Part shown: positions 1 through 64,000 of the stretch, piece after piece | How positions within the stretch are numbered: the first letter of the stretch is position 1 | How the letters are laid out: every line of letters begins with the position of its first letter | Source: Desulfitibacter sp. BRH_c19 | GTDB taxonomy: Bacteria; Bacillota; DSM-16504; Desulfitibacterales; Desulfitibacteraceae | Assembly (NCBI GenBank): GCA_001515945.1 | Contig: LOER01000031.1 | Location: forward strand, 1 to 64,000 | Length of the DNA: 64,000 nt | Direction of reading: 5' to 3' | Program-made: the position numbers and the translations under genes | Notes under the pieces: model-generated | The model's input: only the letters and a program-made list of their open reading frames with translations | Told to the model about the DNA's origin: nothing | Databases searched by the model: none

Positions 1-165
1 CCTTGAGTACCTTGGCCAGACTGATTTTCATACTGCTGTACAGTCTGCCTGAACTGTTGTGGACTATAAGTAGCTTGACTGCCTTGACCTTGCATACTAT
101 AGCCTTGCGTACCATACCCTTGAGTACCTTGGCCAGACTGATTTTCATACTGCTGTACAGTCTGC
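1..165. repeat. 117-bp in-gene tandem repeat (48-bp identical cores at 1-48 and 118-165)
   Basis: Bases 1-48 and 118-165 are identical, giving a 117-bp (39-codon) period inside the minus-strand Gln-rich gene. The array continues past the window edge, so the copy number cannot be read here. The bases between the cores diverge more, as in an array evolving by recombination. Confidence 0.85.
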
Positions 166-497
166 TGAAATCTCTGAGGATCAAAGTGAGCTTGACCAGT
201 ATATCCTGATTGGCCAGATCCCATGGTATATTGTTGTCCACTAGTGCCCATTGAAAGCTGTCCCATTGGAACTTGCTGTATCAATGATCCAACCTGTTGA
301 ATGTCCTGGGATGCTTGCTGAGCCAACTGCTGCAGTTGTTGTAGCTGTTGAGCCACGGAGCCCTCTTTTTGTGAGAGCTGCTGTAATTGCTGCTGGTTTT
401 GCTGCTCTGATTGCTGAATTTGCCGAGCTATTGAGCTAATTGAGCTTAGTTCCTGTTGACATTGTTGTACTTTGCTTTGAATTTGTTGCGGATTCAA
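1..497 (-). CDS. Gln-rich repeat protein of unknown function, 3' end outside the window
   Basis: Read on the minus strand from a TTG start at 497, with a GGAGGTG ribosome site just upstream (about 503-510), the frame stays open for 165 codons and runs off the window edge. The product begins MNPQQIQSKVQQCQQEL. Its first ~80 residues are very rich in Gln, with Leu/Ile/Ala spacing that suggests a coiled coil. After that come Gly/Gln/Tyr/Ser-rich repeats carrying a QTVQQYENQSGQGTQG unit that recurs every 39 residues. I see no signal peptide and no known domain. Q/G/Y-rich repeats of this kind occur in spore-surface and adhesive proteins, but that is only a compositional analogy. The plus-strand open frames over the same bases are shadows. 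It is divergent from sigI. Confidence in the gene is good; the function is unknown. Confidence 0.75.
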   Translation of the reverse strand, partial: MNPQQIQSKVQQCQQELSSISSIARQIQQSEQQNQQQLQQLSQKEGSVAQQLQQLQQLAQQASQDIQQVGSLIQQVPMGQLSMGTSGQQYTMGSGQSGYTGQAHFDPQRFQQTVQQYENQSGQGTQGYGTQGYSMQGQGSQATYSPQQFRQTVQQYENQSGQGTQ

Positions 498-737
498 AGT
501 TTCACCTCCAAAAGTTTAATTATTGTGATGGTCTTACCATCTAAAAATTATTCTTTCCTTGCAGAAAAAAATAATACCTTTTTAGGAATGTAAAAAAAAG
601 GAAGGGATTCTATCCCAAAAAAAAATATTCATCTCGTATTAAACTTAAAGGAAAAAGTTTCATAATACAATTTGCAGGTAAATACCAAAGAAAAGGAGAA
701 ATCATAGGGCATCAAATCTATAGAGGGTGTTAAGTTA
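498..737. other. Divergent intergenic region between the Gln-rich gene and sigI
   Basis: This AT-rich stretch carries the ribosome site of the minus-strand gene at its left end. A short palindrome GGGAT-TCT-ATCCC lies at 605-617, followed by an A-tract and then CGTATTAAA near 635. The spaced CCC...CGTAT layout is loosely like autoregulatory SigI promoters, but I cannot confirm a consensus match. No convincing sigma-A promoter was seen. Confidence 0.35.
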
Positions 738-1466
738 ATGAATTCGAATTCCCATAATAATTGTGCAATACATAAGGCTCAAAATGGAAATGAAATAGAA
801 AGAGAAGCTTTGCTTCTTACACATACAGAGTTTATTAGGAGAATAGGTAGTAGAGTTTGCGGACGACGGCTTGATTTTCATGATGATGAAATGAGTATTT
901 GTTTAATTGCATTTAACCAAGCACTTGACAGCTACAAACATGAAACTAAAGTTCCATTTAAAAGTTATGCCGCAGTAGTTATTAGAAATAAAGTAATAGA
1001 TTACTTGCGAAAGGAAAATAGGCACAGGCATCTACCATTAGAAATATCTAACGACAATATTGAGGAAGATACATATAGCCCAGCTGAGATTCGCGAAGCA
1101 GTAAAAATATATCAAAGTGATTCAGATGAGGAACTTAGAAAGTACGAAATAGTCCAGTTGGGTAATCTTCTTCAAAGATTTGATATTACTTGGAATGATC
1201 TACTTGAATATTGCCCTAAACATCAAAGGAAAAGAGTTTTGTGTCTTAAAGCTGCAGGCATTCTTGTTAGTGATGATGAAATGTGGGAGTATTTTTGGCG
1301 AAATAAGATGGTGCCGATTAAGAAACTGACACAGGAATTGAATGTTAGCAGAAAAACTATTGAGCGAAGCCGAAAATATATTGCCGCGACTGCTGTTCTT
1401 ATAAAGTATAAAGAAGAATTTATTCTATTATATGAGTACATAAAGGATGAATTGGAAAGGGGGTGA
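738..1466 (+). CDS. sigI: RNA polymerase sigma factor SigI
   Basis: This 242-residue protein has a sigma-70 region 2 at about residues 25-95 (FKSYAAVVIRNKVIDYLRKE, then NRHRHLPLE) and a C-terminal helix-turn-helix near residues 195-225 (IKKLTQELNVSRKTIERSRKYI). This arrangement is characteristic of the SigI family, which in Bacillus responds to heat and cell-envelope stress and in cellulolytic clostridia to polysaccharides. The next gene, 6 bases downstream, encodes an RsgI-type anti-sigma factor, the usual partner, which strongly supports the call. The ATG start follows a weak GAGGGTG site. The pair is probably autoregulated, as known for the family. What this SigI controls cannot be told from the window. 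Confidence 0.9.
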   Translation: MNSNSHNNCAIHKAQNGNEIEREALLLTHTEFIRRIGSRVCGRRLDFHDDEMSICLIAFNQALDSYKHETKVPFKSYAAVVIRNKVIDYLRKENRHRHLPLEISNDNIEEDTYSPAEIREAVKIYQSDSDEELRKYEIVQLGNLLQRFDITWNDLLEYCPKHQRKRVLCLKAAGILVSDDEMWEYFWRNKMVPIKKLTQELNVSRKTIERSRKYIAATAVLIKYKEEFILLYEYIKDELERG

Positions 1467-1472
1467 AATACA

Positions 1473-2735
1473 TTGGGGAAGCGTAAGGGCTTGATTACTG
1501 ATATCCAAGGTAAAAAGGCAATAGTATTGACAAAAAAGGGGGAATTCCTGAAAGTTAATCTTCCTAAGGAAGCAGACGTTGGTAGCGAAATAGAATTTTC
1601 CACAAAGCTGAATTTTTTACCACTAGTTGCTGGTATTATTTTAATATTTTTTATTGGCTGGTCAATGATGTATATTACAAATCCGGCTATTGCAGCTCAT
1701 ATGACTTTAGAGGTCAATTCTGGATTAGAGTTAGCACTTGACAAAAAATTAAATGTAATCTCTGTAAAGTCCACAGATGAAGCAGGGGAAGAGTTTGTTA
1801 GCAAATTAAAGGTAAATGGAATGCAAGTAAGAGATGCTGTAGAAATAATTATGGATGAAGCGATAAGCCAAAATATTTTGAAACAAGGTCAAGTGGAGAA
1901 TCCTGAAATAATATTAGCAACCGTAACTTCAAATAGTCCAAAGGTATCTCTAAATGAAGAAGAAGTGGGCAAGTGGGTTTCTGCTAATTTAGATAAACAT
2001 GAGCTGACAAATGATGTAATGGTACAAAGAGGTTCCACAGAAGACTGGGAAAAAGCTAAAAAAGAAAAAATGCCTCCAGCAAAATACATAATGATCAAGA
2101 AAATTGAAGAAGAAGGCATTGTTGTGGCCGAAACCCAAGAGGAATTGTTGGAAATTGATGTAAGAGATCTAGTTAGAATAATCAATGAAAAGAAGACAAA
2201 ATCTAATATTAAGGACCAAAAAAACCAAAAAAATCAAAAAGACCAAAAAGACCAAAAAGACCAAAAAGATCAAGAGCTTGTCATGGATGAATTCAATGAA
2301 GATCCTCATGAGGAAGACATTAATGAAAAACCGGATATGAAAGAGTCTACGAAGGAAGAGCGAATTAACAATAATAATTCATCTAGGAACGAGCCAGGTA
2401 GAGGTCATAAAGATAATAATTCACAGCAGGGATCTAAGGAATCTAGAGTTTCTAAGGAAGCTACTATGGAAACTGAATCTACTATGACTGAATCTCCTAT
2501 GGTAACCGAAGCTACTATGGAAACTGAAGCTCCTAAGGAATCTAAAGATTCCACTAGGCCAAATAATATATCAGATCAGGATGAAGTGAAGGATAATGAA
2601 ATAGAGAGGAAATGGAATAAAGAGAATAATAATAAAGACATACTAAATTACATAAAAATATTTGACAATAATAGGAATGTAGATGATTTCTCAATTCACT
2701 TAAAAAGAATACCCGGTTTTAAAAAGCCATATTAG
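1473..2735 (+). CDS. rsgI: RsgI-type anti-sigma-I factor
   Basis: A TTG start preceded by AAAGGGGG gives 420 residues. Residues 3-45 form the RsgI N-terminal beta domain (KGLITDIQGKKAIVLTKKGEFL) that binds SigI in the cytoplasm. Residues ~49-69 are one transmembrane helix (VAGIILIFFIGWSMMYI). Residues ~75-235 form an extracytoplasmic domain like the conserved middle part of RsgI proteins. The remainder is low complexity: a run of DQK/NQK tripeptides at about residues 247-268, acidic and Asn-rich stretches, and repeated Met-Glu-Thr-Glu / Ala-Thr-Met units. There is no carbohydrate-binding or glycosidase domain of the sort attached to clostridial cellulosome RsgIs. The low-complexity tail ends in a short less-biased segment. 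Coupling to sigI is clear; the signal sensed is unknown. Confidence 0.88.
   Translation: MGKRKGLITDIQGKKAIVLTKKGEFLKVNLPKEADVGSEIEFSTKLNFLPLVAGIILIFFIGWSMMYITNPAIAAHMTLEVNSGLELALDKKLNVISVKSTDEAGEEFVSKLKVNGMQVRDAVEIIMDEAISQNILKQGQVENPEIILATVTSNSPKVSLNEEEVGKWVSANLDKHELTNDVMVQRGSTEDWEKAKKEKMPPAKYIMIKKIEEEGIVVAETQEELLEIDVRDLVRIINEKKTKSNIKDQKNQKNQKDQKDQKDQKDQELVMDEFNEDPHEEDINEKPDMKESTKEERINNNNSSRNEPGRGHKDNNSQQGSKESRVSKEATMETESTMTESPMVTEATMETEAPKESKDSTRPNNISDQDEVKDNEIERKWNKENNNKDILNYIKIFDNNRNVDDFSIHLKRIPGFKKPY
2214..2276 (+). repeat. 9-bp microsatellite (GACCAAAAA-like) coding Asp-Gln-Lys repeats in rsgI
   Basis: About seven tandem copies of a 9-base unit (GACCAAAAA, with AACCAAAAA and AATCAAAAA variants) encode DQK/NQK tripeptides. 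The last units are nearly identical at DNA level, so length change by slippage is plausible and would stay in frame. Confidence 0.8.
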
Positions 2736-2853
2736 CAGAATAATTTCTGTTTGGTTTACAGAAAATATAAAAAGTATCATATTCTGCAGGAGATAATAGG
2801 ATTTTACCGAGGAGATTCAAGTTTTAAAAAGAATTAAACAATAAAGGCTACTT

Positions 2854-2882
2854 GGGTACATAATTTTTGTTAATATGTGCCC
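2854..2882 (+). other. Hairpin or operator-like inverted repeat before the first corrinoid gene
   Basis: GGGTACATA and TATGTGCCC flank an 11-base spacer and pair over 9 positions with one G-U. It lies about 45 bases before the corrinoid-protein start. It has no T-tract on the plus strand, so it is not an ordinary terminator. It could be a protein-binding site or a leader hairpin. Confidence 0.4.
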
Positions 2883-2926
2883 ACTTTAAAAAAATAGAGA
2901 ACAAAATTTTAAGGAGGTAAATGTAA

Positions 2927-3559
2927 ATGGCAAACTTTGAAGAGCTGTCAAATGCAGTAATTGCTGGTAATGAGGCAAAGGTTAAGGATCTTACAAAAGC
3001 TTTAGTTGACCAGGGAGGAGATCCATTAGAAATTATTAACCAGGGTTTAGTAGCAGGTATGACTGTAGTTGGAACAAGATTTAAGGCTGGGGACATGTTT
3101 GTTCCTGAAGTTTTAATGGCAGCAAGATCTATGCATGGTGGGATGGATATCGTTAAGCCACTTATTGCTGATGCTGATGTACCTACTAAAGGTAAAGTTG
3201 TTATAGGAACTGTTAAGGGTGACCTTCATGACATTGGTAAAAACTTGGTTGGTATGTTAATGGAAAGTGCTGGATACAATGTAGTTAACTTAGGAGTAGA
3301 CGTTCCTCCAGAAAAATTTGTTGAAGCTGTTAAGGAACACAATCCTAGATATGTAGCTATGTCTGCACTTTTAACAACTACTATGTTGGCTATGAAAGAT
3401 ACAATTGAATTATTAAAAGAAGAAGGCTTAAGAGACAAAGTTAAGTGCTTAATCGGCGGAGCTCCAGTTTCTCAAGAATTTTCAGATGAAATCGGCGCTG
3501 ATGGATATGCACCTGATGCTGCTTCCGCAACTGAACTTTGTGACAAGCTACAAGCTTAA
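2927..3559 (+). CDS. Methyltransferase cognate corrinoid protein (MtbC/MttC-type)
   Basis: This 210-residue protein has the two-domain layout of small corrinoid proteins: an N-terminal helical cap (residues 1-85) and a C-terminal B12-binding Rossmann domain. The lower-ligand motif DxHxxG is intact (D99, H101, G104 in GDLHDIGKNLV), followed by GVDVPPEKFVEA and LIGGAPVS. Proteins of this family carry cobalamin that is methylated by a substrate-specific methyltransferase and demethylated by a second enzyme. The next genes encode a pterin-binding methyltransferase and a corrinoid activator, fitting such a system. It has a strong site AAGGAGGTAAATGTAA before ATG. The methyl donor is not identifiable because no MttB/MtaB/MtbB-type gene lies in the window. 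Confidence 0.9.
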   Translation: MANFEELSNAVIAGNEAKVKDLTKALVDQGGDPLEIINQGLVAGMTVVGTRFKAGDMFVPEVLMAARSMHGGMDIVKPLIADADVPTKGKVVIGTVKGDLHDIGKNLVGMLMESAGYNVVNLGVDVPPEKFVEAVKEHNPRYVAMSALLTTTMLAMKDTIELLKEEGLRDKVKCLIGGAPVSQEFSDEIGADGYAPDAASATELCDKLQA

Positions 3560-3566
3560 TAATCAA

Positions 3567-3598
3567 AGACCAATGGGAGAAATCCCGTTGGTTCTTTA
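3567..3598 (+). terminator. Intercistronic hairpin, possible attenuating terminator
   Basis: ACCAA-T-GGGA and TCCC-G-TTGGT pair around a GAAA tetraloop, followed by the weak tail TCTTTAATA. It sits between the corrinoid gene and the methyltransferase gene. It may lower expression of downstream genes or protect the corrinoid-protein mRNA 3' end. Confidence 0.5.
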
Positions 3599-3627
3599 AT
3601 AAAAAGAATTTGTTGGAGGTAATAAAT

Positions 3628-4428
3628 ATGTTAATAGTAGGCGAATTAATTAACACTAGTAGAAAGGATATCAAGCCTGCAGTTGAGAATAGAGATGCAG
3701 CTTATATTCAAAAGATTGCTAAAGAGCAAGTTGAAGCTGGAGCAAACTACGTTGATGTAAACTGTGGGACTCAAGTATTTAATGAGCCAGAAGTTATGGA
3801 ATGGCTGGTTAAAACAGTTCAAGAAGCAGTTGAAGTTCCTTTATGTATTGATAGTCCAAATCCAAAAGCGCTAGAAGTTGGGTTAGCTTTAACTAAGACT
3901 AAAAAGCCAATGGTTAACTCCATTACTGCAGAAAAAGAGAGATTTGAAATAATACTACCTTTAATTCAAAAATATAATGCAAAAGTAGTTGCTTTATGTA
4001 TGGATGATTCCGGAATGCCAGAAACAGCTGAGGACAGAATAGTAATTGTTGACAAATTAATTAAAGATCTTACTGCTAACGGAATAGCAGAAGATGATAT
4101 TTACCTTGATCCTCTAGTAAAACCTGTAAGTACAGGCGATAAAGCTGGTCTGGAAGTTCTCGATACTGTTAGATACATCAGAGAAAACTATCCAAAAGTG
4201 CATGCTATTTGTGGCCTAAGTAATATTTCATATGGTCTTCCTAACAGAAAAATATTGAACCAAACTTTTATGATTCAAACTATGACCATGGGTATGGATG
4301 CTTATATTCTTAATCCAATTGATAAGAAGATGATGGGCTTTATTTACTCAGCTTCTGCAACATTGGGTCAAGATCCTTTCTGTGGAAAATATCTCACTGC
4401 TCACAGAAATGGTTTATACGAAGACTAA
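3628..4428 (+). CDS. Pterin-binding methyltransferase (methyl-THF:corrinoid or MtgA-type)
   Basis: Start ATG 3628 was chosen because GGAGGT lies 7 bases upstream; a TTG further up lacks a site. The 266-residue protein is a single TIM barrel of the pterin-binding family (MeTr/AcsE, MtgA, MetH pterin module). Visible motifs are GELIN (5-9), DVNCG (43-47), CIDSPN (73-78), NSIT (97-100) and a late GLSNISYGLPNR segment. Such enzymes move a methyl group between tetrahydrofolate and a corrinoid protein. Lying between a corrinoid protein and a RACo-type activator, it most likely methylates THF from, or demethylates methyl-THF onto, the neighbouring corrinoid proteins. The length matches stand-alone MeTr/MtgA. 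Reaction direction is inference. Confidence 0.85.
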   Translation: MLIVGELINTSRKDIKPAVENRDAAYIQKIAKEQVEAGANYVDVNCGTQVFNEPEVMEWLVKTVQEAVEVPLCIDSPNPKALEVGLALTKTKKPMVNSITAEKERFEIILPLIQKYNAKVVALCMDDSGMPETAEDRIVIVDKLIKDLTANGIAEDDIYLDPLVKPVSTGDKAGLEVLDTVRYIRENYPKVHAICGLSNISYGLPNRKILNQTFMIQTMTMGMDAYILNPIDKKMMGFIYSASATLGQDPFCGKYLTAHRNGLYED

Positions 4429-4452
4429 AATATCACAATAACGGAGGGTATT

Positions 4453-6270
4453 ATGAAATCATTCCAGATTACTGTGCTTCCAACGAACAGGAAGATAGAG
4501 GTAACAGAGGAAAAATCCCTTCACTCAGCGTTAACTCAAGCAGGTATTGATATCGAAGGTACCTGTGGTGGAAAAGGAACCTGTGGTAAGTGTAAGGTAA
4601 GAGTCTTAGAAGGCAAAAAGGCTTTAGCCAAAGACGCAGGCAAGAAACTCTCAAAAGAAGAAAAAGAGGCAGGCTGGAGATTAGCCTGCCTTATTCCTAT
4701 TGAAGAGGACATGACTATTTCCATTCCTGCTAAAGCTGAGGAAGGCGACAGAAAGACTCATTTAAGTGGTAAGGACCACTATCAAGTTGACACACAGTTT
4801 AAGAAAACAAATATTACTATGCCAAAACCTTCTCTTGAGGATCAAAAGTCAGATATTAATAGAATTATAGCAGAATTAGGAGAAGATGATTATGAAATAA
4901 CTTTACAAGTTTTAGAAAAAGCACCAAAAATGATACGTGATTCAAAATTTAATGTTACCGTAACTAGTTACGGCAAAAAGATTATTGATATTGAAAAAGG
5001 AGATACCACAAAGGAAATTTATGGTGTTGCTTTTGACATTGGCACAACAACTGTTGTTGGCACATTAATAAACCTTGTCACAGGGGAAGTTACAGCCGCC
5101 AATGCAGCGGCAAATGCACAAAGGTCTTATGGGGCTGACGTTATAGCTAGAATTACTTATGTTTCTGAGAATAAAAACGGTTTAGAAGTACTAAAGAATA
5201 AAGTAGTAGAAACAATGAATAATATTATCAACTCACTTATAGACACAGCAAAGATAAATCCAGAAAATATATATAGTATTGTTACGGTTGGTAATACTGT
5301 TATGCAGCACCTTCTTATTGGATCAAACCCAATAAATATTGCTATGGCTCCTTATACCCCTGTTTTTCAGAATTCGTTAAAGCTAAATGCATACACCATG
5401 GGGATCCATGTAAATAAAGAGGCAGTTTTATATACTACCCCAAATGTAGCTGGATATGTGGGAGCAGATACAGTAGGAGTGATTTTGGCTACTCATATAG
5501 AAGAAAGTGAAGATATTCTTTTGGCTGTAGATATTGGAACAAATGGAGAGATAATGCTTGGAAACAAAGACAGGATTATAGCTTGTTCAGCAGCAGCAGG
5601 ACCAGCCTTTGAAGGAGCTCAGATTAAAAAAGGTATGAGAGCTGCAGATGGTGCTATTGAAAAAGTAACAATTACAGACGATGTGTATATAGATGTTATT
5701 GGTAATAAAAAACCTATTGGCATTTGTGGTTCCGGCCTTGTAGATGCTGTGGCAGAACTTATAAAAGTAGGGATTATTAATCTGGGAGGAAGATTACTTC
5801 CATCAGATGAAGTACCCAATTTAACCAAAGCGCTAAAAGATAGAATTGTTGAGGGCCGAAATGGATATGACTTCGTAATCTATAAAGGCGAAGACTCACT
5901 TGAAGATGTGGTATTAACACAAAAGGATGTTCGAGAACTGCAACTTGCGAAGGGTGCCATATACGCCGGTATCAAGATTTTGATAAGTGAGTTAGGAATT
6001 GAGGTCAAGGATATTAACCGTGTATTATTAGCTGGAGCATTTGGTAACTATATACAGGTTGAAAGTGCTAAAACTATTGCTTTACTACCTGAGGAGCTTG
6101 AAGTTGAACAGGTAGGAAATGCAGCTGGCATTGGTGCTAGAATGGTGTTAGCATCTGATAGTGAAAAGGCTAGAGCAGACTATATTTCTGATAAAATTAA
6201 GTATATCGAGTTATCAAGCAGAAAAGACTTTCAGGATGTATTTATGACAGCCTTAGGCTTCGGAAACTAG
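4453..6270 (+). CDS. Corrinoid-protein reductive activator (RACo/RamA-like 2Fe-2S ASKHA ATPase)
   Basis: This 605-residue protein has an N-terminal 2Fe-2S ferredoxin domain with ligands C38, C44, C47 and C79 (CGGKGTCGKC ... RLAC), a linker region (~90-190), and a C-terminal ASKHA-type ATP-binding region. ASKHA motifs are FDIGTTTVVGTLI, AVDIGTNGEIMLG, GICGSGLVDAVAE and LLAGAFGNYI. This is the architecture of RACo and related activators, which use ATP to drive reduction of inactive Co(II) to active Co(I) corrinoid. Its clients are probably the two flanking corrinoid proteins. RamA-type activators with two C-terminal 4Fe-4S clusters differ: here there is no C-terminal cysteine cluster. It starts ATG after a GGAGGGT site, 24 bases after the methyltransferase. 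Confidence 0.9.
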   Translation: MKSFQITVLPTNRKIEVTEEKSLHSALTQAGIDIEGTCGGKGTCGKCKVRVLEGKKALAKDAGKKLSKEEKEAGWRLACLIPIEEDMTISIPAKAEEGDRKTHLSGKDHYQVDTQFKKTNITMPKPSLEDQKSDINRIIAELGEDDYEITLQVLEKAPKMIRDSKFNVTVTSYGKKIIDIEKGDTTKEIYGVAFDIGTTTVVGTLINLVTGEVTAANAAANAQRSYGADVIARITYVSENKNGLEVLKNKVVETMNNIINSLIDTAKINPENIYSIVTVGNTVMQHLLIGSNPINIAMAPYTPVFQNSLKLNAYTMGIHVNKEAVLYTTPNVAGYVGADTVGVILATHIEESEDILLAVDIGTNGEIMLGNKDRIIACSAAAGPAFEGAQIKKGMRAADGAIEKVTITDDVYIDVIGNKKPIGICGSGLVDAVAELIKVGIINLGGRLLPSDEVPNLTKALKDRIVEGRNGYDFVIYKGEDSLEDVVLTQKDVRELQLAKGAIYAGIKILISELGIEVKDINRVLLAGAFGNYIQVESAKTIALLPEELEVEQVGNAAGIGARMVLASDSEKARADYISDKIKYIELSSRKDFQDVFMTALGFGN

Positions 6271-6367
6271 GATGATTTGTAAGATGGTATAAAAAGAAGG
6301 AAAATAACAAGAAATATAGAATGCTATTATAATGGAAGGCCAACAGTAAAAGAGGGAGATATTGCCC

Positions 6368-7666
6368 ATGCTGCATTCTATTGAGTTAAGAAGTTTAATA
6401 GGAGATGAAATTCTCCAAAAAATATTAAGTTCCTTCAAAAAGGCTACTGGGCTGAGGGCAATAATAGTAGACGTCAAGGGCGAGGGGCGTATTGTTCCTA
6501 CAGAATTTCCTGAAGATTGTAAATTATGCCAGGTTGTCCGAAGCTCAGAAAAAGGATTAGAGAAATGCCAACGGTCTTACGAAAGAGCAGGTAAAGAGGC
6601 TGCTAAATATGGTGAGCCCTATATATTCCGTTGCCACGCGGGCCTAGTAGGGTGGGCTGCTCCTTTGATGTTGGAAGATAAACACTTAGGAGCAATAATT
6701 TGTGCTCAGGTACTTATGTGGGAACCAGAGGAATACTTTTTAGAAGAAATTAAAGAAATGTGCTCAGGCTTGGGCATTGATTTGTCAGAATTAATAGAAG
6801 CAACTAAAAGCTTAGCTGTGATTTCACCCCAGATGGTTCAAGGGGCAGCTGATTTATTATTTGTGGTAGGTAACCATTTGATGAAAACTACCATGATTAC
6901 ACAACAGCAGCGCAAAGAAATTGCTGATCAGCAAGCACGACTTGGAGAAGAGATGTTTGCTAGAAAGCAGCTTGAGGATGCTTTTAAAAAAATAGAAACT
7001 CGATCAAATAGAGTTTATGCCCTTGAGAAGGAACAGGATTTAGTTACTAAGGTTAGAAATGGTGATTGGGATGGCACATATAGGGTATTAAATGAACTAC
7101 TAGCGGATATTTTGCAAAAATATCCTGGAGATATTCAAGAGATAAAGACTCGTGCATTGGAATTGTTGGTTGTTATGTCACGCGCAGCAGTTGAAGGTGG
7201 AGCAAACTTAAAAAACCTACTAAGTCTTAATTCTAGGTACATGGATGAAATGATGCGATTGGACAATATTGAAGACTTATGCCTATGGCTTTTAAAGATA
7301 ACCCAAAAGTTTGTTGATAGTGTAGATGAAGGTGATGATATTAAAAATCTTCAGGTTATTCAAAAAGCGGCTGAGTACATGAAGGCTAACTTCATTGCAA
7401 AGCTAACAATTGATGACATCTCGCAGGCTGTATACTTGAGTCCGTGTTATCTTAGTAAAATTTTCAAGCAGGAGTTGGGATGCACCATAATGGAATTCCT
7501 AACTAAAATTAGAATTGAAGAGGCTAAGAAACTGCTAAAAAATCCTAAATATAATATTATGCAAGTTGCAGATGAAATAGGATTTGAAGATCCCAGCTAT
7601 TTTACAAAGGTATTTAAGAGGAGTGAAGGAGTTACTCCCAGCCAATATAAAAGAAAAGCTCTATAA
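6368..7666 (+). CDS. AraC-family regulator with PocR sensory domain
   Basis: The start at ATG 6368 lies 9 bases after GGGAG; an in-frame TTG six bases earlier is too close to the site. Of 432 residues, about 5-160 form a PocR domain, with conserved cysteines in CKLCQ, EKCQRSYE and FRCHAG and the GAIICAQVL strand. A short coiled linker follows (~180-220), then a helical middle region, and two AraC helix-turn-helix units at the C terminus (KLTIDDISQAVYLSPCYLSKIFKQELG and IMQVADEIGFEDPSYFTKVFKR). PocR domains are thought to sense small hydrocarbon or C1-type ligands. Placement between the activator gene and a second corrinoid gene suggests it controls this cluster in response to the methyl substrate. 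No binding site could be assigned. Confidence 0.9.
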   Translation: MLHSIELRSLIGDEILQKILSSFKKATGLRAIIVDVKGEGRIVPTEFPEDCKLCQVVRSSEKGLEKCQRSYERAGKEAAKYGEPYIFRCHAGLVGWAAPLMLEDKHLGAIICAQVLMWEPEEYFLEEIKEMCSGLGIDLSELIEATKSLAVISPQMVQGAADLLFVVGNHLMKTTMITQQQRKEIADQQARLGEEMFARKQLEDAFKKIETRSNRVYALEKEQDLVTKVRNGDWDGTYRVLNELLADILQKYPGDIQEIKTRALELLVVMSRAAVEGGANLKNLLSLNSRYMDEMMRLDNIEDLCLWLLKITQKFVDSVDEGDDIKNLQVIQKAAEYMKANFIAKLTIDDISQAVYLSPCYLSKIFKQELGCTIMEFLTKIRIEEAKKLLKNPKYNIMQVADEIGFEDPSYFTKVFKRSEGVTPSQYKRKAL

Positions 7667-7681
7667 GTAGGGGGTAGTGTT

Positions 7682-8323
7682 GTGGCAAAAGAGTATGAAG
7701 ACATTCTTAATGCAGTATTGGTCGGAGATGCCAATAGAGTTAAAGCTCTTGTGGAAGGTTTGCTATTGAGTAAGTATGATCCTATGGATATTTTAAACTA
7801 TGGATTACTAAAAGGAATGGAGAGTGTTAGTTCTTTATTTAAGAATAATAAGGTATATATTCCTGAGGTATTGATATCATCTAGAGCTATGCACGCAGGA
7901 ATATATGTTTTAAAACCATATATTTCTTTACCTGGAATGCATGTTCCTGGTAAAATATTAATAGGCACAGTTGCAGGTGACTTACATGATATAGGTAAGA
8001 ACTTAGTAGTTATGATGTTAAGGGGTAAAGGGTTTGAGGTAATTGATTTAGGAATAGATGTTTCTCCAGAAGAGTTTGTTTATGAAGTCAAAAACCAAAA
8101 ACCTGACATTCTTGCCGTATCGGCTTTATTGACTACGACAATGCCTGTAATTCCAGAGACAATTAAGCTCTTGAAAAAAGAAGGTTTAAGGGATACTATT
8201 AGGATAATGGTCGGAGGGGCACCCCTTACGAGAGACTATGCTGGAGCTGTTGGTGCTGATGCATATGGATCTAGTGCTCAACAAGCAGTTGAAGTTGCTA
8301 CAGGTATTTTGAATAATAAGTAA
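7682..8323 (+). CDS. Second methyltransferase cognate corrinoid protein
   Basis: A GTG start after AGGGGGT gives 213 residues. The fold and motifs match the first corrinoid protein: N-terminal cap, then D100, H102 and G105 in GDLHDIGKNLV, GIDVSPEEFVYEV and MVGGAPLTRDYAGAVGAD. The two proteins align over their whole length but are clearly diverged, so this is not a recent duplication. Two corrinoid carriers with one activator and one folate methyltransferase suggests either two methyl donors or two acceptor partners. It is 15 bases after the PocR-AraC gene, probably co-transcribed. Confidence 0.88.
   Translation: MAKEYEDILNAVLVGDANRVKALVEGLLLSKYDPMDILNYGLLKGMESVSSLFKNNKVYIPEVLISSRAMHAGIYVLKPYISLPGMHVPGKILIGTVAGDLHDIGKNLVVMMLRGKGFEVIDLGIDVSPEEFVYEVKNQKPDILAVSALLTTTMPVIPETIKLLKKEGLRDTIRIMVGGAPLTRDYAGAVGADAYGSSAQQAVEVATGILNNK
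8289..8317 (+). promoter_or_regulatory. Candidate sigma-A promoter for the glycine riboswitch operon
   Basis: TTGAAG (8289-8294), a 17-base spacer and AATAAT (8312-8317) overlap the end of the upstream corrinoid gene and place the start of transcription ~18 bases before the riboswitch. Neither hexamer is perfect. Confidence 0.45.
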
Positions 8324-8342
8324 ATAAAGGTGAATGACTTTA

Positions 8343-8524
8343 AACGGGAGAGACCTATTTAGGCGCCGAAGAAGAAAGGCAGTTTATTGCTAATGGATTG
8401 CTGAAACTTTCAGGCAAAAGAACCGTTTGAAGGACACATCTCTGGAGAGTTTTCTTGAAAAAGAAAACACCAAAGGGGAAACCGGTATAATAACCGGCTA
8501 ATCTCTCAGGTTACAAGGACAGGG
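8343..8524 (+). ncRNA. Tandem glycine riboswitch (two aptamers)
   Basis: Aptamer 1 (~8343-8425) shows GGGAGAGACC, GGCGCCGAAG and GAAACTTTCAGGCAAAAG. Aptamer 2 (~8431-8524) shows CATCTCTGGAGAG, ACACCAAAGGGGAAACCGG and AATCTCTCAGGTTACAAGGAC. These are the diagnostic conserved blocks of the gcvT class, in the usual tandem order with a short linker (TTTGA). A terminator follows at once and the glycine cleavage operon lies downstream, so glycine binding most likely permits read-through (an on-switch), as described for gcvT leaders in Bacillus. Confidence 0.96.
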
Positions 8525-8558
8525 AAGACAGCATTTTATTCATGTTGTCTTTTTTTTG
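8525..8558 (+). terminator. Riboswitch expression-platform terminator
   Basis: AAGACAGCAT (8525-8534) pairs with ATGTTGTCTT (8542-8551) across a 7-base loop, with one G-U, and runs into eight T residues. It directly abuts glycine aptamer 2, so the 3' side of the aptamer can compete with it. Confidence 0.9.
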
Positions 8559-8722
8559 TTGACCAAGGAGTAATGGTAATCTAAATATTGCATACTTTCA
8601 AAAGAGTTCGTTTAAAACTTTGACCAGCTTGTAATGCACGTAGAAAAAGGCAGGCATTGAAGGGGGTGGTTAGAAAGTAGAAATAATTACAATAATAATA
8701 AAAGAAAAGGGAGGTTTACAAA

Positions 8723-9808
8723 GTGGAATTAAAAATGACCCCTTTAAACGAAGCTCATCAAAAACTAGGGGCTAAGATGGTAGACTTTGGTGGTTGGCAT
8801 ATGCCAGTACAGTATCAGGGTATTATTGAGGAGCATATGGCAGTTAGAACAAAAGCTGGGCTTTTCGATGTGAGTCATATGGGTGAAGTCTGGATAACAG
8901 GTAAGGATGCTTTAAAGTTTGTTCAAAAAATGGTTACCAATGATGTATCTAAAATAGATAAGGGGCAAATACAATACGCTATCTTTTGTAATGAAAAAGG
9001 TGGCACGGTGGATGATTTACTAGTTTATATGATGGATCAAGATCAGTACCTGTTAGTAGTAAATGCAGGTAATAAGGAAAAAGATGTGAAGTGGTTGTTT
9101 GACAATAAGGAAGGAAATATTTCAATTGATGATAAATCAGATGCTACAGCCCAATTGGCCTTACAAGGACCACTAGCATTAGAAATTTTACAGCAGATAA
9201 CTGACATAGAGTTAAGTAGAATAAAATATTATGGTTGGGAATATGGTAAGGTAAATGGTATTGAATGCTTGATTTCTCGTACAGGCTATACAGGCGAAGA
9301 TGGATATGAAATATATATGGGGTCAGAGTATGCAGTAGAACTTTGGGAAAAAATACTTGAAATTGGTAAGGGGAATGTTGTCCCTATTGGGCTTGGAGCC
9401 AGGGACACGCTACGTTTTGAAGCAGGAATGCCCTTATATGGTCATGAGTTAGGAGAAGACATATCCCCACTTGAAGCTAAACTGGGTAAATTTGTTGTGC
9501 TTGATAAGGACTATTTTATAGGAATAGAAGCTTTAAGAAAGCAAAAAGCAGAGGGTGTTCGTCGTAAGCTAGTTGGTTTTGAAATGGTTGATAGAGGTAT
9601 AGCAAGGTCAGATTACAAGGTATATGTTGAGGATAAGGAAGTTGGATTTGTAACAACAGGTTCACCAGGGCCTTATCTTAATAAGAATTTGGCCAATGCT
9701 TTGATAGATGTAGAACATGCAACTATTGGTAAAGAATTATTAATTGATATTAGAGGGAAAAAGAAAAAGGCAATTACAATTGCCACACCATTTTATAAAA
9801 GGAGGTAA
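8723..9808 (+). CDS. gcvT: Glycine cleavage T protein (aminomethyltransferase)
   Basis: This 361-residue protein begins at GTG with GGGAGG 7 bases upstream. It shows the GcvT signatures: MTPLNEAHQKLGAKMVDFGGWHMPVQY-type start, FDVSHMGE, GGTVDDLLVY, SRTGYTGEDGYEIY, GARDTLRFEAGMPLYGHEL, and the C-terminal barrel with GFVTTGSPGPYLNKNLA. It transfers the aminomethyl carbon from lipoylated H protein to THF, making methylene-THF and ammonia. It is the first gene of the riboswitch-controlled operon gcvT-gcvH-gcvPA-gcvPB-lipM, in the cytoplasm. Confidence 0.97.
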   Translation: MELKMTPLNEAHQKLGAKMVDFGGWHMPVQYQGIIEEHMAVRTKAGLFDVSHMGEVWITGKDALKFVQKMVTNDVSKIDKGQIQYAIFCNEKGGTVDDLLVYMMDQDQYLLVVNAGNKEKDVKWLFDNKEGNISIDDKSDATAQLALQGPLALEILQQITDIELSRIKYYGWEYGKVNGIECLISRTGYTGEDGYEIYMGSEYAVELWEKILEIGKGNVVPIGLGARDTLRFEAGMPLYGHELGEDISPLEAKLGKFVVLDKDYFIGIEALRKQKAEGVRRKLVGFEMVDRGIARSDYKVYVEDKEVGFVTTGSPGPYLNKNLANALIDVEHATIGKELLIDIRGKKKKAITIATPFYKRR

Positions 9809-9813
9809 TTTTA

Positions 9814-10197
9814 ATGTATCCAGTAGAATTAAAGTATTCAAAAGACCACGAGTGGGTAAAAGTAGATGGAAATGAGGTTACTCTAGGTATTACGTTTCAC
9901 GCCCAAGAAGCAATGGGTGATGTAGTATTTGTAGAATTACCTGGAGTTGGTGATGCTTTCGAGGATGGAGAATCATTTGCAAACATAGAATCTGTAAAAG
10001 CAGTTTCAGATTGCTATACACCTGTTAAGGGTACGGTAACAGCAATTAACGAAACTCTAGAAGATTCCCCAGAATTAATAAACAACGAACCATATGGAGA
10101 AGGTTGGATTATTAAAATGGAGGTAGAAGATATATCCGTTTTAGATAGCTTAATGTCATCCGAGGAATATCAGGAGTTTCTCAAGGAGGAAGAGTAA
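9814..10197 (+). CDS. gcvH: Glycine cleavage H protein
   Basis: The protein has 127 residues, the usual size. The lipoyl lysine is K62 within ESVKAVSD, preceded by GDVVFVELPGVG and followed by INNEPYGEGWIIKM. H protein shuttles the aminomethyl group between P and T proteins. A lipM-type octanoyltransferase gene ends the same operon, and GcvH is the expected entry point for octanoyl attachment in Firmicutes. AAAGGAGGTAA precedes the ATG; the gap to gcvT is 5 bases. Confidence 0.97.
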   Translation: MYPVELKYSKDHEWVKVDGNEVTLGITFHAQEAMGDVVFVELPGVGDAFEDGESFANIESVKAVSDCYTPVKGTVTAINETLEDSPELINNEPYGEGWIIKMEVEDISVLDSLMSSEEYQEFLKEEE

Positions 10198-11544
10198 ATG
10201 AGATATAGTCCTAATACCTCTGAAGATAAAAAAGAAATGTTAGCAAGTATTGGATATGAGAAAATTGAAGAGTTATTTCAGGATATTCCAGAAGAAATAA
10301 GAAAGAAGGCCAATCTTGACGTTGGTAATGGAATGTCAGAGCATGAGCTTAAAAAACATGTAGGAAAAATTGCTGCACGAAATGAGACTTTAGATGACTT
10401 AATAAGCTTTTTGGGAGCAGGAACTTATGAACACTACATCCCAAGCTTTGTTGATCAACTGCTTTTAAGGTCAGAATTCTATACAGCTTATACCCCATAC
10501 CAACCAGAGATCAGCCAAGGTACACTTCAGGCTATATTTGAATATCAGAGTCTAATTTGTGAGTTGACGGGGATGGATGGTACGAATGCTAGCGTGTATG
10601 ATGGGGCAAATGCTACGGCAGAGGCCGCAAGTATGGCAGTATCAGCTACAAGGCGTACCAAAGTATTGTATTCCAAGGGATTACATCCAGAGTATGTACA
10701 AACCATAAAAACTTACGGTTGGGTACAGGATCTTGAAGTTCTAGGAGTAGAAGTTGAGAATGGAACTACTTCAATTGAGGAAGTTGAAAAGAATCTTACC
10801 AAAGATGTCGCTTGTATAATAGTACAATATCCAAATATATGTGGCTGTGTAGAGGATTTGCAGAAAATAGCAAAGATAGCCCATGCCCAAAAAGCCCTAT
10901 TAGTTGTGGTAAATACTGAACCTGTAGCTTTGGGAGTACTGAAAACACCAGGTGAACTAGGAGCTGATATTGTGGCTGGCGAAGGACAGTCCTTTGGTAA
11001 CCCTGTCGCTTTTGGAGGTCCTCACTTAGGTTTTATAGCAACAGCTGGTAAACTTATTCGTAGACTACCAGGAAGAATAGTTGGTAAAACAAAGGATGTT
11101 GATGGAAAGATTGGGTTTGTATTAACCTTGCAGGCTAGGGAACAGCATATTAGAAGGGAAAAGGCTTCTTCAAATATTTGTTCAAATCAGGCCTTATGTG
11201 CCCTTGCTGCAACCATGGCAATGTGTGCAATAGGTAAGGAAGGCTTAGTAGAAATGGCAGAAACAAATCTTCAAAAAGCACATTATGCCTATAAAAAGCT
11301 AACAGCAATAAAAGGTGTAGAAGCAGTCTATCCAGAAAAGCCATTTTTTAATGAGTTTGTAGTGAAAACACCAGTCCCAGCAGCAACAGTTATCGCTTCT
11401 TTATCTAAACAGGGTATCCTTCCTGGGGTAGATCTTGGCAAATTTGATGCTTCTATGGCTAATCACCTATTAGTATGTGTCACAGAACTTAAAACTAAAG
11501 ATGAAATAGATCTCCTAGCAGAAAGATTGGAGGGTGTAGTATGA
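10198..11544 (+). CDS. gcvPA: Glycine dehydrogenase (decarboxylating) subunit 1
   Basis: 448 residues match the N-terminal half of P protein in organisms with split GcvP. Recognisable segments are [62 protein letters not shown] and [20 protein letters not shown]. Together with subunit 2 it forms the PLP enzyme that decarboxylates glycine. The ATG abuts the gcvH stop codon and its AGGAGGAAG site lies inside the gcvH end, indicating tight translational coupling. Confidence 0.96.
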
Positions 11545-12998
11545 GAGAGCCTGTAATATTCGAAAAGAGTAAAAAAGGCAGAAGGGGTTGTTATTTACCT
11601 CCATGTGACGTTCCTACTCAACCGTTAGCAGAGCTTGTTCCGCAAGAGTATCTACGCGAGGAAAAAGCAGAATTTCCTGAGGTTGCTGAAATCGATGTAG
11701 TTAGACATTTTACAAAGCTTTCTAGCTATAATCATGGAGTTGATTCAGGGTTTTATCCCCTTGGATCCTGTACTATGAAGTATAACCCTAAGGTAAATGA
11801 AGAGCTTTGTAGATTAAATGGTTTTACTAGGTTACACCCATATCAGCCTGAGGAAATGGTTCAAGGTGCATTGGAATTGATGTATACCCTTGAACAAGAT
11901 CTAGCAAGTATTACTGGAATGAACAGAATTAGTTTGCAACCTGCTGCAGGTGCCCACGGTGAATTAGCTGGTATAATGACTATCAAGGCTTATCATGAAA
12001 AACGAGGGGACACTAAAAGAAATAAAGTTATCGTGCCAGATTCGGCTCATGGGACTAACCCAGCTACTGCAGCCATGGCAGGATATCAGACAGTAGAAGT
12101 ACCGTCAAACTCTGAGGGAGGAGTAGACTTAGCTGCTTTAGAAAAGGTCTTAGATGATTCAACTGCAGCTTTGATGCTCACTAATCCAAATACACTCGGA
12201 CTTTTCGATAGTCAAATACTTGAAATTGCTGAAATGGTCCACAAAGCCGGAGGACTACTCTATTATGACGGTGCTAATATGAACGCAATTATGGGTTATG
12301 CAAGACCAGGTGATATGGGATTTGATGTGGTTCATTTAAATCTTCATAAAACCTTTTCTACTCCACATGGCGGAGGTGGACCTGGTTCTGGCCCAATAGG
12401 TGTAAAACAACACTTGGAAGAATTTCTGCCTGTTCCTACAGTAGATAAAAGAGATGATGGCACCTATTATTTGAAGAATGATATTTCTAACACCATTGGT
12501 AAAGTTAAGGGATTTTATGGGAACTTCCTAGTATTGGTGCGAGCGTATTGCTATATCAAAGCATTAGGGAGTAGTGGACTTAAAGAAGCAAGTGAAGCTG
12601 CTGTCTTAAACGCTAATTATATGATGGAAAATCTTAAAAAGACCTATTATCTTCCATATGATAAGACTTGTAAGCATGAATTCGTAATTAACTCAAAGAC
12701 ACTTAAGTCTCAAGGGGTTCACACATTAGATATAGCTAAAAGGTTGTTGGACTTTGGGTATCATCCACCAACAGTCTACTTCCCATTAATTGTGGAAGAA
12801 GCTTTAATGATAGAGCCAACTGAAACTGAAAGCAGAGAAACTCTAGATGAGTTCATAGAAATCATGGAAAAAATCCATCAAGAAGCATTTGACAATAAAG
12901 AGGTTGTGATAAATGCTCCTCATGACACACTAGTTCGTAGATTAGATGAAGTATCAGCAGCTAGAAACCCTGTTATTCGTTGGAAAAGAGATGAGTAA
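11541..12998 (+). CDS. gcvPB: Glycine dehydrogenase (decarboxylating) subunit 2
   Basis: 485 residues correspond to the C-terminal half of P protein and contain the PLP-binding lysine K270 in [18 protein letters not shown]. Other family blocks are [37 protein letters not shown] and [12 protein letters not shown]. The start overlaps the gcvPA stop by ATGA, so the two subunits are translationally coupled. Confidence 0.97.
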
Positions 12999-13000
12999 GA

Positions 13001-13831
13001 TTGGTAGAGACCTGGAGACTCATAGATTCTAACTATAATGACGGTTTTTATAATATGGCTGTCGATGAGGTTTTGCTTAGTAGTGTTATTGAAGGTAAAT
13101 CTCCTCCTACAATACGCTTTTATAGGTGGCAGCCAGCAACTGTAACCCTAGGCTACTTTCAAGACATGGATAAAGAAATAGAAACAGAGATATGCAAAAA
13201 AAAAGGTATTCAAGTGGTTCGCAGGTTAACAGGTGGCAGGGCAATTCTTCATGACAATGAGTTGACCTATAGCCTAACTGCTAATGAAAAAGAAAAACAA
13301 GTCTCTGGAAGTATAATTGAATCTTATTTGAAGATAAGCCAGGCACTTGTAAATGGTTTAAATATTTATGGGGTAGAAGTAGAGATGATGGCAAGGCCAA
13401 GCAAAGAAAAAGGCTCAGCTGCTTGTTTTGATGCGCCATCTTGGCATGAGATTGTCTGGAATGGAAGAAAGCTAGTTGGTAGCGCCCAAACAAGAAAACA
13501 AGGGTTTCTCCTGCAGCACGGTTCTTTACCATTCTCTTTAGATGTGGAATTGCTTTTTCAACTTTTAAGAATTTCCAATGCTCAGGTAAAAGAAAGATTA
13601 AAGAAAAACTTTCAACAAAAAGCTGTTTCTCTTGAAGAAATAACACAGAAAGAAGTTGATTACAAAAAGCTAGTTGAAGCTTTAGTTCAAGGTTTTAGCC
13701 AGACTTTTAATATAAAGGTTGCATGGGATGATTTAAGTAAAGAAGAAAAGGCAAATGCTCAAGAGCTAAAAGAAACTAAATATAGTCAAAATGCGTGGAA
13801 CAATCGTAAAGGAAATACCTCCTGCTCTTAG
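13001..13831 (+). CDS. lipM: Octanoyltransferase LipM
   Basis: A TTG start two bases after gcvPB gives 276 residues of the biotin/lipoate ligase fold (RRLTGGRAILHDNELTYSL, WNGRKLVGSAQTR, LLQHGSLPF). C142 in AACFDAPSW corresponds to the catalytic cysteine of LipM-type octanoyltransferases and argues against a lipoate-protein ligase, which lacks it. LipM moves octanoate from acyl carrier protein to GcvH, the first step of lipoate assembly. Being last in the gcv operon, it supplies the cofactor for GcvH encoded three genes upstream. A separate lipoyl synthase is not in the window. Its final codons form part of the operon terminator. Confidence 0.88.
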   Translation: MVETWRLIDSNYNDGFYNMAVDEVLLSSVIEGKSPPTIRFYRWQPATVTLGYFQDMDKEIETEICKKKGIQVVRRLTGGRAILHDNELTYSLTANEKEKQVSGSIIESYLKISQALVNGLNIYGVEVEMMARPSKEKGSAACFDAPSWHEIVWNGRKLVGSAQTRKQGFLLQHGSLPFSLDVELLFQLLRISNAQVKERLKKNFQQKAVSLEEITQKEVDYKKLVEALVQGFSQTFNIKVAWDDLSKEEKANAQELKETKYSQNAWNNRKGNTSCS

Positions 13832-13846
13832 TAGGAGGTATTTTTT
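13814..13846 (+). terminator. gcv operon terminator overlapping the lipM stop
   Basis: AATACCTCCT (13814-13823) and AGGAGGTATT (13833-13842) form a perfect 10-bp stem with a 9-base loop that contains most of the TAG stop, followed by a T-tract. Confidence 0.95.
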
Positions 13847-13913
13847 AAAGTTAGGCTTAAAATGTTATGAGTTAGGTGATATAATAATATACTAAAATAA
13901 AGAATTGAAGTAA

Positions 13914-14081
13914 GATCTTAATTCAGGGGGAGATTCTACTCCTACTGAATTTTAGAGCTACGAATGAATGACTTAGTTGGCGTTGTACTCTCACTTACGC
14001 CAGTATAAGTTAATTTTAGAATAAAATTTTACTTATACCAGTGCAAAGCTAGAAGATGGGAGACTTACGCCAAGTTAGTCA
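13914..14081 (+). repeat. Structured intergenic repeat, copy A (divergent)
   Basis: It contains the family hairpin TTCAGGGGGAGATTCTACTCCTACTGAA-like core at 13922-13949 and the late block GATGGGAGACTTA near 14055. GACTTAGTTGGCGT (13970-13983) pairs with ACGCCAAGTTAGTC (14067-14080) except at two positions. Nested inside is GTATAAGT...AATTTT...AAAATT...ACTTATAC. The copy lies between the gcv operon and phoU and has no coding frame. Relation to copies B-D is clear for the first hairpin and weaker elsewhere. Confidence 0.6.
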
Positions 14082-14121
14082 GTTAAAAAGAAAAGTCAAA
14101 ACTAGGTGGTGAGGGTTAACT

Positions 14122-14781
14122 TTGAAACGGATTAATTTTTATGATCAGTCACTAAATAAACTGTGGGATCAGGTAATTGAGATGGGTTCAAATGTTGAAA
14201 AGTTATTAGAAGAAGCCCTAGAATCTCTTTTAAAAAAAGATCCTTCTAAACTATCCCATATTAATGAACTAGAAGAAAGCATAGACAAGTTTAATGATAA
14301 AATAGAGATGCAGGCTCTTGAACTAATTTCTTTACAACAACCTATGCCAAAAGATCTAAGAAAACTAGCTGCCTTTATGAGAATTATTAAAGAACTAGAA
14401 AGAGTTGGAGATTTGGGTGTAAACCTTGGGGAAGCTGTAGTTAGACTTGATAAAATGGGGGACTATTTTAAACCATTAATAGATATACCCAAGATGGCCA
14501 GATTAGCTATAGAAATGATTTCCAAAGCACTTAAAGCCTATAAGACTCAGGATACTTCTCTGGCGGAAGAAACATGTAAAATGGAAGAAACAATTGATAA
14601 AATGTATGTTTATCTTCTGGAGGAGCTTGTTGAGTATATGAAAAAAGATGTAACCTATATAGAACAATCCTGTCAATTTCTTTTAATTGCAAGAGATTTA
14701 GAACGCATAGGAGATCATGCAGAAAACATTGCTGAAATGGTAAACTATATGGTAACTGGAAAAAAGAATTTGTTTGACTAG
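14122..14781 (+). CDS. PhoU-family phosphate-signalling protein
   Basis: A TTG start after AGGTGGTGAGGG gives 219 residues, the standard PhoU length. The protein consists of two similar three-helix bundles, each with the PhoU E/D-rich signature (LRKLAAFMRIIKELERVGDLGVNLGE and CQFLLIARDLERIGDHAENIAEMV). PhoU proteins bind metal ions and restrain phosphate transporters and phosphate sensor kinases. No pst genes or phoR lie nearby; the immediate partner is the Na/Pi cotransporter downstream (12-base gap), which has its own PhoU-like tail. Confidence 0.88.
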   Translation: MKRINFYDQSLNKLWDQVIEMGSNVEKLLEEALESLLKKDPSKLSHINELEESIDKFNDKIEMQALELISLQQPMPKDLRKLAAFMRIIKELERVGDLGVNLGEAVVRLDKMGDYFKPLIDIPKMARLAIEMISKALKAYKTQDTSLAEETCKMEETIDKMYVYLLEELVEYMKKDVTYIEQSCQFLLIARDLERIGDHAENIAEMVNYMVTGKKNLFD

Positions 14782-14793
14782 AAGGGACCAATT

Positions 14794-16416
14794 ATGGAAA
14801 CGGTTTTTATTATAATAGGCTTATTGGGTGGTCTTGGTTTATTTCTTTATGGGATGAATCTGGCTACTGAAGCCTTACAGAAATATTCAGCAAGTAAAGT
14901 AAAGGATATGTTTTCCAAGATAACCAAAACTCCAGCTAGAGGAGTTCTAGCAGGGATTATTATTACTTTCTTGTTGCAAGGGAGTAGTGCAGCAACAGTA
15001 CTTATAGTTGGTTTTGTAAGTGCTGGTTTGATGACTTTTCCTAATGCTATTGGGGTTATAATGGGATCTGCAATAGGGACAACGTTTACAGTACAGTTAA
15101 TAGCCTTTAGAGTAACTGACTATGCTCTGCTACTGGTGGCTTTAGGGGCAGGTGTTTTTGTTTTTTCTAATAAGAAAAAAGTTCGTTATATAGGACAGAT
15201 ACTCTTGGGTTTCGGGCTAATCTTTTATGGAATGGGAGTTATAACAACTGCCATTAGTCCACTAAAGGATAATCTAGCCTTTACTAATTTAATGGCTGAA
15301 TTGGTAAATAGGCCATTTTTGCTTTTACTTGTAGCAACGGCATTTACTGCTATCGTTCAAAGTAGTGCCGCTACTCTAGCCATAGCTATGTCTTTAGCAA
15401 TGGGAGGAGTTATTTCTATTGGAGCTTCAATGCCAATTATATTTGGTGCAAATATAGGAACAACAGCTACAGCTCTTCTTTCTAGCCTAGCTTCTACTAG
15501 AGAAGCTAAAAGGGCTGCCCTAGCAAACCTCATTTTTAAAGTAATAGGAGTACTTGCAATAATTCCATTTCTTACACCCCTGGTTGACGTAGTGCTTGTT
15601 TCAAGTAAAGATATTTCAAGACAAATTGCAAACGCCCATACCTTTTTCAATATAATAATAACTTTACTCTTTTTCCCTGTTATTAACTGGTTTAGCTTAT
15701 TAATATATAAGCTTGTCCCTGAAAGAGAAGAAGAAATGGAGCATAAACAAAAGCTTACGAAATTTATTGATGAAAGTGTATTGGATGTACCTGACCTTGC
15801 TCTCTGGCAAGCCAAGAATGAGATAATAGGTATGGGTAATTTAGTAGGTCATAAGATGCTTGCAAAAGTGAATTTTTATATCAAAACAAAAGATGAAAGT
15901 TATTTAAGAGAATTTGTTATAAGAGAACACCAAGTGGATAGCCTTTATATGGCTATTTCAAAATATATTACCACCATTGCAGAAAGGGATTTACATGAGG
16001 AGCAGTCACAACTTCAGGTAAAATACTTATATATTATAAATGATTTAGAGCATATAGGGGACATAGTTCTAAGCCTTTCAAAAGGTTATCAAAAAGTAGT
16101 AGATGAAGGGGCACATTTTCCAGTAGATGATACAGAGGATTTTAACACCATGTTTGTTAAAATAAAAGAGAATTATTATAAGTCATTAGAGGCATTTTCA
16201 GAGGACAATTATGAATTGGCTGCTGAGGTTATAAAGGGGCAACCAGAAATTTCGAAGTTGGAGAAAACGCTACGATTTAACCATTTTTCTAGAATGGCCT
16301 CAATTGAAGGAAAGAGTTTGGATAGTAGTTCTACCTATTTGGATATGGTTAATGACTTGTTGAGAATAAATCTTCATTCTGTAAGTATTAGTCAAACTAT
16401 TATGGGGATTGTTTAA
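14794..16416 (+). CDS. Na/Pi cotransporter family protein
   Basis: 540 residues. The N-terminal ~310 residues are hydrophobic, with two inverted copies of the Na/Pi cotransporter repeat marked by QGSSAATVLIVGF, MGSAIGTTFT, VQSSAATLAIAMSLAMGG and FGANIGTTATALLSS. The C-terminal ~220 residues are soluble and PhoU-like (LQVKYLYIINDLEHIGDIVLSLS). This NptA/YjbB-type layout moves phosphate with sodium at the membrane; export roles are known for some members. It forms an operon with the phoU-family gene. Confidence 0.9.
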   Translation: METVFIIIGLLGGLGLFLYGMNLATEALQKYSASKVKDMFSKITKTPARGVLAGIIITFLLQGSSAATVLIVGFVSAGLMTFPNAIGVIMGSAIGTTFTVQLIAFRVTDYALLLVALGAGVFVFSNKKKVRYIGQILLGFGLIFYGMGVITTAISPLKDNLAFTNLMAELVNRPFLLLLVATAFTAIVQSSAATLAIAMSLAMGGVISIGASMPIIFGANIGTTATALLSSLASTREAKRAALANLIFKVIGVLAIIPFLTPLVDVVLVSSKDISRQIANAHTFFNIIITLLFFPVINWFSLLIYKLVPEREEEMEHKQKLTKFIDESVLDVPDLALWQAKNEIIGMGNLVGHKMLAKVNFYIKTKDESYLREFVIREHQVDSLYMAISKYITTIAERDLHEEQSQLQVKYLYIINDLEHIGDIVLSLSKGYQKVVDEGAHFPVDDTEDFNTMFVKIKENYYKSLEAFSEDNYELAAEVIKGQPEISKLEKTLRFNHFSRMASIEGKSLDSSSTYLDMVNDLLRINLHSVSISQTIMGIV

Positions 16417-16429
16417 TAATTGTACAACA

Positions 16430-16465
16430 AGTCAGAAGTCTGAAGTCAGAAGTCAGAAATCAGAA
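16430..16465. repeat. Degenerate CAGAAGT(C) direct repeats
   Basis: A run of AGTCAGAAGTCTGAAGTCAGAAG-type units (period about 7-10 bases) lies in the gap before the helicase gene. Similar units recur at 19033-19075. It looks like simple-sequence expansion and has no coding frame. Confidence 0.6.
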
Positions 16466-16505
16466 TGATACTGAGAGTAAGTTTTTTTACGGGAGTAGGA
16501 ATGAG

Positions 16506-18536
16506 ATGGACATAATCAGTAATTATTTTAAGGAAGAATTATTAAAACACCGTCCTGATTTTGAAATTCGGGAAGGGCAACTTGCGATGGGAATTGAAGT
16601 GGAGAAATATCTTGCTTCCCAAGACAACTACTTTATCGAAGCAGGAACTGGTGTAGGTAAATCTTTGGCTTATTTGATTCCTGCTGCCCATTGGTCCATA
16701 GAAAACAGCCAAACGGTTGTGGTTGCTACTTTCTCAAAAGCTCTTCAAAATCAGCTAATTGAAAAAGATTTACCTTTGGTAGAAGAGTTATTCAAATCCA
16801 TTGGCCCCTTAAGGGTTGCTATGGTCAAGGGACGAAGTAATTATATATGTCTTAGGCGCTACAATAACGCACTAAACAATACTCAAGAGACAGCTTCCTC
16901 AAATCAAGTAAAATTTTGGGATGATGATATAAATGACCTTAAGAAAGAACAGCTTAGTCAAATTAATGCATATGTTGAGAAGGATATAGGTGAAAAGGAT
17001 TATCTTGAATGTGCCACTGATTTGATTTGGGAGGATATATGTAGTCAGAGATTTAACTGCTTGAAATATAGATGCCCCTGGAAAAAGCAGTGCTTTGTTA
17101 ATACTGCCAGAGAAGCACAGGCAAACGCCCATATCTTAATAGTTAATCATGCCTTATTTTTTGCAGATTTAGCGCTTAGAACCTCCGGTAACCCATTGAT
17201 GCCGGATTATGCTAAAGTTATATTTGATGAGGCACATCACATTGAGGATGTTATTGCGGAATCCTTTGCAATTGAAATCAATGGATTTAAAATTCGAAAT
17301 TATTCACAGATGATTGTCAATCCCTATTCTAATTTTGGACAAGCTATCAGACTGCATGAAAGCTTTTATGAAGATGTTAAAAAGTTACGTAAAGCTTTAG
17401 AGGAAGAAAGTAACAAATTTTTTAATGAAACTGGGAATCTTATGATGGGAGCAAATACTTTTCCATACCAATCTGAGCATGTAAAGGAAAATGGACTAAG
17501 GGAAAAAATTAGCGGTCTAATCAAATATCTTAGTGCTCCAGAAGTAGGAGATATATTAGGGCTTACTTATGAAGCAGAAGGTGAAAGAGAAAACTTGGTG
17601 GCTGCGGGTAATCAACTTTTGGCGGACTTGGAATTTTTGACTTCTGCAGATTCAAGTGAATTTGTTTACTGGATTGAAAAGGATGAAAGTGGTTTTGCTA
17701 GAATAAAATCTTGTCCCATTGAACCAGCAAGTATTTTGGAGATGGAGCTTTTTAGTGACTCAAAGGCATTATTTACATCTGCTACTCTAGCCACAGAAGG
17801 AAGCTTTGCATATATGGCAGAAAGGCTTGGCGTTAATAAATATTGTTATAAGATATGTGATTCGCCCTTTGATTTTAATAAGCAATGCCTCCTGTTAATA
17901 CCTAGAAAGGGTTTAAATCCTAGAAGTCCAGATTATAATGAATACATTGTTCAGTGCTGCAAAAGGATACTGTCCCAAACAATGGGTAGGGCCTTTGTGC
18001 TTTTTACATCGTATAGTGCCTTGAATTACTGCTATGATAAAATGCATGAATGGTTTGAGGAAGAAGGGTTAACCCCAATGGCACAGGGTAGGGGTATATC
18101 CCCTTTTCGGCTGCTTGAGCAGTTTAAAAAGGTCGATAATCCTGTGTTGTTTGGCACAAGTAGCTTCTGGGAAGGAATGGATGTCCCAGGGGAAAAGCTA
18201 TCTTGCGTGATTGTTACAAAGCTTCCATTTGCAGTTCCTAGTCATCCATTAGAAGCCGCGAGAATGAAGAAAATAAAATCACTAGGAAGAAACGATTTTC
18301 TGGAATATTCAGTTCCTAAGGCAGTAATTAAATTTAAACAGGGCTTTGGAAGGTTGATAAGAACCAGAAGTGACAAAGGGATTGTGGTTGTTTTAGATAC
18401 AAGAATAAAGCTCAATACTTATGGCAAGTTTTTTTTAAACTCTCTACCAGATGTTTCTATATCGAATTATCTTTCTGACATTAGCCAGTTTTTAATGGAT
18501 GAAAGTGCCACAGGAGGCTCATGCAATGATAAATGA
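16506..18536 (+). CDS. DinG/YoaA-type ATP-dependent DNA helicase (Fe-S XPD family)
   Basis: 676 residues with superfamily 2 motifs: Walker A EAGTGVGKS (45-53), DEAH box at 241-244, and late motifs SATLATEG, GTSSFWEGMDVPGEKL and QGFGRLIRTRSDKG. C115, C179, C185, C190 and C196 lie between motif I and the DEAH box; four of these would hold the 4Fe-4S cluster of XPD/DinG-type 5'-3' helicases. There is no N-terminal exonuclease domain, unlike Bacillus DinG, so it is closer to E. coli DinG/YoaA in layout. The likely role is unwinding R-loops or damaged DNA. Its end overlaps the next gene by 11 bases. Confidence 0.88.
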   Translation: MDIISNYFKEELLKHRPDFEIREGQLAMGIEVEKYLASQDNYFIEAGTGVGKSLAYLIPAAHWSIENSQTVVVATFSKALQNQLIEKDLPLVEELFKSIGPLRVAMVKGRSNYICLRRYNNALNNTQETASSNQVKFWDDDINDLKKEQLSQINAYVEKDIGEKDYLECATDLIWEDICSQRFNCLKYRCPWKKQCFVNTAREAQANAHILIVNHALFFADLALRTSGNPLMPDYAKVIFDEAHHIEDVIAESFAIEINGFKIRNYSQMIVNPYSNFGQAIRLHESFYEDVKKLRKALEEESNKFFNETGNLMMGANTFPYQSEHVKENGLREKISGLIKYLSAPEVGDILGLTYEAEGERENLVAAGNQLLADLEFLTSADSSEFVYWIEKDESGFARIKSCPIEPASILEMELFSDSKALFTSATLATEGSFAYMAERLGVNKYCYKICDSPFDFNKQCLLLIPRKGLNPRSPDYNEYIVQCCKRILSQTMGRAFVLFTSYSALNYCYDKMHEWFEEEGLTPMAQGRGISPFRLLEQFKKVDNPVLFGTSSFWEGMDVPGEKLSCVIVTKLPFAVPSHPLEAARMKKIKSLGRNDFLEYSVPKAVIKFKQGFGRLIRTRSDKGIVVVLDTRIKLNTYGKFFLNSLPDVSISNYLSDISQFLMDESATGGSCNDK

Positions 18537-19032
18537 ATTTAGACAGTCTAAACCTGATCTAGACCATGAGAGCTATATTGCTGAAACAGGGGTAGCCATT
18601 GGCAGGGTGAAGCTGGGTTTTGGTAGCAGCATTTGGTATAATGCAGTAGTTCGAGGAGATATTAATTATATTACAATTGGAGATCATTCTAATGTTCAGG
18701 ACAATGCTGTACTTCATGTGGGCATGAAGCACCCTGTAGAAGTGGGCGACTATACAAGTATAGCTCATGGGGCTGTTCTTCATGGCTGTACGATAGGGAA
18801 TTACTGCTTAGTAGGTATGAATGCAGTAGTTTTAAATGGTGCCCTAGTAGGTGATAATTGCATGATAGGGGCGGGAACTGTTATCACCCAGAACATGGTG
18901 ATTCCGGTAAATTCATTGGTCGTAGGTACCCCTGGAAAGGTAGTAAGGGAAATAAAACCTGAAGAATTAAAAGAAATTCATGTATTTGCTAGAAGATATG
19001 AATACTTATGGAGGAAATACTACAGCAAATAG
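18526..19032 (+). CDS. Gamma-carbonic-anhydrase-like hexapeptide protein
   Basis: ATG 18526 was chosen because AGGAGG lies 9 bases upstream; an earlier in-frame ATG has no site. The 168-residue protein is a left-handed beta helix built from hexapeptide repeats (IGDHSN, VQDNAV, IGNYCL, VGDNCM, IGAGTV). The three metal-ligand histidines of the gamma class are visible at H64, H81 and H86 (LHV ... IAHGAVLHGC). Members may hydrate CO2 or serve as uncharacterised acyltransferase-like proteins. Translation is coupled to the helicase end, but a functional link is not obvious. Confidence 0.85.
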   Translation: MINEFRQSKPDLDHESYIAETGVAIGRVKLGFGSSIWYNAVVRGDINYITIGDHSNVQDNAVLHVGMKHPVEVGDYTSIAHGAVLHGCTIGNYCLVGMNAVVLNGALVGDNCMIGAGTVITQNMVIPVNSLVVGTPGKVVREIKPEELKEIHVFARRYEYLWRKYYSK

Positions 19033-19140
19033 AACAGAAGACAGAATTCAGAATACAGAATTCAGAAGAAAATCTAAACTGTGCAAATGGTTTTTGCCTC
19101 TTTTCTGAGTACTGGCTCCTGTATTCTGACTACTGTTTTT
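19033..19140. repeat. Inverted CAGAATTCAGAATAC-type repeat between convergent genes
   Basis: CAGAAGACAGAATTCAGAATACAGAATTCAGAA-like units at ~19037-19075 are followed at ~19104-19136 by the opposite-strand version (TGAGTACTGGCTCCTGTATTCTGACTACTG). The two arms can pair imperfectly across a ~30-base loop and may act as a bidirectional terminator-like barrier between the carbonic-anhydrase-like gene and the convergent ComFB-like gene. Confidence 0.55.
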
Positions 19141-19428
19141 CTATTTACTACATCTGGGTGAAGCAGCAACTTTTACGATAGCTTTTGTTAATGCCCCTAT
19201 AATATCTGCCCGGTATTGACTTTCTAAAATATTACTTTTACTATAAACCTCTCCTATTTCAGTAGCTACATACATGGGTGGAAGCTGATTGAGAGCAAGT
19301 GCAACTATGTCACTCCTACAACCATTGCAACGACAAACCTCAGGAAACTTTGGCACAATATCATTAACCATCTGCCACACGAGAATTTCCATAGTATTTT
19401 TAACTAAATAATTAGGCCCTTCTGTCAT
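19141..19428 (-). CDS. ComFB-like late competence family protein
   Basis: 95 residues on the minus strand. The family core is NYLVKNTMEILVWQMVNDI..., then CRCNGCRSDIVALALNQLPPMYV and a final AVVKVAASPRC-like end (C93 near the terminus). ComFB proteins carry conserved cysteines thought to bind a metal; cyanobacterial homologues bind cyclic di-nucleotides. The biochemical role here is unknown. GGGAGGATTTTAG precedes ATG. It stands alone between two plus-strand genes. Confidence 0.8.
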   Translation of the reverse strand: MTEGPNYLVKNTMEILVWQMVNDIVPKFPEVCRCNGCRSDIVALALNQLPPMYVATEIGEVYSKSNILESQYRADIIGALTKAIVKVAASPRCSK

Positions 19429-19610
19429 CTAAAATCCTCCCTTAACCAGATACTCTGTAATCTTAAATTTTCGCCTTTAATTTTAAATTACCTTCTTTTT
19501 ATGCATTTTATATGGAAAATATTACGTGTAAATATAGGAGCAACTTAGGCTCTGGTTGTTTAACTATAACCATTATTGAGACATATAATATGTGGAGAGG
19601 GGTGAATGAA

Positions 19611-21131
19611 ATGACTGAAGAGATACAGGACTATGGTTATGTCTGGACTGGCTATAATTTACCTGTGAATATTGAGATTTTTGTAGCTGATATTACTGGG
19701 AATGGACAGGAGGAAGTTGTTGCTGTACATCCGACTGGAAGCATTTTTATATTTCGGTATGATGGGAAGATTTTCAGAAGAATATCTGCTTTAAATCTAG
19801 GAAGAAGGATTACTAAAGCTGTAGTGGGAGATGTAGATGGAGATGGACGAAAAGAAATAGTAGTTGCATCAGGTAATGTCTTTGTTGTCTTTAAATGGAT
19901 CGGTGGAAGATTTGAAAGAATTTATATCTCACCTGTTATAGAGCCTGAAATAACGGATATTACCGTAGGTGACTTAACAGGAGACATGGTTGACGAAATA
20001 GTCGTAGTTGCAGGTAGAACAAGAATAAAAGTATATAAGCATCAAGCTGGTTCTTATGTTTTGACGGCTGAAAAAACCTCAATGATGCACTTAGAAGTTA
20101 GGATTGGCAATGTTGCTGGCCTAACGAAAAAACAACTAGTTACGCTGGAATATGTGGCTACACCTGGGGGTGACAAGTTAACCCTATTTGTACTTTCTAA
20201 TGACCAACTTGAAATTGTAATGCAAGGAACAATAAGAATGAATGCAGATAGACTTCTGACAGTTAAAGATGTTGATAACGATCATATGGATGAAATTATA
20301 ATTGCTACCTCCAAGAGGAGGAGGCTACTTGTTATTGGAGTGTCAGGGCAGACATTTTCAAGAAAATGGCTTAGTAGCGGATTTCCTGGTGCAATCGAGG
20401 ACGTTGAAACTGCTGACTGGGATAAGGATGGAGGAACAGAGATATTCATATCTGTTGGAGCACATGTTTATGTATACAAGTTGCGAGGTAGGGAATATGT
20501 ACTTGTTAAGAAGATAGAAATGGACATATTTGTAGTAAGTTTTGCAAAAGGTGATGTTGAAAAGGATGGCTTTATAGAAGTTATTGTGGTTAGTAAAGCA
20601 GGGGTTATTATTATTCTAAAGGACTTTTTTGAGGCAAAAAGTCAATTTCTTGTTCAAGAAACTATTTTCATTCCAAAAAAGCAGCCACCTGCTATCAAAG
20701 TAGCAGAAGTAAAGGTTGATAAAGTTATCATTTTTAAAAAGGAAGCTATAAAAGGAAAAGTTATAATTTCTGGAAAATTTTTGGTTAACATACTGTATGT
20801 AGCTGAACCTGATAGAAGGGTGTTTGCTATAGATGCTGAAATACCATTTACTCATTTTGTACCGGTTCCAGGTTTAGTACCCAGTCATAGGATCTTTGTG
20901 GATGTAGATGTTGAATATGTTGACTTTAGGTTTAACCCAAACTCTCCAAGAGAAATTGAAGTAGTTATAGTTGCCCAAATTAATGTTTTTGATGTTATTG
21001 TAAAGGAAAGGAAATCCTTAAATGTCTTTGCAGAGGAATATGGCATTTCCTCCGAAAAACTAGCTAGAATAAATAAAAAGTCCATTGGGGCAGATATAGA
21101 GCCAGGTGAGAAGATAAAATTACCAGTATAA
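19611..21131 (+). CDS. FG-GAP beta-propeller protein with SPOCS (DUF3794) and LysM domains
   Basis: ATG 19611 follows GAGAGGGGTG; an upstream in-frame ATG at 19512 has no site. In 506 residues, about 15-340 are FG-GAP/VCBS-like repeats with Ca-type loops (VADITGNGQEE, VGDVDGDGRKE, VGDLTGDMVDE, VKDVDNDHMDE, TADWDKDGGTE, KGDVEKDGFIE), predicting a beta propeller. Residues ~358-460 resemble the SPOCS domain (KVIIFKKEAIKGKVIISGKF ... FTHFVPVPG ... IDVD-like strands), and ~465-506 are a LysM motif (NVFAEEYGISSEKLARINKK). SPOCS plus LysM is the signature of spore-coat morphogenetic factors such as SipL and SafA partners. No signal peptide is visible, consistent with assembly from the mother cell. 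The propeller fusion is unusual. Confidence 0.82.
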   Translation: MTEEIQDYGYVWTGYNLPVNIEIFVADITGNGQEEVVAVHPTGSIFIFRYDGKIFRRISALNLGRRITKAVVGDVDGDGRKEIVVASGNVFVVFKWIGGRFERIYISPVIEPEITDITVGDLTGDMVDEIVVVAGRTRIKVYKHQAGSYVLTAEKTSMMHLEVRIGNVAGLTKKQLVTLEYVATPGGDKLTLFVLSNDQLEIVMQGTIRMNADRLLTVKDVDNDHMDEIIIATSKRRRLLVIGVSGQTFSRKWLSSGFPGAIEDVETADWDKDGGTEIFISVGAHVYVYKLRGREYVLVKKIEMDIFVVSFAKGDVEKDGFIEVIVVSKAGVIIILKDFFEAKSQFLVQETIFIPKKQPPAIKVAEVKVDKVIIFKKEAIKGKVIISGKFLVNILYVAEPDRRVFAIDAEIPFTHFVPVPGLVPSHRIFVDVDVEYVDFRFNPNSPREIEVVIVAQINVFDVIVKERKSLNVFAEEYGISSEKLARINKKSIGADIEPGEKIKLPV

Positions 21132-21205
21132 CTGCATAAATATTTTTTGCCAGGTAAGAATACAAATGGATGCATTTTCCTAAATTGCTGCAAAGGAGTA
21201 AAGTA

Positions 21206-21709
21206 ATGTATAATCCTGGTGTTATGCCCACAGTATTTTTACATCCAGACCTCTACATAGAAAAATACGTAATTCATTTGCTTATTTCACAAGACATTAA
21301 ATGGAGGAGTATAACAAATAATTTAGCAGAAAGATTATTAGGTTATGAGCCTGAAGCACTAATTCTATCACCTGAAAAACAAAATGTAATTGTTAATCTA
21401 GGTACAAAAATAGAATTTAGACCTCGCAGAAATATTCCCATGATCTGTATTTCTGAAAGAGATGATAATATTTTTTTAAAATACTTTTTAGCATTCGGTG
21501 GGGAAGCAATCTTTTTGAAAGGTGATGAGATTATACTAGCGGTGGGTTCTAATTCACATTCGGTAGGGAGTCCTGAAAACTATAGGTTAAATGGGGTATT
21601 TGACCACAGTATAAAAGGCATACTGTTAAGTATAGCAATAGGTTACGCACTAGATATACCGCTAAATATTGTTTTACAAGAAGAAGACTATTCTTTAATT
21701 TACCAATAA
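21206..21709 (+). CDS. Uncharacterised protein
   Basis: ATG 21206 has AAGGAG 8 bases upstream; the frame extends further up without a site. The 167-residue product has no motif I recognise. It is mixed alpha/beta with a Phe/Ile-rich middle (RRNIPMICISERDD, LKYFLAFGGEAIFLKGDEIILAVGS) and a C-terminal hydrophobic helix (GILLSIAIGYALDIPLNIVLQ). It follows the propeller/SPOCS/LysM gene by 74 bases and ends at a terminator, so it may be a partner of that protein. Confidence 0.65.
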   Translation: MYNPGVMPTVFLHPDLYIEKYVIHLLISQDIKWRSITNNLAERLLGYEPEALILSPEKQNVIVNLGTKIEFRPRRNIPMICISERDDNIFLKYFLAFGGEAIFLKGDEIILAVGSNSHSVGSPENYRLNGVFDHSIKGILLSIAIGYALDIPLNIVLQEEDYSLIYQ

Positions 21710-21720
21710 GGCTAATATTT

Positions 21721-21753
21721 TAATCCTTTTTTCCATTTGAAAAAAGGATTTTG
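21721..21753 (+). terminator. Rho-independent terminator
   Basis: AATCCTTTTTT and AAAAAAGGATT form an 11-bp stem with a CCATTTG loop, followed by TTTG. It separates the propeller gene pair from ispE. Confidence 0.8.
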
Positions 21754-21817
21754 CAGTTAAAACAAGTATATTTATAGGAATAACAATAATAAAAATAGCT
21801 AAGGGGAATATATTGAT

Positions 21818-22666
21818 GTGAATAAAGTTGATTTGAAATCATATGCAAAAATCAATCTATGCTTAGATATAGTAAATAAAAGGCTTGATGGTTATCATAA
21901 TCTTAGGAGCATTATGCAAACTTTAGATTTATGTGATGAACTAGAAATTGAAAAGAGCCAAAATATACATATTGAATGTAATCATCCTGCAGTACCGCTA
22001 AATGAAAGTAATTTAGCATATAAGGCTGCAAAAGCTATTTTTCAGCGGGCTGGTTTTAATGGAGGGGCAAGGATTAAGATTAGAAAAAATATTCCTGTTG
22101 CTGCGGGACTAGCTGGTGGAAGTTCGAATGCTGCGGCCGTTTTACATGGAATAAATATTTTATATAATTTAAATTTTACAGTAGCTCAGCTTATTCATAT
22201 AGCTAAAGGCATTGGGGCTGATGTTCCATATTGCTTGGTGGGAGGTACTGTGCTGGCCACAGGTATAGGGGAGAAGTTAAACATTATCTCTCCTATCAAT
22301 GAGTATAGTATTATATTAGTAAAGCCCAATATTGGAGTTAGTACTAAACAAGTGTACGCTAAGGTTGACTTGAATAATCTAGGTTCAAGGCCAGATATAG
22401 AAAAGGCTATTGTGGCCATAGAGGATAATGATTTACAAGGTTTATTAAGGTCTATGGGGAATGTTTTAGAGCCTATTACGTGCTCAATGATAAAGGAAGT
22501 TCCAGAAATTAAAAATAAAATGCTTGAAATAGGAGCAGATGGAGCACATATGTGTGGAAGTGGTCCTACAGTATTTGCAATATGCTCCTCCAAGGATAAG
22601 GCAGAGGATATATGTAAGTATTTTAAAAATGTTTATTCAGAAGTATATTTATGTAAGACTATTTGA
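21818..22666 (+). CDS. ispE: 4-diphosphocytidyl-2-C-methyl-D-erythritol kinase
   Basis: A GTG start with AAGGGG upstream gives 282 residues, the usual IspE length. GHMP-kinase motifs are present: KINLCLDIVNKRLDGYHNLRS near the N terminus, PVAAGLAGGSSNAAAVL as the ATP-binding loop, and CGSGPTVFAIC near the C terminus. It phosphorylates CDP-ME in the MEP route to isoprenoids. Its place shortly before purR matches the order in Bacillus. Confidence 0.95.
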   Translation: MNKVDLKSYAKINLCLDIVNKRLDGYHNLRSIMQTLDLCDELEIEKSQNIHIECNHPAVPLNESNLAYKAAKAIFQRAGFNGGARIKIRKNIPVAAGLAGGSSNAAAVLHGINILYNLNFTVAQLIHIAKGIGADVPYCLVGGTVLATGIGEKLNIISPINEYSIILVKPNIGVSTKQVYAKVDLNNLGSRPDIEKAIVAIEDNDLQGLLRSMGNVLEPITCSMIKEVPEIKNKMLEIGADGAHMCGSGPTVFAICSSKDKAEDICKYFKNVYSEVYLCKTI

Positions 22667-22681
22667 GGAAGGGGTCTGTAT

Positions 22682-23365
22682 ATGGGACAAAGGTTATCAC
22701 CTGTAAAGCTCGAAAACTATAAGCCCCTTAGAGAGATTGTGTTAGAAGCTCTTAAGGATGCTATTGTTAATGGTCAGTTAAAGCCGGGAGAAAGATTAAT
22801 GGAACAGCAGGTTGCTGAAGAATTAGGGGTAAGTAGAACACCTGTGAGAGAGGCTATTAGAAAGCTGGAAATTGAAGGATTTGTAATTATGATTCCTCGG
22901 AAAGGTGCTTATGTATCAGATATTTCTCTAAAGGATATTGCTCAGGTTTTTGAAGTAAGAGCCGCAATGGAGGCATTAGCTGCTGGACTTGCAGCGCAAA
23001 GAATAGTAGATGAACAAGTGGAACAATTAGAAAGGAAGCTAGTTGAGGTTAAAAAGGCAGTAGATAACTCAGATTTAGAAGGTACCATACAATATGATAC
23101 AGAGTTTCATGAAATAATTTATAGTGCTAGTAGAAATGATAGACTAGTACAGTTTTTAAATAATTTAAGAGAACAAATTCAGAGATATAGAAGTGCGTCA
23201 CTAGCATCACCAGGAAGACTTAAAGATACTCTTGAAGAACACAAGGAGCTTGTTGACGCCATATCTGCAAGAAATGTGGAATTAGCCCAGAGGCTTGCTA
23301 AGGAGCATATTGAAAATGCGGAGAATAGTATTTTAGAAGCATTTAAAGCAAATCCGCTTTCCTAA
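22682..23365 (+). CDS. GntR-family transcriptional regulator (FadR/FCD subfamily)
   Basis: 227 residues: N-terminal winged helix-turn-helix (PGERLMEQQVAEELGVSRTPVREAIRKLEIEGFV, ~35-70) and an all-helical FCD ligand domain (EVRAAMEALAAGLA ... EFHEIIYSASRN ... EEHKELVDAISARNVELAQRLAKEHIE) with the metal-type His/Asp residues. It is 15 bases after ispE and precedes an NTP transferase gene and purR. The effector and targets are unknown; FCD regulators commonly bind organic acids. Confidence 0.9.
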   Translation: MGQRLSPVKLENYKPLREIVLEALKDAIVNGQLKPGERLMEQQVAEELGVSRTPVREAIRKLEIEGFVIMIPRKGAYVSDISLKDIAQVFEVRAAMEALAAGLAAQRIVDEQVEQLERKLVEVKKAVDNSDLEGTIQYDTEFHEIIYSASRNDRLVQFLNNLREQIQRYRSASLASPGRLKDTLEEHKELVDAISARNVELAQRLAKEHIENAENSILEAFKANPLS

Positions 23366-23418
23366 GTCAAAGAGAATAGTTTATAGGTATTGTTTTTGTA
23401 GTGAAAGGAGCTTTATGT

Positions 23419-24180
23419 ATGCAGATAGATGCCCTTGTGATAGCCGGAGGATATAATAATGATAAACTGCAAAAATGTAGTGAAGTGGCAAAAGAGGCCT
23501 TGATTCCAATAGGTGATAAGGTAATGGTAGAATATGTGGTGAATGCACTAGAACACACGCCAGGCATTAATAAGATTGTAGTGGTTGGGCCGATAGAGCT
23601 TAAAAATATTTTTGCAGATAAAAAACACTTACTAGTGGCAGAGGAAGGGAAAACTGCCATTGATAGTGTTATTAATGGTTTAGAATTACTTAAACCTCAG
23701 GGGAGATTACTTATTCTCACAGCTGATATACCACTTATCAATCCAACCGCTATTACGGGCTTTTTAGAAGCATGTCAAGAAAAAGATATTGATATTTATT
23801 ATCCAATTGTACCAAAGGAAGTAAATGAGGCTAAATATCCTGGTATTGAAAGAACATATGTGACTATTAAAGACGGTACTTTTACAGGGGGCAATGCATT
23901 TTTTGTTAATCCCAAAATAGTTAAGAAATGTGCTGAAAAAGGTAAAAAGCTTGTTAAGCTAAGGAAAAGTCCACTAGCACTTAGTAGTCTAATTGGATGG
24001 ACTTTTATCCTAAAACTGGTTTCTAAAAGACTTACTTTAAAAGAGGCAGAGGAGAAATTTTCTGGGCTTCTTGATGTCAAGGCTAGAGCGGTAATTAGTC
24101 CATATCCAGAGATTGGGATAGATGTGGATAAACCAAGTGATTTACAACTTGTAAAGAAAGTAATTTTAGGTGTTTTATGA
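23419..24180 (+). CDS. MobA-like NTP transferase domain protein
   Basis: ATG 23419 is 9 bases after AAAGGAG; an upstream GTG precedes the site. The 253-residue protein has a nucleotidyltransferase Rossmann fold: DALVIAGGYNNDKLQ at the N terminus, LLILTADIPLINPTAI as the metal-binding D-x-P region, and GIDVDKPSDLQLVKKV at the end, which is typical of sugar or cofactor nucleotidyltransferases. The substrate is not identifiable. It overlaps purR by four bases, so the two are coupled. Confidence 0.75.
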   Translation: MQIDALVIAGGYNNDKLQKCSEVAKEALIPIGDKVMVEYVVNALEHTPGINKIVVVGPIELKNIFADKKHLLVAEEGKTAIDSVINGLELLKPQGRLLILTADIPLINPTAITGFLEACQEKDIDIYYPIVPKEVNEAKYPGIERTYVTIKDGTFTGGNAFFVNPKIVKKCAEKGKKLVKLRKSPLALSSLIGWTFILKLVSKRLTLKEAEEKFSGLLDVKARAVISPYPEIGIDVDKPSDLQLVKKVILGVL

Positions 24181-24986
24181 GCAAACTACGAAGAACCGAA
24201 AGATTATTGATTATAAGTAAGTTTCTATTTGATAATCCTGGCAAATTGTTTGCTTTAAATTATTTTGAAAATATGTTTAGTGTTGCCAAGTCTACAATTA
24301 GTGAGGACATTACCTTTTTTAAAGAAACTATGGAAAGTGAACATCAGGGTGAAATTGTTACCATAGCAGGTGCTACTGGTGGTATTAAATACTACCCTTG
24401 GGTAAAAGAAAGTGCCATACCTGAGTATTTAAGTCAGATAGCAGATATGCTCAATGATCCTAATAGAATAATGCCTGGAGAATTCCTTTATACTAGCGAT
24501 ATTATTTTTGATCCATATCATTCTCAGATGATAGGAAGAGTTTTTGCTACAAAATATAAGAACTCAAACCCAGACTATATAGTTACTGTAGAAACAAAGG
24601 GAATACCTCTTGCTCTAATGACTGCACAGGTCTTTAAAGTTCCATTGGTGATAATTAGGGATCATAGTAGAGTAACTGAGGGCACCTCAGTTAATATAAA
24701 TTATGTATCTGGCTCATCTAATAGAATCCAAACCATGTCTTTGCCCAGAAGAGCAATGCAGGAGAACTCATCAGTATTGATAATTGATGATTTCATGAAG
24801 GGTGGAGGTACCATCCTCGGATGCTTAAGCTTAATGAAGGAATTTAAAGCAGAAGTAAAAGGGATAGGTGTATTGCTAAGTACAACTGAGCCAGAAAATA
24901 AACTAGTAAATGATTACTACTCACTTTTAAAGATGAAAAATATTAAAGACTTGGAAAAAGATAAATTTATTATTTCAACCCTTTAA
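24177..24986 (+). CDS. purR: Purine operon repressor
   Basis: 269 residues with the PurR two-domain layout: N-terminal winged helix (RRTERLLIISKFLFDNPGKLFALNYF ... VAKSTISEDITFFKETM) and a phosphoribosyltransferase-like domain with the PRPP loop VLIIDDFMKGGGT. In Bacillus it represses purine genes and is released by PRPP. Following ispE and preceding spoVG, it holds its conserved position, although yabJ is missing between purR and spoVG. Confidence 0.94.
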   Translation: MSKLRRTERLLIISKFLFDNPGKLFALNYFENMFSVAKSTISEDITFFKETMESEHQGEIVTIAGATGGIKYYPWVKESAIPEYLSQIADMLNDPNRIMPGEFLYTSDIIFDPYHSQMIGRVFATKYKNSNPDYIVTVETKGIPLALMTAQVFKVPLVIIRDHSRVTEGTSVNINYVSGSSNRIQTMSLPRRAMQENSSVLIIDDFMKGGGTILGCLSLMKEFKAEVKGIGVLLSTTEPENKLVNDYYSLLKMKNIKDLEKDKFIISTL

Positions 24987-25071
24987 ATCACAAAAAATTG
25001 ATAAATACACTACTTTTTGGTAAAAATGTTTAAAATATTATAATTTTGAGTAAAATTATAAGGAAACAAGA

Positions 25072-25097
25072 AGGAATTTTATGCCAGGCAGAGAATA
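25072..25097 (+). promoter_or_regulatory. Sigma-H-type promoter for spoVG
   Basis: AGGAATT (25072-25078), exactly 14 bases, then GAATA (25093-25097) matches the sigma-H pattern AGGAnnT-N14-GAAT and the spacing of the classical Bacillus spoVG promoter. Transcription would begin ~40 bases before the spoVG start codon. Confidence 0.75.
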
Positions 25098-25141
25098 TTT
25101 AATAACTACGACTAGTAATGTGCATGAAGGGTGGTGAGGGC

Positions 25142-25396
25142 TTGAATATTACCGATGTAAGAATTAGAAAGATTAATCAAGATGGCAAGATGAAGGCTAT
25201 TGTATCTGTAACCTTGGATGATGCATTTGTAATTCATGATGTAAAAGTTATAGAGGGACAGAATGGTTTATTTGTCGCAATGCCTAGTCGCAAGATGCCC
25301 GATGGTGAGTTTAGAGATATAGCTCACCCAATTTGTTCATCCGCCAGAGAGACTATCCAGTCTGCAGTATTAAAAGCATATGATGAAGCAATGTAA
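25142..25396 (+). CDS. spoVG: SpoVG, septation/RNA-binding regulator
   Basis: The family start is the TTG at 25142, giving an N terminus (M)[10 protein letters not shown] like known SpoVG proteins; longer in-frame starts add unlikely residues. GGTGAGGG precedes it. The 84 residues contain the family signatures ASVTLDD-like [43 protein letters not shown]. SpoVG is an abundant site-specific nucleic-acid-binding protein that influences sporulation division and many other processes. The upstream sigma-H-like promoter and downstream terminator suggest it is mostly monocistronic. Confidence 0.96.
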
Positions 25397-25403
25397 GGTT
25401 TTT

Positions 25404-25437
25404 AATTAAGGAGCATATATAGCTCCTTAATTTTTTT
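25404..25437 (+). terminator. spoVG terminator
   Basis: AATTAAGGAGC and GCTCCTTAATT form an 11-bp stem with an ATATATA loop and run into seven T residues. Confidence 0.95.
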
Positions 25438-25533
25438 AAATATTTTGTAAAAGATGCTCAAGTGATAGATTGCTGGATTTTTATAAAGAAATGTGATATT
25501 TTTATTAAAAAGTGCTTCAAGGGGGTTTTAATA

Positions 25534-26898
25534 GTGATAGCATCCATTGTGCTGGCAGCTGGAAAAGGAACTCGCATGAAATCAAAAATTCCAAAGGTTT
25601 TACATGAAGTTTCTGGGAAAACTCTTATAGGGTATGTTTGTGAAGCTGCTTCACAGGTTGGTATAAAGGAATCAGTAATTGTTGTTGGCTATAAAGCAGA
25701 TGAAATAAAAGCGAAATTGGGAGATAAGTTTAACTATGCTTTGCAGGAAGAGCAGCTTGGAACAGGTCATGCTGTGATGCAAGGGGAAAACTACATTAGT
25801 CAAGATATAGATACTATTATTGTTTTATGTGGAGACACACCATTATTAACGGGAATAGCTTTAAAAAAGCTACTGCTACACCACCAGGCAACAAAGGCTT
25901 CCGCAACAATCTTGTCAGCTATTATTTCCGATCCTACAAATTATGGAAGAGTAGTGAGAACCCCTGCGGGTCTTGTAAGTAAAATAGTTGAAGAAAAGGA
26001 TGCATCTCTTACAGAGAAAAACATCAATGAAATAAATTCTGGCACATACTGTTTTAACAAGGAATTACTCTTTAAAGCACTTAAAGAAATCACTCCTGAA
26101 AATAAGCAGGGTGAATACTATTTAACTGATGTTATAGAAATATTAGTAAAAAACAATCAAACTGTTGAAGCTATACCTGTTGAAAATCCGGTTGAAATTT
26201 TGGGAATTAATAACAGGATCCAGTTAGCGCAAGCTGAAAAGGTAATAAAAAACAGGGTAAATGAAAGACTAATGCTAGAGGGTGTTACCATTGTTGATCC
26301 AGAGGTTACATACATTGAAAATTCTGTAGAAATAGGTATGGATACAGTAGTCTTTCCTTTTTGTCATCTTAAAGGGAATACTAAAATAGGTGAAGATTGT
26401 TTAATTGGTCCAAATACTACATTAGAAAATACTGTTGTAGATAATTCAACTAATATTAAAAATACAATAGCCATTGATGCAGAAATAGGTTCAAATTGTA
26501 CCATAGGTCCATTTAGTTATCTGCGTCCAGGAACAAAATTATCCGATAATGTAAAAGTTGGAGACTTTGTTGAAATGAAAAAGACTTTTGTGGATAGAAA
26601 TAGTAAAATTCCTCACCTGTCATATATAGGGGATTGCAATATTGGAGAGAATGTTAATGTAGGTGCAGGTACAATCACCTGTAATTATGACGGTAAAGAT
26701 AAGTGGCAAACTATCTTAGAGGACGGATCATTTATAGGGAGTAATACAAGCTTAGTAGCTCCGGTTACTATTGGAAAAAGTGCAACTATAGGAGCAGGTT
26801 CTACAATAACGGGAGATGTCCCAGCTGAAGCTTTAGCAGTTGCTAGGCAAAAACAGAGGAACATATTGAATTGGGCAGATAAAAAGAAAAAATTATAA
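25534..26898 (+). CDS. glmU: Bifunctional N-acetylglucosamine-1-P uridyltransferase / glucosamine-1-P acetyltransferase
   Basis: The GTG at 25534 follows AAGGGGG by 7 bases and gives 454 residues, the family length; upstream in-frame starts have no site. Residues ~2-230 are the uridyltransferase with LAAGKGTRMKSKIPKVLH and CGDTPLL; residues ~250-454 are a left-handed beta helix with the acetyltransferase region (GVGTITCNYDG-like AGTITCNYDGKDK, SYIGDCNIGENVNVGAG). It makes UDP-GlcNAc for cell wall synthesis. Order spoVG-glmU-prs is conserved. Confidence 0.97.
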   Translation: MIASIVLAAGKGTRMKSKIPKVLHEVSGKTLIGYVCEAASQVGIKESVIVVGYKADEIKAKLGDKFNYALQEEQLGTGHAVMQGENYISQDIDTIIVLCGDTPLLTGIALKKLLLHHQATKASATILSAIISDPTNYGRVVRTPAGLVSKIVEEKDASLTEKNINEINSGTYCFNKELLFKALKEITPENKQGEYYLTDVIEILVKNNQTVEAIPVENPVEILGINNRIQLAQAEKVIKNRVNERLMLEGVTIVDPEVTYIENSVEIGMDTVVFPFCHLKGNTKIGEDCLIGPNTTLENTVVDNSTNIKNTIAIDAEIGSNCTIGPFSYLRPGTKLSDNVKVGDFVEMKKTFVDRNSKIPHLSYIGDCNIGENVNVGAGTITCNYDGKDKWQTILEDGSFIGSNTSLVAPVTIGKSATIGAGSTITGDVPAEALAVARQKQRNILNWADKKKKL

Positions 26899-26979
26899 AA
26901 AGTTGAATTATAGAGGATTTTGTCAAAAAATATAGAACCTTGTTATGTTCATATCTTGTAGAGTTAGCGGAGGTTTAAA

Positions 26980-27927
26980 ATGAATAGTTTTAAAAAAAAG
27001 ATAAAGTTATTTACTGGTAATGCTCATCCTCGTCTAGCAGAAGAAATATCTGAATACCTGGGTATGCCACTTGGCTGTTCACAAATTCAACGTTTTAAAG
27101 ATGGGGAAATTGCAATCGCAATAAATGAAAGCGTACGAGGAGCTGACGTTTATGTAATTCAGCCTACCAGCAGTCCTGCCAACGAGCATATTATGGAATT
27201 GTTAATCATGATTGATGCTTTAAAACGGGCCTCAGCTCAAAGAATAACTGCTGTAATTCCCTATTATGGTTATGCACGTCAAGAAAGAAAGGTTAAAGCT
27301 AGGGATCCAATATCTGCCAAGCTTGTAGCTAATTTAATTACTGCGGCAGGTGCTAATAGAGTGATTGCCATGGATTTACATGCCAATGCAATTCAGGGCT
27401 TTTTTGATATACCATTTGATCATCTAGTTGGTGTACCTATTTTGGCAGAATATTTTAAGAAGAAAAAACTTGAAAACTTTATTGTTGTTTCTCCTGATAT
27501 TGGTGGTGTTACAAGGGCCAGGGATTTAGCGCAAAGGCTGGGATCTGAAATTGCAATTATTGATAAAAGAAGACCTGCTCCGAATCAAGCGGAAGTGATG
27601 AATATCATTGGTAAGGTACAGGGGAAAAATGTTATTATGACTGATGATATTGTAGATACAGCCGGCACCATATGTGGCGGTGCAGCTGCTTTGATAGAAA
27701 GGGGAGCCGAAAAGGTTTATGCTTGTTGTACCCATCCTGTACTTTCTGATCCAGCATTAGAGAGAATAGAAAATGCTCCATTTGAGGAGTTTGTGGTTAC
27801 AAACTCTATTCCTATCAAAGAAGCAAAATTACCAAACAAAATGAAGGTGCTGTCCATTGCACCTTTATTAGGAGAAGCCATGATTAGAATACATGAGCAT
27901 CTATCAGTAAGCAAGCTATTTGATTAG
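26980..27927 (+). CDS. prs: Ribose-phosphate pyrophosphokinase
   Basis: 315 residues, typical class I PRPP synthase. Signatures: [19 protein letters not shown] at the N terminus, RIFKDGEI-like [65 protein letters not shown], and the PRPP loop [12 protein letters not shown]. It makes PRPP for purine, pyrimidine, His and Trp synthesis and supplies the ligand of PurR encoded upstream. It has GGAGG before ATG. Its last four bases overlap the convergent PRC-barrel gene. Confidence 0.97.
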
Positions 27928-28640
27928 GATTTCTTAGTGTCTTGTGTTTCCTGTTTATTTTCTGTAAATTCTTCTGGGGAACAATCATTGCCCTGGAGGT
28001 TCTCTTCTTTTTGAGATGTGAGGTTTTTTAGAGTGGTTGATAAGTGTTTTGACCATTTAATAGTGGAACCTTTTGTTGTGTTCCATAATTTAGAACTTGA
28101 GCCTTTTAATGAATCCATTTTTTCTGATAAACCATCTTCTGATAAAAGAAGTGCTTCCTTGGAACCAGCTTTTGCTATGATGGCGTCATTACCAATGGTA
28201 GTAACTTGAGAAACAGGTAGTTCTGCACTTCCCCTAAAGATTTTTTCATAAATTTTGCCTTTAACTAGCAAACTATTGATTTGACCTGTTTTAACGTCAA
28301 ATATAAAATCTTCTACCGATCCCAGAATGGAACCCTCCTCTGTGATTATTGGTGTTCCAAAAAAGTTAAGTTTTTGTTTTACTAGCTTTCCAAGGGGTGA
28401 CTTTATAGATGCCCTTTCTAAACAATTACTATATTTAACAGTAATTATTTCATCAATGCTATGTACTTTATCATAGGAGATTATCATTTTATCTTTAAAA
28501 AGTGCTTTGCTTTCAAGCAATAAGGCAGCAACAGTAATGTTGTCAGGGTTGATAATAAGTCCCTTGAGTTTTCCAATTTGTTGTCCATTTTGTAAACTTA
28601 TGATTATTTTACCTTGAACGTTTTTACCAGTAAATTTCAT
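27924..28640 (-). CDS. PRC-barrel domain protein
   Basis: 238 residues on the minus strand with GGAGG upstream of ATG. Two PRC-barrel-like beta domains are visible, about residues 5-75 ([34 protein letters not shown]) and 88-160 ([34 protein letters not shown]). A C-terminal ~80-residue polar tail follows ([27 protein letters not shown]). PRC barrels occur in RimM and in membrane- or sporulation-related clostridial proteins (YlmC/YmxH type). It is inserted between prs and ctc, opposite to the flow of the surrounding genes. Function is uncertain. Confidence 0.8.
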
Positions 28641-28680
28641 GACATATTATCCTCCTTCAAGAGTCCTTTGGAAGATAATA

Positions 28681-28709
28681 TTCACAAGCTAGATGTATTA
28701 TGCTAAAAT
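28681..28709 (+). promoter_or_regulatory. Candidate extended -10 sigma-A promoter for rplY
   Basis: TTCACA (28681-28686), 17 bases, TAAAAT (28704-28709) with an upstream TG (TGC-TAAAAT extended -10). It lies in the divergent gap between the PRC-barrel gene and rplY. Confidence 0.6.
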
Positions 28710-28756
28710 TAGGTTACACTAATAAATAAAGTGAATCTTTAAAGAGGTGTTAAAAA

Positions 28757-29395
28757 ATGGAAACTGTACTAATAGAAGCAAAAATGCGTAGTGAACAAAC
28801 AAAAGGTTCTAATAATAGAATGAGAGGACAGAGTTTCGTTCCGGCCGTATTATACGGTAAAGAAGTTGAAAATACTTCAATTGTTGTTTCTGAAAAGGAA
28901 ATGGACAAGATTATAGCTCAAGGTGGAGAGAACGTTTTTGCAAGAATGTCTTTGGATAAGGAAGGAAGTATTGAAGATTATAATGTTATTCTAAAAGAAG
29001 TCCAAAGGCATCCAGTTAAAGGTACTTTGTCACATATTGACTTCTATCAAGTGTCTATGTCAGAAAAGCTAAATACAGTTGTTCCTATTTCTTTAGTAGG
29101 AGATTGCATAGGAATAGCCGAAGGTGGAATGCTCCAGCACATGCTAAGGGAACTGGATATTCGTTGTTTACCTAGTGACATTCCTTCTTCAATTGAAGTA
29201 GATATATCTAATCTTAACATTGGGGATAGTATCTTAGTTTCTCAGATTCAAACAACTGAGGATGTTGAAATTGTTGAAGACCCCAATACGGTAATTGTTA
29301 GTATAGCTTCACCTCAAGCAGAAGAAACTGAAGAGGAAGAAACTGAAGCAGGAGGTCTAGGAGAAGAGACGCCAGAAGCTGAAGATGCCGAGTAA
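28757..29395 (+). CDS. rplY: 50S ribosomal protein L25 / general stress protein Ctc
   Basis: 212 residues with the two-domain CTC form: the N-terminal L25 5S-rRNA-binding domain (RGQSFVPAVLYGKEVEN, VQRHPVKGTLSHIDFYQVSM) and the C-terminal TL5/CTC beta domain (VPISLVGDCIGIAEGGMLQHMLRELDIRCLPSDIPSSIEVDIS). The last ~25 residues are acidic (ETEEEETEAGG). It binds 5S rRNA in the large subunit. Its position before pth matches ctc-pth in Bacillus. Confidence 0.95.
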   Translation: METVLIEAKMRSEQTKGSNNRMRGQSFVPAVLYGKEVENTSIVVSEKEMDKIIAQGGENVFARMSLDKEGSIEDYNVILKEVQRHPVKGTLSHIDFYQVSMSEKLNTVVPISLVGDCIGIAEGGMLQHMLRELDIRCLPSDIPSSIEVDISNLNIGDSILVSQIQTTEDVEIVEDPNTVIVSIASPQAEETEEEETEAGGLGEETPEAEDAE

Positions 29396-29413
29396 AGTGA
29401 ATACAATTCCTTT

Positions 29414-29446
29414 AAAAACCTGGTGATAATGCCAGGTTTTTAACTA
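29414..29446 (+). terminator. rplY terminator
   Basis: AAAACCTGG and CCAGGTTTT pair around TGATAATG and end in TTTTT, just before pth. Confidence 0.85.
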
Positions 29447-29460
29447 TGGTGGTGAATAAG

Positions 29461-30027
29461 GTGAAATTAATTGCCGGATTGGGTAATCCTGGAAAAAAAT
29501 ATGAGGCAACTAGACACAATGTAGGATTCATGGTTGTGGATTACATTGCTGATATGTGGAACGTAGAGTTTAATAAGACTAAAGAAAAGGGTTTAATTGC
29601 TGAAAGCTACTATCATGGTGAAAAAGTAATATTAGTTAAACCTCAGACATATATGAACTTAAGTGGAGTATGTGTTGGTAGTCTGGTTAATTTTTATAAA
29701 ATACCTATAGAAGATGTAATTATAGTTTATGATGATCTAGATTTGGAAGTGGGCACAATTAGAATAAGGCCTGCGGGATCTTCAGGAGGACACAAGGGAA
29801 TCCAATCCATTATTAATCACCTAGCCACTAATGAAATCATTCGGGTCAAAGTGGGAATAGGTAGAGATGCAGACCATGCAATAGACCATGTTTTAGGTAT
29901 TTTTAACAAAACTGAATGGGATATAATAAAAGAAGTAATTCCTAAAGCTTCAGAAGCTGTTGAAAAATTACTAGCTGGGGATGTAGAAAAAGTTATGAAT
30001 CTATATAATAAAAGCTATAGAACTTAG
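29461..30027 (+). CDS. pth: Peptidyl-tRNA hydrolase
   Basis: GTG 29461 was chosen: it gives the family N terminus (M)KLIAGLGNPGKKYEATRHNVGFM and has GGTGGTG upstream, whereas the earlier ATG lies on the end of a terminator. The 188 residues contain the catalytic N and H region of TRHNVGF, KPQTYMNLSG, DDLDLEVGTIRIRPAGSSGGHKGIQSI. It frees peptides from peptidyl-tRNA. The gene corresponds to spoVC of Bacillus. Confidence 0.95.
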   Translation: MKLIAGLGNPGKKYEATRHNVGFMVVDYIADMWNVEFNKTKEKGLIAESYYHGEKVILVKPQTYMNLSGVCVGSLVNFYKIPIEDVIIVYDDLDLEVGTIRIRPAGSSGGHKGIQSIINHLATNEIIRVKVGIGRDADHAIDHVLGIFNKTEWDIIKEVIPKASEAVEKLLAGDVEKVMNLYNKSYRT

Positions 30028-30052
30028 CTATTAAACAAAGCAGGAGAAAACT

Positions 30053-30439
30053 ATGGATTTTATCTTAACGGGTTTGTTTGCTAGTTTCATGGCATGGGTT
30101 GTTAACAAATTAATTCTTTCAAAAGAAGGCCTTAAAGGAGTAGTATTCTTTGGGCCTTTTACTGAAGAATTGTTTAAAACAGGAATGGCATTATTCTTTA
30201 ATACCTCCATAATTCTGACCCATATTGTATTTGGCTTTGTAGAAGCACTAATAGACTATAGAAATACAAACAATAGCACGGTGGCTATAGTAAGCCTTGC
30301 TTCTCATACTATTTTGGGTATAATTACATATGGGTCATACATATTAATAGGTAATATTTTTATAGCCTTTTTAATAGCTGTGATAATACACATTTTGTGG
30401 AATAGATTGGTGATAAATATTGTGGTGCAAAAATCATGA
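30053..30439 (+). CDS. Small PrsW-like membrane protein, putative intramembrane glutamic protease
   Basis: 128 residues, almost wholly hydrophobic with four or five predicted membrane segments. It carries the spaced motifs of the PrsW (M82) family: EELFK (E38, E39, K42), FGFVEALIDY (G61, E64), SHTILG (H85) and IHILWN (H113, N117). PrsW cleaves anti-sigma factors in the membrane. Typical PrsW proteins are longer (about 200 residues or more), so this is a minimal core. It sits between pth and mfd, where Bacillus has fin. A sigI-rsgI pair lies elsewhere in the window, but no link can be shown. The assignment rests on motif reading. Confidence 0.6.
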   Translation: MDFILTGLFASFMAWVVNKLILSKEGLKGVVFFGPFTEELFKTGMALFFNTSIILTHIVFGFVEALIDYRNTNNSTVAIVSLASHTILGIITYGSYILIGNIFIAFLIAVIIHILWNRLVINIVVQKS

Positions 30440-30501
30440 TATATTTGTACAATGATTTTTTCCTCAATGTTGCTGACAGATGGATTATGAGGTGATTTGT
30501 T

Positions 30502-33500
30502 TTGATTGTAAAAGAAATTAGCAAAATGCTACATAAGGACGAAGACTTCAAGGCTTATATAAAGGGTTTACAGAAATCTGCTGGGCAGCTAATACATGGA
30601 TTGACAGATAGTCAACAAAGTTACTGGATTGGAGCAACGGCACATAAGACTCAAAAACCGCTAGTTATTATTACTGAGACTGTTGCAGATGCCAAAAACA
30701 TGATGTTTGACTTGCTAAACTTTTTTGGTGAAGGTGAAGTGGATTATCTTCCTCCTAGAGAGATTCTTCTTCATGGTCTTTTTGCTAGAAGTCATGAATT
30801 GTCAGAAGAAAGAATGAAAGTTCTATCTAGGATTGTTAATGGTGAGCTAAATTGTTTAGTGTTACCTATAGAAACCTTAACACAGAAAATGATTCCTATA
30901 GAAATCTTTGGAAAATCCCAAATAAATATAAAAGTTGGAGATACTTATCCCCACTATGAATTAAGTAATAAATTAATTTATTTAGGGTATGAAAGGGTAG
31001 ACCTTGTACAAGGTTCAGCTCAATTTAGTATCAGGGGTGATATTTTTGATATCTATCCGTTGAACCAAGGTAACCCTATAAGGATAGAGTTTTTTGATGA
31101 CCAAATTGAAACAATGAGATACTTTGATGCTGTTTCTCAAAGATCCAAGGGACACTTACAAAGCTTTTATATTCATCCTGCGAAAGAGCTCCTTGCTGAT
31201 AAAGAAACAAGGGAAAGGGCAATAAAAAGGCTAACACTTTATGGAGAGGAGTATATCCAAAGATTAGCCAGAAAAGGAAAACGCAATGCTGCAAGGAAAC
31301 TTAAAGACCTAGTTGATGAGTGGTTGAGCTATTTGAAAAATGATCTCTGGTCAGCTGATATGGATAAATTACAGCCATTTTTTTATGAAAACCAGGTATC
31401 TATCATCGATTATTTCAAAAAAGGGTCATTAATATTTGTAAGTGAACCCATTAGGGTTATAGAAACATTAAGAAGAACAGAAGAAGAAAGGCTCACTAAT
31501 TTAACAGAGTTACTGGGTCTTGGAAAAGCTCTACCAGAATTAAAAGATACTGAATATAGCAGTCAGGAAATAATGGAGTTTTTTAAAAGCCAAAATGTGA
31601 CCTATTTATCAGCCTTACCAAGGGAAATACCACAGACAGAGTTAGTAAATATATTAAGCTTTACTGGAAAAAGTGTACCTCCCTTTCATGGAAAGATAAA
31701 TCTCTTACTAGATGAGTATAAGGCATGGAAAAAAAGAGGCTATACAGTAGCTTTAACTGTGTCGTCTAATGAAAGGGCAGTACGGCTTAAGGAATATTTA
31801 TGGAAAGAAAAAATAGAAATCCCATTTATAAAAAACATCACTTCTGTAGATGAAATAAATCAAAAGTCTTTTATAGCTATTGGTAATTTTGGCAAAGGAT
31901 TTGAAATTCCATCTATCAAGCTAGTTGTAGTGTCTGATGAAGAACTATTTGGCAGAAAGAAACTTACAAAAGTTCTTCGGACATTTAAAGACGGCGCTAA
32001 AATAGGTCATCACGGGGAGCTTAAGGTGGGTGACTTTGTTGTTCATGTGCAACATGGTATTGGAAAGTATTTAGGTATTGAACATCTTAGGATTGGTGGG
32101 GTTTTTAGAGATTATTTGAATATACAATATGCAGGACAAGATAAACTTTATGTGCCAACAGATCAGGTAGAATTGATACAAAAGTATGTGGGAGCAGAGG
32201 GACATAGACCAAAGCTTCATAAACTAGGTGGTACTGACTGGCAAAAGGTTAAGACTCGAGTAAAGGAATCTGTTCGGGAAATGGCTAAACAGCTTCTGGA
32301 ATTGTATGCTACCAGAGAATCTGTAGAAGGATACACATTTCCACCTGATGATAATCTTCAGGAATTATTTGAGGATTCTTTCCCCTATTCTGAAACCCCT
32401 GATCAGTTAAAGGCAATCAAAGATACAAAAATGGATATGCAGAAGAAAAAGCCAATGGATAGGCTAATATGCGGTGATGTGGGCTATGGAAAAACAGAAA
32501 TTGCATTACGAGCTGCCTTTAAGGCTGTTATGGATTCTAAGCAGGTTGCTGTTTTGGTACCAACCACAGTTCTGGCGCAGCAGCATTATCAAACATTTAC
32601 AGAAAGATTTGCAGATTTTCCAGTTGTAATAGATACCTTAAGTAGGTTTAGAACTGCTAAAGAACAAAGGGGAGTTGTGGAAGGGACAGAAAAAGGTCTT
32701 GTAGATATTGTAATTGGTACACACCGACTTCTTTCCGGCGATATAAAATTTAAAAATCTGGGGCTGTTAGTAGTAGATGAAGAACAAAGATTTGGAGTTA
32801 GTCATAAGGAAAAAATTAAACAAATCAGAAAAAATGTTGATGTATTAACTTTAACAGCTACACCCATCCCAAGGACTATGCATATGGCTCTTGCTGGAGT
32901 TAGAGATATGAGTGTTATCGAAACACCACCTGAAGACAGATATCCTGTACAAACATACGTAATTGAATATAGTGATAACCTTGTAAGAGATGCCATCCGT
33001 AAGGAGTTAGATAGGGGAGGGCAGGTATATTATATTCATAATAAAATTGAGGATATCCTTAAGGTAAAACTACACCTGGGGAAAATGGTACCCGAGGCAT
33101 CTATAGGGGTAGCACACGGTAGGATGAAAGAGGATGAGCTTGAGCAGGTAATGTTAGACTTTATTGAAGGTAATCACCATGTGTTACTTTGTACTACGAT
33201 AGTTGAAAATGGGTTGGATATCTCCAATGTTAACACTCTAATTGTAGATGAAGCAGATAAACTGGGCCTTTCCCAGTTATATCAGATTAGAGGTAGAGTC
33301 GGAAGAACAAATAGAATTGCTTATGCTTATTTTACTTATAAAAAAAATAAGATATTAAACCAGCAGGCAGAGAAAAGGCTGGGAGCTATCAGGGAGTTTA
33401 CAGAATTTGGATCAGGATTTAAAATTGCGAAACGGGATTTGGAAATCCGTGGAGCAGGAAACATTCTTGGACCAGAGCAACATGGGCATATGATAGCAAT

Positions 33501-34038
33501 TGGTTTTGATTTGTACTGTCGCTTATTAGAGGATTCTGTTAGACAATTGAAGGGAGAAAGACAGCATGAAAACCTTCAAGAAACTCTTGAAATGGAAGTA
33601 AATGTTTCGGCATATGTGTCTAATAAGTACGTACCAGACAGCAGTCAAATAATGGATGTATATCAGAACTTAGGAAATTGCGAGAGCCTTGAAGAGGTTA
33701 AAAGTATAGAGGAGAGTTTAATTGACAGATATGGAGAAATGCCAGTAGAAAGTAATAATTTAATTACCCTTACAAGAATCAAAGTGATTGCTAAGAAATT
33801 CAAGGTAATAAAGATAAAGCATGTAGGGGATGAGATAGAAATTGCCTTCGCTCCAGACTTTATTATTAAAGGGGAAAAGTTGTTCGAACTGGCAAAGGGA
33901 ATGGATAGAAGGTTAACTTTTTCGGGAGCAAAAGGCTTGATGATTAAATTAAGGACCAGTAAATTAAGCCAAAAACAAATACTAGATTTTCTGGAAAATA
34001 TTTTTCTTAAGCTAGCAGCTCTTGAAGGAAATCATTAG
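30502..34038 (+). CDS. mfd: Transcription-repair coupling factor
   Basis: 1178 residues starting at TTG. Domain order matches Mfd: UvrB-homology region (~30-330), RNA polymerase interaction domain with VGDFVVHVQHGIGKYLGIEHL and YLNIQYAGQDKLYVPTDQ (~500-560), RecG-like translocase with Walker A CGDVGYGKTEIALRA, DEEQ box VVDEEQRFGV, TATPIPRTMHMAL, VENGLDISNVNTLIVDEAD and QLYQIRGRVGRT, and the C-terminal TRCF domain. It removes stalled RNA polymerase at lesions and recruits UvrA. Length is full. Confidence 0.98.
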   Translation: MIVKEISKMLHKDEDFKAYIKGLQKSAGQLIHGLTDSQQSYWIGATAHKTQKPLVIITETVADAKNMMFDLLNFFGEGEVDYLPPREILLHGLFARSHELSEERMKVLSRIVNGELNCLVLPIETLTQKMIPIEIFGKSQINIKVGDTYPHYELSNKLIYLGYERVDLVQGSAQFSIRGDIFDIYPLNQGNPIRIEFFDDQIETMRYFDAVSQRSKGHLQSFYIHPAKELLADKETRERAIKRLTLYGEEYIQRLARKGKRNAARKLKDLVDEWLSYLKNDLWSADMDKLQPFFYENQVSIIDYFKKGSLIFVSEPIRVIETLRRTEEERLTNLTELLGLGKALPELKDTEYSSQEIMEFFKSQNVTYLSALPREIPQTELVNILSFTGKSVPPFHGKINLLLDEYKAWKKRGYTVALTVSSNERAVRLKEYLWKEKIEIPFIKNITSVDEINQKSFIAIGNFGKGFEIPSIKLVVVSDEELFGRKKLTKVLRTFKDGAKIGHHGELKVGDFVVHVQHGIGKYLGIEHLRIGGVFRDYLNIQYAGQDKLYVPTDQVELIQKYVGAEGHRPKLHKLGGTDWQKVKTRVKESVREMAKQLLELYATRESVEGYTFPPDDNLQELFEDSFPYSETPDQLKAIKDTKMDMQKKKPMDRLICGDVGYGKTEIALRAAFKAVMDSKQVAVLVPTTVLAQQHYQTFTERFADFPVVIDTLSRFRTAKEQRGVVEGTEKGLVDIVIGTHRLLSGDIKFKNLGLLVVDEEQRFGVSHKEKIKQIRKNVDVLTLTATPIPRTMHMALAGVRDMSVIETPPEDRYPVQTYVIEYSDNLVRDAIRKELDRGGQVYYIHNKIEDILKVKLHLGKMVPEASIGVAHGRMKEDELEQVMLDFIEGNHHVLLCTTIVENGLDISNVNTLIVDEADKLGLSQLYQIRGRVGRTNRIAYAYFTYKKNKILNQQAEKRLGAIREFTEFGSGFKIAKRDLEIRGAGNILGPEQHGHMIAIGFDLYCRLLEDSVRQLKGERQHENLQETLEMEVNVSAYVSNKYVPDSSQIMDVYQNLGNCESLEEVKSIEESLIDRYGEMPVESNNLITLTRIKVIAKKFKVIKIKHVGDEIEIAFAPDFIIKGEKLFELAKGMDRRLTFSGAKGLMIKLRTSKLSQKQILDFLENIFLKLAALEGNH

Positions 34039-34099
34039 CACTGTTATAATGGCATAAGACTGTATTTAGGTAATTTAATTATAGAGAGGGTGGCTAGAC

Positions 34100-35116
34100 T
34101 TGAAATCTATTAGATTTAAGTTATTTATTATTTTATTGTTATTCCTAGTTGCTTTCACATTTACTGCTTGTAGACAAAAGGATGAGGTAGTAGCCTTTGT
34201 AAATGGGGAAGAATTAAAATCCGATGTTTTAGAAGACAAATTAGACAAGTATATAAAATCCATGGAAAGTCAAGGATATACATTTGAAGGAGAAGATGGT
34301 GAGGCTCAGAAGGATGAATTTAGGAAACAGCTTCTCAGCGAAATGATTGAATATACTTTAATGGAGCAGGCTGCGGAGGCAGAAGGTATTACCCTTGAAA
34401 GTGGACAAGTGGAAGATGAACTTGATAGTATTAAGGAATCAATGGGTGAGGAAAACTTTAGCAAAGCTTTAGCGGAGAGTTTTCTTACAGAACAAGATGT
34501 AAAAGATATGTTGGAACAACAGCTAATAATGGAAGCATTATTTAATAAAGTAACTAGTGAAGTTACTGCTGAAGAAGAAGAATTTATTGAATTTTACGAA
34601 GAAAATAAGGAATATTTAATAACCATGAAGGTAAGCCATATTTTGATTGAGGCCAGAGAAGACACAGCAACTGATGAGGAAAGACAAGTAGCTAAGGAAA
34701 AAGCACAAGAATTAATTACAAGGCTTAATTCAGGGGAAGATTTCTCTGAGCTTGCAAAAGAATATAGTGATGAGCCAGGTGCTGCAGAAAGTGGAGGCAC
34801 AATGGAGTATTACTTTACTGAAAATGATACGAATCTGGATCCAAAGTTTACCAAGGGCGCTTATGAACTGTCTGTTGGTGAATATAGTCAAGATCCTGTT
34901 GAATCAAGTTTCGGTTATCATATTATCTTTGCAGAAGATAAAATTGAAGACTATGAAAAGCTAAAAGAAGACATAGAAGCATATGTTTTAAATGGTGAAA
35001 AAAATATAGTCTTTGATGAATACTTCAGCAAAATTTATGCAGATGCTGAGATTGATAATTTATTGATAGAAGAGGAAATAGAAGAGGAAACAGAAGAGGA
35101 AACAGAAAACAACTAA
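34100..35116 (+). CDS. PrsA/SurA-like peptidylprolyl isomerase lipoprotein
   Basis: 338 residues beginning at TTG. A signal peptide ends at lipobox FTAC (C24), so the protein is anchored to the outer face of the membrane. Residues ~35-165 are the SurA-N/PrsA-type chaperone region, ~175-290 a parvulin rotamase domain (KVSHILIEARED ... LITRLNSGEDFSELAKEYSDEPGAAESGG ... SSFGYHIIFAED). The C terminus is a highly acidic tail of Glu/Thr. It helps fold exported proteins. Between mfd and spoVT it follows the order seen in several clostridia. Confidence 0.92.
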   Translation: MKSIRFKLFIILLLFLVAFTFTACRQKDEVVAFVNGEELKSDVLEDKLDKYIKSMESQGYTFEGEDGEAQKDEFRKQLLSEMIEYTLMEQAAEAEGITLESGQVEDELDSIKESMGEENFSKALAESFLTEQDVKDMLEQQLIMEALFNKVTSEVTAEEEEFIEFYEENKEYLITMKVSHILIEAREDTATDEERQVAKEKAQELITRLNSGEDFSELAKEYSDEPGAAESGGTMEYYFTENDTNLDPKFTKGAYELSVGEYSQDPVESSFGYHIIFAEDKIEDYEKLKEDIEAYVLNGEKNIVFDEYFSKIYADAEIDNLLIEEEIEEETEEETENN

Positions 35117-35152
35117 TATAAAAGGAGCCTAATAGGGCTCCTTTTATATTTG
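35115..35152 (+). terminator. Terminator of the mfd-foldase unit
   Basis: AATATAAAAGGAGCC (35115-35129) pairs perfectly with GGCTCCTTTTATATT (35136-35150), a 15-bp stem, followed by TGTTTTT. It begins inside the stop codon of the foldase gene. Confidence 0.9.
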
Positions 35153-35228
35153 TTTTTGCATATATTTTTCTCCACAGGGCAATATAAGAAAAACAAAATA
35201 TTCTTCTGTAGGGTAAATATAGACAGTA

Positions 35229-35336
35229 AACTCGTTCAGCTAAGGCTGAACAACGGGCCATTAGATGGGGACTCTACTCCACCTGATGTAGATCCCACTT
35301 ATAGAGTCTTAACCCATATAGAATACTTTGGATAAA
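35229..35336 (+). repeat. Structured intergenic repeat, copy B
   Basis: Consists of AACTCG, the short hairpin GTTCAGC-TAAG-GCTGAAC, then GATGGGGACTCTACTCCACC-type hairpin (~35273-35286), TAGATCCCACTTAT, GAGTCTTAACCCA, ATAGAATA and a terminal GGATAAA. It shares most of these blocks in order with copy C. It fills the gap between the foldase terminator and spoVT. Confidence 0.75.
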
Positions 35337-35490
35337 AAGGAGAGTGATTTTTATTATTTCCATTACTTTTATCTTTAACTTTTGATTTAAGGATGGAAAA
35401 AAAAGAATAAATGGATGTTGGCAGTTATATACTAACAATATAAAGATCTTACAGGCTTTAACCTTGATGAAAAGGAGGGAGAAAGAATTT

Positions 35491-36054
35491 ATGAAAGCCA
35501 CAGGAATTGTCAGGCGAATTGATGACCTAGGTAGAGTAGTAATACCAAAAGAGATACGCCGAACACTTAGAATTCGTGAAGGTGATCCTTTAGAAATATT
35601 CGTTGACCGAGAAGGCGAAGTTATTTTGAAAAAGTATTCTCCTATAGGTGAATTAGGAGATTTTGCTAAGGAATATGCTGATTCACTCTATGAAGCAATT
35701 GGTCATATAGCTTGTATTGCAGATAGAGATACCATAATAGCTGTTTCAGGGGCTCCTAAAAAAGAGTTTCTAAACAAACCTATTGGCGCAGCGGTAGAAA
35801 AGGTCATGGAAGATAGAAAATCTGTGCTTATTAATGACCCAGGAAAGCACAATTTGTGCAAGGAATGCGCCATTATAGAAGATGAAGAAGACTGCAAGTT
35901 TACTTCTGAAGTGATAGCTCCAATTATTGCTGAAGGGGATCCTATCGGTGCTGTAATATTATGCACAAAAGAGCCAGGACAGAAAATGGGTGACATGGAA
36001 TTGAAATTAGCAGAAACAGCTGCAGGTTTTTTAGCAAAACAGATGGAACAGTAG
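35491..36054 (+). CDS. spoVT: Stage V sporulation regulator SpoVT
   Basis: ATG 35491 has AAGGAGGG 11 bases upstream and gives the family N terminus MKATGIVRRIDDLGRVVIPKEIRR. The 187 residues comprise an AbrB-type swapped-hairpin DNA-binding domain (1-50) and a C-terminal GAF domain (~60-180). SpoVT acts in the forespore on sigma-G genes in Bacillus. mfd-spoVT-spoVB order is kept. Confidence 0.95.
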   Translation: MKATGIVRRIDDLGRVVIPKEIRRTLRIREGDPLEIFVDREGEVILKKYSPIGELGDFAKEYADSLYEAIGHIACIADRDTIIAVSGAPKKEFLNKPIGAAVEKVMEDRKSVLINDPGKHNLCKECAIIEDEEDCKFTSEVIAPIIAEGDPIGAVILCTKEPGQKMGDMELKLAETAAGFLAKQMEQ

Positions 36055-36108
36055 ATAAATTTTATTTTAGTGTGAGTTTTCGTTTCTATATATGGCTTTG
36101 ATAGAATT

Positions 36109-36131
36109 AAGTGGCTTTGGCCACTTTTTTT
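36109..36131 (+). terminator. spoVT terminator
   Basis: AAGTGGC and GCCACTT form a 7-bp stem with a TTTG loop, running into a T-tract. Confidence 0.85.
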
Positions 36132-36165
36132 ATTTCTATTTTTTAGTACTCCGTTATAAGATATT

Positions 36166-36191
36166 ATAAACAGGATTCTTGATCGGATAAA
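36166..36191 (+). repeat. Contracted or empty version of intergenic repeat copy D
   Basis: The 17 bases 36166-36182 (ATAAACAGGATTCTTGA) are identical to 59992-60008, and the next 9 bases (TCGGATAAA) are identical to 60116-60124. The 107 bases that separate these two blocks in copy D are absent here. It lies ~20 bases before the spoVB start. Confidence 0.65.
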
Positions 36192-36211
36192 GAGGAAAAG
36201 GCGGTAAATAT

Positions 36212-37810
36212 ATGACGGGTCAAAACTTTCTGAAAGGAGCATTTATTTTATCCATTGCTGGGTTAATTGTAAAATTAATGGGTGCTTTATATAGAATACC
36301 TTTAGCTAGACTAATCGGTGGAGAAGGTATGGGTCTATACCAGATGGCATATCCTGTATATACAATGATTCTTGCACTATCTACTGCTGGGATACCAGTT
36401 GCCATATCGATCTTAGTTGCAGAGAAAAATGCTAGAGGAGATTATCAAGGAGGAAAAAGGGTATTTTGGGTATCCTTAATACTATTATCTATAATCGGAG
36501 CATTTTTTTCAGTACTTTTATATTTAAATTCCTTTTGGCTTGCAGGAAATATTTTATACGATGAAAGGGCCTTCTTTGCAATTATAGCTATTTCCCCTGC
36601 AATTTTTATAACAGCCATAAGTTCAGCTTTTAGGGGATACTTTCAAGGAAATCAGACTATGGTTCCTACCGCCTTATCTCAAGTGTTTGAACAACTAGTC
36701 AGGGTAATAACTGTAGTAGGCCTTGCCTATTTCTTGCTTCCTTACGGTATTGAATTTGCTGCAGCTGGTGCAACCTTTGGTGCTGTGACAGGGAGTCTTG
36801 CAGCCGTTGTAATTTTGATAATATTCTACTTAGTTCATAGAGCTAAGGGTATAGGCAAGCCATCGTCTTACAATTTCATTAAAAAAGAGTCTATCCTATC
36901 TATAATGATAAGAATTGCACTAATAGCAGTTCCCCTTTCCATAGGCGGTTTAGTAATGCCTGTAATGCAATTAATAGATGCTACCATTGTTCCGTTAAGA
37001 CTGCAAGCAGCTGGTTATTCCATAGCTAGAGCAACAGAGTTATTTGGTCAATTTTCTGGAATGGCTAATACTTTAATTAATTTGCCCACCATTATAACTA
37101 TTTCTTTAGCGGTTAGCCTTGTGCCTGCAATTTCTGAGGCAATGGCGAATAAAAATATCCAGCAGGTTAACAAAAGAATAGGAGTAGCTTTATGGATAAC
37201 TTGTTTATTATGCATTCCAGCTGCAGTTGGATTATGGTTATTAGCTACTCCTATTGCTATACTTCTTTATGATATTGCAGAGGTTGGTGTCAGTATAGCA
37301 GTCCTTGCCCCTGCCACCCTCCTCCTTGGACTATATCAAACTACAAGTGGTGCTTTGCAGGGTACAGGTAAAACCTATTTGCCTGTAAAAAACCTCTTAA
37401 TCGGTATCATGTTAAAGGGTTTATTAAACTATATATTGGTGGGAATACCGCTAATAGAAATAAAAGGTGCAGGAATTGCTACTGTTGTGGGTTTCTCAGT
37501 TGCATTATTGTTAAATTACCGTGATTTGAAAAAAAATACAGGTTTTAGTATTGCGTTGTATAAAAGTATTGTAGTACCATTAATTGGAGTTATTATCATG
37601 AGTTTTTCTGTGTTATGGATATATGGTTCATTAATTAATAGAGTAGGAAACAGCTTGACCGTTTTAGTTTCTATAATAATAGGAGGAATAACCTATGGAT
37701 TGGTTATACTATTTTTTGGAGGAGTCAAGGCATCTGATCTAGAAATGATACCTGGTGTGGGTATTAAAATAACAAAGTTATTGCTTAGATTCAAAATTGT
37801 GAGGAGATAA
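36212..37810 (+). CDS. spoVB: Stage V sporulation protein B, MOP-family flippase
   Basis: 532 residues with about 14 membrane segments and the MVF/polysaccharide-transport signatures (GALYRIPLARLIGGEGMGLYQMAYPVY near the N terminus, FRGYFQGNQTMVPTALSQVFEQLVRV, GALQGTGKTYLPVKN). SpoVB is needed for spore cortex formation, probably as a lipid-linked precursor flippase. AGGAAAAGGCGG precedes ATG. The next gene is only 2 bases away. Confidence 0.93.
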   Translation: MTGQNFLKGAFILSIAGLIVKLMGALYRIPLARLIGGEGMGLYQMAYPVYTMILALSTAGIPVAISILVAEKNARGDYQGGKRVFWVSLILLSIIGAFFSVLLYLNSFWLAGNILYDERAFFAIIAISPAIFITAISSAFRGYFQGNQTMVPTALSQVFEQLVRVITVVGLAYFLLPYGIEFAAAGATFGAVTGSLAAVVILIIFYLVHRAKGIGKPSSYNFIKKESILSIMIRIALIAVPLSIGGLVMPVMQLIDATIVPLRLQAAGYSIARATELFGQFSGMANTLINLPTIITISLAVSLVPAISEAMANKNIQQVNKRIGVALWITCLLCIPAAVGLWLLATPIAILLYDIAEVGVSIAVLAPATLLLGLYQTTSGALQGTGKTYLPVKNLLIGIMLKGLLNYILVGIPLIEIKGAGIATVVGFSVALLLNYRDLKKNTGFSIALYKSIVVPLIGVIIMSFSVLWIYGSLINRVGNSLTVLVSIIIGGITYGLVILFFGGVKASDLEMIPGVGIKITKLLLRFKIVRR

Positions 37811-37812
37811 AA

Positions 37813-39309
37813 ATGAAAATAACTGTTTTAGGACTAGGCCCTGGTGGTATTGATTTGCTGCCTGTTAAAAATTTAAAGATTTTGAAGGCTGACCTTCCTA
37901 TTTTTTTAAGAACTGAACAACACCCTGTAGTAGAAGAATTAAGGATGTTGGGTATTAAATTTAAAAGCTTTGATACTATTTATGAGAAGCACAATGCATT
38001 TGAAGATGTGTACAATGAGATTGTAGAAGTATTAATTTCAAAGGTAAAAGAAAGTCAAAATGAGATTATATATGGTGTGCCAGGAAACCCAATGGTTGCC
38101 GAGAAAACTGTTAAGCTACTTATTAAGAAAGTAAGTGATATTGAGATTGACCTAATCACAGCCCCTAGTGGTTTAGAAGCGGTCTATACAGCACTACGAA
38201 TAGATCCGTGTGATGGGCTTGTAATATTAGATGCCCTAAATTTTAATGAAAAAAGCTTAAATGGGAAGCTACCCTTATTATTCACGCAAGTTTATAATAA
38301 AATGGTTGCCTCAGAATTAAAATTAACATTAATGGATTATTATCCAGAAGAACATGCAATAAGGGTAGTTAAAGGTGCTGGGATATCCGACCAAGAAATA
38401 ATAGTTGAGGTACCTCTATATCAACTAGATAGACTAGACTGGATTGACCATTTAACAAGTTTATATATACCAGCATTTAAGGAGCAAGATGCCGGAAACA
38501 AGATCCAAGATTATAATAGTACTGTTTATCCTGCCTATTGTCTTGATCCGCTTGTTGAAGTAATGGACAAGCTAAGAGGGCCTAATGGATGCCCTTGGGA
38601 TCAAGAACAAAACCACAACTCTTTAAAAAAGTATCTAATCGAAGAAGCCTATGAGGTTTTAGATGCTATTGATGAGAAAAATATGAATAAATTATGTGAA
38701 GAATTGGGAGACTTACTATTACAGGTAGTATTTCATACTCAAATAGCAGTAGAAAAGAACCAATTTGACATTAATGATGTAATTAGTGGGATAACTGAAA
38801 AGCTAATCAGACGCCATCCTCATGTTTTTGCAGGGGTGCAGGTTGAATCTGCTGGAGAAGTAGAAGTGAATTGGGAAGATATAAAAGAACAAGAAAAGGC
38901 AAACGCAGAGGCTAAAGTAACGTTGTTAGGAGATATTCCAAAGAACCTTCCAGCTTTACCTCGAGCTGAAAAAATTCAAAAAAAGGCAACCAGGGTCGGA
39001 TTTGATTGGCCAGATATAGATGGCCCATGGTTGAAAGTTAAAGAAGAACTTCATGAATTTGAAGAGGCTGTTGAGTTAAATAACCATACCAGAAGACAAG
39101 AGGAAATGGGAGACATCCTTTTTGCATTAGTCAATATATGTAGGTTTTATAGGATCGATCCTGAAAAAGCATTACAGTATACTAATGATAAATTTATAAA
39201 AAGGTTTGCTTATATAGAGAAGCATATAGCTCAAAAAAAATTAGATTGGGACGAATTAAACCTGCAATATCTGGATAAGCTTTGGGAAGAAGCAAAAAAA
39301 AATGAATAA
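37813..39309 (+). CDS. MazG-family nucleotide pyrophosphohydrolase fused to a tetrapyrrole-methylase domain (YabN type)
   Basis: 498 residues. The N-terminal ~215 residues are a tetrapyrrole (corrin/porphyrin) methylase-like domain (ITVLGLGPGGIDLLPVKN, YGVPGNPMVAEKTV). The C-terminal part carries two MazG units: GCPWDQEQNHNSLKKYLIEEAYEVLDAI with the EExxE metal motif, and the second VKEELHEFEEAVE. MazG removes aberrant NTPs such as those formed in oxidative stress. This fusion is the normal form at this locus in Firmicutes (YabN). Confidence 0.94.
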   Translation: MKITVLGLGPGGIDLLPVKNLKILKADLPIFLRTEQHPVVEELRMLGIKFKSFDTIYEKHNAFEDVYNEIVEVLISKVKESQNEIIYGVPGNPMVAEKTVKLLIKKVSDIEIDLITAPSGLEAVYTALRIDPCDGLVILDALNFNEKSLNGKLPLLFTQVYNKMVASELKLTLMDYYPEEHAIRVVKGAGISDQEIIVEVPLYQLDRLDWIDHLTSLYIPAFKEQDAGNKIQDYNSTVYPAYCLDPLVEVMDKLRGPNGCPWDQEQNHNSLKKYLIEEAYEVLDAIDEKNMNKLCEELGDLLLQVVFHTQIAVEKNQFDINDVISGITEKLIRRHPHVFAGVQVESAGEVEVNWEDIKEQEKANAEAKVTLLGDIPKNLPALPRAEKIQKKATRVGFDWPDIDGPWLKVKEELHEFEEAVELNNHTRRQEEMGDILFALVNICRFYRIDPEKALQYTNDKFIKRFAYIEKHIAQKKLDWDELNLQYLDKLWEEAKKNE

Positions 39310-39415
39310 ATTGGTATTTTTTTAAGAAAATTTCTATTAAAAGCAGGATATCTTGGGTATTTCTCGAATTAGCTTAAAAGACTCTTATACATATATAAAC
39401 TAGGAGGGATTCAGT

Positions 39416-39691
39416 TTGAATAAAATGGAATTAGTTGCGAAAGTGGCAGAAGTAGCAGAAGTTACTAAAAAGGATGCTGAAAAAGCTGTAAATGCTACTT
39501 TTGCAGCAATTGAAGAAGCGTTAGCTGCTGGTGACAAGGTTCAGTTAGTGGGATTTGGAACATTTGAAGTGAGAGATAGGGCTGCTCGTATTGGTAGAAA
39601 TCCAAAAACTGGTGATGAAATTAAAATCCCAGCAACAAAAGTACCTGCTTTCAAGCCTGGTAAGGCTTTAAAAGAAAGAGTAACAGGCTAA
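39416..39691 (+). CDS. hup: DNA-binding protein HU
   Basis: 91 residues from a TTG start with TAGGAGGG 8 bases upstream. The HU signature [20 protein letters not shown] and the [11 protein letters not shown] end are intact. It is a histone-like dimer that bends DNA. Between mazG and yabO, as in many clostridia. Confidence 0.97.
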
Positions 39692-39696
39692 CAAAG

Positions 39697-39726
39697 AATC
39701 AGGCGCCAATGGTGCCTGATTTTTTG
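39697..39726 (+). terminator. hup terminator
   Basis: AATCAGGCGCC-AAT-GGTGCCTGATT forms an 11-bp stem with one G-U, followed by TTTTT. Confidence 0.93.
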
Positions 39727-39758
39727 GTGCGCCCTTTTCGTTAAGAGGAGGAAATATA

Positions 39759-39998
39759 TTGAGACTAGATAAGTTTTTAAAAGTATCAAGAGTTATTAAA
39801 AGAAGGACACTTGCAAAGGAAGTATGTGACGCGGGAAAAATTCTTATTAACGGTCGTCCTGCAAAGGCAGGTACTGAAGTTAAGCCCCAGGATGAACTGA
39901 GTTTAGATTTTGGAACTAGAGTTCTTAAGGTGAGAGTCTTAGATACACCAAAAACAGCTTCGACTGAAGAAGCAAAAAAAATGTATGAAGAAATATAG
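39759..39998 (+). CDS. rqcP: S4-domain RNA-binding protein RqcP (YabO)
   Basis: 79 residues from TTG with GAGGAGG upstream. It is a single S4 fold: MRLDKFLKVSRVIKRRTLAKEVCDAGKILING..., KPQDEL. RqcP stabilises peptidyl-tRNA during C-terminal Ala-tail synthesis with RqcH on stalled 50S subunits. Its position before yabP/yabQ matches yabO of Bacillus. Confidence 0.93.
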   Translation: MRLDKFLKVSRVIKRRTLAKEVCDAGKILINGRPAKAGTEVKPQDELSLDFGTRVLKVRVLDTPKTASTEEAKKMYEEI

Positions 39999-40001
39999 GC
40001 G

Positions 40002-40158
40002 AACTCGTTTAGCCAAAGCTGAATATCGGGGAAGCAGATGGAGACTCTACTCCACCTGATTTAGCCAGATTGGGGACATCCCCGGTTCTACTCACAGGTG
40101 TGTCCCCTTTCCTTAAAAGAAGTGGGGGTCTTAACCCAGATAGAATATTATGGATAAA
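40002..40158 (+). repeat. Structured intergenic repeat, copy C, with a nested REP-like hairpin
   Basis: Matches copy B at AACTCGTTtAGC, GCTGAA, CGGG, AGATGGAGACTCTACTCC and ACCTGATtTAG, then again at GTCTTAACCCA, ATAGAATA and terminal GGATAAA. Between the two halves is an insertion at 40072-40107 bounded by GGGGACA and TGTCCCC. The insertion type, a GGGGACA-headed palindrome, resembles REP elements. Confidence 0.75.
40072..40107 (+). repeat. REP-like palindrome nested in repeat copy C
   Basis: GGGGACA (40072-40078) and TGTCCCC (40101-40107) are exact complements around 22 bases that contain a second arm pair (CCTGTGAG/CTCACAGG-like). Palindromes of this kind occur in many Firmicutes genomes; no RAYT transposase is present here. 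Confidence 0.6.
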
Positions 40159-40239
40159 GTTAGCCCCTTCCGATAATACTAATTTTAGGTAATTCATTGA
40201 AGCTATCCTATCATTAAAAAAATTTGGAGGGGTTTTAAC

Positions 40240-41187
40240 ATGTCTAAGAGAAAAATATTTATATTACTTATTGTGGTTGTTTTTTTAATTAGTGCTACAG
40301 GATGTCCTGCACGTAAACCTAATGCAGGACCAAGTCCATTAAATCAGAGGTATCAGGAAGAGCCAACTTTGAGCGTTTATTTCGTCGAAACTGGAGATGT
40401 CCAGGATATGAGGTTAGAGGAATACCTTAAGGGAGTTGTGGCCGCAGAAATGGATCCACAATGGCCTAGTGAAGCCTTAGCTGCTCAAGCAATAGTTGCA
40501 AGAACTTTTACCATGAAGAAGATGGAGGAAGGTGGGGTTGAAGAAAGGGGTACAGATGCTTCTACAGACATTGAAGAATTTCAAGCCTACGATGCGGATA
40601 GGATTAATGAAAATGTCAAGCAGGCTGTTGCAGATACACGGGGACAGGTTGCATCGTACGAAGGCAATCTAATCAATGGATGGTTTCATGCTGATGGTGG
40701 AGGCTTGACAGCTGCAAGTGCCGCAGAAGGTCTTGCTTTTACAGAAGAAGCACCCTACATTCATAGTGTGGAGGACCCAGGCTTTGAGATAACATTACCA
40801 GAGAACAAATCCTGGACGGCTAGCTTTCCAATATCACAGGTTAGGGAAGCAGTACAAGAAGCTGTAGGTAGTGATCCAGGTGAAATAAGTACTGTTGAAG
40901 TAGTAGAAGAGGGGCCATCTGGTAGAGCTACAAAAGTTAAATTAGGTGAGGTTACTATAAGTGGGCCTGGTCTGAGATTAGCTCTTGGAAGTACAGAGAT
41001 GCGTTCTACCCTTTGGAATGAGATTAGCATTTCAGGTGGCGAGTTGGTAGTTTCCGGTCAGGGGTATGGACATGGAGTAGGATTAAGTCAATGGGGTGCA
41101 CGGGCTATGGCTGAGCAGGGAGAAACTCCAGAAGACATTGTAAAGTATTTCTTTAATAATGTTACAATAGAAGATCTTTGGGACTAA
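40240..41187 (+). CDS. SpoIID/LytB-domain lipoprotein
   Basis: 315 residues. A signal peptide ends at the lipobox SATGC (C22). The SpoIID domain spans ~45-310, with the conserved LEEYLKGVVAAEMDPQWPSEALAAQAIVARTF, where the Glu of AAEM is the candidate catalytic residue, and the C-terminal GQGYGHGVGLSQWGARAMAEQG. SpoIID proteins are lytic transglycosylases acting on stem-peptide-free glycan strands during engulfment; LytB-type paralogues modify amidases. This copy is not next to spoIIID, so it is a paralogue rather than spoIID itself. It lies inside the yab gene order. Confidence 0.9.
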   Translation: MSKRKIFILLIVVVFLISATGCPARKPNAGPSPLNQRYQEEPTLSVYFVETGDVQDMRLEEYLKGVVAAEMDPQWPSEALAAQAIVARTFTMKKMEEGGVEERGTDASTDIEEFQAYDADRINENVKQAVADTRGQVASYEGNLINGWFHADGGGLTAASAAEGLAFTEEAPYIHSVEDPGFEITLPENKSWTASFPISQVREAVQEAVGSDPGEISTVEVVEEGPSGRATKVKLGEVTISGPGLRLALGSTEMRSTLWNEISISGGELVVSGQGYGHGVGLSQWGARAMAEQGETPEDIVKYFFNNVTIEDLWD

Positions 41188-41190
41188 AGT

Positions 41191-41216
41191 AAAAGGCAGG
41201 TTAAACCTGCCTTTTC
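41191..41216. terminator. Bidirectional terminator between convergent genes
   Basis: AAAAGGCAGG and CCTGCCTTTT pair with a TTAA loop plus flanking A and T tracts on the two sides, ending both the SpoIID-like gene and the minus-strand DUF3343 gene. The last four codons and stop of the latter lie in the stem. Confidence 0.92.
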
Positions 41217-41473
41217 TTTATGAGTTTGATAATATTTTTGTTATTTAAACTTACTAAGGAGTATAGCCCGTCCGGTTCCATTCTATCAACTATGCATTCC
41301 TCCCAAATACTATCAATAGCATTTTCATCAGTTTCTATTTGAGCAGCTATACCACAACTTGAACTAATTTCTCTTGGAACTGGCCGCAATGTAAAAATTA
41401 GCTTGGTGCTGAGAAATTTCTTTTCAAAGTTTAAAGCTTGGTATGTTGAAGAAAAAGTGATTATATATAACAT
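41201..41473 (-). CDS. DUF3343 protein, putative Se/S carrier-like
   Basis: The minus-strand start at ATG 41473 has AGGAGG 5 bases upstream; the frame is open further but without a site. The 90-residue protein matches DUF3343: YIITFSSTYQALNFEKKF and the conserved RPVPREISSSCGIA with its single cysteine. Members are small proteins often found beside selenium or sulfur transfer enzymes, hence the provisional name. No such enzyme lies beside it. It is opposite to the surrounding sporulation genes. Confidence 0.8.
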   Translation of the reverse strand: MLYIITFSSTYQALNFEKKFLSTKLIFTLRPVPREISSSCGIAAQIETDENAIDSIWEECIVDRMEPDGLYSLVSLNNKNIIKLIKKRQV

Positions 41474-41615
41474 TTTGCCTCCTGTACCTTGTAAATATTT
41501 AATCATAAAGTCAGTTTTATAATAAAGTGTAGCTAACGGGTAGTCAACTGTATATTTTTGATGTTCTAAAACCAAAAAGTTGTAATATCCATTAATGAAA
41601 GGGGGGATAATCATT

Positions 41616-41885
41616 ATGGATCATTTCAAAGGTCATATTTTAGAAGTTAAGGATAGAAAGATTGTTAAGGTTACCGGAGTAAAGCATGTAATCAGTTATG
41701 ATGACAAGGAAATAGTTTTGGAAACGTCCATGGGTGATTTAATAATTAGGGGGAGCGACTTAAACATAAATAGCTTGAATTTAGAAGACGGAAGCCTGCA
41801 GGTTATTGGTTTAGCAGAAAACCTTCTCTATAGTGAGGAAGCAGGGGCAAGAAGAAAAAACTTTATTAAACGAATCTTAAAGTAA
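41616..41885 (+). CDS. yabP: Sporulation protein YabP
   Basis: ATG 41616 follows AAAGGGGGG by 10 bases. The 89 residues are the YabP/YqfC beta fold: HILEVKDRKIVKVTGVKHVISYDDKEIVLETSMGDLIIRGSDLNI. In Bacillus yabP is a sigma-E mother-cell gene next to yabQ. Function at the molecular level is unknown. Confidence 0.92.
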   Translation: MDHFKGHILEVKDRKIVKVTGVKHVISYDDKEIVLETSMGDLIIRGSDLNINSLNLEDGSLQVIGLAENLLYSEEAGARRKNFIKRILK

Positions 41886-41903
41886 GAACAATGGTGACAT
41901 AAA

Positions 41904-42443
41904 GTGACTACATTAGATCAACAGATAATTAGTTTTTTTGTAACTGTAGGGCTAGGTTTAATTATGGGCGCCATCTTTGATTTTTACTATATATTACGAT
42001 GCTTTATAAAACCAAAAAAAGTATTTATCCATATAGGTGATCTTTTTATATGGCTTTTTATGATACTTCTTGTTTTTGTTACCCTGATTTATACAAATTG
42101 GGGAGAAGTAAGGTTTTATGTATTCCTAGGGATAGCATTAGGAACCTTAGTTTATTATATTGTGTTTTCTAAATATCTAAAGCTTTTTTATCGCTTTTTA
42201 CTAAATTTTATAGCAAAAACGTTGGATATTATTGTAGCAGTTATTTTATTTCCATTTAAAATACTTTCTAAATTATTTTTGTACTTAGTTGGGTTAATAA
42301 GTATATTCCTTATGTGGATTACAAAACCTCTAAGAAAAATGCTTTCTAAAAGCATGCCGAGTATAAAATATAAAAGTTTACGATCTAGCCTCAAAAAAGT
42401 AATAAATATAGTGAAAAAAATTGACCCATTTAAAAGGATATGA
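41904..42443 (+). CDS. yabQ: Spore cortex biosynthesis protein YabQ
   Basis: A GTG start gives 179 residues with about four membrane segments in the first 90 residues (FFVTVGLGLIMGAIFDFYYIL, LFIWLFMILLVFVTLIYTNWGEVRFYVFLGIALG) and a basic C terminus. The FDFYYILRCF and NWGEVRFYVFLG segments are typical of YabQ, needed for cortex formation in Bacillus. It is followed by the mgtE unit instead of divIC. Confidence 0.9.
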   Translation: MTTLDQQIISFFVTVGLGLIMGAIFDFYYILRCFIKPKKVFIHIGDLFIWLFMILLVFVTLIYTNWGEVRFYVFLGIALGTLVYYIVFSKYLKLFYRFLLNFIAKTLDIIVAVILFPFKILSKLFLYLVGLISIFLMWITKPLRKMLSKSMPSIKYKSLRSSLKKVINIVKKIDPFKRI

Positions 42444-42449
42444 TAAATT
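42421..42449 (+). promoter_or_regulatory. Sigma-A promoter for the M-box/mgtE unit
   Basis: TTGACC (42421-42426), 17 bases, TAAATT (42444-42449), located within the last codons of yabQ and placing the start of transcription just before the M-box. Confidence 0.65.
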
Positions 42450-42469
42450 ATTAGTGTGAGATAAAAACT

Positions 42470-42640
42470 AATCCTCGTTAGGTGAGGCTACTGTATGAAC
42501 ATAGTCCACTGCCCGGAAATGTCGAGAGACGCCAACGGGTAGAACAAGCACTGCCGGATTAAGGCTTTGTTTAAGGTGGATGAGTTGATAACTCTACGTC
42601 ATACAGTGTCAAAGCTCAATGAGTTGAGGAAGGTGTTTCT
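42470..42640 (+). ncRNA. M-box (ykoK) magnesium riboswitch
   Basis: The conserved blocks occur in order: GGTGAGGCTACTGTATGAACATAG, CACTGCCCGGAAATGTCGAGAGACGCCAACGGGT (split here by family numbering), then AAGGCTTTG, GGTGGATGAG, and ACAGTGTCAAAGCTCAA. These are the diagnostic M-box core segments. It lies upstream of mgtE and is followed by a terminator, so high Mg2+ most likely stops transcription. Confidence 0.96.
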
Positions 42641-42649
42641 GGTTATAAT

Positions 42650-42688
42650 CAAAAGGCCTTCCCTTTTACAAAAGAGAGGTCTTTTTTG
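42650..42688 (+). terminator. M-box terminator
   Basis: AAAAGGCCTTCCCTTTT pairs with AAAAGAGAGGTCTTTTTT around ACA, an imperfect ~15-bp stem ending in six T residues. Confidence 0.88.
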
Positions 42689-42720
42689 TTGTGGAGATTA
42701 GGAAAGGGGTGGTAAAAGTC

Positions 42721-42852
42721 ATGGACGATGGTACGGGTTTGCATATTCAAAATCAAACTCTGTTTAATGCTATGTTAATAGTTAAAACTATTTTTATAGC
42801 TAAAACTAATTCTATGGGTTTACCAACCCCTGAGGAGAAAATTTCTTTCTAA
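42721..42852 (+). CDS. Candidate 43-residue small ORF between the M-box and mgtE
   Basis: ATG 42721 has AAAGGGGTGG 7-11 bases upstream and reads 43 codons to TAA (starting MDDGTGLHIQNQTLF, ending PTPEEKISF). The middle is weakly hydrophobic (FNAMLIVKTIFIA). It lies after the riboswitch terminator and 25 bases before mgtE, so it would be transcribed only under low Mg2+. It may be a leader peptide, a small MgtE partner, or non-functional. An upstream in-frame GTG at 42691 lacks a site. No homologue is known to me. Confidence 0.45.
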   Translation: MDDGTGLHIQNQTLFNAMLIVKTIFIAKTNSMGLPTPEEKISF

Positions 42853-42877
42853 GGGGGTAATAAAGGAGGAATTTTCT

Positions 42878-44239
42878 ATGGTTTCGTATAATGGGACGTT
42901 TGATTCAATAGTCCTGAACCTTTCACAAGGTAACAAGGACGAGCTCAGGGAGATTTTTGGCGAAATTCATCCCTATGATCAAGCACAAATTTTAATGCTA
43001 TTATCTAAAGAAAATAGAAGGCTCTTGGCTGAAATTTTGACAGATGAAGAGATGGCAGAAATAATACAGGAGATTGAAATAGAACAGCAAAAGCTGATTA
43101 TAGATGAACTTGGTATAGAAAGATATTCCAAGATTATTGTTGAAATGCCATCCGACGATGCAGCTGACTTACTTGGAGATTTGGATGAAGAAAGATTAAA
43201 TCAAGTTTTAAACTTAATGGATGATAAAGAAGAAGCTGATCTGCGTGAACTAATGGAGCACCCAGAAAATACTGCTGGTGGTCTAATGACGACAGAATAT
43301 ATTGTATTACCAGAATACTTTACTGCTGATGAGTCGATTAAAAAACTCAGAAAAATAGCTCCAGACGCAGAAACTGTCTATTATTTATATGTTGTAGATG
43401 AAGACGGAAGATTAAAAGGTGTTCTCTCACTTAGAGACTTAATAATAGCCAGTCCTGAGACTAAAATTTATGACATCATGTATGAACGAGTTGTTTCAGT
43501 TCCAATTGATATGGATCAAGAAGAAGTGGCCAACCTTATAGATAGATATGACTTTCTTGCAGTACCGGTTGTTGATAAACACCAGGTACTAGTAGGTATT
43601 ATCACAGTTGATGATGCAATGGATGTACTAGCTGAAGAAGCTTCAGAGGATATGGCAAAGCTAGGAGGTATTGGTGGTGGTGAAGCGGGAATTTTGGATA
43701 TAAATGTTAATGCTTTTGATGCTGCTAAAAAAAGAATTCCATGGCTCGCCCTCTTGCTTTGTATAGGTATTTTCTCAGGTAACATTATCGCACAATTTGA
43801 GGATACACTAGAGGCAGTTGTAGTTCTTTCATTCTTTATTCCTGTTATAGCAGGAATGGCAGGAAATACTGGAACACAGTCCTTGGCAGTAGTGATAAGA
43901 GGCTTAGCTACAGGACAATTTGCTGGCAAGGATACTTTAAGGCTTATAAAACGAGAAGCAGGTGTTGGTTTAATAATAGCTACAACAAATGGAATATTAA
44001 TTAGCTTTATTGCAGCAGTTTGGCAGAAAAACATTGTTTTGGGGTTTGTAATTGGACTAGCCTTATGGATTACACTATTTGTAGCAACGCTTGCTGGGAC
44101 AATAGTTCCCCTTATCATAGCAAAACTAAAGATTGACCCAGCTGTTGCTTCAGGCCCGTTTATTACTACTATTAATGATATACTAGGCCTTACTATTTAT
44201 TTTACTGTAGCTACCATGTTAATGGGTTATTTGGTATAA
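42878..44239 (+). CDS. mgtE: Magnesium transporter MgtE
   Basis: 453 residues with all three parts: N-terminal superhelical MgtE_N (~20-130, LLSKENRRLLAEILTDEEMAEI), a CBS pair (~135-255, TEYIVLPEYFTADE, VSVPIDMDQEEVANLIDRYDFLAVPVVD) and five membrane helices (~285-453) with the conserved PVIAGMAGNTGTQSLAVVIRG. The cytoplasmic parts sense Mg2+ and gate the channel. Control by the upstream M-box fits. GGAGG precedes ATG. This unit breaks the yabQ-divIC order. Confidence 0.97.
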   Translation: MVSYNGTFDSIVLNLSQGNKDELREIFGEIHPYDQAQILMLLSKENRRLLAEILTDEEMAEIIQEIEIEQQKLIIDELGIERYSKIIVEMPSDDAADLLGDLDEERLNQVLNLMDDKEEADLRELMEHPENTAGGLMTTEYIVLPEYFTADESIKKLRKIAPDAETVYYLYVVDEDGRLKGVLSLRDLIIASPETKIYDIMYERVVSVPIDMDQEEVANLIDRYDFLAVPVVDKHQVLVGIITVDDAMDVLAEEASEDMAKLGGIGGGEAGILDINVNAFDAAKKRIPWLALLLCIGIFSGNIIAQFEDTLEAVVVLSFFIPVIAGMAGNTGTQSLAVVIRGLATGQFAGKDTLRLIKREAGVGLIIATTNGILISFIAAVWQKNIVLGFVIGLALWITLFVATLAGTIVPLIIAKLKIDPAVASGPFITTINDILGLTIYFTVATMLMGYLV

Positions 44240-44267
44240 TTTAGGCTGGTCCGAGGGAGGATTTTGA

Positions 44268-44296
44268 TTGACAAATCAAGGGTATGCGTGTATAAT
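44268..44296 (+). promoter_or_regulatory. Perfect consensus sigma-A promoter of the amino-acid ABC transporter leader
   Basis: TTGACA (44268-44273), exactly 17 bases, TATAAT (44291-44296). Both hexamers match consensus. Confidence 0.92.
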
Positions 44297-44302
44297 ATTT
44301 AT

Positions 44303-44605
44303 GCAATTTAAATGAGCATTATAAAGGTGAATTACTCTCAAGCAGTAGCTTAAGTAATGTGAGCTTATACACGCTAGTTAGCGGGTATGAGTAAGCATTA
44401 AACTGTAATAAGAAAAGCAAAACTTGAGGTGGAAAAATCTTTGACACTAGAGAACTGGGGTCTTTATTAGTTCGTTTTTAGACTGGGCTAATAAAAGGCT
44501 ATACGGCAATAACGTATGGCTTAAGGTGAGTCGGGAGGCGAAACCTAGACACTCTAACTCTCTTTCTGATTTAAGGCAGAAAGAGTTAGAGTATCTAGGT
44601 TTTTT
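44303..44605 (+). ncRNA. Structured 5' leader with terminator, unclassified candidate riboswitch
   Basis: Between the consensus promoter and the transporter gene is a ~300-base leader with several paired segments: GCTTAT...ATGAGTAAGC with an inner GCTA-GTT-AGC (~44361-44398); TTTATTAG/CTAATAAA (~44462-44497); GGCTATACG/CGTATGGCT (~44499-44524); and a long terminator stem at 44544-44599. I could not match it to T-box, lysine, SAM, TPP, FMN, purine, cobalamin, glycine, M-box or c-di-GMP cores. It probably regulates the transporter by transcription attenuation. Confidence 0.6.
44544..44605 (+). terminator. Leader terminator/attenuator
   Basis: CCTAGACACTCTAACTC plus TTTCTG (44544-44568) pairs with CAGAAAGAGTTAGAGTATCTAGG (44577-44599) over more than 20 positions, followed by TTTTTT. 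It precedes the transporter genes by ~130 bases. Confidence 0.92.
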
Positions 44606-44734
44606 GTGTTCTTCAAAAGGCATAAAATTACTTATATAGAGATAGTTGGGAGGTGAGCAGGGAGTTTTTGAAAGGTTTTGGTTAGTTCACTTATAGGATT
44701 ACTATAAACTTAAAATAAAGAGGAGTGTTTTGGA
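44606..44734 (+). other. Gap between leader terminator and transporter gene
   Basis: AT-rich, with GGGAGGTGAGCAGGGAG near 44649 that resembles a ribosome site but is not followed by a usable frame. No other feature seen. Confidence 0.4.
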
Positions 44735-45580
44735 GTGTTACGTAAACAAGGATTACTTTTAATAATGATAATGATGTTGATTTTTTCATTGGCTTTAGTG
44801 GGGTGTAGTGAAGATCCTGGAACAGAAAATAATAATGATGTAAATAATGAAGATCCAGTTGAGGATGTAGAAAATAGCTTGGATAGAGTTCTAGAAGCAG
44901 GAGAACTTACTGTCGTTGGTAGTGGTGGATATCCTCCATTCAACTTCTTTGATGAAAATGATGAGTTAGTTGGTTTTGATGTAGATACAGGGGCGGCTAT
45001 AGCCAAAAGGTTAGGAGTAGAATTGAATTATGTAACTGGTGAATGGGCTGGGCTTATTGAAGGACTTAGAGCCGGGCGCTACGATGGTATTTTAGGGAGT
45101 ATGGCTATTACCCCAGATCGCTTAGAAGAGGTAAACTTTACTGTTCCTTACTACTATTCAGGAGCTCAGCTAATAGTTCGAAAAGATTCAGGAATCACAG
45201 ATCCTAGTGAAATGGAAGGCAAGTCAATTGCTATAGCTACAGGAACAACTTTTGAAGGTGACGTAGAAAGCTTAGGGGCAACAGTTGAACTTTATGATGA
45301 TGACAACTTAACCCTAAGCGAATTAGTAACTGGTCGGGTTGATGGTGTTATAACTGACCGCTTGGTTGGTATGGGCGCAATGAGAGAAATTAGAGGCGGA
45401 GACGAGTTGGTAATGGTAGGAGAACTGCTCCGTACTGAAGAAATGGGCATAGCTGTCCATAAAGATGATGTAGAGCTATTAGAAAAGCTTAACGAAATAT
45501 TAGAAGGAATGCATGCTGATGGAACTTTAACAAAGATAAGTGAAGAATGGCATGAAGGAGAAGACATTACTGTAAAATAA
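44735..45580 (+). CDS. Polar amino-acid ABC transporter substrate-binding lipoprotein
   Basis: 281 residues from GTG. A signal peptide with lipobox LVGC (C24) precedes an acidic linker and a family-3 solute-binding domain (GELTVVGSGGYPPFNFFDENDELVGFDVDTGAAIAKRLG, GLRAGRYDGILGSMAITPDRLEEVNFTVPYYYSGAQLIV). It captures an amino acid outside the membrane and delivers it to the permease. The ligand (Gln, Arg, Cys, or other) is not readable. Regulated by the structured leader. Confidence 0.93.
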   Translation: MLRKQGLLLIMIMMLIFSLALVGCSEDPGTENNNDVNNEDPVEDVENSLDRVLEAGELTVVGSGGYPPFNFFDENDELVGFDVDTGAAIAKRLGVELNYVTGEWAGLIEGLRAGRYDGILGSMAITPDRLEEVNFTVPYYYSGAQLIVRKDSGITDPSEMEGKSIAIATGTTFEGDVESLGATVELYDDDNLTLSELVTGRVDGVITDRLVGMGAMREIRGGDELVMVGELLRTEEMGIAVHKDDVELLEKLNEILEGMHADGTLTKISEEWHEGEDITVK

Positions 45581-45591
45581 AAGATCTGATG

Positions 45592-45626
45592 AGAGCGCGG
45601 CTCCACAGTGTGCCGTGCTCGTTTTT
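45592..45626 (+). terminator. Intra-operon partial terminator after the binding-protein gene
   Basis: GAGCGCGGC pairs with GCCGTGCTC (one G-U) around an ~10-base loop, then GTTTTTTT. It would give more binding protein than permease and ATPase. Confidence 0.85.
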
Positions 45627-45645
45627 TTAAAAGGGAGATGGAGAA

Positions 45646-46317
45646 ATGTTTAACTTACCTTATGATTTTAGTGCTATACCAAAATATTTCCCTACTTTTT
45701 ATGAAGCTGCTTGGCTTACTTTACAATTAACAACTCTTGGTATACTCGTAGGTCTTATTTTAGGATTAATTGTTGCTTTAATGAGAATTTCAAAATTAAA
45801 GATATTAAACAAGCCTGCTCAATTATATATTTGGATGATTCGTGGCACCCCTTTATTATTGCAGCTTTGGATAATATATTACGGCTTTGCCAGCATTGTC
45901 AATATTCCAGGTCTTCCATCAGCTGTAATAGCATTGGGCATTCATAACGGAGCATATATAGCCGAAATTTTCAGGGGCTCTATTCAATCAATTGATCGCG
46001 GCCAAACTGAAGCTGCGCTGTCCTTAGGCATGACTCCATGGCAAGCCATGAAAAGAGTTATTTTGCCTCAAGCCTTTAAGAGGTCAGTACCACCTCTGGG
46101 GAACCAGTTTATTATTGCATTAAAGGACTCTTCCCTGGCCAGTACTGTAGCTGTGAGAGAGTTGCTTTTACGTAGTAGACAAATAGGGTCTTCCCAGTAT
46201 CTGCTGATGGAAATGTTGATTATTGCTGCAGTCTATTATCTAATCATGACTTCAGTTTTAACTATAATAGTATCAAGTATAGAACGTCGCTTGCAAGTAA
46301 GCGATTATAGGGGCTAA
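45646..46317 (+). CDS. Amino-acid ABC transporter permease
   Basis: 223 residues, His/Glu/Gln/Arg permease family. The N terminus has the family's aromatic-rich loop before the first membrane helix ([27 protein letters not shown]). The EAA loop is intact: [33 protein letters not shown]. Five membrane segments are predicted. GGGAGATGGAG precedes ATG. It works with the neighbouring binding protein and ATPase. Confidence 0.94.
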
Positions 46318-46331
46318 GGAGTGAGCTATTC

Positions 46332-47054
46332 ATGATAGAGGTAAAAAAGCTAAACAAGTGGTTTGGAAAACTCCATGTTCTTAAAGATATAGATATGTCT
46401 GTGAAGGAGAAAGAATGTGTAGTTGTAATAGGAGCTAGTGGCTCAGGGAAAAGTACCCTTCTAAGATGTATCAATTTCTTAGAAATAGCACAAAAAGGAC
46501 AAATATTCATAGAAGGAAAAGAGGTTAAACCCAAAAGAAAAGACCTGCATCTAATTAGGCAAGAGGTTGGCATGGTCTTTCAGCACTTTAATCTATTTCC
46601 CCATATGACGGTTTTGCAAAATGTACTAGAGGGGCCCACCCAGGTCAAAGGGATGCCTAAAGCTGAAGCCTTTGAACTAGGTCATGATTTATTGCAAAAA
46701 GTTGGCTTAGAAGATAAAGCTAATGTTTATCCTAGTATGATATCAGGTGGGCAAAAGCAGAGGGTTGCCATAGCAAGGGCCTTGGCAATGCAACCGAAGG
46801 TTTTATTATTTGATGAACCTACATCTGCCCTTGATCCTGAACTAGTAGGAGAGGTTTTAGTGGTAATGGAAGATTTAGCAAAAGAAGGGATGACTATGGT
46901 TGTTGTAACCCATGAGATGTGGTTTGCCAAGGAAGCGGCCGACAGGGTCATTTATATGGATGAAGGAAGGATCGTAGAAGAAGGAAAACCTGAAAAGATT
47001 TTTAGTAATCCAGAAAATGAACGAACTCAAGCATTTTTGAGTCAGATACTATAA
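46332..47054 (+). CDS. Amino-acid ABC transporter ATP-binding protein
   Basis: 240 residues with Walker [11 protein letters not shown]-loop QHFNLFPHM, signature SGGQKQR, Walker [15 protein letters not shown] and H-loop VVTHEM. It is the GlnQ-type ATPase of the three-gene transporter; 14 bases separate it from the permease. Confidence 0.96.
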
Positions 47055-47090
47055 GTCAGATGGCGAACTTGATAATTAGATTATATTCTT

Positions 47091-47121
47091 ATAAACCCTG
47101 CTTTGGTGGGGTTTATTTTCT
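47091..47121 (+). terminator. ABC transporter operon terminator
   Basis: ATAAACCC (47091-47098) and GGGTTTAT (47109-47116) form an 8-bp stem with a TTTTC tail. Confidence 0.75.
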
Positions 47122-47246
47122 TATATTCTGGGACTTAGGTCCTAGTTTTACAAAAACATACAAAAAAATGTACTAAGTAAGCAGGATTTTTTTTACTTGT
47201 GGAGAACTTAAAACATACTATAAATGTACATATTATGTACTAAGAT

Positions 47247-47300
47247 TGTGGATACTTATCAACAGACTGTGGAAAAACCTGTGGAAAAAACTTTGGAAAA
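47247..47300 (+). promoter_or_regulatory. Array of DnaA-box-like 9-mers
   Basis: TGTGGATAC (47247), TTATCAACA (47256), TGTGGAAAA (47268), TGTGGAAAA (47280) and TTTGGAAAA (47292). The first four are each one change from TTATCCACA or its complement, and the last is two. The last four start exactly 12 bases apart. A palindrome GTACAT-ATT-ATGTAC precedes it at ~47226-47240. It lies directly before the HTH-divIC operon. Confidence 0.6.
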
Positions 47301-47315
47301 GTAAAGGACATATAA

Positions 47316-47543
47316 ATGCAGATTGAGATAAGAGGGGCAGAAAAACTGAGTTTTAGAGAAAAACAAGTTGTAACTCTTAAAGAAATGGGACGATCTAATG
47401 AAGAGGCAGCTAAACAGTTAGGGCTAACAGCAAGTACTGTAGCTACACTGTCTCATAGAGCAAAACAAAAGGGCTATCAGGTAGTTATTGTGTTACCTGG
47501 TGATGCTTTAAACCTATTCTCACAGGAGGATTCTGAAATCTAA
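47316..47543 (+). CDS. Small HTH protein (sigma-70 region-4/LuxR-like)
   Basis: 75 residues with a helix-turn-helix at ~11-50: LSFREKQVVTLKEMGRSNEEAAKQLGLTASTVATLSHRAKQKG, which resembles sigma region 4 or LuxR C-terminal DNA-binding helices. No further domain. The stop overlaps the divIC start (TAATG), so translation is coupled. It might regulate the division operon or bind the DnaA-box-like array upstream; that is inference. Confidence 0.7.
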   Translation: MQIEIRGAEKLSFREKQVVTLKEMGRSNEEAAKQLGLTASTVATLSHRAKQKGYQVVIVLPGDALNLFSQEDSEI

Positions 47544-47950
47544 TGATTGATAATACGAATGTGATAATTCATCCCCGTTGTTTGGGTAAAAGAAGAGATT
47601 TGAAAGTAGCCCCCCCAAGCAAGAATAAAAAGAGGCATATCAATAAAGTAATACTGACGCTAGTAGTGCTTATCTTAGGTTTGGTCTTATTTGCATTTGC
47701 GAGGTTTGCTTGGGTAAGCTATCAACTAGACAAAGAGATAAATGAATATTTAATTCAAATAGAAGAGGCAAAAATGGTGAATGCTCAATTAGTAGAAGAA
47801 ATAAAACTGGCCCAGGACCCTGCCTTTATTGAAAAACTTGCAAGAGAAAGGCTTGGCCTAGTTAAGGAGGGTGAAAGAGTCGTTATGCCTGCCAAACCTG
47901 GCGACGTAATGCCCTTTAAGCAAATAAAAGAAGGTGAAATCCAGCATTAA
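47543..47950 (+). CDS. divIC: Septum formation initiator DivIC/FtsB family
   Basis: 135 residues: a basic cytoplasmic N terminus (1-35), one membrane helix (~36-57), then a coiled coil (YQLDKEINEYLIQIEEAKMVNAQLVEEIKLAQDPAFIEKLARERLGLVKEGE) with the family's final ARERLGLV motif. It bridges divisome proteins at the septum. Its location before yabR matches Bacillus. Ribosome site AGGAGG lies within the upstream gene. Confidence 0.9.
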   Translation: MIDNTNVIIHPRCLGKRRDLKVAPPSKNKKRHINKVILTLVVLILGLVLFAFARFAWVSYQLDKEINEYLIQIEEAKMVNAQLVEEIKLAQDPAFIEKLARERLGLVKEGERVVMPAKPGDVMPFKQIKEGEIQH

Positions 47951-48044
47951 TTCTAATATCATTTAAAGGTCAATGTATTGACCTTTCTCCTACCTTTTTG
48001 TATAATAAATACAATGTAACAAAGATAGGAGGAATACTATCAGA

Positions 48045-48443
48045 ATGACTGTCACAAAAGGCAGCATATTAGAAGGTGTTGTAAAAGGGATTACTAATTT
48101 TGGAGCCTTTGTTGAATTGCCCGGAGGTGTTACCGGTCTGGTTCATATTTCAGAAGTAGCCGACGCTTATGTGAAAAGTGTTAGTGATTACTTAAAAGAA
48201 GGCGATGCGGTTAAGGTCAAAGTAATTAATGTTGACCAGGATGGTAAAATAGGACTATCAATTAAACAGGCTAACCCTAAGTATGAATCAAAAAAGCCTA
48301 GAAGACAGCAGGTTAGGGTACAACCTCAGGTATCGTTTGAGGATAAACTTGCTAAGTTCATTAAAGATAGTGATGAGAGGCAAGCTGACGTAAAACGCCA
48401 ATCCGAAGGAAAAAGGGGAGGGCGAGGCTCAAAATTGTTTTAA
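48045..48443 (+). CDS. yabR: S1-domain RNA-binding protein YabR
   Basis: 132 residues: one S1 domain at 1-75 (GSILEGVVKGITNFGAFVELPGGVTGLVHISEVADAYVKSVSDYLKEGDAVKVKVI) and a basic C-terminal tail. A general RNA-binding role is expected. divIC-yabR order is conserved. Start ATG 48045 has AGGAGG ~14 bases away. Confidence 0.92.
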   Translation: MTVTKGSILEGVVKGITNFGAFVELPGGVTGLVHISEVADAYVKSVSDYLKEGDAVKVKVINVDQDGKIGLSIKQANPKYESKKPRRQQVRVQPQVSFEDKLAKFIKDSDERQADVKRQSEGKRGGRGSKLF

Positions 48444-48463
48444 TAGGATTATTTTCATAACAA

Positions 48464-48495
48464 AAAACCTCCTTTTTTCTTTGGAGGTTTTATTA
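48464..48495 (+). terminator. yabR terminator
   Basis: AAAACCTCC and GGAGGTTTT pair across a T-rich loop of ~10 bases; the following T-tract is short. Confidence 0.75.
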
Positions 48496-48524
48496 TGTTG
48501 GATAAATATTGGAGGGTATAGTAC

Positions 48525-49388
48525 ATGTATGCGGCGATAGATATTGGCACTAACTCAGTAAGGCTTCTTATTGCTCAAAGGAACAGCAATAAGATTATTC
48601 CAGTATGTAGAGAAGTAAAGATGACTCGATTAGGTGAAGGGCTGGGTGCAACAGGAAGAATTTCTCATGAAGCCATTTCCCGAACTGTTGAGGTTTTAGT
48701 TTCTTATATGGACACTATACGCAGTTATAACGTTGATAAGGTTAAAGCTGTAGCAACAAGCGCTATGAGAGAGGCTTTAAACTCTCAGGAATTAATTGAT
48801 TTAGTTAAAGAAAAAACTAACTTGGAAATTAATATTATTTCTGGTGAAGAAGAAGCACAGTTAAGCTATTCAGGAGCAACTACAGGATTAGGATTTACAG
48901 AAGGTGGTGTAGTTGTAGACATAGGTGGTGGGAGCACAGAAATAGTATTTGAGCAAGGTGAAGAAATAGTTGTAAATAGCAGTCTAGTAGGAGCAGTAAG
49001 ATGCACAGAAAACACATCAACTCCTACGCAAATATTTGCACAACTAGAAGATGCGTTGGAAAAGATAAATAAATTGGAAAACTATAAATTAATTGCTGTG
49101 GGGGGTACCGCTACAAATCTAGCTGCTATAAATCAGAAACTTATCACATATGATCCTGAGGCGGTTCATGGAAGCGAGATAAGTATTGAAGAACTTGGGA
49201 AAATAATATTTTATATAGGTGGAAAATCCCTAGCTCAAAGACTAGCTATACCTGGACTACAACCAGAGAGAGCGGACATTATAATTGCAGGTTTGCTAAT
49301 TTTATGGGTTATTATGACCTATCTCAATATTAATACTGTTACCATAAGTGAAACAGATCTACTTCACGGAATTATTTTAGCAGCCTAA
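48525..49388 (+). CDS. Ppx/GppA family phosphatase
   Basis: 287 residues, N-terminal phosphatase module only. ASKHA motifs: MYAAIDIGTNSVRLLIA and VVVDIGGGSTEIVFEQGEE, plus VGAVRCTE. Members hydrolyse polyphosphate or pppGpp; this short form lacks the C-terminal HD domain of full Ppx/GppA. Start ATG after GGAGGG. It ends convergent with the L,D-transpeptidase with a 4-base overlap. Confidence 0.9.
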   Translation: MYAAIDIGTNSVRLLIAQRNSNKIIPVCREVKMTRLGEGLGATGRISHEAISRTVEVLVSYMDTIRSYNVDKVKAVATSAMREALNSQELIDLVKEKTNLEINIISGEEEAQLSYSGATTGLGFTEGGVVVDIGGGSTEIVFEQGEEIVVNSSLVGAVRCTENTSTPTQIFAQLEDALEKINKLENYKLIAVGGTATNLAAINQKLITYDPEAVHGSEISIEELGKIIFYIGGKSLAQRLAIPGLQPERADIIIAGLLILWVIMTYLNINTVTISETDLLHGIILAA

Positions 49389-50335
49389 TCACGCAACTTC
49401 AATGCTTTATAATAGGTTTCATTTATAATTCCATCATCTTCTAGATTGTTTAGAAGCTGAAAATACGTAGTTGAAACTTCAGTCATTTTACCGTATCTGC
49501 CATCTACTGGACCCCAGTATACACCAAGCTCTCTAAGTTTTTTTTGTACATGCAACATATCCCTAGAGGCTGTACCTGGTTTAATGGTTCTATACATGAG
49601 ACTAGGATAATCCCCTTCTATGATTACAGGTGTGCCTATGGGGACCAAAGGATATAAGTCTTCCACATCTTTGTTAAGCATTCTTATACACCCATGGGAT
49701 GCATAGGTTCCAACTGAGTAAGGTTTATTGGTGCCATGAATTCCAAATTTTCCCCATGGCACATTTAACCCCATCCATCGTGTTCCAAATCCTCCTCCCC
49801 ATACGCCCTTGCTTGCAATTTTCCATTCTCCTACTGGGGTAGGGGTTTCGGCTTTTCCAACTGCTACAGGATATTCTTTGATAAGCTTCCCGTCATCATA
49901 TAAATAAATTTTCCTTTCACTTTTATTTATAACAAGATGGAGTGAACCTGTAGGTTTTGTATTAGTTACAGGAGTTATTTCATCATAATTCCCGGTAAGG
50001 GTTTGCCAAGTTTTATATGTTACCCATCCATCAGAATTTATCCCACTATCTTTTTGAAAAGTTTTGAGGCTTTTTTCAGTTAAATCATTATATATACCAT
50101 TTATAGGACCAATATAATAGTCTATTTCTCTTAGTAGCATCTGCAATTCTATTATATCAGGGCCCTCCATTGGAGGCGAGGTCGGCCGTATAACCATATC
50201 AAAATCTGAACAGGTGATTATTTCATTATCTGGATTTGGTGAATAAATATCTAGGGCATAAGTCATAGGTGAAAAAAGAGCAACCACTAAAAAAAAAGTC
50301 AAAACTAAAATAGATTGCTTTAATATTCTTTGCAT
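49385..50335 (-). CDS. L,D-transpeptidase (YkuD) with two peptidoglycan-binding domains
   Basis: 316 residues on the minus strand with AAGGAGAC before ATG. A signal peptide covers 1-28. Residues ~57-113 are a PG_binding_1 repeat (MLLREIDYYIGPINGIYNDLTEKSLKTFQKDSGIN), ~131-245 the YkuD domain with H200 in GIHGTNKPYSVG and the catalytic SHGCIRM (H214, C216), ~255-316 a second PG-binding repeat. It cross-links peptidoglycan by 3-3 bonds outside the membrane, often in spores. Two flanking binding domains are less common than a single one. Confidence 0.93.
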   Translation of the reverse strand: MQRILKQSILVLTFFLVVALFSPMTYALDIYSPNPDNEIITCSDFDMVIRPTSPPMEGPDIIELQMLLREIDYYIGPINGIYNDLTEKSLKTFQKDSGINSDGWVTYKTWQTLTGNYDEITPVTNTKPTGSLHLVINKSERKIYLYDDGKLIKEYPVAVGKAETPTPVGEWKIASKGVWGGGFGTRWMGLNVPWGKFGIHGTNKPYSVGTYASHGCIRMLNKDVEDLYPLVPIGTPVIIEGDYPSLMYRTIKPGTASRDMLHVQKKLRELGVYWGPVDGRYGKMTEVSTTYFQLLNNLEDDGIINETYYKALKLRD

Positions 50336-50546
50336 TTTTTTGTCTCCTTCTTGTATTAATTCGATTGACTTGACATCCTTGACATCATAATAGTTTTAGG
50401 ATGCCTTATTATCATTTCCATCATACTTTGCAATAGTTGGTAAAAAATAAAAGTTAAATAGAAGGCTAAGTGTGTATATGTGAAGTGTTATGCGGGGGAT
50501 ATTAGCAATAAAGAATAAATAGTTTGAAAAAAGAGGTAATGAATTT

Positions 50547-51005
50547 ATGAACTTAGTCTTGACTGGAACACTACTAGCACTTCTGTTTGCGCTTGCATCT
50601 GGAATAGCAATGGCCTTACAGGGGTCCTTAAACTCAGCTCTTGCTAAAGTCATTGGTCTTTTGGAAGCCACTTTTATCGTGCATGCATCTGCAGCAGTTT
50701 TATTAATTATTATGGTTTTTATACTACGTATAGGACATGGGGATTTTAGTGTTTACGATCATGCTCCATGGTATTTATATGTAGGGGGAGCAATTGGTAT
50801 AGCTATTACAGTTGGAGTTGTGGCAAGTATTCCCAAATTGGGTGTAGCGACAGCCACTACAGCAATAATTGTCGGGCAAGTTGCAACAGCTTGTCTTGTT
50901 GATCAATTTGGGCTATTTGGCTTACAGAAAATATCCTTTACTTGGATGAAGCTAGTAGGCATAATTCTATTAGCAGCAGGAGCAAAGTTAATGCTTGTTA
51001 AGTAA
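50547..51005 (+). CDS. YdcZ/DMT-family membrane protein
   Basis: 152 residues with five membrane segments. The YdcZ (DUF606) signatures are GIAMALQGSLNSALAKVIGLLEATFIVHASAAV and the late GVATATTAIIVGQVATACLVDQFG. Members are putative small transporters of the drug/metabolite superfamily; substrate unknown. AAGAGGT precedes ATG. Confidence 0.88.
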   Translation: MNLVLTGTLLALLFALASGIAMALQGSLNSALAKVIGLLEATFIVHASAAVLLIIMVFILRIGHGDFSVYDHAPWYLYVGGAIGIAITVGVVASIPKLGVATATTAIIVGQVATACLVDQFGLFGLQKISFTWMKLVGIILLAAGAKLMLVK

Positions 51006-51048
51006 ATTAGATAAATTGACTATCCATGACTGTCCATCTAAAAGCTTC

Positions 51049-51077
51049 TTGACAATTAAATGTTTATACTGGATAAT
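51049..51077 (+). promoter_or_regulatory. Sigma-A promoter for tRNA-Met
   Basis: TTGACA (51049-51054), 17 bases, GATAAT (51072-51077). It lies 35 bases before the mature tRNA. Confidence 0.8.
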
Positions 51078-51111
51078 ATGTTATCAGTTGTTGAGTAAAA
51101 AAATCAATTAC

Positions 51112-51188
51112 GGCGGTGTAGCTCAGCTGGCTAGAGCATGCGGTTCATACCCGCAGAGTCGTAGGTTCAAGTCCTACCACCGCTACCA
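51112..51188 (+). tRNA. tRNA-Met (anticodon CAT), elongator type
   Basis: A complete cloverleaf with encoded CCA. Acceptor GGCGGTG/CACCGCT (G1-U72 wobble), D arm GCTC...GAGC, anticodon arm TGCGG-TTCATAC-CCGCA, variable GAGTC, T arm GTAGG-TTCAAGT-CCTAC, then A-CCA. The anticodon stem lacks the three G-C pairs of initiator tRNA. It stands just before spoIIE, as in Bacillus. Confidence 0.97.
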
Positions 51189-51203
51189 AAATATTTGTCC
51201 GAT

Positions 51204-51229
51204 ACTGGCTTAAAAGCCAGTTTTTTCTT
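51204..51229 (+). terminator. tRNA terminator
   Basis: ACTGGCT and AGCCAGT pair with a TAAA loop and run into six T residues. Confidence 0.92.
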
Positions 51230-51299
51230 TTAAGGCTTCCGCCTGCGTCTAAGGACTTGGCGCAATCCAAGTTTTGTTTTATGTTGAAAAGTGACTTAT

Positions 51300-51366
51300 A
51301 TTGTCAATAAAATAAAGCTTTTTATACCGTAACCTGACAATGATTGCAACAACCATATACTATAAT
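51300..51366 (+). promoter_or_regulatory. Spo0A-type spoIIE promoter with 21-bp spacer
   Basis: CTGACA (51334-51339) and TATAAT (51361-51366) are separated by 21 bases rather than 17. The same long spacing is known for the Spo0A-activated spoIIE and spoIIG promoters of Bacillus. TTGTCAAT at ~51301 resembles a 0A box (TTGTCRAA). Confidence 0.6.
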
Positions 51367-51399
51367 TGTTAAAGACGTTATTTTAGGGTGGTGCAGTAA

Positions 51400-53787
51400 T
51401 TGTCAGAACCTACAGAAGTTTATTCATTCTACAGAAGTGGTGTTCTTTCTAAGGATAATGAGGATTCTACAGCTTCCCCTTTAGTAGGACAAACTATCAA
51501 TAATTGGACTCCTTTAATTATATTATATGGACTGATAGCGCTGATTTTTGCAAAGGGACAACTTATGCAAAGCATTTGGGTGCTTGCACCTGCGTTTTGT
51601 GTTGCAGTAGTGGGGATTGAAGGCAAGAGGTTTACTGTGATTGTAACCCTAGCCTGTTTGCTAGGTGTTTGGTTGGGAACTGAGGGCCAGTTGGCCATTT
51701 CAGCATTAAATAGTGTTATAGTAATAGTTCTTGTTGCTTCTTTATCATTATTTAGACCATTTTTTTTGAAATCTATATGGCATGTACCTGTTTTAGTCCT
51801 TTTGGTAATGATTTTTATAAAAGGTACATATTTTGTAATAAGTGATTACCCGACATATTATTTCCTTGAAATAAGCTTTGAAGGGTTTATTGCTGGAGCT
51901 CTTAGCATAGCTTTTGTTAAGGGCTTATCAGGCATTAATGAATTGCGAAAGGGTCTATTATCTAATGAAAATGCATTAGGATTAACTATACTTGGTGTGG
52001 CAATTCTAATAAGTTTAATGGAAATAAGTGTCCTATACTGGAATCTAGGTAGAACCGTAGCCTTGGTATTAATTTTGTGTGTTGCTTATTTATATGGTGG
52101 AGGATACGGTGCAGCTTTAGGAGTTGTTTCAGGATTTGCCCCGAGTTTGTTGACCACTCTGGTTAGTCCATATGCAGGGATTTTTGCCTTATCGGGCTTA
52201 CTGGCCGGACTTTTTAGAGGGTTTGGCAAACCAGGCTGCATTACTGGCTTTATGATGGGACAATTTGGCCTAGCCTATTATTTACTATATATTGAGGATC
52301 TTAATTCCTTGCTCATAGAGAGTATTAGTGCCGGATTGATATTCTTATTATTGCCGATATCTTTAATCCATAAAGCAGATATGATTATTCTAAACAAGGA
52401 TAAAACCCAGGAAACTGAGAAAGTACTTCTCAATAAAATTTATGATGTTAGTAATATTTTTAAGGAATTATCAAAAACTTTTAAACAAATTTCTGATGAC
52501 ATAGAATGGGAGGATAAAGCCAGATTTGACTTAATATTAAAAACCATAACTAATAGGGTTTGTTCAGGTTGTTCAGTATTTATGATCTGCTGGCAGAAAG
52601 AAAAAAAGTCCACATGTCAGCATATATGTACTCTTTTTAATCTAATTGAAGTTCAAGGTACGGTTAATAAGGGAGATTTACCAGGAGAACTCAGAAAAAG
52701 GTGTATTCGGCCCGAAGAGTTAGTAACAGTAGCAGGATGTCTCTTTGAAACGCACTTAATGGATAGACATTATAGGAAAAAGCTAAATGAAACAAGGGGT
52801 TTAGTAGCTGAGCAACTCCAGGGTGTATCTGCTGTGATGGAAAACTTAGCGGGAGACATCAAAATAGAAAGAGATCAATTTTTTGAAAAAGAGACATATA
52901 TTTATAATAAACTTGTGGAAATGGGCATTGAAATTATGGCCCTTAATTTGTCCAGAACTAATAGTAACAATATAGAACTAGATATAACTAAAGAGGCTTG
53001 TAGAGGTAAAATGGAATGTAATTTACTTATTAAGCCTTATTTGGAGGATTACCTGCAAGACAACTTTATAGTCGACAGAAGTAATTGTGCCATTAAAAAG
53101 GGACAGTTAATCTGTACTTGTAAATTTAGGCCAAGTACTGCACTAAAGGTCACAGTGGGATTTAGCCAGATTAAATGTGAAGGTACAGTTATTTGCGGTG
53201 ATACATATAAATCTTTCGAAATAAAAGGTGGTAAGCATATTGTAGCTTTAAGTGATGGTATGGGGGTAGGTCCAAAGGCTGCCAAGGAGAGTAATACAGT
53301 TATATCTCTTTTGGAACAGCTTTTAAAAAATGGCTTTGAAAAAGAAATGGCTGTGCGAACCATTAACTCTGTCCTCGGGGTTAGGTCCGAGGATGAAACT
53401 TTTGCAACTTTGGATTTGGCCATAATAGACATTTATACAGGAGAAGTAGAGTTCATTAAAATAGGAGCAGCACCAGGTTTTATTAAACGGGGGAATCAGG
53501 TTGGCATTGTAAAAGCCAATAGTCATCCTTTGGGTATTCTAAATGGAATCGAATTAATAAGGCAAAGCAAACATCTTTGTAAGGGTGATGCATTAATAAT
53601 GGTTTCGGATGGAGCCCTAGAAGCAGGTGAATTTACAGATAAAGAAGGTTGGATGGTAGAAGTGTTAAGAGATTTGCGTATCCAGGATGCACAGGAATTA
53701 GCCCATATAACTTTACGTCATTCTCTAGCAGTTGCACCTGATATAATAAGTGATGATATGACGGTTATTGTAGCAAAATTGGAGTAA
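51400..53787 (+). CDS. spoIIE: Stage II sporulation protein E, serine phosphatase
   Basis: 795 residues from TTG. The first ~310 residues contain about ten membrane segments; the middle (~320-560) is the cytoplasmic oligomerisation part with Cys-rich CSGCSVFMICW; ~580-795 is a PP2C-type phosphatase with VALSDGMGVGPKAAKESNTV and MVSDGALEAGEF. It dephosphorylates SpoIIAA to free sigma-F in the forespore and interacts with FtsZ. Position between tRNA-Met and tilS matches Bacillus. Confidence 0.96.
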   Translation: MSEPTEVYSFYRSGVLSKDNEDSTASPLVGQTINNWTPLIILYGLIALIFAKGQLMQSIWVLAPAFCVAVVGIEGKRFTVIVTLACLLGVWLGTEGQLAISALNSVIVIVLVASLSLFRPFFLKSIWHVPVLVLLVMIFIKGTYFVISDYPTYYFLEISFEGFIAGALSIAFVKGLSGINELRKGLLSNENALGLTILGVAILISLMEISVLYWNLGRTVALVLILCVAYLYGGGYGAALGVVSGFAPSLLTTLVSPYAGIFALSGLLAGLFRGFGKPGCITGFMMGQFGLAYYLLYIEDLNSLLIESISAGLIFLLLPISLIHKADMIILNKDKTQETEKVLLNKIYDVSNIFKELSKTFKQISDDIEWEDKARFDLILKTITNRVCSGCSVFMICWQKEKKSTCQHICTLFNLIEVQGTVNKGDLPGELRKRCIRPEELVTVAGCLFETHLMDRHYRKKLNETRGLVAEQLQGVSAVMENLAGDIKIERDQFFEKETYIYNKLVEMGIEIMALNLSRTNSNNIELDITKEACRGKMECNLLIKPYLEDYLQDNFIVDRSNCAIKKGQLICTCKFRPSTALKVTVGFSQIKCEGTVICGDTYKSFEIKGGKHIVALSDGMGVGPKAAKESNTVISLLEQLLKNGFEKEMAVRTINSVLGVRSEDETFATLDLAIIDIYTGEVEFIKIGAAPGFIKRGNQVGIVKANSHPLGILNGIELIRQSKHLCKGDALIMVSDGALEAGEFTDKEGWMVEVLRDLRIQDAQELAHITLRHSLAVAPDIISDDMTVIVAKLE

Positions 53788-53822
53788 AGGCTAAAGGTTA
53801 AAGGTAAACTAGAAACACAGGA
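53788..53822. repeat. Short AAAGG(T)TA direct repeats
   Basis: TAAAGGCTAAAGGTTAAAGGTAAACTAG contains three AAAGG units 7-8 bases apart directly after the spoIIE stop. Simple-sequence expansion; no function assigned. Confidence 0.45.
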
Positions 53823-53894
53823 AAAAACAACCATTAGTGGCAGGAAAATGTCGACTTTTATCGAAAGGTATAGAATAGATTAAGATGGTGTGGA

Positions 53895-55343
53895 GTGTTT
53901 AGATCGATAATGATTACCATAGTGGAAAAAACCATTGCGAGATATGATTTGCTACAGCAAAATGATAAAATATTAGTTGCAGTTTCAGGGGGGGCAGATT
54001 CACTGGCCCTACTTCATTGTTTAAACCTACTTAAAAATAAGTATGAGTTAACTCTAATTGTAGCACATTTGAATCATATGTTTCGAGGAATGGAAGCGGA
54101 TAGAGATGCAGAATATGTAAAGCAAGTTGCAGATAAACTCGGACTTCAATCTATTATAGAAAAAATTAATGTTCCTGAAGTTTTAGCAGAGAACAACTAT
54201 TCACCACAAGAAGGTGCGAGGGTTGTGAGATATGGATTTCTTAGAAAGACTGCTAAAGACTTATCGTGTAACAAAATAGCTTTGGGACATCATAAAGATG
54301 ATCAGGCTGAAACCATTCTTCTTAATCTTTTAAAAGGAGCTGGATTGGATGGTTTAAAGGGTATAGCTCCAAAAAGGGATTTGTATATAAGGCCACTATT
54401 AGAGGTTAAAAAAGAGGTTTTAGAGAGATACTGTGAAGAGAATAAACTGTCTGTTCGTATAGATCTATCAAATTTCAAGGAAGTTTATTTAAGGAATAAG
54501 ATAAGAAATAGTTTGATGCCTTTACTTATCAAGGACTTTAACCCAAGATTAGTAGATGTTCTCGCAACTACTGCGGATATATTACGAGAAGAAAATGCAT
54601 ATCTTGAGGAAAATGCTGAGAACCTTGAAATAGATTGTAGAATTTCTATCAATAAGGAGAAACAAAAAGGTGAATGGCTTACACAACCATTTTTGGAGTT
54701 GCCCATAGCTATCCAGAGAAGGATTATCAGGCAAATATTCTTCATGGTAAGTGGAAATAATTATAATCTATCATTTTATCATGTAGAATCTGTCAGAAAC
54801 CTAATATCTTACAGCTCTTCAGGAAGCACAACAGAATTACCAGGTCAATTAAAGGCAATTTTTAGTTATGATAGGCTTAAAATCATGCGAAAAGAGGAAT
54901 ATTATTCAGAAGAGAGCATTGATTATTATCATGAAATGTCTATCCCAGGTACTTTACTTGTCCAGGAGACTAATACCATTATAGAAAGCAAATTTTTAAG
55001 TCCATCTGAAACTATGGAAAGATTGGAGCTTAAAGATAGAAACGAAGCTTTGGTGAGTATTAATCCTGGGGATACACTTATAATTAGAAACAGAAGAACA
55101 GGCGATAGAATGAGACCTGTGGGTATGACAGGCACAAAAAAACTTAAGGATTTATTCATAGATGAAAAGATTGATAAACTTGAAAGGAATAGGTTGCCTA
55201 TTATTCTAAGCAAACAAACAGGAAAAATTATTTGGGTTGCTGGGTTAAGAATATCAGAAGAATTCAAGAATACACTAGATAAAAACAGCATTCTATTAAG
55301 AATTTCAAAGTATAATAATGGAGAATTTATGAAAAATCCTTAG
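53895..55343 (+). CDS. tilS: tRNA(Ile)-lysidine synthetase
   Basis: 482 residues. The PP-loop SGGADS (31-36) and the following VAHLNHMFRGMEADRDAEYV, GHHKDDQAETILLNLLKGAGLDGLKG identify TilS, with the C-terminal TilS domains (GDTLIIRNRRTGDRMRPVGMTGTKKLKDLFIDEKI). It makes lysidine at the CAU anticodon of tRNA-Ile. GTG 53895 is used; ATG 53910 is an alternative. hprT, usually next in Bacillus, is absent before ftsH. Confidence 0.95.
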   Translation: MFRSIMITIVEKTIARYDLLQQNDKILVAVSGGADSLALLHCLNLLKNKYELTLIVAHLNHMFRGMEADRDAEYVKQVADKLGLQSIIEKINVPEVLAENNYSPQEGARVVRYGFLRKTAKDLSCNKIALGHHKDDQAETILLNLLKGAGLDGLKGIAPKRDLYIRPLLEVKKEVLERYCEENKLSVRIDLSNFKEVYLRNKIRNSLMPLLIKDFNPRLVDVLATTADILREENAYLEENAENLEIDCRISINKEKQKGEWLTQPFLELPIAIQRRIIRQIFFMVSGNNYNLSFYHVESVRNLISYSSSGSTTELPGQLKAIFSYDRLKIMRKEEYYSEESIDYYHEMSIPGTLLVQETNTIIESKFLSPSETMERLELKDRNEALVSINPGDTLIIRNRRTGDRMRPVGMTGTKKLKDLFIDEKIDKLERNRLPIILSKQTGKIIWVAGLRISEEFKNTLDKNSILLRISKYNNGEFMKNP

Positions 55344-55421
55344 ATTCTTTTTAAAACTATAGGATTTTATGGTATAGTTTCTTTTAGTAGCATAAGTATT
55401 TAGCTTGAGAGGAGGATACGT

Positions 55422-57437
55422 TTGAATCGTATATTTAAAAATTTAGCAATTTATCTCTTGATTGTCCTTATTGCAGTATCTGTTATAAGATTGACTACTC
55501 CTACTGGGGAACAACCTAGAGAATTTACTTTGACTTCTCTTTTAGCAGAGATTGATCAGGGAAAAATTAGATCAGTTGAAGTAACCTTGCGGGAGGACAT
55601 ATATATTATAGCTGGTGAACTTAAAACTGATGAACCTTTTACAGCCAACATTCCTCCCAATCCTGAATTGTTGCAAAGAATGGTTGATAAGGGTATAGAT
55701 GTAACGCCTGTAGCAAAACCGGAGCCTGCTTGGTATATGGGGTTATTGGGTACATTTTTACCTATTCTATTAATTGTGGGCTTGATCTTATTTATGATGC
55801 AGCAGACTCAAGGTGGAGGAAATAAGGTTATGCAGTTTGGTAAAAGTAAAGCCAGACTGCAAACTGCAGAGAAATCCAAGGTCACCTTTGCGGATGTTGC
55901 AGGTGTGGATGAGGTTAGGGAAGAACTAGAGGAAGTTGTGGAATTTCTGAAGAGTCCTAAAAAATTCAATGACATAGGGGCGAAAATTCCTAAAGGTGTT
56001 CTTTTATTTGGCCCTCCAGGTACAGGAAAGACATTACTAGCTAGAGCAGTAGCTGGTGAAGCTGGAGTACCCTTTTTCAGCATTAGTGGTTCTGACTTTG
56101 TTGAGATGTTCGTAGGTGTTGGAGCTTCTAGAGTTAGGGACCTTTTCGAAAATGCTAAAAAGACTGCTCCATGTATAGTCTTTATCGATGAAATTGACGC
56201 TGTTGGTAGACAGCGGGGTGCTGGCCTTGGTGGTGGACATGATGAAAGAGAACAAACACTTAATCAGCTACTTGTTGAAATGGACGGTTTTGAAACAAAT
56301 GAAGGAATTATCATGATAGCTGCAACAAACAGACCTGACATTCTTGATCCGGCATTATTAAGGCCAGGAAGATTTGACCGTCAGGTTACAGTAGATGTAC
56401 CTGATGTGAAAGGAAGAGAGGAAATACTCAAAGTTCATGTGAAAAACAGATTATTAGCTGATAAGATAGATTTAAATGTTTTAGCAAGAAGAACTCCAGG
56501 CTTTACAGGTGCGGATTTACAGAATCTAGTAAATGAGGGTGCATTACTTGCTGCCCGTCGTGGACGTAAAAAAATTGGTATGGATGAGCTTGAAGCGTCC
56601 ATTGAAAGGGTTATAGCAGGACCAGAGAAAAAGTCCAGGGTAATAAGCGATTATGAGAAAAAGTTAGTTGCTTACCATGAGGCTGGCCATGCTTTAATGG
56701 GACATTATTTAGAGCATACAGACCCCCTTCATAAGGTTTCAATCATTCCACGTGGTAGAGCGGGTGGTTATACCCTTCTCTTACCTAAAGAAGATAGAAG
56801 ATATATGACTAAATCTCAAATACTAGATATGGTTGTAATGCTCTTAGGAGGCAGGGTGGCTGAGGATATAGTATTAAAAGAAATTAGTACTGGTGCCCAA
56901 AATGACCTTGAAAGGGCTAGTGAGCTTGTAAGAAAGATAATTACTGAATACGGTATGAGTCAAGAACTAGGCCCTTTAACCTTTGGAAGAAAGCAGGAAC
57001 AGGTATTCCTGGGTAGAGATATCTCAAGAGATCGTAATTATAGTGAGGCCGTAGCATTTTCCATTGATAAGGAAGCTAGAAAAATTATGGATGAGTCTTA
57101 TATTCGTTCCAAGCAGATTTTAAATGACAATATGGACAAATTACATTTAGTTGCTCAAACTTTAATGGAAAAAGAAACATTAGAAGCTAATGAATTTGAG
57201 ACTTTAATTAATAGTATGGAAGATGGTTTATCTGCAGAGGAAGCAAAAAACAAAATGGAAGAGCTTATTAAAAAAGGACACCATGCTCGTGAAGCACAAG
57301 AAAAAATTGATTTAAAAGAAAGTCAAGATAAAGACAAAATAGGTAATGAAGGTTATAATAGCGACGAAAATCTTGATAATCCTCCACCAAAAGATGAAGG
57401 AAATGGACCTAGAATAACATTTAAATATAATAAGTAG
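55422..57437 (+). CDS. ftsH: ATP-dependent zinc metalloprotease FtsH
   Basis: 671 residues from TTG with GAGGAGG upstream. Two membrane helices (~7-24 and ~107-127) flank the extracytoplasmic part; the AAA domain has Walker A GPPGTGKT (197-204), Walker [13 protein letters not shown] and [12 protein letters not shown]; the zinc motif HEAGH is at 419-423. The C-terminal ~60 residues are polar and acidic. It degrades membrane and short-lived proteins. Confidence 0.98.
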
Positions 57438-57449
57438 GAGTTGATGTTG

Positions 57450-57902
57450 TTGGAGCAGACGTATGTTATGATAAAGCCTGATGGAGTACAAAGGAATTTA
57501 ATTGGGGAAATTATTAGCAGAATAGAGAATAAAGGATTTAAAGTTGCAGCTATGAAAATGATTAAGCTATCTAGAGAAACTGCAGGGGTCCACTATGGTG
57601 AACATAAGGGAAAACCTTTTTTCAACGGTTTAGTAGACTTTATCACCTCAGGTCCTGTTGTAGCAATGGTGGTAGAGGGTGAGAATGTTGTTTCTGCAAT
57701 GAGAAAAATAATAGGTTCAACCAATCCATTAGAAGCAGATTGCGGGACCATAAGAGGAGACTATGGCCTAAGTGTAGGTAAAAATATTATTCATGGCTCA
57801 GATTCACTAGAGAGTGCAAAAAGAGAGATAGGCATATACTTCACTAATCAGGAAATATGTGAGTATCATAAAAATATAGAAGACTGGATTTACGAGGGTT
57901 AG
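57450..57902 (+). CDS. ndk: Nucleoside diphosphate kinase
   Basis: TTG 57450 gives the family start (M)[15 protein letters not shown] and lies 9 bases after TAGGAG; earlier in-frame TTG/ATG codons are closer to the site. The 150 residues include catalytic H115 in [16 protein letters not shown] and the [20 protein letters not shown] block. It balances NTP and dNTP pools. It is 12 bases after ftsH. Confidence 0.95.
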
Positions 57903-57911
57903 ACATTAGCT

Positions 57912-57936
57912 AAGGGCTCCATTAGGAGCCCTTTCT
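57912..57936 (+). terminator. ftsH-ndk terminator
   Basis: AAGGGCTCC and GGAGCCCTT form a 9-bp stem with an ATTA loop; the T-tract is short. Confidence 0.85.
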
Positions 57937-58292
57937 GATTTAGAAACAACCCTTTTTGAAATTTGGTACAGGATATAGATAGCTAAAAAGTTTGTGAAAA
58001 ATGTAATTATGGTAATTTTTTTTTATTTCTGTACTTAATGCTGCACTTAAATATAGCCAAAAATATATATTTGTAAGACATGCTGGCTTAAAACCTTGGA
58101 GCTCTAAGGAAAAAAATTATTTTAATAAGCATAAATAATTTTAGTAGGGACTCATAAGCATTGCAGGGCAATAGAAAAAAAAGAAGGATTTTTTTTCTAA
58201 AGAGAGAAAAGACTATAAGTGATGCATGGCTATATATTTAGTCAATTCTTGGGAATAATGAAATTAAAATATTTTAGAGGAGTGATTTTTTA
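57937..58292. other. Long AT-rich gap before fhs
   Basis: About 350 bases with A- and T-tracts and no open frame, repeat copy, or recognised RNA. It ends with GAGGAGTG, the ribosome site of fhs. A promoter for fhs must lie here, but no pair of hexamers stands out. Confidence 0.5.
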
Positions 58293-59972
58293 ATGAGTAA
58301 GGTACCAAGTGATATCGAAATTGCCCAGGCGGCGAAAATGAAACAAGTGACTGAAGTAGCTGAGAAATTAGGCCTTCAAGAGGACGATTTAGAATTATAT
58401 GGCAAATATAAATCTAAAGTTTCTCTTGATGTCTATAAGAGATTAAAGGACAAGCCAGATGGCAAGCTAGTTCTGGTTACTGCAATTACCCCAACACCAG
58501 CAGGTGAAGGTAAAACTACAACTAGTGTTGGTTTAACCGACGGACTTGCTCACATAGGCAAAAAAGCAATGGTATGTTTAAGAGAACCATCCTTAGGCCC
58601 AAGCTTTGGTATTAAAGGTGGAGCTGCTGGTGGTGGATATGCTCAGGTAGTTCCAATGGAAGATATTAATCTTCACTTTACTGGTGATCTTCACGCTATT
58701 ACTTATGCACACAATTTATTGGCAGCTTTAATTGACAACCACATTCATCAAGGTAACGACTTGGGGATAGACCCAAGACAGGTTGTATTCCGCAGAGTAA
58801 TTGACTTAAATGACAGGGCTTTAAGACAGTGTGTTATTTCTTTAGGAGGAAAAGCCAACGGAATGCCAAGAGAAAGTGGATTTGATATTACGGTGGCCTC
58901 AGAAGTAATGGCTATTTTATGTCTAGCTTCTGACTTAACTGATTTAAAAGAGCGCTTTAAGAGAATAGTAATTGGTTACAACTTCAATGGAGATCCTGTA
59001 ACTGCAGGAGATTTAAAAGCAGAAGGTTCAATGGGTCTATTAATGAAGGATGCTATCAAACCAAACCTTGTACAAACACTTGAAAATACACCTGCATTTA
59101 TTCATGGCGGTCCATTTGCAAATATTGCCCATGGTTGTAACTCAGTAACAGCTACTAAGTTAGCTTTAAAATTAGCTGATTATGTTATCACAGAAGCTGG
59201 TTTTGGAGCTGATCTAGGTGCCGAGAAATTCTTTGATTTGAAGTGCAGATTTGCAGGTCTTAAGCCAGATGCAGTAGTTATTGTTGCAACTGTGAGAGCT
59301 CTTAAGATGCATGGTGGTGTTCCTAAGGCTGAGTTAGGAAAAGTTAATATGGATGCTTTAGCTAAGGGCTATGAAAACCTAGAAAAACATATTGAAAACG
59401 TTGGTAAGTTTGGAGTGCCTGCAGTAGTTGCAGTTAACAGATTCCCAACTGATACTGAGGAAGAATTTAAGTTTGTAATTGAACGTTGCCATGCAGCTGG
59501 AGCCGAAGTAGCTTTATCAGAGGTGTGGGCTAAAGGTGGAGAAGGTGGAGTTGAATTAGCTGAGAAAGTTCTTGAGACTATTGAAAATAGACCATCCAAC
59601 TTCAAACCTCTATATGAATTAAATACTACTTTAAAGGATAAGCTTAATACAATAGCTAAAGAGGTATATGGTGCTGATGGAGTAGCATTTACAGATGCAG
59701 CTGAAAAATCTATTGCTATGTTTGAAAAACAAGGCTATGGTGAGCTTCCAGTATGTATCGCTAAGACACAGTATTCCTTATCAGATGATTTAACTAAGTT
59801 TGGTAGACCAAGAAACTTTACTATTACCATTAGAGAAGTAAGATTATCAGCTGGTGCAGGCTTCTTCGTGTGTATTGCTGGAGCAGTTATGACAATGCCA
59901 GGTTTACCAAAGAGACCTGCTGCAGAAGTAATTGATGTTGATGAAAGTGGTAAAATTGTAGGTTTATTCTAA
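58293..59972 (+). CDS. fhs: Formate-tetrahydrofolate ligase
   Basis: 559 residues, the family length. Signatures: P-loop [49 protein letters not shown] and [12 protein letters not shown]. It makes 10-formyl-THF from formate, ATP and THF and is the folate entry step of the methyl branch of the acetyl-CoA pathway, and of purine synthesis. With the gcv operon and corrinoid module it points to C1-centred metabolism. The gene is monocistronic, ending at a strong hairpin. Confidence 0.98.
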
Positions 59973-59991
59973 AATAGATAAAAATCTAGAC

Positions 59992-60124
59992 ATAAACAGG
60001 ATTCTTGACTTCAGGTGGAGTTTTTACTCCATCTGAAGGTTAGAAACCGTTATCCAGGGACATAGCACCGCTTATCTCCCACTTATGAAGATGGGAGTCT
60101 TAGTAGTGATAGTCATCGGATAAA
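59992..60124 (+). repeat. Structured intergenic repeat, copy D
   Basis: Begins ATAAACAGGATTCTTGA, then the perfect-type hairpin TTCAGGTGGAG-TTTTT-ACTCCATCTGAA (60010-60037), TTAGAAACCG, TTATCC, CTCCCACTTAT, GATGGGAGTCTTA and ends TCGGATAAA. TTATCC (~60050) can pair with the terminal GGATAA. It lies between fhs and its terminator. Confidence 0.75.
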
Positions 60125-60135
60125 AGAAACTGAAA

Positions 60136-60162
60136 GCCCAGGGGTTTTGCCCCTGGGCAATT
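60136..60162 (+). terminator. Terminator after fhs and repeat D
   Basis: GCCCAGGGG (60136-60144) and CCCCTGGGC (60150-60158) form a 9-bp G/C-rich stem with a TTTTG loop, followed by AATTTATT, a weak T-tract. Confidence 0.8.
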
Positions 60163-60233
60163 TATTAGATATAAACAACTTAGTGTATGCTGACTATCTT
60201 AGTTTACCCATATTATTTATTAGGAGACAAGTA

Positions 60234-60746
60234 ATGTCTGATAAGATTAAGGCAATTCTAAATCATGAAGAGTTTAAAAGAAGGAATAAATTGATAGATG
60301 TATATGAAGACGAAAGAAAATTTTGTTTGCACAATCTTCAGCACTTCCTAGATACTGCTAGAATCACTTATATTCTTATTTTGGAAAATAACGAGTATGT
60401 AAAGCTGTTCCCAGGTAAAAGTATAAATCAAGTCAAAGAATTAATTTATGCAGCTGGACTACTCCATGATTTAGGTAGAGTAGAGCAATACTCTGATGGG
60501 GTAGATCATGCTCTAGCTAGTGGTAGGATTGCTGAGCCCATTATGGAAGATATAGGCTTTTCATCACAAGACATAGATATAGTTTGCAAGGCTATTGGAG
60601 AACATAGAAAGTATAATAAGAGTAATTCGCCCTTTGGAAAAAAGCTATATCAAGGTGACAAACTGTCTCGGCAATGCCAAGGCTGTGAAGCATTTGATGA
60701 ATGTAAAATAGAATTAGACTATAAGCAAGGAAAACAAATTTATTAG
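60234..60746 (+). CDS. HD-domain phosphohydrolase
   Basis: ATG 60234 has TAGGAG 8 bases upstream; a longer frame from 60147 starts inside the terminator hairpin. 170 residues with HD-superfamily metal residues: CLHNLQHFLDTARI (H), YAAGLLHDLGRVEQY (HD) and VDHALASGRIAEPI (D/H). A C-terminal CRQCQGCEAFDECKIE-like cysteine group (C..C..C...C) is an unusual addition and may bind metal. Substrate unknown. It precedes the folate genes by 11 bases. Confidence 0.82.
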   Translation: MSDKIKAILNHEEFKRRNKLIDVYEDERKFCLHNLQHFLDTARITYILILENNEYVKLFPGKSINQVKELIYAAGLLHDLGRVEQYSDGVDHALASGRIAEPIMEDIGFSSQDIDIVCKAIGEHRKYNKSNSPFGKKLYQGDKLSRQCQGCEAFDECKIELDYKQGKQIY

Positions 60747-60757
60747 GTGATGTGATT

Positions 60758-61603
60758 ATGAATAATTTAAAAATAAATAACGCCCAGTTTAAGCCCTTAA
60801 AGGTGGGCAAATATACTTTGCCAATTGATGAAAGAACCATAGTTATGGGTATTTTAAATCTTACTCCTGATTCTTTTTCTGATGGAGGCAAATTTTTTGA
60901 TGTAAATAAAGCCGTATCCCATGCAATAGAAATGGTAGAAGAGGGTGCTGATATCATCGATGTGGGAGCAGAATCAACACGCCCCGGACATTTACCAGTT
61001 GATACAGATGAGGAAATCAAGAGATTAACACCAGTACTTGAAAAGTTACTTCAAGAAGTAAAGGTGCCTATTTCAGTAGACACCTACAAGGCTGCTACAG
61101 CTGAAAGAGTGCTTAATATGGGAGTCCATATTATAAATGATATTTGGGGACTACAAATGGATTCGGAGTTAGCCGCAGTTGCTGCCAAGTATGGAGTTCC
61201 TGTTATTGTAATGCATAACCAGGATGGTACGGAATATAGAAATCTAATGGGAGATGTTTTAAGCTTTTTAAAGACAAGTATAAGTATTGCTGAAGAAGCT
61301 GGAATAGACCCAGACAAAATAATTGTAGATCCAGGAATTGGATTTGGCAAAACCTTGGAGCATAATTTAGAGGTGATGGATAGGCTTGACGAGTTTAAAA
61401 GTCTTGGTAAACTTATTCTTTTAGGAACTTCAAGGAAATCCATGATTGGGAAAGTATTAGATTTACCTGTAGATCAAAGGGTAGAAGGGACTGCTGCCAC
61501 CGTAGCCTTAGGTATCGATCGGGGGGCTAATATAATTAGAATTCATGATGTGAAAGAAATGAAAAGGGTCTGCAGAATGATGGATGCTATGGTTAGGAGG
61601 TAG
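60758..61603 (+). CDS. folP: Dihydropteroate synthase
   Basis: ATG 60758 has AGGTGA 7 bases upstream; a GTG two codons earlier is possible. 281 residues with MGILNLTPDSFSDGG, DVGAESTRPGH, SVDTYKAATAERVL and the late GTSRKSMIG. It joins p-aminobenzoate to 7,8-dihydropterin pyrophosphate. First of folP-folB-folK. Confidence 0.97.
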   Translation: MNNLKINNAQFKPLKVGKYTLPIDERTIVMGILNLTPDSFSDGGKFFDVNKAVSHAIEMVEEGADIIDVGAESTRPGHLPVDTDEEIKRLTPVLEKLLQEVKVPISVDTYKAATAERVLNMGVHIINDIWGLQMDSELAAVAAKYGVPVIVMHNQDGTEYRNLMGDVLSFLKTSISIAEEAGIDPDKIIVDPGIGFGKTLEHNLEVMDRLDEFKSLGKLILLGTSRKSMIGKVLDLPVDQRVEGTAATVALGIDRGANIIRIHDVKEMKRVCRMMDAMVRR

Positions 61604-61608
61604 TCTTT

Positions 61609-61965
61609 ATGGATAAAATTATTATGGCTGATATGGAGTTTTGGGGTTTCCATGGTGTTTTACCAGAAGAACAGCTTAATGGACAACCCTTTATAGTAGA
61701 TGTTACGCTTTGGCTTGATCTAGAAAAGGTTGGATACTCCGATGACCTTCAGGAAACGGTACATTATGGAGAACTCTATGATAGGATTAAATATATAGTT
61801 GAGCAAAAGAGGTTTGACCTTATTGAAGCCCTAACAAGGAATATTATAGATGAAGTGTTTATGGAAAGAAAAATTACCAAAACTTTGGTTAGAGTTAAAA
61901 AGCCACTAGCCCCTATAAAAGGCAAGTTTAAATACATGGCAGTAGAGATGGAGAGAGAAAGATGA
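61609..61965 (+). CDS. folB: Dihydroneopterin aldolase
   Basis: 118 residues, standard length. MEFWGFHGVLPEEQLNGQPFIVDV and the VHYGELYDRI and VKKPLAPIKGKFKYMAVEM blocks mark FolB, with the conserved Tyr/Lys region. Ends in a 4-base overlap (ATGA) with folK. Confidence 0.96.
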   Translation: MDKIIMADMEFWGFHGVLPEEQLNGQPFIVDVTLWLDLEKVGYSDDLQETVHYGELYDRIKYIVEQKRFDLIEALTRNIIDEVFMERKITKTLVRVKKPLAPIKGKFKYMAVEMERER

Positions 61966-62453
61966 AAACCTTTGTATTTTTAGGGCTGGGTTCTAATATT
62001 GGAAACAGAAAAGAGTATTTAGAAAGAGCAATAAATGCCCTTAAGGATAATCCAGACATAACAGTTAAAGCTGCATCGTCCATATATGAAACAGAACCAT
62101 TTGGTGGTGTTGAGCAAAACAGCTTTTTAAATATGGTTATTAAAATAGAAACAGCACTAAAACCAAATCAACTTTTGCAAACTACCATGACAATTGAAAA
62201 AGACCTAGATAGAGTACGAACTATTAGATGGGGGCCAAGGACTGTTGATATCGATATCCTTCTTTATGGAGATGAAGTAATAAAAACTAAAGAATTAACT
62301 ATTCCCCATATGGGTTTAAAAGAGAGAGCTTTCGTATTAGTACCCTTGTTGGAAATTGCTCCAGATATAAAGCTTCTAACTGGGGAGTATCTAAAAGACT
62401 TTTTAAAAAACATCTCAGAAGATGATCTGAATAGCGTCAAAAAGGAAGCATAG
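61962..62453 (+). CDS. folK: 2-amino-4-hydroxy-6-hydroxymethyldihydropteridine pyrophosphokinase
   Basis: 163 residues with GLGSNIGNRKEYLERAI, YETEPFGGVEQNSFLNMV, and the signature RWGPRTVDIDILLYGDEVI followed by IPHMGLKERAFVLVPLLEI. It supplies the pyrophosphorylated pterin for FolP. Translationally coupled to folB. Confidence 0.97.
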   Translation: MKTFVFLGLGSNIGNRKEYLERAINALKDNPDITVKAASSIYETEPFGGVEQNSFLNMVIKIETALKPNQLLQTTMTIEKDLDRVRTIRWGPRTVDIDILLYGDEVIKTKELTIPHMGLKERAFVLVPLLEIAPDIKLLTGEYLKDFLKNISEDDLNSVKKEA

Positions 62454-62606
62454 GGCGGTTCTCTTGCTTCCTTTTTTCCTTTTCTTCCTGCCCTTTTGCT
62501 TCAGGTTTGATAAATATTTCCAAGGAAATCCATAAATAATTTGGAGGAAAGATAGACTTCCTGTCGAAACCTATAAAATAATACTATTTATTGGGAGTAG
62601 AGGATA

Positions 62607-63977
62607 TTGAAAAGAATTAACCGGAGAGATTTTTTGATATATGGGACAAGCACCCTTGCTATGCTTACTTTAACAGGGTGTTCAAATAAAGAAACAAATA
62701 CACAAGCTTTTGCTGCTGAAGTGAATATGCCTACCATGGATTTAATAGATTGTGACTATATTATACATAAAGGTTTAATTGTAGATGGGACTAATTCAGA
62801 ACCCTTTGTTGGGGATGTAGCAATTAAAGGGGATCGAATAATTAAAATAGCTGATGCAATTGCGGGTAAAGACTGCGAGATAATAGATGCTAGGGGAAAA
62901 GTGGTAACTCCAGGATTTATAGACCTACATACCCATACAGAAGACTATATGTTACATAATGGTAAAGCTGAAATGATTTTGCGTCAGGGAGTAACCACAC
63001 AAATTGGTGGCAATTGTGGAAATTCTGAATTAAATATTGGTCCTTTACTGGGCAAACTTAACAATATTGGAATTAATTTTGGAATGTTTTCAGGATACAG
63101 AGAAATAAGAAGAAACGCTATAGGTAATGCAGATATAAGGCCCAATTCCGCACAGATGCAAATAATGCTGGATGTTTTAGGAAAAAACTTACAAGATGGA
63201 GCTTTTGGACTTTCAGTTGGTCTTGAATATTGGCCCCAAAACTATGCTACAACTAATGAAATGGTTGAATTGAGCTATTTGCTAGCTGAGTATGGGGGTT
63301 TTTATTCTACCCATGTTAGGGATGAAGGGGATATGGTCATTCCCGCTGTTGAAGAAGCAATAGAGATAGGATTAAGGACAAGGGTGCCTGTCCAATATTC
63401 TCATATTAAGACTGCCCATAAAAGAAATTGGGGTAAAATGGATCGAGTGCTAAACCTTCTTACAGAAGCAAAAAATAGTGGTTTGGATATCCAAGCTGAT
63501 GTATATGGATATAATTTTTCCAGTAATGATTTGGGTGATTCTAGCCTTCATTCCATTAGTGATGAGGATATGGAAATGGCTTTAAGCCATCCACAGGTTA
63601 TGGTAGGGAGCGATTCAGGTCTTAGTGTCAATGGTGAAGCTATTCACCCAAGGGCTTATGGAAATTATCCTAGAATTCTCGGAAAGTACTCACGTGATAA
63701 GAACTTACTACCTATTGAAACAATCATACATAAAATGACAGCTATGCCAGCTACCAGATTAGGCTTAGCTGATAGAGGCCGTTTGGCAGAAGGATATAAA
63801 GCAGATGTAGCAGTTTTTGATAGAGAAAATATTGGAGACCAAGCTACTAGACAGCAAACAAATCTTTTCTCTACGGGCATGGAGCATGTTTTTGTTAATG
63901 GGAAAATGGCACTAAAGGGTGGGAATATCTCAGGCTATTTGGCAGGAGAAGTCTTAAAAAATGCAGGCAAAGGTTAA
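62607..63977 (+). CDS. D-aminoacylase-like amidohydrolase lipoprotein, apparently shortened
   Basis: 456 residues from TTG. The N terminus has a twin-Arg motif (NRRDFL) and lipobox LTGC (C25), so the protein may be exported and lipid anchored. Metal-site residues of the N-acyl-D-amino-acid deacylase family are all present: H108 and H110 (DLHTHTED), C137 (GGNCGNS), H236 (STHVRDE), H266 (QYSHIKT), and D336 (VGSDSG). Between DIQADVYGYNF and VMVGSDSG only ~35 residues occur; typical members have a longer stretch there including an LP-x-W region, so part of the substrate region seems missing. Hydrolyses N-acyl-D-amino acids or a related amide; substrate unknown. Confidence 0.82.
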   Translation: MKRINRRDFLIYGTSTLAMLTLTGCSNKETNTQAFAAEVNMPTMDLIDCDYIIHKGLIVDGTNSEPFVGDVAIKGDRIIKIADAIAGKDCEIIDARGKVVTPGFIDLHTHTEDYMLHNGKAEMILRQGVTTQIGGNCGNSELNIGPLLGKLNNIGINFGMFSGYREIRRNAIGNADIRPNSAQMQIMLDVLGKNLQDGAFGLSVGLEYWPQNYATTNEMVELSYLLAEYGGFYSTHVRDEGDMVIPAVEEAIEIGLRTRVPVQYSHIKTAHKRNWGKMDRVLNLLTEAKNSGLDIQADVYGYNFSSNDLGDSSLHSISDEDMEMALSHPQVMVGSDSGLSVNGEAIHPRAYGNYPRILGKYSRDKNLLPIETIIHKMTAMPATRLGLADRGRLAEGYKADVAVFDRENIGDQATRQQTNLFSTGMEHVFVNGKMALKGGNISGYLAGEVLKNAGKG

Positions 63978-64000
63978 CCCTGTATAAACTATGGTTGACA

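Follow-up and report, generated by a model that had tools for sequence, protein, structure and literature searches.

Between pth and mfd, a position shared with the gene for Fin (YabK), the anti-sigma-F factor (PF10955), the genome of Desulfitibacter sp. BRH_c19 carries a gene for a small membrane protein, here called X. What is this protein, and does it stand in for Fin? The initial annotation took it for a minimal PrsW-like protease in the fin position. The gene was examined in a window of 64,000 nt (contig LOER01000031.1, positions 1 to 64,000), in which the locus comprises the following features.

29446..30027, + strand: pth (spoVC), upstream neighbour of X (open reading frame)
30042..30046, + strand: likely ribosome-binding site of X (aggag), 6 bp before the ATG, read from the sequence
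30053..30439, + strand: X, a gene for a 128-aa membrane protein (open reading frame, translation, homologues, invariant residues and PrsW profile match)
30502..34038, + strand: mfd, downstream neighbour of X (open reading frame)

Gene X and its homologues

The gaps between pth and X and between X and mfd are 25 bp and 62 bp, respectively. The 128-aa frame proposed between the two genes is open throughout, has a likely ribosome-binding site, and is represented by homologues in other genomes. Comparison of the window with two genomes of the same genus gave dN values of 0.06–0.17 and dS values of 0.5–1.2 and, with dN well below dS, X is under purifying selection. This, together with the wide spread of homologues and their invariant motifs, confirms beyond chance that X is a real gene.

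Other genes of the window were identified by reading. On the reverse strand, a 238-aa gene (27924-28640) between prs and the L25/pth block appears by eye to encode PRC-barrel-like repeats. SpoVT-like (35464-36054) and SpoVB-like (36212-37810) genes lie downstream of mfd, the same arrangement as in the Bacillus order, pth-fin-mfd-spoVT-spoVB.

Whole-genome searches of 120 relatives, using the window protein first and then an alignment (A1) of 48 homologues, detected X in 62 genomes, its own included (E 2e-24 or better). Across the phylum, 125 of 379 genomes, each at least 90% complete, carry a homologue. The rows of A1 were picked because they resemble the window protein as a whole, not because of their motifs, and some truncated or very divergent matches were omitted. 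Aligned homologues from outside the genus are 122–158 aa in length and 23–38% identical to the window protein, and mean column identity across the 48 is 31%. Four motifs stand out against this background.

30164..30178, + strand: motif 1, E38-E39-x2-K42 (EExxK), in 48/48 homologues
30233..30244, + strand: motif 2, G61-x2-E64 (FGxxE), with G61 and E64 invariant and F60 in 46/48
30305..30319, + strand: motif 3, H85-x3-G89, invariant; the His is common to PrsW and absent from type II CAAX proteases
30389..30403, + strand: motif 4, H113-x3-N117 (HxxxN), invariant in the 48 homologues

Nine residues are identical in all 48 proteins (E38, E39, K42, G61, E64, H85, G89, H113 and N117), while N18, P35, H57 and F60 are almost invariant and position 68 is occupied by D or E in 47. 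The EExxK, GxxE, H and HxxxN motifs that had been read from the single protein are present exactly as described, and all of their residues belong to the invariant set.

Relationship to PrsW and CPBP proteases

A published PrsW model assigns EExxK to TMH3, a His specific to PrsW to TMH5 and HxxxD to TMH6, in a four-helix core that the type II CAAX proteases share; the His of the third motif is reported for PrsW and not for those proteases (PMC4602095). X has the corresponding elements in the same order: EExxK (E38, E39, K42), FxxxE (F60, E64; the PrsW set reads GFAxxEN), an extra His (H85, aligned with the PrsW His) and the final HxxxN/D (H113, N117). The spacing between motifs 2 and 3 is similar in the two families (median 23 in X and 24 in PrsW), whereas motifs 1 and 2 are 25 residues apart in X versus 38 in PrsW, and the N-terminal stretch ahead of motif 1 measures about 38 residues in X versus 81 in PrsW. 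PrsW has about eight membrane helices (PMC3482391) and 200 or more residues (213–240 aa in the set used here, compared with 122–158 aa for the X family); the window protein, at 128 aa, has about five hydrophobic segments, a helix count judged from hydropathy.

Alignment of A1 by hhalign with a profile built on 12 PrsW proteins of this phylum placed the four motifs in register over 132 columns (score 35.3, E 7e-5, probability 63%, i.e., moderate). EExxK was paired with EExxK, FGxxE with FAxxEN, His85 with the His of AHA, and HxxWN with HGxYD. The highest score among 40 column-shuffled controls, which preserved the hydrophobic blocks, was 23.4, and reversed controls scored 17.4 or less. Against CPBP, A1 scored 33.3, with the alignment confined to the last motif, and PrsW against CPBP scored 21.3. 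A single pairwise comparison with a CPBP-type protein showed 33% identity over X residues 31–117 (93 columns, E 3e-8). The CPBP/type II CAAX, Rce1-like family (PF02517) resembles X in its EE motif and HxxxN but differs in having EExxxR and FxxxH, where X has invariant EExxK and FGxxE, and X adds the invariant His85.

The PrsW-type homology suggested in the initial annotation is thus borne out by four motifs that align in order above controls and by the third-motif His, but does not extend to membership of the Pfam family: the curated cut-off of PF13367 is 23.5 bits, and the window protein reaches 13.1. Weak matches to PF13367 were given by 13 of the 48 members (E up to 0.1; best E 0.0013) and to the Rce1-like model by 4 of the 48 in a Pfam scan, and neither the single sequence nor the 48 members matched any Pfam or NCBIfam model above its curated cut-off. 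No match over the PF13367 cut-off occurs in the window genome. A profile search of the PDB returned no sequence relatives, and a single-sequence AlphaFold model made without an alignment (mean pLDDT 79, pTM 0.46, long helices merged) had no relevant Foldseek/PDB matches.

X was not filed under PrsW because of its score below the curated cut-off and its small size. At about half the size of PrsW, and with no family match above cut-off, it is better filed as new, and sequence comparison supports a putative minimal family within the PrsW/CPBP superfamily, nearest to PrsW. A canonical PrsW is encoded by a separate gene in 11 of 36 X carriers; since both are present in these genomes, replacement of canonical PrsW by X was rejected.

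The main rival to a protease is a non-proteolytic membrane partner of the same fold, a scaffold or inhibitor resembling APH-1 or the Abi-domain protein Abx1. X is small, its protease fold and activity are predictions, and there are precedents: APH-1 belongs to the superfamily (PMC4602095), and Abx1 is described, in the part of the source consulted, as acting through a sensor kinase and interacting with the CovS kinase (PMC3578759). We regard this alternative as unlikely, because the catalytic-type residues are all invariant among homologues that are only about 30% identical, which would be unusual for a scaffold.

Conservation of the locus and relationship to fin

The initial annotation had suggested looking for the same gene elsewhere, and X does precede mfd across the phylum: of 82 homologous loci, 76 have mfd downstream of X in the same orientation, usually no more than a few hundred bases further on and never beyond 1.2 kb, and some of the remaining loci lie at contig ends. 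All 20 loci from outside the alignment-building set also have mfd beside X. The upstream neighbour is pth in 57 of the 82 loci, and at about 16 loci unrelated genes replace pth while X is still found before mfd, so that the tighter link is that of X with mfd. Loci where X precedes mfd without a pth neighbour are L015, L029, L035, L043, L050, L052, L055, L060, L061 and L064, and also L166, L167, L170, L172, L174, L176 and L181. At L050, a gene for a 302-aa lipoprotein-like protein (2433-3341) lies between X and mfd and has, by eye, the look of a GerM-domain germination protein.

Fin sits, like X, between pth and mfd, but is a small four-cysteine protein. X does not have the two CxxC motifs of Fin, and Fin-like ORFs are separate neighbours, placed between X and mfd at about 14 of the first 62 loci and 6 of 20 further loci (about 20 of 82 in total). 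Several are confirmed by PF10955 (e.g., the L013 protein, 8.6e-15), and others, which are shorter or divergent, do not reach the cut-off. The gene fin also occurs without X (L135, L136, L137 and others), and the order pth-fin-mfd in L135 and L136 agrees with the Bacillus-type fin position cited in the initial annotation. In the window genome, where X is present, a convincing fin was not found.

Short four-cysteine ORFs (47–62 aa) between pth or X and mfd were seen at L023 (1882-2025), L039 and L042 (both 2370-2522), L044 (537-725), L053 (2350-2538), L145 (2126-2290) and L151 (2108-2284), with coordinates given on the mfd strand. They are below the Fin Pfam cut-off and look like minimal or divergent versions of Fin. 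A short four-cysteine protein at L142 also matches Gin weakly.

X was rejected as a replacement for fin, as the two coexist in the order pth-X-fin-mfd. Coexistence at some loci and fin without X at others suggest that the ancestral order was probably pth-X-fin-mfd, with separate losses later.

The proposal that X parallels fin by occupying its place does not survive these comparisons, Fin-like ORFs being found beside X and their presence being independent of it (14/62 versus 6/30). A related idea gives X control over a sporulation sigma factor: by cutting a membrane-bound anti-sigma factor or a related inhibitor in the forespore, for instance, it would parallel Fin through a different mechanism. 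There is a precedent in B. subtilis, whose PrsW cleaves the anti-sigma factor RsiW (PMC4602095), and X often adjoins Fin-like anti-sigma genes. The statistical independence of X and these coexisting genes counts against the idea, as does the absence of any membrane-bound anti-sigma gene beside X, where the usual neighbours are pth, fin-like genes and mfd. Analogy with PrsW leaves room for a sigma-factor role, but nothing observed here supports one, and we consider it rather improbable.

Distribution among endospore-forming bacteria

X is nearly restricted to endospore-formers. Among the 379 genomes, SpoIVA (TIGR02836) was detected in 123 of 125 X carriers versus 200 of 254 non-carriers (Fisher p 2e-8), a p value that overstates the evidence because the test treats genomes as independent and ignores relatedness; the carriers nonetheless come from many families. 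Only 2 of the 56 SpoIVA-less genomes have X, and both are fragmented assemblies (G079, 280 contigs; G316, 470 contigs), the former with BofA. In the 120-genome sample, all three SpoIVA-less carriers have BofA. X is missing from 200 of 323 spore-formers, which places it outside the universal sporulation set. A search upstream of X at 59 loci for enriched forespore, mother-cell or sigma-A promoter patterns gave no useful signal.

X might instead be a housekeeping membrane protein that has no link to sporulation and rides along with mfd, given that pth and mfd are housekeeping genes and that many spore-formers manage without X. Its near absence from SpoIVA-less genomes argues against this, and we think it improbable. 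As a candidate intramembrane protease restricted to spore-formers, X could also be imagined as an alternative enzyme for processing pro-sigma-K or a similar precursor, taking the place of SpoIVFB/BofA in some spore-formers. This is very improbable: 53 of 62 X carriers possess BofA, as do 36 of 58 non-carriers, the window genome being among those that have it, and replacement of SpoIVFB/BofA was rejected on these counts.

Proposed function and significance

The active-site signature and the near restriction to endospore-formers make it probable that X is a spore-formation protease overlooked until now. The reading we favour, with moderate confidence, is a minimal intramembrane protease of the PrsW/CPBP superfamily, probably acting in endospore formation. 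Its fold of about five membrane helices would consist of the PrsW four-helix catalytic core plus one leading helix, with the extra helices and loops of PrsW missing. By analogy, the catalytic residues may be E38/E39, H85 and H113, arranged around a cavity within the core of helices and supported by E64, K42 and N117, and the conserved Glu and His residues would serve to cut a membrane-embedded substrate. The gene travels with mfd, and often with pth and fin, as a member of what is probably an old cluster of spore-formers, and is passed on together with Fin and not instead of it.

No description of the family was found in the literature or family libraries searched. Neither a gene between pth and mfd nor PrsW in sporulation was found described, which is weak evidence given the thin coverage of subscription literature. 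The main text of the sporulation survey by Galperin et al. 2012 names pth, and does not name PrsW, CAAX, mfd or fin (PMC3533761).

The Bacillus-type genomes in the sample have fin at the pth-mfd locus and no X. Sporulation gene lists have been built mainly from Bacillus subtilis. X is a candidate for a new and testable sporulation component, present in a third of the sampled genomes of the phylum and missed by Bacillus-based lists. More tentatively, X may found an undescribed minimal protease family of about five helices that is dedicated to endospore formation and stems from an ancestral pth-X-fin-mfd cluster, incomplete in Bacillus; we lean slightly against committing to this wider proposal as a whole. 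With X, the PrsW/CPBP active site would occur naturally in a very small form, and the pth-X-fin-mfd order could serve as a marker for change in the spore cluster between lineages. If the proposal is true, there would be an extra, unrecognised proteolytic step in sporulation across a large part of the phylum.
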